This document shows positions 1 through 23,945 of a stretch of DNA of 23,945 nt, piece by piece (position 1 is the stretch's first letter; every line of letters begins with the position of its first letter). Source of the DNA: a virus; IMG/VR virus record IMGVR_UViG_3300032893_000271, positions 1 to 23,945 of that record, one strand, 5' to 3'. Below the pieces are notes generated by a model, which was not told the origin of the DNA, did not search any database, and was given only the letters and a program-made list of their open reading frames with translations. A program made the translations under genes and the position numbers.

Positions 1-456
1 CAGCTCAAGATCCAGCTTGACCAGACTCCGAAGGCGGACGTGGCGGGCAGGCAGTCGCTCCGCGACCAGTTGGCTCAGATCGGTGCGGTCAAGGATCAGC
101 TCAACCTGCAGCGAGACCAGGCCAAGCTGGTGACCGACCAGGCTGACGGCCAGTCCGAGATCACCAAACAGCTCGGTGACCAGTTGACGAAGTTGATCAC
201 GATCGGTGAGAACTTCGCTATGTCCAACGTCAAACAGTTCGAGAACGACATAGGGATCTCCGGTAACGGGGCTATCCCGACTATCGCTGAGGCTGGGTTG
301 GGTTGGCTGACTTCGACTCTGGGCAACATGGTGTCCAGTGCGTTTAGCCCGAGACAGAACAACGGAGTGACGATCAACGTGTCGTCCGCCGACGAGGCTA
401 TGGCCATACGTCAGAACATGCTGAACAAACAGGCTATGCAATACGCAGGGAGGTAA
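1..456 (+). CDS. Tape measure protein, C-terminal end (5' truncated by window)
   Basis: The reading frame is open from base 1 and stops at 454-456, giving the last 151 residues of a longer protein. The GTG at base 40 is internal, not a start. The segment is rich in Gln, Asp and Lys with heptad-like spacing (residues about 1-60), followed by a Gly/Ala stretch and a polar tail, which is usual for the end of a siphovirus tape measure protein. That protein sets tail length and is packed in the tail tube. The next gene begins 4 bases later and is a tail-tip protein, which is the expected order. The family is inferred from position and composition; no catalytic motif is visible. Confidence 0.75.
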   Translation, partial: QLKIQLDQTPKADVAGRQSLRDQLAQIGAVKDQLNLQRDQAKLVTDQADGQSEITKQLGDQLTKLITIGENFAMSNVKQFENDIGISGNGAIPTIAEAGLGWLTSTLGNMVSSAFSPRQNNGVTINVSSADEAMAIRQNMLNKQAMQYAGR

Positions 457-459
457 CGG

Positions 460-1464
460 ATGGCTCACGACGACACCATCGTTGAACTCGAAGGCGTCAA
501 CGGCGAGTGGTTCACATGGGCAGGCCCCGACGCCGGGGACCGGGGGCAGTACCTCGGGACCGGTGTGAAGGGCCTGTTCGACCCTCCTGTGAAGGTGGTG
601 TACGAGGAGCCCGGGAACTACCCGGGCGCCCGTTACCTGTCGCACCGGATTCAGCGCCGTGACCTGACTTTGATGATCCTTATCGTGGATGACCCGGCCC
701 GGGAGAGCTGGGCTGCTTCGGATTCAGAGCTTCGTAAAGCTCTGGCTTACGACCGGGACGCCTACCTCCATGTGACCACACCGGAGTCCGGGCACCGCAA
801 GCTAGCGGTGCGTCTCGGGGATGCCCCGGACGTGGACCTCGACACCGACCCACACCTGGGTCGGGTCGTCAAGGTGGTTCTGACGCTGATCGCGGGTGAC
901 CCGTTCTGGTATGAGGACGACAAGGTCTTCACGGTCACCACGAAGACCGATACCCGGTATGACCCGACGAAGATCCCGTTCCCATGGACGAGGAAGGTCC
1001 CACCGTTCGAGACGTTGTTCATCAACGTCGCGCAGCAGTTGAATCCGACCGACCAGTACATCTGGCCGAAGTGGTCGGTGGCCGGTGCCACCGACAAGCC
1101 ACCGGGTATCAAGTTTCCGTATCCGCCTGGCGCGACGGTGAACTGGCGTCGGGCTCCGATGATCACCTGGACTATCCCGGACTATTCGTTCGAGGACCCA
1201 GAGCTGGAGAACCGCAGGCTTCGCCTGCCCGGTCTGATCTACGGGGAGAACTGTGTCATCGACTCAGACCCCCGGGTGGAGCAGATCTCTTCTGACATCG
1301 GGTCCCAGGTCTGGGCGAGGATGAACGGTGTTCGTTTCCGGCATCCGATCCCTCCGTACACCCTTAGGCGGAAGTTCGAGATCACGGTGACCGGTGCTGC
1401 CGCAGGGCAGATGGTTGCGTTGAGGCTTCCTCGTCCGTGGTCAAGGCCGTGGGGTCTTGAGTGA
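460..1464 (+). CDS. Minor tail protein, distal tail (Dit)-like
   Basis: A 334-aa protein starting at ATG 460, nine bases after a strong GGGAGG ribosome binding site inside the end of the tape measure gene. The early part has a short beta-rich pattern (GLFDPPVKVVYEE) and a conserved-looking RDLTLMILI strand; the middle is Trp- and Pro-rich. This matches the protein that follows the tape measure in L5-type phages (L5 gp27 class) and is likely the hub joining the tail tube to the tip. No enzyme motif is seen. The stop at 1462-1464 lies two bases before the regulatory site at 1466. The tail role is well supported by order; the Dit assignment is inference. Confidence 0.75.
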   Translation: MAHDDTIVELEGVNGEWFTWAGPDAGDRGQYLGTGVKGLFDPPVKVVYEEPGNYPGARYLSHRIQRRDLTLMILIVDDPARESWAASDSELRKALAYDRDAYLHVTTPESGHRKLAVRLGDAPDVDLDTDPHLGRVVKVVLTLIAGDPFWYEDDKVFTVTTKTDTRYDPTKIPFPWTRKVPPFETLFINVAQQLNPTDQYIWPKWSVAGATDKPPGIKFPYPPGATVNWRRAPMITWTIPDYSFEDPELENRRLRLPGLIYGENCVIDSDPRVEQISSDIGSQVWARMNGVRFRHPIPPYTLRRKFEITVTGAAAGQMVALRLPRPWSRPWGLE

Positions 1465-1465
1465 T

Positions 1466-1481
1466 ACTTGACAACTAACGG
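1466..1481 (-). promoter_or_regulatory. Stoperator-like repressor site 1
   Basis: Reads ACTTGACAACTAACGG along the direction of transcription (+). It fills the gap between the stop of the Dit-like gene and the ribosome binding site (GGGAGG, 1480-1485) of the next gene. It matches eight other sites in the window. The strand given is that of the TGTCAAG reading, the usual way to write Cluster A stoperators. Confidence 0.7.
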
Positions 1482-1490
1482 GAGGCTCCG

Positions 1491-1664
1491 ATGCGCTGGC
1501 CCCAGATACGGATCACCCTCTTCGAGTTCGTTTTAGCCCCTGAGAGCCGCGCTGACGAACAAACAGGCACCTACCTAGGTGCTTGTACCGGAGGGCAGTT
1601 CGAGATCGCTCAGGACGCTTCTCAGGGCGAGGAAGAGGAATACGAAGGGTTCGGGTTCAGATGA
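1491..1664 (+). CDS. Small tail-operon protein, 57 aa, unknown function
   Basis: ATG 1491 follows GGGAGG (1480-1485) with good spacing, and the frame runs to TGA at 1662-1664. The next gene's ATG overlaps that stop (ATGA at 1661-1664). The protein starts MRWPQIRITLFEFVL and ends in an acidic run of four Glu before YEGFGFR. Tight coupling to two tail genes suggests a structural or assembly role, but I do not recognise the family. The stoperator-like site at 1466 lies directly upstream, so repressor binding here could affect this and the following tail genes. Confidence 0.75.
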   Translation: MRWPQIRITLFEFVLAPESRADEQTGTYLGACTGGQFEIAQDASQGEEEEYEGFGFR

Positions 1665-3469
1665 GTGGGCTCGCTACCTTAGCCGACCACCAAGCGCTGT
1701 GGGACAAGATCGCAGCCCGCAGGAAGTGGCGGGAAGAGGAGCGGCTCAAGCCGCCTCGTATCCGTCTGTGGGACGGGGACTTCAACCTCCGGGGTGACTG
1801 CGTCGGGTGGCGGTCGGTGGACTACGAGTTCATCGAGAACGACACGGGGGTTTGCACTCTGCAGCTCTCGCTGAGCCACTACCTGGCCAAGTGGGTGATG
1901 AACTTCAGAGGCCGCGCTAAGCGGAACGTGATCATCACCATCGACAAACAAGGTTCCCGGTGGTCCGGGATGATGGACCACTTCACGGTCAAGAAGACCA
2001 AAGAAGGAGATGTCTACTTAGACATCGTCTTTAAGCACGATTACGAGCAGGCCAAGCATATTTTCTGCTGGGCAAATCCCTTCCTCAGACCGGAAGTGCA
2101 GTTCCCCAAGCTGTGGATTCTGTTCGGTCCCGCGAAGTGGTGCCTGATGATGACGTTATTTGTCAACCTCCTGAGGCTTGAAACGTCGCTGTGGTCTCTG
2201 CCGGATAACCCGCTAGATCCGACCGAGTGGATGCCTATCAGCTTCTACCCGGGGTTCTGGCGGAACATGGTCAAACCGTTCCACTTGGTAGACGACAACT
2301 CCAACCTGACGCTGGTGTTCTCTCGGTTCAAACCGTTCCACGACGTGGCGAAGAAGACCCTAGAAGACGCTCAGTTGACGGTGACCTGTCGCCGCTACAT
2401 CAAAGACGAGGACCCTCACCCGTTCCTGGAGCACACCGACTTTTGGGGCGTGACCATCGACCAGCTTTATGGTCTGATCCCGCTGCGGAACGGCTGCCTG
2501 GTCTGGGACATCGTAGACAACTCGGGCTGGGGCCAGGGAACTGCTTTCGGTGGTTCGTTGTTAACCGGTCTGATCCGGGCGTTTATCAACATCGCTGATG
2601 ACGGGGTAACCGAGGGTGTCGATGTATTCACCGGGGACCCGACGTTCCCCGACGAGTACTACACCCCATGGTTCCTCGGGACCTCCCCGCACTCTCCGTG
2701 GGTGGTGTTCGAGGAAGGTCCTCTGACGGGGATTCAGACCTCGGAGTTCACGTACTACGAGGCTACGGACACGTCCTTCCTGACCGGTGGACACTCGATG
2801 CCCGGTGTGAACGAAGCCATCTCGGCTGGCGTGAACATGGCCGGGGACTTCTTGACCTCGATCCTGAACTCGATCATCGGCGCTTTGCAGGCTGCGGGTC
2901 CGTTCGCGTGGGCTCCCGCGATCGACCTGCCGCCTCTGGGCGGCATCATGGACGCTTTGGCCAAGATCCTTTACGAGGACACGTTCCTGGCGTTTATGCA
3001 GGTCCCGTCGACTCGGGCCTGGGCCGGTGGGCAAACCCTGCCGGTTGTCGGGTTGGACCGGGTCCCAACTTCGTTGGGTGACTTCCACTACTACGAAGGC
3101 TGGGGCGACGGCGCTGACAGGGCTTTCACCCTGGCAGCGTTCATGGCCATCCGGGCGAAGATCTGGTCGACCAGGACCCACACCGCTCACAAGATCCAAG
3201 CGTCCGATGCGGCACCCTACCTGGTAGGTGAAAAGGGTTACGGGCACTTCTGGTTGGGAAGCAGGGTCGGGGCCACGGTCCTCGGATACCCGATCCCCGA
3301 CACGATCTTCGTGGAGCGTGTCAGCAAGATCAGGTACGCATGGGACAAAGACGGCTCGAAAGGTTGGACTTTCGAGATCGGCTACCGGGAACCGGAAGAC
3401 CCTGCGCTGAAGGCGCTGGACTGGATTAGGGATATCAACCAAGCGATGGGAACGTTGGGTATTTTGTGA
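1661..3469 (+). CDS. Minor tail protein, 602 aa (L5 gp28 class, Gp37-like)
   Basis: The ATG at 1661 overlaps the preceding stop by four bases. An in-frame GTG/ATG further upstream (1583) would overlap the whole 57-aa gene and is rejected. The protein is Trp/Tyr/Phe rich. Its N-terminal half reads as a tail-hub fold (RLWDGDFN, then YEFIENDTGVCTLQL), and a Gly/Ala/Leu-rich amphipathic stretch lies near residues 395-450. This is the usual third large gene after the tape measure in Cluster A phages and resembles actinophage Gp37-like tail proteins. It probably forms part of the baseplate that contacts the cell surface. No hydrolase motif was identified. The tail assignment rests on order and composition. 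Confidence 0.7.
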   Translation: MSGLATLADHQALWDKIAARRKWREEERLKPPRIRLWDGDFNLRGDCVGWRSVDYEFIENDTGVCTLQLSLSHYLAKWVMNFRGRAKRNVIITIDKQGSRWSGMMDHFTVKKTKEGDVYLDIVFKHDYEQAKHIFCWANPFLRPEVQFPKLWILFGPAKWCLMMTLFVNLLRLETSLWSLPDNPLDPTEWMPISFYPGFWRNMVKPFHLVDDNSNLTLVFSRFKPFHDVAKKTLEDAQLTVTCRRYIKDEDPHPFLEHTDFWGVTIDQLYGLIPLRNGCLVWDIVDNSGWGQGTAFGGSLLTGLIRAFINIADDGVTEGVDVFTGDPTFPDEYYTPWFLGTSPHSPWVVFEEGPLTGIQTSEFTYYEATDTSFLTGGHSMPGVNEAISAGVNMAGDFLTSILNSIIGALQAAGPFAWAPAIDLPPLGGIMDALAKILYEDTFLAFMQVPSTRAWAGGQTLPVVGLDRVPTSLGDFHYYEGWGDGADRAFTLAAFMAIRAKIWSTRTHTAHKIQASDAAPYLVGEKGYGHFWLGSRVGATVLGYPIPDTIFVERVSKIRYAWDKDGSKGWTFEIGYREPEDPALKALDWIRDINQAMGTLGIL

Positions 3470-3474
3470 CCCTC

Positions 3475-3490
3475 GCTTGACAACTAACGG
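3475..3490 (-). promoter_or_regulatory. Stoperator-like repressor site 2
   Basis: Reads GCTTGACAACTAACGG along transcription, identical to site 1 except for the first base. It lies six bases after the stop of the 602-aa tail gene and just before GGAAAGG (3489-3495), the ribosome binding site of the next gene. Confidence 0.7.
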
Positions 3491-3506
3491 AAAGGCACCG
3501 CCAACG

Positions 3507-4049
3507 ATGTTCGAGCGAGTATTCCCTACGCAGGAGGAGACAGACTTCTCAGACCCGGAGCAACATTTCCTCTGGGCTCTGCGGAATCTGCCGATGATCG
3601 CCGGAACCGGGATGGTGACCTTGTCTGGTTACCTCCGAGGGTGGTCTAAGCACCTGTGGGAAGTCGGGTGCGTACATCGTGATTATCTGGTGAGCCTGGC
3701 TGACGAGAACGGCTACATCCACGTCAGCCAGCTCCCGGAACAACAGATCAAGTTCCAGGAGCCTTTCCGGGGACCACACCACCAATACAACAACGCGGCC
3801 CGGTGGGTGCGAGCCGACGAACCTGACCCTGAACCCGTTGTGATCCCGAACATCCAGGACCTGACGCTGCAGGAGCGGTACGTGCTGGCGATGCAGCTCA
3901 AGGTAGACGGCGTGGAGATCAAAGAACCTCCTAAGCCGCCTACGGCTGAGGTCGTAGACGAAGGAGTTTCTATGTTTGAAGATGACGACACCGGCTCCCT
4001 TGACCTGGACGCCATCAGGGAACTTCTAGCCGACGACGAGCCAACATGA
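3507..4049 (+). CDS. Minor tail / tail-associated protein, 180 aa
   Basis: ATG 3507 is chosen because GGAAAGG (3489-3495) precedes it, just as GGGAGG follows site 1 at the 57-aa gene. A TTG at 3477 is in frame but lies inside the stoperator-like site and has no Shine-Dalgarno sequence. The protein starts MFERVFPTQEETDF. Its middle is a mixed helix/strand region with several Trp, and the C-terminal third is strongly acidic with a Pro-rich linker. The stop overlaps the next ATG (ATGA). Position in the tail operon suggests a tip or assembly protein. I do not recognise a domain. Confidence 0.7.
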   Translation: MFERVFPTQEETDFSDPEQHFLWALRNLPMIAGTGMVTLSGYLRGWSKHLWEVGCVHRDYLVSLADENGYIHVSQLPEQQIKFQEPFRGPHHQYNNAARWVRADEPDPEPVVIPNIQDLTLQERYVLAMQLKVDGVEIKEPPKPPTAEVVDEGVSMFEDDDTGSLDLDAIRELLADDEPT

Positions 4050-4417
4050 GCAACTCCGATTGGTGGCCGATTATCGCCTCAGCCTCCGGTGGTGGAGGAC
4101 TCATCGGGGTCATAGGGACCCGGATATTCGACTGGGGCAGAAACCGTTCCGAGGTCAATAACATCCGCTCGACCGGGACGAAGATCGACGCCGAAGCTGC
4201 TCAGGTGATAGCGGACACGGCGTTGACGCTGGTAGCCCCGTTGAAGCGGGAAATACAAGAATTGAACAGTCGTGTAGACCGGTTGGAGAAAGAGAACGCT
4301 GCGACGGAGCTTAAGCTGCATCTGGCGCTTGAGCATATCCGGGTGTTGTACGCGTGGATCTTTAACCACATGCCCGACAAGACACCCCCACGTCTCCCTA
4401 GCCAATTGGAGGTGTAA
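4046..4417 (+). CDS. Small protein with N-terminal hydrophobic segment and coiled coil
   Basis: 123 aa, with ATG overlapping the preceding stop. Residues about 6-28 form a Gly-rich hydrophobic stretch (WWPIIASASGGGGLIGVIG) that could span a membrane. Residues about 68-100 carry a clear heptad pattern (LKREIQELNSRVDRLEKEN). A membrane segment plus a coiled coil in this position could be a tail-associated protein or a holin-like/spanin-like factor; the sequence does not decide. The stop TAA shares its last A with the next gene's ATG at 4417, so the two are translationally coupled. Confidence 0.7.
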   Translation: MSNSDWWPIIASASGGGGLIGVIGTRIFDWGRNRSEVNNIRSTGTKIDAEAAQVIADTALTLVAPLKREIQELNSRVDRLEKENAATELKLHLALEHIRVLYAWIFNHMPDKTPPRLPSQLEV

Positions 4418-6162
4418 TGACCTCTCCCAAGCAGGGTGTACCGGATCTGGTCGGGTTACTCGGATACGGTGCGTTCACCGTCGCTGACCCGAAAGGTGGC
4501 CGTGCTCCCGGAGGGCCGTACGGGCAGGCTGTGAACGAGGCTTTCGTCCGGTCGCTGGTGAAAGGGAACCTGCCGTCTCTGGCTTCTGGCATCACCGGGG
4601 TTAACACCGCTATCGCTCAGTTGAAGAAGACTCTGCTGGATATGCCAGCAGATTCCCTGTACGTCCTGGACGGGTTGATCCCCGGTATCCCCGCTGGTGC
4701 TTTCACCACGAAATCCGGTGCGGTAGACGCTATCACCGGCAGCCTGAACGTGAACCCGACGAAGCAAACCGACACAACGGTGAAACAGATCACCGACATC
4801 CTCGGAGGGGTGTCCGTGTCGTCGCCAGACAACGACGCGGTACTCAACGCCCAGGCTTACGTCACCCAGGCCCAGGCCCAGCACCAGGGTTTGGTGTCCC
4901 AGTTGTTCGGTGGGTTGAAGCAGACTACGGCTTCAGGGAATACGTCTATCTCGACGGCGGACGTGGGGAACGCGGCTAGCGCCACGTCGGCTAATGCGGC
5001 TAACGCGAAAGACATCGCGGAAGAGAACGCGGCTGTCTTGGCGATCCGTAACAACAAGTCCATCTTGTCCGGTATAGACGAGACCGAAGAGTCCAACTAC
5101 AGCCTGACCGACTTGTACTCCGGTGGAGCGGACCCGGCAGCTATCATCTCGGCTACCGCGTCTAACGTCCCTATCGCCTACTGGCGGGCTACCGAGTACA
5201 CCAAGAAGGGGTTTATCTCCTGGTTTGGTAAAGGATTTACCAACGTCACTTCGTTGGTGATCGATATCTACAAAGCCAACTACTCAGCCAGCCGGTGGGA
5301 CCTGATCTACACGTCGGCTAACCTGGTCGGCCAGGTAGGTTCGGCGTGGTCGTATCTCCAGCACACGATCCCGTCTGCTAACCGGATCGACGTAGCGCCA
5401 GGAGACGTGTACGGCATCGGCTGGCGGGTGACCGGAACTGGTACCCACTCGATCGGTGGGAAGAAAGCGGGCTCTTGGTTCACCAACCACCCGACCTCTC
5501 CCGCCCCGAAGCAACCCGCTTCGAGCCGAACAGGCTCGGGCAACCTGGCTTTCTCGTCTACGACCTACACGGCGGATACGCCGTGGTTCGGTATCGGCAT
5601 TGTCTCTGGCGATGCGGCTGCCCCGGTGTTGGCTCCTCGTTCCGAGGAGTTCCGTACGCCTGGGTCGTTCACCTACACCATCCCGGAGCAGTTCCGGGTT
5701 GCCGGTTACAAGATCGACCGCGTAGCGGTCGGTGGCGGTGGTGGTGGTAACGGATCGCTGATCGGGCTTGGTGGTAAGGGTGGCTCTGCCGGTACGTGGG
5801 CGGCTGACACCCTCGTCTACGGGACGGACATCCCGTTGGGTACTACTACGCTCAACATCGTCGTAGGCCCCGGTGGCCCCGGTGGTCTAACCCCTAACGA
5901 CGGTGGTGACTCAACGTCCTCCCAGACCGGGGTGCCGACGTTGACGGCTGCCAAAGGCTTGGTCGGTCAAGCCAGCTCTGGATACGGCGAGAGCCCCGGT
6001 GACTTCATCTGGAACAACGCTCCGTATGCCGGTGGTCTGACCCAGACCAGGACTGGCGGTGCGGGCTTCGGCCCAGGAGGTGGCGGTGCCCAAGGAGGCA
6101 TCTTGTTAGCTTCCGGTCACGGCGCCGCAGGCGGTGTGTTCATCACAGCTCGACAGATATAG
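4417..6162 (+). CDS. Glycine-rich minor tail protein / tail-tip fibre, 581 aa
   Basis: ATG 4417 overlaps the previous TAA by one base. The N-terminal 220 residues are Ala/Asn/Thr/Gln rich and likely helical. A beta-rich middle follows (about 250-400), and the last 150 residues are very Gly rich (for example GGGGGGNGS and GPGGGGAQGG). The Gly-rich end resembles the glycine-rich domain found at the distal end of many phage tail fibres, where loops of a polyglycine-type sandwich contact the receptor. This is the last gene of the left operon and is followed directly by a strong terminator. It is probably the receptor-binding or tip protein and a hot spot for host-range change; that is inference. 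Confidence 0.72.
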   Translation: MTSPKQGVPDLVGLLGYGAFTVADPKGGRAPGGPYGQAVNEAFVRSLVKGNLPSLASGITGVNTAIAQLKKTLLDMPADSLYVLDGLIPGIPAGAFTTKSGAVDAITGSLNVNPTKQTDTTVKQITDILGGVSVSSPDNDAVLNAQAYVTQAQAQHQGLVSQLFGGLKQTTASGNTSISTADVGNAASATSANAANAKDIAEENAAVLAIRNNKSILSGIDETEESNYSLTDLYSGGADPAAIISATASNVPIAYWRATEYTKKGFISWFGKGFTNVTSLVIDIYKANYSASRWDLIYTSANLVGQVGSAWSYLQHTIPSANRIDVAPGDVYGIGWRVTGTGTHSIGGKKAGSWFTNHPTSPAPKQPASSRTGSGNLAFSSTTYTADTPWFGIGIVSGDAAAPVLAPRSEEFRTPGSFTYTIPEQFRVAGYKIDRVAVGGGGGGNGSLIGLGGKGGSAGTWAADTLVYGTDIPLGTTTLNIVVGPGGPGGLTPNDGGDSTSSQTGVPTLTAAKGLVGQASSGYGESPGDFIWNNAPYAGGLTQTRTGGAGFGPGGGGAQGGILLASGHGAAGGVFITARQI

Positions 6163-6165
6163 CAA

Positions 6166-6209
6166 AGAACCCCCGTGGGGGTCTTCGGACTCCTGCGGGG
6201 GCTTTTTTG
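6166..6209 (+). terminator. Rho-independent terminator of the tail operon
   Basis: A 14-bp stem (6170-6183 with 6188-6201, two G-T pairs) is closed by a TTCG tetraloop (6184-6187) and followed by C and six T (6203-6208). It begins just after the tail-fibre stop codon. The stable UUCG loop and U-tract are textbook features. It should insulate the integrase from late transcription. Confidence 0.93.
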
Positions 6210-6210
6210 C

Positions 6211-6260
6211 GTTTCACAGAGTGTTGTGCAATACGTGTATGCTGATACACTTTGTGGAAT
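6211..6260 (+). other. Candidate attP site for the serine integrase
   Basis: Directly upstream of the integrase, bases 6211-6234 and the reverse complement of 6237-6260 match at 15 of 24 positions. The dyad is centred on GT at 6235-6236. The inner ATAC/GTAT arms (6231-6234, 6237-6240) are perfect and the outer arms (6213-6224 against 6247-6258) match at 10 of 12. Serine integrase attP sites are typically about 50 bp, imperfect dyads around an asymmetric central dinucleotide, next to the int gene; Bxb1 also uses GT. The exact ends and the crossover are inferred. Confidence 0.65.
6224..6251 (+). promoter_or_regulatory. Candidate leaderless integrase promoter
   Basis: TTGTGC (6224-6229), a 16-base spacer, then TACACT (6246-6251), which fits the mycobacterial -10 pattern TANNNT. 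The integrase ATG is at 6259, seven bases past the -10, so transcription would begin at or one base before the start codon. No Shine-Dalgarno sequence is present, which fits leaderless translation, common in mycobacteria. The promoter lies entirely inside the candidate attP. Confidence 0.45.
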
Positions 6261-7719
6261 GACTATCCATGCGGTGGTAGGTGCCCGAGTATCCCACGTC
6301 CAGGGCGAGGAGAAGACCTCGCACATCTCCCAACGAGGTAAGGGACAAGCGTACGCCGAGTCACAGGGCTGGGAGGTAGTCGGGTCCTTCGAGGACCTCG
6401 ACGTGTCAGCGATCAAGCTCTCCCCTTGGGAGCGCCCGGACTTGAAGGATTGGTTGACCGATCGGTCGGATGAGTGGGACGCGCTGATCTTCGCCAAGAC
6501 CGACCGGGTGTTCCGGTCGGCCAACGACTGCGTGAAGTTGGCGGAATGGTGCAAAGAGAATCGCAAGATCCTCGTCCTCGTGGACGACGGGATCAAGCTG
6601 GACTACTACAACCCCGAGGATGCGAAGGACGCCTTCGCCGGGGCGATGTCCAAGGTGTTCCTGATCCTCGCCTCCGTCTTCGCGGAGATCGAGGGGCAGC
6701 GGTTCGTGCAGCGGGCACGGGATCGGGTCTCGTTCTTACGAGACACCGACCGGTGGGGGTACGGAACGCCTCCGTATGGCTTTCAGATCGCCCCACACCC
6801 TTCTGGCAAGGGTAAGACCCTTGTCCACGATTTAGAGGCTCAGAAGGTCATTCAGGAGGCCGCAAAGCGGTTCCTGGCGGGCAGCTCCCTGACCCGGATA
6901 GCGAAGCAGTTCAATGAAGAGGGGATACCCACCCAGCGTGGTTCCCGGTGGGTCACCAGCACCGTGAGACGGCTACTGAGCCATCCGGGGATGCAAGGGC
7001 TTAAGACGTACAAGGGGAAGGTCGTCCTGGACTCCGAAGGCGAACCGATCCGGGTTGGGCCACCGTCATTCGATGACACGACGTGGCACCGACTCCAACA
7101 GGAACTAGCCCAGCGCGGCCTGGAGCCGCGTAAGAGGCGACACACCACCAATCCGCTTCTCGGGGTGGCGAAGTGTGCCTTCTGCGGAGGGAACCTCGCA
7201 CAGCGCACGCACGTCTCGAAGGGCAGGGAATACCGGTACTACGCCTGCGGTAGGGCGCCGCAGGGGTGCCCCGGTGTGTCGGTGTCGGCGGTAGACGCCG
7301 AGGAGCTGGTAGAGCAAGAGTTCCTGAGAACCCACCGGCACCGGAAGGTCCGGGATAGGGTCTGGCAAGACGGCTCAGACCACTCGGTGGAGCTTGAGCA
7401 GGCGAAGCGGACTATCGAATCGTTAAGGGAAGACCGGGCGATGGGTCTATTCACCACGCCCGAAGATGAGCTGATGTTTCGTCAGCAGATGAAAGCGTTG
7501 GTCGCTAAACGCGACTCGCTCGAAGAGATGCCAGTCAAGAAAGCTGGCTGGGTCGAGGTCGTGACAGACAAGACCTACGGAGAGGTGTGGCCTACGGCCA
7601 TGGTGGAAGAGAGACGGAAGATGCTGCAAGACGCGGGGGTCACCGTAACAGTGACGAGTCCCCGCGTCCTGCACATCCATGTGGAATCGCTTCTCGGGGT
7701 TAGTTCTCAGACCGGATGA
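6259..7719 (+). CDS. int: Large serine integrase (486 aa)
   Basis: Catalyses site-specific recombination between phage attP and host attB to make the prophage. The resolvase domain occupies roughly residues 1-155. R10 and S12 in GARVS fit the catalytic Arg/Ser nucleophile pair, D48-V49-S50 is the usual DVS motif, and D82-R83 and R86 lie in KTDRVFR. A recombinase domain with a helix-turn-helix follows (ARDRVSFLRDTDRWGYG to about 290). A zinc beta-ribbon follows with C306, C309, C330 and C337, then a coiled-coil segment to the C-terminus. The length is near Bxb1 Int (500 aa). ATG 6259 is chosen because the upstream in-frame start at 6175 lies inside the terminator. The closest relatives should be integrases of mycobacteriophages and other actinophages. 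Its end overlaps the convergent deaminase gene by 20 bases. Confidence 0.93.
   Translation: MTIHAVVGARVSHVQGEEKTSHISQRGKGQAYAESQGWEVVGSFEDLDVSAIKLSPWERPDLKDWLTDRSDEWDALIFAKTDRVFRSANDCVKLAEWCKENRKILVLVDDGIKLDYYNPEDAKDAFAGAMSKVFLILASVFAEIEGQRFVQRARDRVSFLRDTDRWGYGTPPYGFQIAPHPSGKGKTLVHDLEAQKVIQEAAKRFLAGSSLTRIAKQFNEEGIPTQRGSRWVTSTVRRLLSHPGMQGLKTYKGKVVLDSEGEPIRVGPPSFDDTTWHRLQQELAQRGLEPRKRRHTTNPLLGVAKCAFCGGNLAQRTHVSKGREYRYYACGRAPQGCPGVSVSAVDAEELVEQEFLRTHRHRKVRDRVWQDGSDHSVELEQAKRTIESLREDRAMGLFTTPEDELMFRQQMKALVAKRDSLEEMPVKKAGWVEVVTDKTYGEVWPTAMVEERRKMLQDAGVTVTVTSPRVLHIHVESLLGVSSQTG
7626..7672. terminator. Strong hairpin near the convergent int/deaminase ends (possible terminator)
   Basis: GACGCGGGG (7630-7638) pairs perfectly with CCCCGCGTC (7660-7668). 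Inside it GTCAC (7639-7643) pairs with GTGAC (7651-7655) around a 7-base loop, with GAGT (7656-7659) bulged. GCA/TGC extend the outer stem past one mismatch. There is no T-tract. It lies inside the 3' end of int, 30-90 bases from the point where the two arms meet, so it could slow polymerase or protect the message ends in either direction. The terminator role is inference. Confidence 0.35.
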
Positions 7720-8281
7720 TGTGGTCCTCGGAACCACCGACGATGTGTATCCAATCGGTAACCCGATTGACCCACAGCATCTGCTTCATCTCCATCAGGT
7801 CTTCGAGGGTGTAGCCCTTCTGCTCCGGGACGATGATCGTGTGCAGGAAGCTATTGATCCCCTCGACGGCGTAGCTCCCTTTGACCCCGTTAGCTAGCTC
7901 GCCCGGATAGGCGACCTGAGTGATCCCGGTTGCCTCGATCAGCTTGGAACAGGCAGCGCAGGGGGCTCGGGTGATGTAGAGGGTCGCTCCGATGAGATCC
8001 TCTCGGTCGCAGTAGAGAAGGGCGTTAGCCTCAGCGTGAACCGCGACGCATCGGGTTGGTCCTCGATCGTAATCACTTGATCCCGCAGCAACACCGGGGT
8101 GTCGTCTCCGAGGACAAGTAGCACATCCCGGCGCACCGCTGGGTGCGCCGTTGTACCCGGTAGCCCTGATACGTCGGTCTTTGACGACGACTGCACCTAC
8201 CTTGCTCCTTTCGCAGTCTGACCGCTGAGCGACAGCCTCAGCGATCCCCAGGAAGTACTCATGCCAACCGGGTCGTGTCAC
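7700..8281 (-). CDS. Deoxycytidylate (dCMP) deaminase
   Basis: A zinc-dependent deaminase that converts dCMP to dUMP, the precursor for thymidylate. The signature is complete: HAEANALL supplies the zinc His and the catalytic Glu, PCAACSK supplies the two zinc Cys, and the N-terminal part has KVGAVVVKDRRIRATGYNGAPSG as in T4 and eukaryotic dCMP deaminases. 193 aa is the usual size. GTG 8281 is taken as start because it overlaps the upstream stop as GTGA; a longer in-frame ATG at 8326 would overlap the upstream gene further. This is the last gene of the right-arm operon. It works with the ribonucleotide reductase upstream to supply deoxynucleotides. Confidence 0.9.
   Translation of the reverse strand: MTRPGWHEYFLGIAEAVAQRSDCERSKVGAVVVKDRRIRATGYNGAPSGAPGCATCPRRRHPGVAAGSSDYDRGPTRCVAVHAEANALLYCDREDLIGATLYITRAPCAACSKLIEATGITQVAYPGELANGVKGSYAVEGINSFLHTIIVPEQKGYTLEDLMEMKQMLWVNRVTDWIHIVGGSEDHIIRSEN
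8129..8150. repeat. Perfect 9-bp hairpin inside the deaminase gene
   Basis: CGGCGCACC (8129-8137) and GGTGCGCCG (8142-8150) pair around the loop GCTG. The segment codes for part of the GAPSGAPGC loop region of the deaminase. The structure would be very stable in RNA from either strand. No function is evident. Confidence 0.6.
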
Positions 8282-8436
8282 ACGAAGTCCACCTCCGCTG
8301 TGAAGCCGGTGACAATTCCGACCCACCGCTGGCCGTTCTTGTCACGGGTGAGCTTGAGGTCGTCTCCTTCCCGCCAGGTGGCGAGGACGTTGAAGTCCTT
8401 ATCCCATAACCGGAAGACCGCCCTCTGGTCATCCAT
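8278..8436 (-). CDS. Small protein, 52 aa, unknown function
   Basis: ATG at 8436-8434 overlaps the end of the upstream gene by eight bases, and TGA at 8278-8280 overlaps the deaminase GTG (GTGA). The sequence starts MDDQRAVFRLWDKDFN and ends WVGIVTGFTAEVDFV, suggesting a small beta-rich fold with basic loops. It sits in a run of very small coupled genes upstream of the deaminase. I do not recognise the family; the coupling at both ends is the main evidence that it is real. Confidence 0.7.
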   Translation of the reverse strand: MDDQRAVFRLWDKDFNVLATWREGDDLKLTRDKNGQRWVGIVTGFTAEVDFV

Positions 8437-8584
8437 CTAACGGCTCGTCCCACTCGTAGAGGGACCGGTCGAACCGGTCCAAGACCCATCCGATGACCCA
8501 CAACAGCGGCCAGGACAGGAACGACAGATAAGGCAACGGTGGTTCGACACCGAACCACCGGGTGTACCACCTTCTCTCCCTCAT
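8429..8584 (-). CDS. Small membrane protein, 51 aa
   Basis: ATG at 8584-8582 overlaps the preceding stop (TGATG), and the stop at 8429-8431 lies within the next gene's start. Residues about 18-36 (YLSFLSWPLLWVIGWVL) form a single Trp-rich hydrophobic helix, preceded by an Arg-rich N-terminus, as in small phage membrane proteins. The C-terminus is acidic. The coding DNA holds two strong perfect hairpins: 8462-8480 (8-bp stem) and 8537-8560 (10-bp stem, ACAC loop). Function unknown. Confidence 0.7.
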   Translation of the reverse strand: MRERRWYTRWFGVEPPLPYLSFLSWPLLWVIGWVLDRFDRSLYEWDEPLDG

Positions 8585-8748
8585 CACAGCCCCAACGAGG
8601 TGATGACGGCGTCTCCGAATGTTTTGGCTGCAGCCGCTTGATTGGCCGTACGCAGCTCCTCCGCGATGGCTATCAGCGCCATCGCCGTAGCAGCCTCCCA
8701 GTTTTCATGCCGGGTCGCGTAATTGGCCCTTTCCAGGTTGTCCTTCAT
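8584..8748 (-). CDS. Small Ala-rich helical protein, 54 aa
   Basis: ATG 8748-8746 overlaps the upstream stop (ATGA), and its own stop overlaps the next ATG by one base (TGATG). The sequence begins MKDNLERANYATRHENW and continues as an Ala/Glu/Ile-rich run that looks wholly helical. A longer frame beginning at 8916 is rejected because it would lie inside the 122-aa gene. Not recognised. It may be a small regulator or host-interaction protein, which is a guess from size and location only. Confidence 0.7.
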   Translation of the reverse strand: MKDNLERANYATRHENWEAATAMALIAIAEELRTANQAAAAKTFGDAVITSLGL

Positions 8749-9113
8749 CGTCCTACCTCGTACAACATCTCGTCCAGCTCCGTGATCTTCTCCCGGAGTT
8801 CTTGGTTTTCTATCTCCAATTCGGCTATCCGACATTCCCGCTCGTCGCGGTTGCAGTCGAACCGCTCCGCTTCGTCTATCGCCTGGTGGGCTCGACGGAC
8901 TAGGTCTGGGAGGCACCCGTGCATAGCCGTGATGAAGTCGGCGTCGGCCTCGGTGAGGTTGGCTGCCACCGGCTTACGGTTCTGCTCCTCGTCCATCGCG
9001 AAGATGTCCCAGTTGCCCAGCTTGTGCTCCTCGGGCATCCAGTACCTGTCCTGAGCCCCGGTCGTTTTCGCCCACTGTTGGTACAGCAGGTCGAAGAAAT
9101 CACGTTCATCCAT
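8745..9113 (-). CDS. Acidic coiled-coil protein, 122 aa, conserved-type Cluster A gene
   Basis: ATG at 9113 with GAAAGG upstream. The N-terminus MDERDFFDLLYQQWAKTTG and the following DRYWMPEE block look like a protein commonly found next to polA in Cluster A phages; that is recollection, not a search. Residues about 84-118 are a heptad-rich coiled coil (CRIAELEIENQELREKITEL). The stoperator-like site at 9128 lies between polA and this gene, about 15 bases from the start codon. The stop overlaps the next ATG (ATGA). No function is known to me. Confidence 0.75.
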   Translation of the reverse strand: MDERDFFDLLYQQWAKTTGAQDRYWMPEEHKLGNWDIFAMDEEQNRKPVAANLTEADADFITAMHGCLPDLVRRAHQAIDEAERFDCNRDERECRIAELEIENQELREKITELDEMLYEVGR

Positions 9114-9127
9114 CGGTGTTTATCCTT

Positions 9128-9143
9128 TCGTTCGCTGTCAAGT
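9128..9143 (+). promoter_or_regulatory. Stoperator-like repressor site 3
   Basis: Reads ACTTGACAGCGAACGA along transcription (-). The polA stop codon TGA is the TGA of TTGACA in this site. It is followed at once by the ribosome binding site GAAAGG of the 122-aa gene. Confidence 0.7.
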
Positions 9144-10955
9144 GTCGGCCCCGTAAAGGGAGCCCCATGAGCGGCCACCGACCTCGGCGTCGGTGCTGAT
9201 AAAGACAGGTCCCATCTGCTCGGCCATGATCCGTCCGATCTCATCGGCGCCCCACTGCGCCTCACCCTCCGGGACCGAAGCCAGGATCTCGTCATGGATC
9301 GGTAGACGGAGGTAGCGGGTGAACCCAGCGGTGTGTAGGCGTAGCAACGCCCTGCCGGTAACATCCCGGGATGTAGATTGGATCAGGTAGTTGAGGGCGC
9401 TGTACGCCCTCGTCGGGTCCACCGGAAGACGCCTCCCCATCGGCGTTACGATAGCCCCAGTTTGACTGGCTTCCCGCTGTAACTTCAGTGAGAGTTTCTG
9501 GACTCCGGGGTACGCCCGGTCGAAGCCGTCGACCACACGTTTGGCAGTAGGGAAGTCCAGCCCGGTCTGTTCCGCAACCGTTTTGGCACCACCACCGTAG
9601 ACCCTGCCGAAGTTCACTACCTTCGCCCACTTGCGCTCCTTATCGTCCTTCGTGACGTGGGGGCCAAACGCGGCCTGCGCTGTCATCAGGTGGAGATCAG
9701 CCCCGGCACGGAAAGCCTCGATCATCGTCGGGTCCTCGGAGAGGGCAGCCAGGACACGCAACTCCTGCGCCTGATAGTCCACGGAAGCAATCCGATGGCC
9801 TGGGTCCGCCAAAAAGCATCGGCGGATCTTCCAATCCCCGGCAGGCAAAGTCTGGGCCGGTATGCCAGTGATCGACATCCGGGCGGTTCGGGCACGGAGT
9901 GGGTTGATTGAGGCGTGGCACCGATCGTTGGCGTCCCTCCCTTTTAGGAAGGTTTCCACCCATGTTTTCCTCCATTTCCCAGCCTTTTTCGCTTTGATGA
10001 CAGCTCGGGCGAACCCTCCCGTGTCCGGGTCTTTCGCCAGACTCTGTAGAAGCTCGTCGTCTACCTTCCGATTACCCGAAGGTGTCCTTCCTAGGACCGG
10101 GACCCCACGGCGTTCCAAGGTGTCTGCCACCATCTCGGTGGAGTTAACGTTCTCGCATCCGTAGGACAGCGCGATCCCGGCGTTGGTGCTCTCGATGAAA
10201 TTCAGCTCGGCGGAGAGACCTTCGGCGTACTCCACATCGAGCAGGAAGCCTGTCCGCTCCATGTACGAGCAGACTTCAGCGAGCTTGTATTCGTACGGGA
10301 CCAGCTCTGAAGAAGATCCAGGGACCAGAGGGGTCAGTTTCTGGAGTAAGCGGACCACCAGGATCGGGTCCATCCCCGAGTAGAGCTGGTAGTGCGGGTC
10401 GTTCAGATCCACTTTCTTCCATACGTTCGCCTTCGTTGTCTTGTGCGCCTTCGCCAGATCCGCCATCAGCGTCTTGACGTTGTTGGCTACATCGGCGTCG
10501 ATATAGTGCCGGGTCAGCTCCTCCAACGAGTGGCCTATCCCACCTTCTTTCCTGGAGTCTCGCGGGTCGACCAGGTGGGCGAGGATCTTGGTGTCAATGA
10601 CCTTCGGCCACAGTTCTTCCATAGCGACCCCGAGGGTCCGGTCGAAAACCTGTAGGTCGTATGAGGCGTTCTGTAGGACGAGGCGGTTGACGCCTTTGAG
10701 CGCCAACCGAACATCCTCAACAAACCGACCACCCAGCTCCACCGGGACGACGTACGCTTCGGTCTCAGTTCCAAACTGAACGAGTCGGCACCGGAACCCG
10801 TCTGAATAAATATCGAGCCCGGTTGTCTCAGAGTCGACTCCAAGACACGCCAGGTTTCCTCGTACGAAGTCACGGAAGCCTTCCAGATCCTCTTCAGTTT
10901 CGACGACGTTGATAACGACCGGTTCTCCAGCGACCTCGTGCCGGTGCCCGATCAT
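9138..10955 (-). CDS. polA: DNA polymerase I (family A) with 3'-5' exonuclease domain
   Basis: The replicative or repair polymerase of the phage, 605 aa. It lacks a 5'-3' exonuclease domain and opens with a DEDD-type proofreading domain (D41 and E43 in DSETTG). Polymerase motif A holds D393 in VDYQAQELR, and motif B has K445 and Y453 eight residues apart in KVVNFGRVY, as in Klenow K758/Y766. Motif C is H554-D555-E556 in PIHDEI. The size matches L5 gp44-type enzymes. ATG 10955 overlaps the stop of the upstream HTH gene (ATGA). Its stop lies in stoperator site 3. A 37-bp piece (9903-9939, residues about 340-351) recurs inverted near the right edge of the window. Confidence 0.96.
   Translation of the reverse strand: MIGHRHEVAGEPVVINVVETEEDLEGFRDFVRGNLACLGVDSETTGLDIYSDGFRCRLVQFGTETEAYVVPVELGGRFVEDVRLALKGVNRLVLQNASYDLQVFDRTLGVAMEELWPKVIDTKILAHLVDPRDSRKEGGIGHSLEELTRHYIDADVANNVKTLMADLAKAHKTTKANVWKKVDLNDPHYQLYSGMDPILVVRLLQKLTPLVPGSSSELVPYEYKLAEVCSYMERTGFLLDVEYAEGLSAELNFIESTNAGIALSYGCENVNSTEMVADTLERRGVPVLGRTPSGNRKVDDELLQSLAKDPDTGGFARAVIKAKKAGKWRKTWVETFLKGRDANDRCHASINPLRARTARMSITGIPAQTLPAGDWKIRRCFLADPGHRIASVDYQAQELRVLAALSEDPTMIEAFRAGADLHLMTAQAAFGPHVTKDDKERKWAKVVNFGRVYGGGAKTVAEQTGLDFPTAKRVVDGFDRAYPGVQKLSLKLQREASQTGAIVTPMGRRLPVDPTRAYSALNYLIQSTSRDVTGRALLRLHTAGFTRYLRLPIHDEILASVPEGEAQWGADEIGRIMAEQMGPVFISTDAEVGGRSWGSLYGADT
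9903..9939 (+). repeat. 37-bp repeat, copy in polA (inverted partner at 23626-23662)
   Basis: Perfect reverse complement of 23626-23662, 13.7 kb away. Here it encodes part of the polA stretch RDANDRCHASIN, which belongs to the conserved region before motif A. This copy is therefore likely the original and the distant one the derivative. Confidence 0.9.
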
Positions 10956-11293
10956 GCGCTTGCTAACTCCTTGTAGTACTGGCCCCGGACGATGCGGGAC
11001 ACGGTGGCGGGGTTAACGTCGTACATCTTCGCTAGAACCGCCTGGCTGGCCACCCCGATCCGATTCATATCCCGGATGGTCTTGACCTCCCGGGCTGTCA
11101 GCTTCTTGCGGTTAGGACGTTGCGGTCCTTTGGCTTCCGGTTGCGGGTGGTCTTTGTAGATCACCTGTGGCTCATAGCGGATGCCGATCTCGACTTCGAG
11201 GACGGAGACCCCTAGCCACTTCCAGAGCCGGAACAACTGGCCCAGCCCGTAGTTGAACACCCGGTTGTTGGTGACGCGGTACCTAAGCTGCAT
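10952..11293 (-). CDS. Helix-turn-helix DNA-binding protein, 113 aa
   Basis: ATG 11293-11291 is chosen: it overlaps the upstream stop by 11 bases, and the longer frame from 11449 reads as low-complexity Ser/Thr sequence inside the upstream gene. The N-terminal half (MQLRYRVTNNRVF, then LGVSVLEVEIGIRYEP) looks beta/alpha. The C-terminal part, KKLTAREVKTIRDMN followed by SQAVLAKMYDVNPATVSRIVRG, is a clear resolvase/Xre-like helix-turn-helix with a basic linker before it. It is probably a transcription or replication regulator working with the polymerase that follows. The exact role is unknown; it is not the immunity repressor, which is at 22619. Confidence 0.78.
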   Translation of the reverse strand: MQLRYRVTNNRVFNYGLGQLFRLWKWLGVSVLEVEIGIRYEPQVIYKDHPQPEAKGPQRPNRKKLTAREVKTIRDMNRIGVASQAVLAKMYDVNPATVSRIVRGQYYKELASA

Positions 11294-11480
11294 TTGTAAC
11301 CTCCTCGTGAGGAGGCTCATCGGCCTCGCAGAAGTAGTGGACGTGGTCGAAGTTGAACGTGATCGAGGTACCGCCACTGCCGTGGATGACGAGGATGCCG
11401 TTGTCGGTGTCCAATAGAACCTCCCCGTGGGCGTGGACCGGAGGTCCATCCCCGAAGACGGTTATTTCCCTGTATTCCAT
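11283..11480 (-). CDS. Small protein, 65 aa, unknown function
   Basis: ATG 11480 is preceded by AGAGAGGGAA, a good ribosome binding site, so the longer frame from 11528 is not needed. The protein (MEYREITVFGDGPPVHAHG, then LLDTDNGILVIHGSGGTSITFNF) is predicted all-beta with several His, and ends in an acidic tail. The stop overlaps the start of the HTH gene. It lies about 50 bases below stoperator site 4. Not recognised. Confidence 0.72.
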   Translation of the reverse strand: MEYREITVFGDGPPVHAHGEVLLDTDNGILVIHGSGGTSITFNFDHVHYFCEADEPPHEEVTNAA

Positions 11481-11528
11481 GTTTCCCTCTCTTTCTTGGA
11501 GGGGACCGGCCCAATCACCGGTCCCCAC

Positions 11529-11544
11529 CTGTTCTCTGTCAAGT
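11529..11544 (+). promoter_or_regulatory. Stoperator-like repressor site 4
   Basis: Reads ACTTGACAGAGAACAG along transcription (-), in the gap between the ssDNA-binding-like gene (stop at 11550) and the 65-aa gene. Confidence 0.7.
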
Positions 11545-11549
11545 CCCGA

Positions 11550-12098
11550 TCAGAAGAAGATGGGACGTTCGTCGGAGCCCCTAGGAGGCATCCAGCCCTT
11601 CCACGGCTTGCCGTTGGCTTTGGAGACACCGGACTTGAACGTCCAGCCCGGTCCGGGAGCGGGCGGGGAGCCCGCGGGCGCGCTTTGCGCTTCAGCGGGA
11701 GCCGCCGCACGAGGAGCGGATGCAGTTCCGGTGAGGCCTACGAAGGCCGCACGGGGCTTGCTGTTGTACTCGGCGTACGCTTCAGCAGCCCTCTGGCTGC
11801 GCTTCAGTAGCTCGTTGAGCTGGTCTGCGCTGTCTCCGCTGAAGACGGCCAGGGCCTCCTCGATCGTGGCTGCGTGGATGACCACCCACGGGGCGTCATA
11901 CCCGGCGCCACCCTTGAGGGTGACAACCACCTTGCCCTCTGTCGCCGGGATGTTGGTTACAGCCAGCGTGGGGCCTGCCTCAGGAGCAGGAACGTTGTTC
12001 CCGGTCTTGTGGTCACTCACCCGTAGCCAGGGGTCGGCTGGCGGGCCGGGGCAGGGAGAAGTTTGGAAAGCCCCGTCGAACGGGTCGTAAGCTGTCAT
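11550..12098 (-). CDS. Candidate ssDNA-binding protein, 182 aa
   Basis: ATG 12098 has AAAGGAA upstream and follows the reductase stop by 19 bases. The core (GPTLAVTNIPATEGKVVVTL, then GGAGYDAPWVVIHAATIEEAL) looks like the OB-type/ssDNA-binding protein found near polA and the reductase in many actinophages. A Pro/Ala-rich linker (about 125-150) leads to a C-terminal GKPWKGWMPP...PIFF tail, which in relatives tends to carry Cys for zinc; here the Cys are missing. The ssDNA-binding role is from memory of family context, not proven. The N-terminus holds two repeat patches shared with the exonuclease gene (11994-12033 and 12054-12075), which makes residues 8-35 suspect as acquired sequence. Confidence 0.55.
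   Translation of the reverse strand: MTAYDPFDGAFQTSPCPGPPADPWLRVSDHKTGNNVPAPEAGPTLAVTNIPATEGKVVVTLKGGAGYDAPWVVIHAATIEEALAVFSGDSADQLNELLKRSQRAAEAYAEYNSKPRAAFVGLTGTASAPRAAAPAEAQSAPAGSPPAPGPGWTFKSGVSKANGKPWKGWMPPRGSDERPIFF
11994..12033 (-). repeat. 40-bp direct repeat, copy in the ssDNA-binding-like gene
   Basis: Matches 21649-21688 in the exonuclease gene at 39 of 40 bases, in the same strand and the same reading frame, 9.7 kb away. It encodes PWLRVSDHKTGNN; the single difference makes S into R in the other copy. Confidence 0.9.
12054..12075 (-). repeat. 22-bp inverted repeat, copy in the ssDNA-binding-like gene
   Basis: Perfect reverse complement of 21695-21716. It lies 20 bases upstream (in reading direction) of the 40-bp repeat, while in the exonuclease gene the gap is 6 bases. 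Allowing one mismatch the match extends five bases further. Confidence 0.88.
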
Positions 12099-12117
12099 GT
12101 GATTCCTTTCGGTTGGG

Positions 12118-14145
12118 TTATCTGATAGGGCAAGCGCCGTTGGCGCAGTCTTCGTCTACACCGTCTGCGACGGCTTTAGTAGCGAACCTCGCGTACTCCT
12201 CTCGTGTGATCCGCTCGTACGGTGCCTGCGGCATCGACGCTTCGGGAAAGATGGTGGCGCCCTTAAGCAACCCACCGAATTTCTTGAGCTGCTCCCCGAC
12301 GTACTGCTCGGTGTACCGAGTCGGGTCGACGTTCGCTGTAAAGGACACGGCGTTGTCAGCCCAGGCGATCTGGTAGAGCGCCTGCATCCCCAACATCTCG
12401 TTCAATGTCAAGTTGTCGGCGGACTGGACGATGTCGTTAGCCCTTTCCCGGCCCCAGAGGGCCTCTGTAGCCTCTAACAGACTGTCCTTGGTAGGGATGG
12501 CCACCACGGTGGTGTCTGCGGCGTACCTGTCGGGCTCGACCGTGTAGCCCTCGGTGGCGTACCGGGTGGCCGTCTCGTACTGATCCGGGTCGTGGTTCGA
12601 GAACCGAACGCGCCGGATGAAGTACTTCGAGAAGATCGGGTGAATCCCCTCGGAGACCCCGGGCATCTTGGCGATCGTCCCGGTCGGGGCGATCGTCCGT
12701 TTCTTGACAGGTACCGGGATGCGGAGCTGGTGAGAGAACGAAGCAGCCTCGTCGTCCACTATGCTTGCTAACTCACGCAGAAGGGTCCGAAACCACTTAT
12801 TTGTCCTGGATTCAGAGTACTTCATGCCCTTAAGCGCTAAAAATGAAGCAACACCGAAGTGTCCGACTCCGATACGGCGGTTCCGGTCCAGGACTTCCCT
12901 CGACTTCGGGTCCTCTACCGGGCTGAACGTGGCCCGGATCAGGAACCTGGTCATCAGCCGGTGTGCCTTCACCATCGCTAGCGAGTCGTGCTTCCCGTTG
13001 TCTTTGATGAACGCTGCCAGGTTGACGTGGCCGAGGTTGCACGGTTCCCACGGTTCGAGGGGGATCTCCCCGCACGGGTTGGTGCAGACGACCTCGTTCG
13101 GCTCCCCGACGTTGGACAGCGAACTGTCCCAGAATCCCGGCTCCCCGTTCTTCACCATGCCCTGAGTGATAGCATCGAGGATGTTCACGGCAGGGTAGTA
13201 GCCGCCCTTGGCCTCTTCCCAGAACTTCTCGTCCACCTCGACTGAGATGTTCGTCGTCCAGTGCGATCCGGTGTCGTGTTTGCACAGGATGAAGTCCATG
13301 ATCTGCGGATCATTCCAGTGCATCATCGACATACGAGCCGACCGGCGAACGCCCCCGGCGACTACGCACTGCGCTATGGCGTGGTCGATGTCCATCGCGT
13401 CCAGCCCGGTCATCATCCGGCCTCGGAAGGCCAGATCCGCCAGCACGTCGTTTACCTCTTTGAGCATCCTTGCAAGTGGTAGAGGTCCACTTGCGCGGCC
13501 CCCGAACGTGCGAAGACGGCTGCCTGCTGGCCGCACTCGGGACACATCGTAAACCCGATGAAAGTGCTTGACCTCGTCTCGATAGTGAGTGTCGATAATG
13601 TCGACAAGGGCAGCGGCCCATCCTTCACGAGAGTCCTCTATCTGGTAGGAGCCCACCCAGTCCGGGTGGTAATCGTTGGACAACAGGCCCGCGTCTTCGA
13701 GGGCCTGGTAGTCGGGGTGCTCTGGGTCACAGACGATGTCGACCAAGAGGTCCTGCTTCACGACCCCGTACCAAGACAGGTTCTTGAACGAGTACGACGA
13801 CCCGACGCCACCACCCTCCATGAGGCGCATGAGCGTGAATCCGAAGTGGTCGCTTGGCTTCTCGGTCCACCCGCTGACCCAGCAGTTGAAAAGATGCTGA
13901 GCGCCTTTGACGCCAGACGCCCACAAGTGTCGGCCACCGGGGAGGATCTTGAACTCCGTCATAAACCGAATCAGGTCGTCGCGCTCACCCTCCAGTTGGT
14001 ATCGCTCGGGGACGAGGGCTAGGTTTCCGTCAACCACTCGGCTAACAGTCTCAGGCCAAGTTTCACGAGAGCCATCTGGTTTGGTCCGAGAGTAAGTCCG
14101 CTCGTACACAAGCTGTCCAGTCGGCCCCCACGGTACATCCGTCAC
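12118..14145 (-). CDS. nrdJ: Ribonucleotide reductase, class II (adenosylcobalamin-dependent)
   Basis: Reduces ribonucleotides to deoxyribonucleotides for phage DNA synthesis. 675 aa, the size of the monomeric L5 gp50-type enzyme. Key residues: C88 in FNCWVSGW and C369 in PWEPCN as the redox pair; N356, C358 and E360 in NPCGEIPLE as the catalytic triad of the radical site; [17 protein letters not shown] as a phosphate-binding loop; and C667 and C672 in CANGAC as the shuttle dithiol at the tail. No separate small subunit or NrdG is needed for class II. The GTG start at 14145 overlaps the previous stop (GTGA). The reading frame contains a ninth stoperator-like site at 12398. Confidence 0.94.
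12398..12413 (+). promoter_or_regulatory. Stoperator-like site 9, inside the reductase gene
   Basis: Reads ACTTGACATTGAACGA along transcription (-). It matches every invariant position of the other eight sites, although it is inside a coding region (encoding NLTLNE). It has the same orientation relative to transcription as the rest. Confidence 0.5.
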
Positions 14146-14384
14146 ACTTCCTCCAAAAGTCGCTCAGAATCCTGCGGTGTCAGTGGTAATGCCCCTCTGC
14201 GTCCCCAGCACGGGTACTCCCGGTCGAGTAGCACTAGCCCGATCTGCCTCGGGTCGAGGCACCTGCCCCTGGACCGGTGCTTGTCGAAGGTGACGACGCC
14301 GGAGAACGTCTCGTGGCAGGCCGGGCAGTGGCACGTATTGGCCCCGGCCCACCAAGCCTCACAACAGTGGGTCTTTACCCTCAT
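14142..14384 (-). CDS. Zinc-finger protein, FDxHR type, 80 aa
   Basis: ATG 14384-14382 overlaps the upstream stop (ATGA) and has GGAG before it; a longer frame from 14423 would overlap the upstream gene more. The motif [20 protein letters not shown] followed by GRC gives C-x2-C and H...C zinc ligands with the FDxHR signature seen in many small phage proteins, plus extra Cys pairs nearby (HCCEAWW). It is probably a small nucleic-acid-binding or protein-binding zinc domain. The stop is coupled to the reductase GTG. The fold is clear; the target is unknown. Confidence 0.78.
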
Positions 14385-14575
14385 GCGGCTCCTGTCACCA
14401 ATCTCAGGTACCCCAGCGTCCACTCGCCGCCGCAGTACGTCTCACGGTCGTTCTGTGTCCAGTTCTCGATCAGCATCGGCTTCTCGTGCGGAAACAGGTC
14501 CGGGGTGAGCTGCGCTCGATAGAACTCTGACCCACCCATGCCGTTGAATAAGGGGTCGAAGATGTTCTGGCTCAC
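14381..14575 (-). CDS. Small protein, 64 aa, unknown function
   Basis: GTG 14575-14573 overlaps the upstream stop (GTGA); the longer frame from 14632 would run through the upstream tiny gene. It begins MSQNIFDPLFNGMGGSEFY and has a Trp/Tyr-rich C-terminal half with one Cys. The stop overlaps the zinc-finger gene start. Not recognised; accepted because both ends are coupled. Confidence 0.65.
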   Translation of the reverse strand: MSQNIFDPLFNGMGGSEFYRAQLTPDLFPHEKPMLIENWTQNDRETYCGGEWTLGYLRLVTGAA

Positions 14576-14655
14576 GGCATCGACTCTTCGGAATAGTCGT
14601 CCTCCAAGGAGTCGTCTAGGCCGTGTAGCCAAAGCTGCTCTTGTTCGCTACTCAC
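14572..14655 (-). CDS. Tiny acidic protein, 27 aa
   Basis: GTG 14655-14653 overlaps the preceding stop (GTGA), and its own TGA overlaps the next GTG. The sequence starts MSSEQEQLWLHGLDDSLEDD and has many acidic residues. It is too short for a domain call. The chain of four-base overlaps on both sides is the only strong support. Confidence 0.45.
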   Translation of the reverse strand: MSSEQEQLWLHGLDDSLEDDYSEESMP

Positions 14656-14792
14656 CACGCCTCCGGGTGCTTGTCCATAGGTTGGTCTTCGTAGTAGTCC
14701 CAGTGCTTTCCGGCGTTTCGGGGTAGGTCGTCGTAGTCCGTCATGTGACGGGAGACACGGTCTACCCAGTCTTTTCCGAAGTTCTCTCGCAT
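14652..14792 (-). CDS. Small charged protein, 46 aa
   Basis: ATG 14792-14790 lies eight bases after the sigma-like gene's stop with AGGA upstream. A second in-frame ATG at 14744 has a weaker context. It starts MRENFGKDWVDRVSRH and continues with Asp/Tyr-rich sequence to PEAW. The stop overlaps the next GTG. Not recognised; probably a small host-interaction or regulatory peptide like many in this arm. Confidence 0.55.
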   Translation of the reverse strand: MRENFGKDWVDRVSRHMTDYDDLPRNAGKHWDYYEDQPMDKHPEAW

Positions 14793-14800
14793 CTGATTTC

Positions 14801-15313
14801 CTAGCTGTATCGGTTGATCCGGTTAGACCGGTTCATCTCGTCCGTGAGGGACTCCACCGCACGTTGGAGAACTTTCTGATCTGCGTTGGTCTCCATCGAC
14901 TCGGTGAGCAGATACCTCCTTGTTAGGGCGGCAGCTTGGCCCTCGTTCCGGTCCTGTAAAGCGCGGAAAGCCTCGTGAAGGTCGGTGTACTCGACCCTCA
15001 CCCGGTCCTGGTTGTCGGAACTCAGACCGCCCGATGCCAAGAGGTCTTTGACCTCTTTGACCGAGTACTTGTACGCGCCACGGAAGTAGTCGTACGCGGC
15101 CCTCGCCTTGCTGGCTCGCTGGTGACCGATCCTTGTTAGGAACCTGGCCCTAGCTTTCGGGGTATTCGCTTCCAGCGCCTTCAAAGCGCTGCCGGGGGAT
15201 TCAACCAGGTAGATCCAGATCTCCTGCTCAACATCGTCTGCCTCAATTACCCCCGGCCATTGAGACGCCACGATCTTGGCAGCCGTTTTCACGGGTCGAA
15301 CCAGCGTTTCCAT
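14801..15313 (-). CDS. Sigma-70-region-2-like protein, 170 aa (L5 gp55 class)
   Basis: The segment starting METLVRPVKTAAKIVASQW and the following EADDVEQEIWIYLVE resemble sigma-70 region 2 (the DDLxQE-type helix). A basic segment (ASKARAAYDYFRG) and a C-terminal helical pair could be a degenerate region 4. Related Cluster A proteins are often annotated as sigma-like, but this protein lacks a clear region 4 helix-turn-helix, so promoter recognition is uncertain. ATG 15313 has AAAGGGA upstream. The alternative TTG at 15337, inside stoperator site 5, has GGAGG eight bases upstream and would add eight residues; I cannot exclude it. Confidence 0.6.
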   Translation of the reverse strand: METLVRPVKTAAKIVASQWPGVIEADDVEQEIWIYLVESPGSALKALEANTPKARARFLTRIGHQRASKARAAYDYFRGAYKYSVKEVKDLLASGGLSSDNQDRVRVEYTDLHEAFRALQDRNEGQAAALTRRYLLTESMETNADQKVLQRAVESLTDEMNRSNRINRYS

Positions 15314-15323
15314 CTGTCCCTTT

Positions 15324-15339
15324 CTGTTCGTTGTCAAGT
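15324..15339 (+). promoter_or_regulatory. Stoperator-like repressor site 5
   Basis: Reads ACTTGACAACGAACAG along transcription (-). It begins one base after the metallophosphatase stop and runs into the start region of the sigma-like gene. Its TTG is a possible start codon. Confidence 0.7.
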
Positions 15340-15340
15340 A

Positions 15341-16111
15341 TCAGACCTCCCAAACTCGTCCGTCGACCGTGAACCGGCCTCGGTGTATCGGTATAATTTC
15401 TGGTTTGACGTGTTGACTTTCTACGGTCAACAACCCAAACCCCAACTGCCAGTTCCCTGTACCTCCCTTGAGATAAGCAGCTAGCTTCTGATTCATCAGG
15501 TGCCCGACCTCCAGACCGGTCAGCAGCGCCTTGATGTCCCCGCCGTAACCTCGGGTGTGCGACAGCAGGCCCAGCCGGTGGGTGTGCCCCATAACCACCG
15601 AAGTGTCAAATTTGATAGCAGCGTTCAGAGCGGTGTTCCCACCTATCCGGCTGATAGCCAACTGACCTCGGTGGCCGTGGGTGGAGATCCAGCCCGGCGC
15701 CACTTTGTGGAAGTCAGGGAGCAGCTTGGCACCGAACCCGTCGAAGTCGAGCATGTTCTCAATGTGGAACTGGTGCTCGAACTCTGCCAGAGCCGGGGCG
15801 TACTTCGTCAGGTACACCCGGGGGCGCAAGTCGTGGTTACCTTCGTGAACCCCTAGAGGGCCGTCGTAGACAGCTCGCAAAGGCTCGAAGAACCGCCGCT
15901 TCGCCTGCTCGTTGTCTTCTCGCAGCATCTGCGCGAACTCCATCGCGGAGCCCTTCGACCACCGGGCGGGCGTCGGGTAGTCCATCAGGTCCCCGATGTG
16001 GACGACCTCGTCGGGCTGGTAGTCCCCGATGAACCGGATCAGAGCCTTCAACGCCTTTCGGTCGTCGTAAGGCATCTGGGTATCGGGGATGATCACGATT
16101 CGCTTGCTCAT
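15341..16111 (-). CDS. Calcineurin-like metallophosphatase, 256 aa
   Basis: A metal-dependent phosphoesterase: D10 in IIPDTQ, D41 and D44 in GDLMD, N92-H93-D94 in EGNHD, H145/H147 in STHGHRG, and H176/H178 in MGHTHR follow the D...GD...GNHD...GH pattern of the family. The first motif has DTQ instead of DxH. Similar proteins lie beside primase and exonuclease genes in Cluster A phages and may act on DNA ends or cyclic nucleotides; the substrate is unknown. ATG 16111 overlaps the upstream stop. The stop is followed at once by stoperator site 5. Confidence 0.88.
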   Translation of the reverse strand: MSKRIVIIPDTQMPYDDRKALKALIRFIGDYQPDEVVHIGDLMDYPTPARWSKGSAMEFAQMLREDNEQAKRRFFEPLRAVYDGPLGVHEGNHDLRPRVYLTKYAPALAEFEHQFHIENMLDFDGFGAKLLPDFHKVAPGWISTHGHRGQLAISRIGGNTALNAAIKFDTSVVMGHTHRLGLLSHTRGYGGDIKALLTGLEVGHLMNQKLAAYLKGGTGNWQLGFGLLTVESQHVKPEIIPIHRGRFTVDGRVWEV

Positions 16112-16614
16112 GTGTTTCCTTCTTGGTCATGGCGGGCCAAGATTTCGGTGAAGGGCGCGCTTCTGACAAGGTGAGCATGGAAGCCAACCGCGTGCCATTG
16201 GTCTGAACGGCCTCGTCGGCACCAACGCCAGCCCTTGGATGGGCTGTGTTCCCAAACGTCACCGTCTTTGTCCCTCACGCGGACGGTCACAGGCACGTCA
16301 GCTAGCGAGTCCCACTGGCGGGGCTCCTGGGGGTGCCGCTCGCTCTCGGGGAGTTGCATTTTCTCCAAAACCCCTGCGTACCCGGCGATGTCGACTACGG
16401 TGTCGCGGTGGTAGCCGTTCTCCATAAACCGGGCGATCTTCAGCAGGATCATCATCACGGCCACGTCCTCGGGCGCGACCAGCTCTGTCCTGACGTTCAG
16501 GTAGGCGTTCCACAGGTCCGCGATCCGCTGGTGGTTCTCGCGGGCTGGCCCGTAGTCTTTTGCACGGGGTCCGTTGACGATGCGTTGCGCCTCTTCGAGA
16601 ATTGACTCAGACAA
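16108..16614 (-). CDS. DUF6378-type protein, 168 aa
   Basis: The N-terminal 90 residues (ILEEAQRIVNGPRAKDYG, then ENHQRIADLWNAYL and VAVMMILLKIARF) match the phage family I know as DUF6378, a helical domain sometimes compared with MazG-like pyrophosphohydrolases. The second half is a separate beta-rich, Trp-rich tail (VPVTVRVRDKDGDVWEH). Start is TTG 16614, overlapping the upstream stop by eight bases; no closer ATG keeps the domain. The stop overlaps the phosphatase ATG. Function unproven; a nucleotide-related role fits the neighbourhood. Confidence 0.72.
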   Translation of the reverse strand: MSESILEEAQRIVNGPRAKDYGPARENHQRIADLWNAYLNVRTELVAPEDVAVMMILLKIARFMENGYHRDTVVDIAGYAGVLEKMQLPESERHPQEPRQWDSLADVPVTVRVRDKDGDVWEHSPSKGWRWCRRGRSDQWHAVGFHAHLVRSAPFTEILARHDQEGNT

Positions 16615-16861
16615 CGCTGTCCCCTTCTGCGCCCCACTGGATCTCCGAGAGCGGAGTCAGCGACGATCGGTTGATCCATTGCAATGCGCCGGACTCCCGG
16701 CCCCGCACCCGGACAACGTCCAGATCTTCGTTCTTCGAGAAGTGGGTGGCTAACACAAGGCCGACTTCCCCGGGCGTCAGGTCAACGAAACGTCCGTGAT
16801 CCCCGCCAAGCTTCAGCGGCCCGGTGACGACCACGAGGTCACCACTCTTAATTGCGGTCAT
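16607..16861 (-). CDS. Small SH3/KOW-like beta protein, 84 aa
   Basis: ATG 16861 overlaps the end of the upstream 48-aa gene. The sequence SGDLVVVTGPLKLGGDHGRF followed by LTPGEVGLVLATHF has the alternating pattern of a small SH3-like barrel, then a basic VRVRGRES segment. Such folds bind nucleic acid or protein, but this is inference from pattern alone. The stop is coupled to the DUF6378-type gene. Confidence 0.65.
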   Translation of the reverse strand: MTAIKSGDLVVVTGPLKLGGDHGRFVDLTPGEVGLVLATHFSKNEDLDVVRVRGRESGALQWINRSSLTPLSEIQWGAEGDSVV

Positions 16862-16994
16862 ACTCTTCGTCCTCCGCAGCGACGTAGTCGTAGATCTTGC
16901 TGAAGTCGATGTCCACTAGGTCTCCCCACATCCCTTCGTTATCGAACAGCGCGCGCTGCTCGGGCTTGTCGTACTCGTACAACATCCCCATCAT
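16848..16994 (-). CDS. Small acidic protein, 48 aa
   Basis: ATG 16994-16992 overlaps the Toprim gene's stop (ATGA). The frame ends TAA at 16848-16850, 14 bases into the next gene. It begins [20 protein letters not shown] and ends with an acidic [10 protein letters not shown] tail. Not recognised. Its place directly after the primase genes suggests a possible accessory peptide, which is speculative. Confidence 0.62.
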
Positions 16995-17638
16995 GTGATC
17001 CTTTCTAAGAGAGCTTGCTTACCCCGCGAGAAGACGAGGCTGTTCACGTCCTCACCTGACGGCATCGGGATGACCTTGGCGTTGGGCAAGGTCTTGGCGA
17101 CCTCCCGGGCGAACTTCAACCCGGCCCCGTCACCGTCCGCGAGGACGAAGACATCCCGGTACCCGAGGAACGGTTCCCGGAAGTGCGGCCTCCACGCTTG
17201 AGCCCCCGGTACTCCGACCGTGTGGATACCACAGGCTTGGGCGGTGATGGCGTCGATCTCACCTTCGGTGATAGCGATTACCGAGGATTTCTTCAGCAGC
17301 GCCAAGGTGTTATACAGCCGTGGCCGATCACCGGCCACGGTCAGGTACTTCGACCCTTCCCCGGAGATTCGCCGGAACCGGATAGACACCACCGACCACC
17401 CGTGCTCCTGCGACCATCGCAGGTACGGGATCGCCAACATCCCCCGGTACATCTCATGCCCAGGGAGTGGGTCGGCCACGTAGCCCAGCCTGAACTGGGA
17501 CACTTCGTCCTTGATCGACGGAGCCGTCAGACCCCTCGTCGCCAAATACTCGGCGGCGGGGCTGTCGGGTAGGCTCTGCCTGTACCGTTGCGTGGCGTCC
17601 CGGAGAAAGCTTTTCTGCGATTCGCTTAGCCTCTGCAT
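16991..17638 (-). CDS. DnaG-type primase, Toprim (catalytic) part
   Basis: Makes RNA primers for DNA replication. The Toprim signature is present: E125 in ITEGEIDAI, then D168 and D170 in LADGDGAG. An N-terminal linker domain ([18 protein letters not shown], then [10 protein letters not shown]) is typical of the region between the zinc and catalytic domains of DnaG. ATG 17638 has GAGGGGG upstream with 7-base spacing, so it can start on its own; a TGA lies two codons upstream in this frame. It overlaps the zinc-domain frame by 185 bases in the +1 frame. It may work as a separate subunit or be joined to the zinc domain by a frameshift. Confidence 0.88.
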
Positions 17639-17867
17639 AAGTCACCCCCTCTTCCCTCTGGATGATCCGAACCGCGCTGCCGCTGACGCCGCAGCCGAAA
17701 CACCGGAATGCGTTGTATCGGTACGAGATCCCCGCAGAGGCGATCCCATCGCCGTGCCACGGGCACCGGCATTTAATCCAGGGTCTGTCGATGCTGCTGG
17801 TGTCTGCGGGAGCTTTCCAGCCCGGGTGGTACAGGTGGATCACTTGGACTATCAACTTCTCGTCCAT
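17454..17867 (-). CDS. DnaG-type primase, zinc-binding part
   Basis: Residues 33-60 form a CHC2-type zinc ribbon (C35 and H38 in CPWHGD, C56 and C59 in FRCFGCG), which reads the template in DnaG primases. ATG 17867 overlaps the upstream stop (TGATG). After about residue 77 the frame overlaps the Toprim gene and turns into Arg/Pro/Gly-rich sequence ending GRPTPWA. That looks like an out-of-frame reading, so the functional part is likely the first 75-80 residues. This arrangement suggests either a two-subunit primase or a +1 frameshift product of about 290 aa. Confidence 0.85.
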
Positions 17868-18037
17868 CACCCTCCGCTCGGATATATCTCGTGGACAACA
17901 GGACCTCCTTGGCAGATCAGTCCCAGCTCTTTTAACTTCTCCAGGATCGCTTCCTCCAAGTCGTCTTCGGTCCATTCGGATAGTGGCTGAAACCACGCTG
18001 ATACGCGGTAGTTCGGTAACTTCAAGTGGCTGGTCAC
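17867..18037 (-). CDS. Small acidic protein, 56 aa
   Basis: GTG 18037-18035 overlaps the endonuclease VII stop (GTGA), and its TGA overlaps the primase ATG. It begins MTSHLKLPNYRVSAWFQPL and has an amphipathic helix (DDLEEAILEKLKELGL). The longer frame up to 18196 lies inside the endonuclease gene and is rejected. Unrecognised. Confidence 0.7.
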   Translation of the reverse strand: MTSHLKLPNYRVSAWFQPLSEWTEDDLEEAILEKLKELGLICQGGPVVHEIYPSGG

Positions 18038-18489
18038 AGTTCTCCGTTCTCTGTCAAGTCCTGGATATGGATAGGCGCCACCCGTTCCCCGATCACATCG
18101 ACGGCAGGCGGGTACAGCAGGTAGATGATCGCTCGTGCGAGCGCCATCACGCAGTCCCTCAGATGTCCCAGGACGTTGCGGTTGCAGCCGGTGCATAGAA
18201 GGCCCCGGACGCGGCCTGTCTCGTGGCAGTGGTCCACTGAGAGCCGTTTACGGGCTCCTGTGGCCCGCTCGCAGATGTAGCACTTGCCACCCTGAAACTC
18301 GAAGATCTTCCAGTACTCCTCGGCGGTGATCCCGTAAGTGGCTAGCAACCTGGCCTCCCACGACATAGAGCTGCGTTTGGCCTTCTGTGCCCGGTGATGT
18401 GTCACACACCGTGGCCCGGGATGTGGGGCCTTCCGTATCGTTTTGATACCTTCCCGCACACAGTCTTTGCACCGTCTCCTGATGGTCAT
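18034..18489 (-). CDS. Recombination endonuclease VII (HNH/His-Me type)
   Basis: Resolves branched DNA (Holliday junctions, replication forks) before packaging. The T4 endo VII core is visible: zinc pair C70/C73 in CYICERA, catalytic D86-H87 and H89 in VDHCHETG, zinc pair C99/C102 in LCTGCN, then N105 and LGHL. 151 aa matches the L5 gp59 class. ATG 18489 overlaps the upstream stop (ATGA). The last residues (LTENGEL) are encoded by stoperator site 6, which lies inside the coding region. Confidence 0.92.
   Translation of the reverse strand: MTIRRRCKDCVREGIKTIRKAPHPGPRCVTHHRAQKAKRSSMSWEARLLATYGITAEEYWKIFEFQGGKCYICERATGARKRLSVDHCHETGRVRGLLCTGCNRNVLGHLRDCVMALARAIIYLLYPPAVDVIGERVAPIHIQDLTENGEL
18044..18059 (+). 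promoter_or_regulatory. Stoperator-like repressor site 6
   Basis: Reads ACTTGACAGAGAACGG along transcription (-), inside the last codons of the endonuclease VII gene and 7 bases before the GTG of the 56-aa gene. Confidence 0.7.
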
Positions 18490-18569
18490 CTCTTCTCCAA
18501 GAAGATGAACGAGAACAGCACCAGGCAGTAGACCCCGATCAGGATCGAGGCCACCGCTTGGCCGCTCAT
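18486..18569 (-). CDS. Tiny membrane peptide, 27 aa
   Basis: ATG 18569-18567 overlaps the hydrolase stop (ATGA), and TGA 18486-18488 overlaps the endonuclease VII ATG. Residues about 6-23 (VASILIGVYCLVLFSFIF) are one hydrophobic helix followed by LEKR. It would be a single-pass membrane peptide with its charged end in the cytoplasm. Function unknown. Confidence 0.6.
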   Translation of the reverse strand: MSGQAVASILIGVYCLVLFSFIFLEKR

Positions 18570-19372
18570 CCCCACACCGCTTTGGTGATGACCGACACCG
18601 CCAGCATCGGGGTTGATACCATCCACGAGTGGAACTGACCGGGGAGCATCTGGAGCTTCGCTCCCGCCAAGCCGGCCGCGTGGTACGCGGCCATCGGAGG
18701 GACTATCCGGTCTTCCGATCCGTGGACAACGAACGTACGGACCAATTGGTCCTCCATCTCCAAAAGCGCTGGGGCAGAGTCGTGATTAACCAACGCCCAG
18801 ACAGCTTTCAAGGCTCCGGGACCTGACACCGAACCACGGAGGCGCGTAAACAGGTCTAGACGCTCTTGTAAGCGACGAACGGAGCCAGCCTTGATGGCAT
18901 CCCCGGCGATGTCCAAAACCGCGCCAGAGAGCAATCTAGCGGCCTTTAACGGGAAGTTAGGGGAAGCGGTAACCTCGATGGATTTGTGGTGGGCCTCTCC
19001 TACCGCTGCGTCTAACAAGACAGCGGTCAAGACCCGGTCCGGGATGGTCGCGGCTACCTCGGCGGCTATCGCCCCGCCCATCGAGTGGCCGACCAACACG
19101 AACTTGTCGACTCCGATGGTGTCTAGTGCCTTGACAAGAACCTTGGCCATATCCGCCAAAGAGTGCCCCCACGGCAACGAGTCGGTACGACCGTGGTCCG
19201 GTGCGTCGAAGCCGTAGACGTTGAACCCGCTCACCACCAACAGATTCAGCAGCTCCTCGTACGCGGACGCGGACACTCCCAGCCCGTGCAGGAACACCAG
19301 CGGGTAGCCGATACCGCCTGTCAGGTACCCGACCCGGAAACCGTCGTCAAGGACGATGGTTCGAGGCTTCAT
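18566..19372 (-). CDS. Alpha/beta hydrolase (esterase/lipase family), 268 aa
   Basis: A serine hydrolase with the full triad: nucleophile S97 in GHSMGG, acid D221 in HGSEDRIVPP, and H248 in FHSWM. The oxyanion-loop motif FLHGLG (residues 27-32) is also present. The length suits a single-domain esterase. There is no signal peptide, so it acts in the cytoplasm. Cluster A phages often carry such a gene among replication genes; the substrate is unknown, with mycobacterial lipids or small esters being guesses. ATG 19372 overlaps the upstream stop. It is not the lysin B mycolylarabinogalactan esterase, which belongs to the lysis region outside this window. Confidence 0.9.
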   Translation of the reverse strand: MKPRTIVLDDGFRVGYLTGGIGYPLVFLHGLGVSASAYEELLNLLVVSGFNVYGFDAPDHGRTDSLPWGHSLADMAKVLVKALDTIGVDKFVLVGHSMGGAIAAEVAATIPDRVLTAVLLDAAVGEAHHKSIEVTASPNFPLKAARLLSGAVLDIAGDAIKAGSVRRLQERLDLFTRLRGSVSGPGALKAVWALVNHDSAPALLEMEDQLVRTFVVHGSEDRIVPPMAAYHAAGLAGAKLQMLPGQFHSWMVSTPMLAVSVITKAVWG

Positions 19373-19557
19373 CGGATGACCGCCATCTTCACGTAGGGCG
19401 CGACTCGCACAAGGACGTTAGGGTCGAGGAACGAGCGCGGAGCCACGACGACCCGCAGTATCAGTCGAATATCTCTTTCTGGCCCAACCACTCCCACGTC
19501 CACTACCCGGACCTGGAGTATGTCTCCTGGCTCTACCTCGTCAGCCCGTATATCCAT
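19369..19557 (-). CDS. Small all-beta protein, 62 aa
   Basis: ATG 19557-19555 overlaps the preceding stop (TGATG), and the stop overlaps the hydrolase ATG. The sequence begins MDIRADEVEPGDILQVRVVD and is rich in Val, Ile and Arg in alternating positions, a pattern of a small beta barrel. The longer frame up to 19653 lies in the upstream gene. Not recognised. Confidence 0.68.
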   Translation of the reverse strand: MDIRADEVEPGDILQVRVVDVGVVGPERDIRLILRVVVAPRSFLDPNVLVRVAPYVKMAVIR

Positions 19558-19775
19558 CACGCGGCCCACCGCTTCGCGGCCCGCTCGATGCTGAGGTCTG
19601 AGACGTGACCGGCCAACCCGCCTACGGGGATGTCGACCTGGGTCTCGACCCACTTGCCGGTCTTGTCCCGCTTACCTTGGGTGATGGTTCTGGTCACCGT
19701 CTTGTTGGCCAGCAGACCGCCGAGGATCTGCTGGTGGATCAGGTTGGCTTTGCCTTGTGGCTTAGGTGCGGTCAT
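19557..19775 (-). CDS. Small basic protein, 72 aa
   Basis: ATG 19775 follows CGGAGAAC, a good ribosome binding site that forms the end of stoperator site 7. It begins MTAPKPQGKANLIHQQILGG and carries a basic stretch (ITQGKRDKTGKW) with Arg/Lys throughout, consistent with nucleic-acid binding but without a named motif. It lies between the ATPase and the hydrolase. Unrecognised. Confidence 0.68.
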   Translation of the reverse strand: MTAPKPQGKANLIHQQILGGLLANKTVTRTITQGKRDKTGKWVETQVDIPVGGLAGHVSDLSIERAAKRWAA

Positions 19776-19783
19776 GGTGTTCT

Positions 19784-19799
19784 CCGTTCGTTGTCAAGT
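19784..19799 (+). promoter_or_regulatory. Stoperator-like repressor site 7
   Basis: Reads ACTTGACAACGAACGG along transcription (-). The TGA of TTGACA is the stop codon of the ATPase gene, and the site ends in the ribosome binding site of the 72-aa gene. Confidence 0.72.
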
Positions 19800-20609
19800 G
19801 TTGGACGTGCTTTTGTCGCGGATCTGCATCGTGTCCCCCACCCAGTTCAACTCGACGTAGTCGAGCCCGGACGGGTCGGCTTTCCCTCCTCGGTTCTTCA
19901 CCGTCGACACCCGAAGGGTGTCAGACCCGAACGTCTCCTGGATCCGGTGCATCGTCAGGATCATCTCTGGAACCCGCGAGATCTGACCTTTCACACCGGA
20001 CAACGGGATCGGCCTGTCGGCGTCGTTGTATCCTCCGGTGACGTGGTGCAGCCCGACGACGCAAGCACCGGAGCCCCGGGCCATGTCGTGTAGGTACTCC
20101 ATCAAAGCTTCCAGGCCCGAGAAGGGGTCGTCGTCGTTGTCGCCTCCCGCCCGGATGTTGGTGATGTTGTCGGTCACCACCAGCGCCGGGAAGTCCCCGT
20201 AGACCTCGTCGTAAGCCGCCATCCAATCCTCGATCTGTTTGATCGACGGGGAAGCGTCATACCTGAACCGGATCGGTAGAGACTCAAGTACTTGCTCATA
20301 CTCGGGGCTGAGCCTCCCGGACCGGACAGCGTTAGCTGTCTTGGACAACGGATCGCCGGTCAGGATCGACAGCGACCGGGAGATCTGGGTGAACGAGTCC
20401 GAGTCTGCTGAAACGTACAGGGTCGGCACACTTGCCCTCAGGGCATACGTCAGGACAAAGGCAGACTTGCCCGTCCCAGGCCCAGCGCACACGAGACATA
20501 GCTGCCCTCTCAGGAACTTGGTACCTCTCTGATCCAACGAGTCCCAAACCTTCGGTAGCGGGTCACCCGCGTGGCCTCGGACGTAGAGCGATTGGAGGGC
20601 TGTATACAT
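19794..20609 (-). CDS. RecA/DnaB-fold ATPase, probable replicative helicase
   Basis: Walker A GPGTGKS at residues 43-49, and Walker B with D147 in ALVVTDN. GACVVGLHHV (181-190) is the sensor strand typical of DnaB/RadA-type proteins, and the LSGVKGQISR segment is a DNA-binding-loop or arginine-finger area. 271 aa is short for full DnaB because the N-terminal domain is missing, as in the DnaB-like proteins of Cluster A phages. It likely unwinds DNA with the split primase encoded downstream. ATG 20609 overlaps the upstream stop (TGATG) and has GAGGAG before it. Confidence 0.87.
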   Translation of the reverse strand: MYTALQSLYVRGHAGDPLPKVWDSLDQRGTKFLRGQLCLVCAGPGTGKSAFVLTYALRASVPTLYVSADSDSFTQISRSLSILTGDPLSKTANAVRSGRLSPEYEQVLESLPIRFRYDASPSIKQIEDWMAAYDEVYGDFPALVVTDNITNIRAGGDNDDDPFSGLEALMEYLHDMARGSGACVVGLHHVTGGYNDADRPIPLSGVKGQISRVPEMILTMHRIQETFGSDTLRVSTVKNRGGKADPSGLDYVELNWVGDTMQIRDKSTSNT

Positions 20610-20866
20610 CAGCGCTCCTCTTTGTACTGGAACCCGTGCGGCAGCTTCGCGTCGTGGATGCGGCGGTTCATCCCTTTAGCCGATGCCTCGGCCATACGGC
20701 CTACCCGAATGGCTTGCACCACCTCATACGCTTGCATCGCGCACATACGCATGATCGAGTTACCGGGCCATCCGGCCCGGTCCATCCGCGAGACCGCTGA
20801 GCCCTCGAACGGCGCCGCTTTCGACGTGAGCAACGGGTCGTCGGGTTGCCACTTGTTCTCTGTCAA
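20609..20866 (-). CDS. Small protein, 85 aa, TTG start inside a stoperator
   Basis: The best start is TTG 20866-20864: GGAGG lies six bases upstream, and no ATG or GTG gives a better context. That TTG is the TTG of TTGACA in stoperator site 8. The protein begins MTENKWQPDDPLLTSKAAPF, continues with an Ala/Met/Arg-rich helical middle (CAMQAYEVVQAIRVG) and ends in a basic tail. It is coupled to the ATPase gene by TGATG. Not recognised; it may be a helicase-loading or accessory protein, which is inference from position. Confidence 0.68.
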   Translation of the reverse strand: MTENKWQPDDPLLTSKAAPFEGSAVSRMDRAGWPGNSIMRMCAMQAYEVVQAIRVGRMAEASAKGMNRRIHDAKLPHGFQYKEER

Positions 20867-20868
20867 GT
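20853..20868 (+). promoter_or_regulatory. Stoperator-like repressor site 8
   Basis: Reads ACTTGACAGAGAACAA along transcription (-). It covers the proposed TTG start of the 85-aa gene, with GGAGG just upstream. Confidence 0.7.
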
Positions 20869-20904
20869 TTGACCTCCAATAAAGGAGCAGCAGCCGAAGC
20901 CTGC

Positions 20905-21111
20905 TCAGTCGTCTGTGCCATCCGTCCATCGGTTGTTGCCGCCTCCTTGTTCCGGCAGGAAATGCCACCGAGGGCACGGAACGAACGTCGTGTAGGTGTT
21001 GACGTTGCCTCCGGTGTCCGGACAGACGTTGGGGTCCGCGTGAGACCTGGGAGCGAACACCAACACAGCCAAGATGAGGATGAACACCCACAAAGCCAGT
21101 GAAATCTTCAC
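20905..21111 (-). CDS. Small exported protein with signal peptide, 68 aa
   Basis: GTG 21111-21109 overlaps the upstream stop (GTGA). The N-terminus MKISLALWVFILILAVLVF is a signal sequence with a probable cleavage after SHA before DPNVC. The mature part is about 44 residues with two Cys (in NVCPDTGG and FVPCPRW) that could form a disulfide, and it ends in a Gly/Asn/Asp-rich tail. It is the second of two adjacent exported proteins. Phage-encoded secreted proteins in this arm could act on the envelope or on rival phages; the role is unknown. Confidence 0.75.
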   Translation of the reverse strand: MKISLALWVFILILAVLVFAPRSHADPNVCPDTGGNVNTYTTFVPCPRWHFLPEQGGGNNRWTDGTDD

Positions 21112-21371
21112 GGGCACAGCTCCCGGTGAGCTGAGTCGCTGACCGCCGCGCTCAGCTCTGGCATCCCGGGGGCAGGAACCATACCCATGCAAGCCTTCTG
21201 GCCTCCGACCAACAAGGCGAAGTCGGGGAACCCGTCCACCAAAGCGTGGTGGCGCTCCCGCACGTCGCTCAGGTAACTGCCCGGGTCAGCTGATGCCTCC
21301 GGGGCCGGGACGATCCCGGCTAGGATTGCGCCTGCGGCGACGATTCCGGCTATGGCCAATTTGCGCTTCAT
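21108..21371 (-). CDS. Small exported protein, DUF732-like, 87 aa
   Basis: ATG 21371 has GAGAGAG upstream. MKRKLAIAGIVAAGAILAG is a clear signal peptide with cleavage predicted after ASA, before DPGSY. The mature part (YLSDVRERHHALVDGFPDF, then GGQKACMGM) resembles the mycobacterial DUF732 family of small secreted proteins, with Cys in the ACMG segment and a second near the end (ELCP). A phage copy of a host-type secreted family suggests capture from a mycobacterium. It is coupled to the next exported protein by a GTGA overlap. The DUF732 call is by pattern and needs a profile search. Confidence 0.7.
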   Translation of the reverse strand: MKRKLAIAGIVAAGAILAGIVPAPEASADPGSYLSDVRERHHALVDGFPDFALLVGGQKACMGMVPAPGMPELSAAVSDSAHRELCP

Positions 21372-21378
21372 ATCTCTC

Positions 21379-22248
21379 TCATCCTTCCGCGTACGCGCAG
21401 GCGTACGCTACGTTGCAGAATCTGCACTTGTCAGGGTCCGGGAGAGGATCAAACCTCCCGGCTTCGATGTTGTCTTGCAGCTCCCGGAACTTCTCAACCA
21501 CCCTGTTACGTGTCCAGTTTCGGAGGTCGAACGGGTACGTCGGCTTGCCCGACCGGCCCAGCCAGTAGTCACCTTCGTAGGGGCCGAACAGTCCGTACAT
21601 CTCGCTGAGAGCTACGGAGTAGACGCCTAGCTGGAAGTCATCACCCGGGTTGTTCCCGGTCTTGTGGTCACGCACCCGTAGCCAGGGGACCAGGCGGGGC
21701 TTTCCAAACTTCTCCCCGCCCCCGTCGTAGCTGGTGGTGCTCTTGGAGTGATCCACGATCACCGCGTCGATGTAGCCTCGGATCTGGACCTCATCCAGTT
21801 CGATGTCAAACTCCAGCTCGATAGCCGGGGTGCCGTCCGGGGTGATCCAAATGACCTCCTCCGGGTGGCTGGTGGCCCAGCTGATGTACTTGGCAACCTG
21901 TTCCCTCCCGATGTCGAACCTGCGGGCCAAATCTCTCTCCCCGTCGTACGGCCCGGACCTGAACCACCACTCGAAGTTAGGTGTCAAGCGTGCGTACTCG
22001 TTGGCTGCGTCTGCGTACGACTCCCGGAATAGGGCCTGAGCGTCCTGTAGAGACATCTGACGCCCACTCCGCTCCCATCCCTCTATGGCGGCGTGGACAG
22101 CCGTTCCTTGGGCCAACCAGGCGGCAGGACGCTGCCATTCCTGCTTGACACGGGACAGGTAGTACGAGTGTGGGCACCGCTCGTAGCTTTTGAGCTGGCT
22201 GACGGACAGATACCTCTTCGGCTTAGGGTCGAACGGATCAGTAGGCAT
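21379..22248 (-). CDS. Cas4/RecB-like PD-(D/E)xK exonuclease with Fe-S cluster
   Basis: A nuclease of 289 aa. H52 in GTAVHAA, D161 in YIDAVIVD and D194-x-K196 in RDHKTG form the RecB-type active site. C25 near the N-terminus (YERCPHSYY) with C275, C278 and C284 near the C-terminus (CRFCNVAYAC) make the four-Cys iron-sulfur site of the Cas4/AddB group. It probably processes DNA ends in recombination or replication. ATG 22248 has AGAGG seven bases upstream; a TTG two codons earlier has no proper spacing. The active-site segment RVRDHKTGNN lies in the 40-bp repeat shared with the gene at 11550. Confidence 0.9.
   Translation of the reverse strand: MPTDPFDPKPKRYLSVSQLKSYERCPHSYYLSRVKQEWQRPAAWLAQGTAVHAAIEGWERSGRQMSLQDAQALFRESYADAANEYARLTPNFEWWFRSGPYDGERDLARRFDIGREQVAKYISWATSHPEEVIWITPDGTPAIELEFDIELDEVQIRGYIDAVIVDHSKSTTSYDGGGEKFGKPRLVPWLRVRDHKTGNNPGDDFQLGVYSVALSEMYGLFGPYEGDYWLGRSGKPTYPFDLRNWTRNRVVEKFRELQDNIEAGRFDPLPDPDKCRFCNVAYACAYAEG
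21649..21688 (-). repeat. 40-bp direct repeat, copy in the exonuclease gene
   Basis: 39 of 40 bases match 11994-12033. Here it encodes PWLRVRDHKTGNN including the catalytic D194 and K196, so function constrains this copy. Confidence 0.9.
21695..21716 (-). repeat. 22-bp inverted repeat, copy in the exonuclease gene
   Basis: Perfect reverse complement of 12054-12075, six bases from the 40-bp repeat. It encodes GEKFGKP (residues about 178-185). Confidence 0.88.
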
Positions 22249-22261
22249 CGTCAAACCTCTC

Positions 22262-22603
22262 TCAGGCGCAGCCGTATTGTTCGGGGTCCAAGTATCTGAG
22301 GTAGTCGGCCATGATCTCGCAGTTCTCTTCTAGCTCGTCTTCGTTGTCTGCGAGAGCGTAGAAAGACACCACAGCCTTTCCGAACATCATCGTCGGGTCA
22401 TCCCTGATGCCTTGGTAGACCTCCCGATGGTGGTGGAGCTTTAAAACTTCATAGACCGGCTTTAGCCAATCGTCCGTCTCGTGCAACCACACACTGCGGT
22501 ATACCGATAGGCCCACGGCCTTGGTGATCTTAAAGCTCTTGGCTCGGAGAAACGTGGCTCTCGTGATGTCAATCGCCAAGTCTGCTAGACCGGGTCCTGT
22601 CAT
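22262..22603 (-). CDS. Hypothetical protein, 113 aa
   Basis: ATG 22603 has AAGGAA upstream and lies 15 bases below the repressor stop. The sequence starts MTGPGLADLAIDITRATFLR and is mainly helical, with a His-rich segment (LKLHHHREVY) and an acidic C-terminal helix (NEDELEENCEIMADYL). No motif recognised. It follows the repressor closely and may be cotranscribed with it in the lysogen, which would make it a candidate lysogenic-expression gene; inference from spacing only. Confidence 0.75.
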   Translation of the reverse strand: MTGPGLADLAIDITRATFLRAKSFKITKAVGLSVYRSVWLHETDDWLKPVYEVLKLHHHREVYQGIRDDPTMMFGKAVVSFYALADNEDELEENCEIMADYLRYLDPEQYGCA

Positions 22604-22618
22604 TGGGGCAATTCCTTC

Positions 22619-23116
22619 TTATGGCTCAACTGACGGAAATCGCCAGATCCTCTGACCTTCTTCAGTTAGGTCGGTGTACTCGTTGACCCGAATCAAGAGA
22701 TCACCATCGCTTTTGCGGCGGGGCCGGTAGGCCCATCCGCCTTTGTTGCTCACGCCTTCGATCGGCGGGAGCGTGGGGTCGTACTCCACGACCAGATTCT
22801 CGTCGCGGAGCTTGCGGTAGAACGAGCGAAGCCTGTTGAGCTTGTCCTCACTCATACCAACGCCACCTGTGGCGACGTACTCACCGTGATCACGAAGCCT
22901 CTTGAACGGGCTGCACTCCCCTAACTCTTTCGGGACAACGAACGGGAAGTGTTGGAGGACGATCTCCCGAGGGGTCAATCGTCCGCCGTAGGTGTGCTTG
23001 ATCCAAGAGACGTATTGGCGGGTCACGCCGTACTGCCTCGCTATCTCGGATTGGTTGAAACCTTTGTTCTTTAGGGCCTCAACTATGGACAGGGACAGTT
23101 TGTTGTCGTCCTGCAT
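22619..23116 (-). CDS. Immunity repressor (Cluster A type)
   Basis: Maintains lysogeny by binding operators and stoperators. 165 aa from ATG 23116 (TTTGGAG six bases upstream); a longer start at 23128 has no such site. The helix-turn-helix is at residues about 20-41: QSEIARQYGVTRQYVSWI, then GGRLTPREIVLQHFP. This matches the N-terminal pattern of L5 gp71 and Bxb1 gp69, and the length is close to L5 (183 aa). The C-terminal part (LNRLRSFYRKLRDE, then RIWRFPSVEP) also looks like that family. The upstream region has two promoters. It is the likely reader of the nine sites in this window; that link is inferred from the L5 paradigm. Confidence 0.88.
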   Translation of the reverse strand: MQDDNKLSLSIVEALKNKGFNQSEIARQYGVTRQYVSWIKHTYGGRLTPREIVLQHFPFVVPKELGECSPFKRLRDHGEYVATGGVGMSEDKLNRLRSFYRKLRDENLVVEYDPTLPPIEGVSNKGGWAYRPRRKSDGDLLIRVNEYTDLTEEGQRIWRFPSVEP

Positions 23117-23154
23117 GAGTTTCTCCAAACGGAGTCAGGTTACTCGAAACACCA

Positions 23155-23183
23155 AAGTTACCTGTAAAACTGTTCTCCATCAA
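23155..23183 (-). promoter_or_regulatory. Repressor promoter, proximal
   Basis: On the minus strand TTGATG (23183-23178), a 17-base spacer and TAACTT (23160-23155, fits TANNNT). Transcription would begin near 23148, giving a leader of about 30 bases to the repressor ATG with its GGAG. L5 also has multiple promoters before its repressor. Confidence 0.5.
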
Positions 23184-23237
23184 GGTACCCCTCTCAACTC
23201 CCATAAAATTCACAGAGACATTACGAAGGGGTACCTT
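23182..23237. repeat. 11-bp perfect inverted repeat across the repressor promoter region
   Basis: AAGGTACCCCT (23182-23192) and AGGGGTACCTT (23227-23237), 34 bases apart. The right arm contains most of the distal promoter's -10 and the left arm touches the proximal promoter's -35. It could be a paired protein-binding site, or a hairpin in the distal transcript. Confidence 0.7.
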
Positions 23238-23261
23238 ACGGGTACGTACGGTCTGACGCAA
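23233..23261 (-). promoter_or_regulatory. Repressor promoter, distal
   Basis: On the minus strand TTGCGT (23261-23256), exactly 17 bases, then TAAGGT (23238-23233, fits TANNNT). The start point would be near 23226, inside the right arm of the inverted repeat. Confidence 0.5.
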
Positions 23262-23281
23262 CCCGAAGGAAAGCGTTCATA

Positions 23282-23298
23282 CCTTTCTCATAGAAAGG
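23282..23298. repeat. Short hairpin between the 61-aa gene and the repressor promoters
   Basis: CCTTTCT and AGAAAGG, seven perfect pairs around CAT, just after the stop at 23300-23302 on the minus strand. There is no T-tract, so a weak terminator or a protein site is possible. Bases 23117-23299 otherwise hold no convincing gene. Confidence 0.45.
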
Positions 23299-23299
23299 C

Positions 23300-23485
23300 T
23301 CACCACCACGTGCGTCCGTTGCACTGTTTGGTGGGACGGACAGGATGCCTGCGACGGTAGTTGACCAGGCGCGATACCTTCGTCTTACGCTCCTCGATGA
23401 TCGACGCTTGCCAACACGACCGGCACAGGACGGTGCCCTCCGGTTGGAGGACACCTCCTGTGTAATCGAACGGAACACCGGTCAA
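23300..23485 (-). CDS. Small Cys-containing basic protein, 61 aa
   Basis: TTG 23485-23483 overlaps the upstream stop as TTGA. It starts MTGVPFDYTGGVLQPEGTVL and has CRSC followed by a basic segment (EERKTKVSRLVNYRRRH) and a later Cys, which suggests a partial zinc-ribbon. It is probably translated by coupling, since no separate Shine-Dalgarno is obvious. Unrecognised. It is the last gene before the repressor promoter region. Confidence 0.6.
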   Translation of the reverse strand: MTGVPFDYTGGVLQPEGTVLCRSCWQASIIEERKTKVSRLVNYRRRHPVRPTKQCNGRTWW

Positions 23486-23850
23486 GACAGGACCTCTATA
23501 CGGTGCCAGTTACGCTCACCGATCCAACTGAGCAGCTCGTTCCATGTCTTGGCGGGCCAACCATCGTAGGCATAGCATGCACCGTCTTGGGTGATGTACC
23601 AGCGATCTCCTGCTTTGATAGCGGCGAGGGACGCCAACGATCGGTGCCACGCCTCAATCAACGCGCCTTGGGACTGCGCCAGTTGTAGGCTCAGGTTGGG
23701 CTTGACGAACCGGATCACGGTTCCTTCTTCTGAAGGCTCATCCGGGAGGTACCAAGCACGAGCCTCCTTAGCCAGCGTTAGCTCGGCCTCTAACTCTTCG
23801 ATCCGTGCGTCCAAACCCTGCACGGCCTCTTCAACAAGGGAAGTTGCCAT
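23482..23850 (-). CDS. Coiled-coil protein, 122 aa, with an antisense polA patch
   Basis: ATG 23850 has an AGAGAGAT purine tract upstream. Residues about 8-32 form a coiled coil (GLDARIEELEAELTLAKEA). The C-terminal half (AGDRWYITQDGACYAYDGW, then NELLSWIGERNWHRIEVL) is a compact Trp-rich domain. Between them residues 64-75 (LIEAWHRSLASL) are encoded by a 37-bp stretch that is the exact reverse complement of part of polA. The insertion keeps the frame open and adds a helical segment. Function unknown. Confidence 0.78.
   Translation of the reverse strand: MATSLVEEAVQGLDARIEELEAELTLAKEARAWYLPDEPSEEGTVIRFVKPNLSLQLAQSQGALIEAWHRSLASLAAIKAGDRWYITQDGACYAYDGWPAKTWNELLSWIGERNWHRIEVLS
23626..23662 (-). 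repeat. 37-bp repeat, copy near the right edge (inverted partner at 9903-9939)
   Basis: Exact reverse complement of the polA segment. Because the polA stretch is in a conserved region, this copy is probably derived from it. Confidence 0.9.
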
Positions 23851-23868
23851 ATCTCTCTTCTCTCTCTT

Positions 23869-23945
23869 CTACTGTCCGAAGTACTTGACAGGGCCGACAC
23901 CGGCCCATTCCCTCGGGGTCATCTGCCACGCCCCGATACCGGGGC
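23869..23945 (-). CDS. C-terminal end of an unknown protein (5' truncated by window)
   Basis: The minus strand is open from the window edge to TAG at 23869-23871, giving 24 residues that contain GIGAWQMTPREWAGVG and end VKYFGQ. The composition is protein-like, and the position 18 bases before the next ATG fits the tight gene spacing. Nothing more can be said without the upstream sequence. Confidence 0.5.
   Translation of the reverse strand, partial: PGIGAWQMTPREWAGVGPVKYFGQ

Follow-up and report, generated by a model that had tools for sequence, protein, structure and literature searches.

Our main finding is that a soil phage related to mycobacteriophages appears to carry pieces of its exonuclease and DNA polymerase genes that were recently copied into two other genes, and partly flipped. 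The stretch of DNA analyzed, hereafter the window, comprises an entire IMG/VR virus record (23,945 bases), and its relevant features are collected in Table 1. In our preferred reading, to which we give a probability of roughly 0.7, the patches arose recently as templated insertions, while phage DNA was being replicated or a break repaired, by template switching together with inversion of a spacer, the donor being this very genome or a sister of it.

The window probably corresponds to about half of a phage genome, because the genomes of its relatives are approximately 50 kb long. Where they can be aligned, its genes share about 74-75% nucleotide identity with those of L5-type (cluster A) mycobacteriophages, and the ribonucleotide reductase and polymerase proteins of its nearest relatives are about 74-76% identical to its own. 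The plus strand bears tail genes and a serine integrase, the minus strand the replication genes. At 10 positions, among them 9130, 11531, 12400, 15326, 18046, 19786 and 20855, the window carries a GTTSNNTGTCAAGT site, whereas 0.23 would be expected; most of these sites have plus-strand orientation, and they are presumably stoperators like those of L5-type phages.

Table 1. Coordinates of the genes, repeats and patches in the window (donor and recipient roles are those derived in the text)
Feature	Position	Strand	Basis or detail
Cas4-like PD-(D/E)XK exonuclease, donor	21379..22254	minus	PF12705 E=3e-19; ATG start probably at 22248
40-bp segment of the exonuclease, donor	21649..21688	minus	includes both invariant DxK residues, D196 and K198
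Exonuclease hairpin, donor	21695..21724	minus	CGGGGC 21695-21700; 17-nt spacer 21701-21717; GCCCCCG 21718-21724
Window-specific exonuclease insertion, ~20 codons (HSKSTTSYDGGGEKFGKPRLVPW)	21682..21750	minus	alignment with relatives; structure model
L5 gp49-family gene, recipient	11550..12098	minus	PF25690 E=6.6e-27; phrog_364 E=1e-42; alignments
40-bp copy of the exonuclease DHKTG region, recipient site	11994..12033	minus	same frame, 39/40; VSDHK against VRDHK in the exonuclease
Junction between direct and inverted parts, 14 nt	12034..12047	minus	weakly alignable to exonuclease sequence
Inverted part	12047..12075	minus	arms CGGGGC (12047-12052) and GCCCCG (12070-12075); 17-nt spacer 12053-12069
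DNA polymerase I, donor of the third patch	9138..10955	minus	PF00476 E=2e-59
37-bp segment of the polymerase encoding RDANDRCHASIN, donor	9903..9939	minus	native; conserved in polymerase relatives
Small gene, recipient	23482..23850	minus	phrog_1342 E=7e-24
In-frame 54-bp insertion in the small gene	23626..23679	minus	23626-23662, inverted 37/37 polymerase copy; 23663-23679, 17 nt beside it
Direct repeat	11994-12033 / 21649-21688	both read on minus	40 bp, 39/40
Inverted repeat	12048-12075 / 21695-21722		28 bp, 27/28
Third match, inverted	9903-9939 / 23626-23662		37 bp, 37/37 (100%)

The repeats are far beyond chance: the longest exact matches within the window measure 23 bases in direct and 37 bases in inverted orientation, compared with maxima of 20 and 17, respectively, in 100 third-order Markov sequences. 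An earlier note, made from the letters of the window, had described two of them. The 40-bp direct match was recovered as reported there, in the same frame in both genes, where it reads PWLRV(S/R)DHKTGNN on the minus strand. The 22-bp inverted match (12054-12075) is real and exact, but it is part of a longer one of 28 bp; consequently, of the gaps of 20 and 6 bases given between the two parts, the second stands and the first is reduced to 14. The third match, absent from the earlier note, joins the polymerase gene to the small gene.

Comparison with relatives, which the note had proposed as the way to learn which copy is original, designates the exonuclease. This protein shares 61-64% amino acid identity with the mycobacteriophage 'Cas4 exonuclease', and the DxKTG motif encoded by the 40-mer is present in 106 of 107 homologues, in which D196 and K198 are invariant. 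The other copy sits in the variable N-terminal linker of a protein that belongs to the L5 gp49 family, as indicated by a match to the whole-protein profile and by the position of its gene beside ribonucleotide reductase. Among relatives' gp49 linkers that could be located, none of 93 carries DxKTG; they are instead rich in Lys, Ala and Pro (for example, EPAKKAAPKKAP). This distribution makes the exonuclease the donor of the 40-mer and the gp49 linker its recipient. The existence of the copies, their direction and orientation, and the inversion of the spacer described below are all shown by the sequence itself. The label 'candidate ssDNA-binding gene' given to the recipient in the note is unsupported: the protein matches only PF25690 Phage_gp49 and phrog_364, and no SSB or OB-fold family. 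As a side observation, gp49-family C-termini are of two types, GPDWxYKSG...WMPPRGS and the cysteine-bearing HGEMxFKSGVSKxxGKPY...F, and these alternatives suggest a domain exchange.

The inverted part proved to have a precise structure. The gp49 gene has the layout CGGGGC - 17 nt - GCCCCG, and the exonuclease gene the layout CGGGGC - 17 nt - GCCCCCG. Read directly, the two spacers agree at 4 of 17 positions; with one of them reverse-complemented, they agree at 16 of 17. Flipping the spacer only raises the local alignment score between the two genes from 84 to 128, and merges the direct and inverted parts into a single block of about 80 bp, while the flank to the right of the hairpin aligns weakly (p about 0.08). 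What is flipped is in essence 17 nt of spacer, framed by perfect 6-bp inverted-repeat arms, and an inverted segment bounded by short arms able to pair is the configuration looked for in a template switch. Folding gives a hairpin for the exonuclease copy (-8.3 kcal/mol, z -2.7), and the fold of the gp49 copy is not significant. The nearest relatives (74-76% protein identity) carry no such segment, flipped or unflipped; the hairpin region is part of a window-specific insertion within the exonuclease, and is foreign within gp49. In a predicted structure, the exonuclease insertion forms the tip of a beta-hairpin (pLDDT 55-56, for values above 85 in its surroundings and in the core), and no source for it was detected above background within the window.

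In the third patch, the polymerase segment belongs to a motif, RDxxxRCHASIN, that is conserved among polymerase relatives. In the small gene, the 18-residue insert lies within LQLAQSQGALIEAWHRSLAS, which the closest relatives read uninterrupted as KYNLSYTFAAIK; it is missing from all eight aligned relatives, and its motif from all 13 homologues. Because the polymerase segment is conserved and the insert is missing from every aligned relative, it was the small gene that received the 37-mer from the polymerase gene, as an antisense copy. Its junctions show little or no microhomology. The insert is predicted to lie between two strands (pLDDT about 50, in a model of moderate confidence, pTM 0.57). 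For the 17 nt that complete the insertion, no source above background was found within the window; these, like the exonuclease insertion, may derive from the portion of the genome that lies outside the window.

Divergence between copies is low, at 0/37, 1/40 and 1/28. Because the copies have barely diverged compared with relatives that are about 74-76% identical in ribonucleotide reductase or polymerase protein, the patches are estimated to be far younger than the splits from the nearest relatives. Such values are compatible with similar, recent ages, the counts being too small for dating.

The inserts are absent from relatives and identical to native segments elsewhere in the genome, as expected of templated insertions. 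We propose that DNA synthesis under way at or close to the gp49 linker jumped onto the exonuclease gene, perhaps at a short shared CGACGGGG stretch, a possible microhomology at one gp49 junction. Some 80 nt, including the DHKTGNN codons, would then have been copied before a switch back, with replacement of part of the native Lys/Ala/Pro-rich linker. In the same or another event, and in either copy, the 17-nt spacer between the 6-bp arms would have been inverted as the polymerase switched strands in the hairpin. A separate event would have copied 37 nt of DNA polymerase I, inverted, into the loop of the small gene. It is conceivable that the copying enzyme was the phage's own polymerase I. All insertions are in frame, in a linker or in low-confidence loops; in-frame patches at tolerant sites would fit a selection that lets only harmless copies pass, and we infer that their effect on the recipient proteins is nearly neutral. 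Of the scenario in the earlier note, in which one event copied the active-site segment and flipped its neighbour, the recent copy with a flip is retained, and the single isolated event is contradicted by the third patch. Template switching, or duplication plus local inversion, remains the best account, with the flip now narrowed to the spacer.

That template switching was at work, as opposed to the capture of broken fragments, is what we infer from this arrangement. With fragment capture, short pieces released as nucleases degrade sister genomes in the course of infection would have been end-joined into double-strand breaks, in either orientation, by host Ku/LigD or a similar system. Mycobacteria possess an end-joining pathway, and one direct plus one inverted insert with intact donors is an outcome that it could produce; it is possible especially for the 37-mer, whose junctions share little homology. 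However, the 17-nt inversion between perfect arms is a template-switch signature, for which fragment capture needs an extra step, and because of this hairpin inversion template switching is favored for the gp49 patch. We consider fragment capture rather unlikely overall.

How unusual such patches are was examined in relatives. Among some 80 relatives similar in length (15-22 kb), no dispersed inverted pair exceeded 17 bases. When inverted pairs were sought in all 141 relative loci (2.1 Mb, partly redundant), the only exceptions were gene paralogues in one locus (L005), a single 18-mer and, in several loci, 19-bp repeats close to a contig end. The L005 match, 32 bp long and inverted, was rejected as a patch, as it corresponds to two diverged inverted paralogous genes. 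The 24 kb of the window hold at least two separate donor-recipient pairs with inverted patches, whereas nothing comparable turned up in relative sequence totalling about 2 Mb, part of it redundant. It is doubtful, albeit conceivable, that the lineage is engaged in an unusually active self-patching, which would copy short stretches of its replication genes, in both orientations, into tolerant loops of other genes and diversify its proteins.

An excess of patches in one contig is also expected from an artefact, either template switching by a polymerase in the tube during DNA amplification, or a misjoin in metagenome assembly; inverted patches of this kind occur only in this metagenomic contig and not in the 80 or so relatives, and a strand-displacement replisome is known to make chimeric template-switch products in vitro (PMC9484634). 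We nevertheless hold an artefact to be quite unlikely. On either side of each patch, the sequence goes back to that of the original gene, so that two precise switches between sites 9.6-13.7 kb apart would be needed; the insertions keep the frame, contain no stops and fall in tolerant loops; the gp49 and exonuclease copies already carry point differences; and a misjoin at a shared k-mer makes no second copy.

A role for the inverted copies themselves, kept for complementarity in trans between mRNAs of the four co-stranded genes, is very improbable. Both inverted patches do join co-oriented genes, with complementarity over 37 bp between the small gene and the polymerase gene and over 28 bp between the gp49 and exonuclease genes (starting 23 nt inside the gp49 gene), and the predicted duplexes reach -100 and -74.5 kcal/mol; yet such complementarity is automatic for any inverted copy between co-oriented genes, and no relative conserves it. 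Finally, a domain piece conserved in gp49 and exonuclease since an old common origin deserves practically no credence: it is refuted among the sampled relatives by the gp49 linkers devoid of the motif and by a nucleotide identity that extends to third positions, and the pattern that the note had set against a recent patch, both segments in both genes of relatives, fails (106/107 exonucleases, 0/93 linkers).

Several known systems were also considered and, on the defining features that were tested, rejected. A diversity-generating retroelement would have an adenine-biased repeat pair of about 100 bp, whereas mismatches here are 1/40 and 0/37, and the orientation is inverted. CRISPR spacer acquisition is not indicated, as neither patch is flanked by a family of regularly spaced repeats. 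Against a mobile or shared element, IMG/VR and GTDB, scanned for patterns from the patches, yielded just one near-chance match, in two sister contigs. The polymerase-patch 20-mer was absent from other IMG/VR contigs (the window's own record possibly lying outside that scan), and a 22-mer of the inverted part was absent from GTDB species genomes. The match concerns a 20-mer of the inverted patch, which is found again in two phages unrelated to this one, within a gene for a protease-capsid fusion (L061:5041-5060 and L062:2114-2133); it extends to 28/32 over 32 bp, in two contigs related to each other, and is probably due to chance.

Phage genes are mosaic, yet time usually obscures the small-scale mutational steps behind this. 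In the window, the donor, the recipient, the orientation and the flipped hairpin spacer are all legible, which offers a rare and clear natural trace of template jumping, and makes a specific mechanism of protein-loop change testable in a natural phage. It also shows that a short intragenomic repeat in a phage contig may be a recent copy, and does not necessarily reflect homology or regulation. The class of mechanism is already known; the presence of several such patches in one phage is unusual, and searches of the openly accessible literature turned up no phage described as having dispersed inverted patches.

Among relatives, mycobacteriophage Mulciber (L053) offers a partial likeness, as identical 103-bp and 55-bp pieces recur in the neighborhood of its exonuclease, but these are direct, local (1-2 kb) and longer. 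In Mulciber and its close kin, exact copies lie in a neighboring ORF (L053:8637-8739, 9520-9574, 10539-10691), and the second copies adjoin each other, with 5 bp (GTTCA) in common; this looks like a partial duplicated exonuclease gene, and was not retained as a comparable patch. Inversion of the spacer of an inverted repeat by template switching is documented in coding genes (PMC8604942), a study that credits the first suggestion of template switching to Ripley, in 1982, in bacteriophages. The template-switch mutations known at short inverted repeats comprise such spacer inversion and the homogenization of the arms. The window resembles these mutations in that a spacer between arms is inverted in a coding gene, in frame, but its hairpin also lies within a block copied from a gene 9.6 kb away, whereas the usual event is intramolecular. 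Templated insertions at breaks or collapsed forks, known mainly from eukaryotes and with polymerase theta (for example, PMC11292364), share with our patches a short insert from elsewhere, in either orientation, and an unchanged donor; here the genome is that of a phage, and polymerase theta is not involved. Lastly, phage mosaicism by illegitimate recombination likewise places non-homologous junctions inside genes, with selection for function as a filter, but the patches of the window stem from the phage's own genome, or from a sister one, measure 37-80 bp, and include one inverted part.
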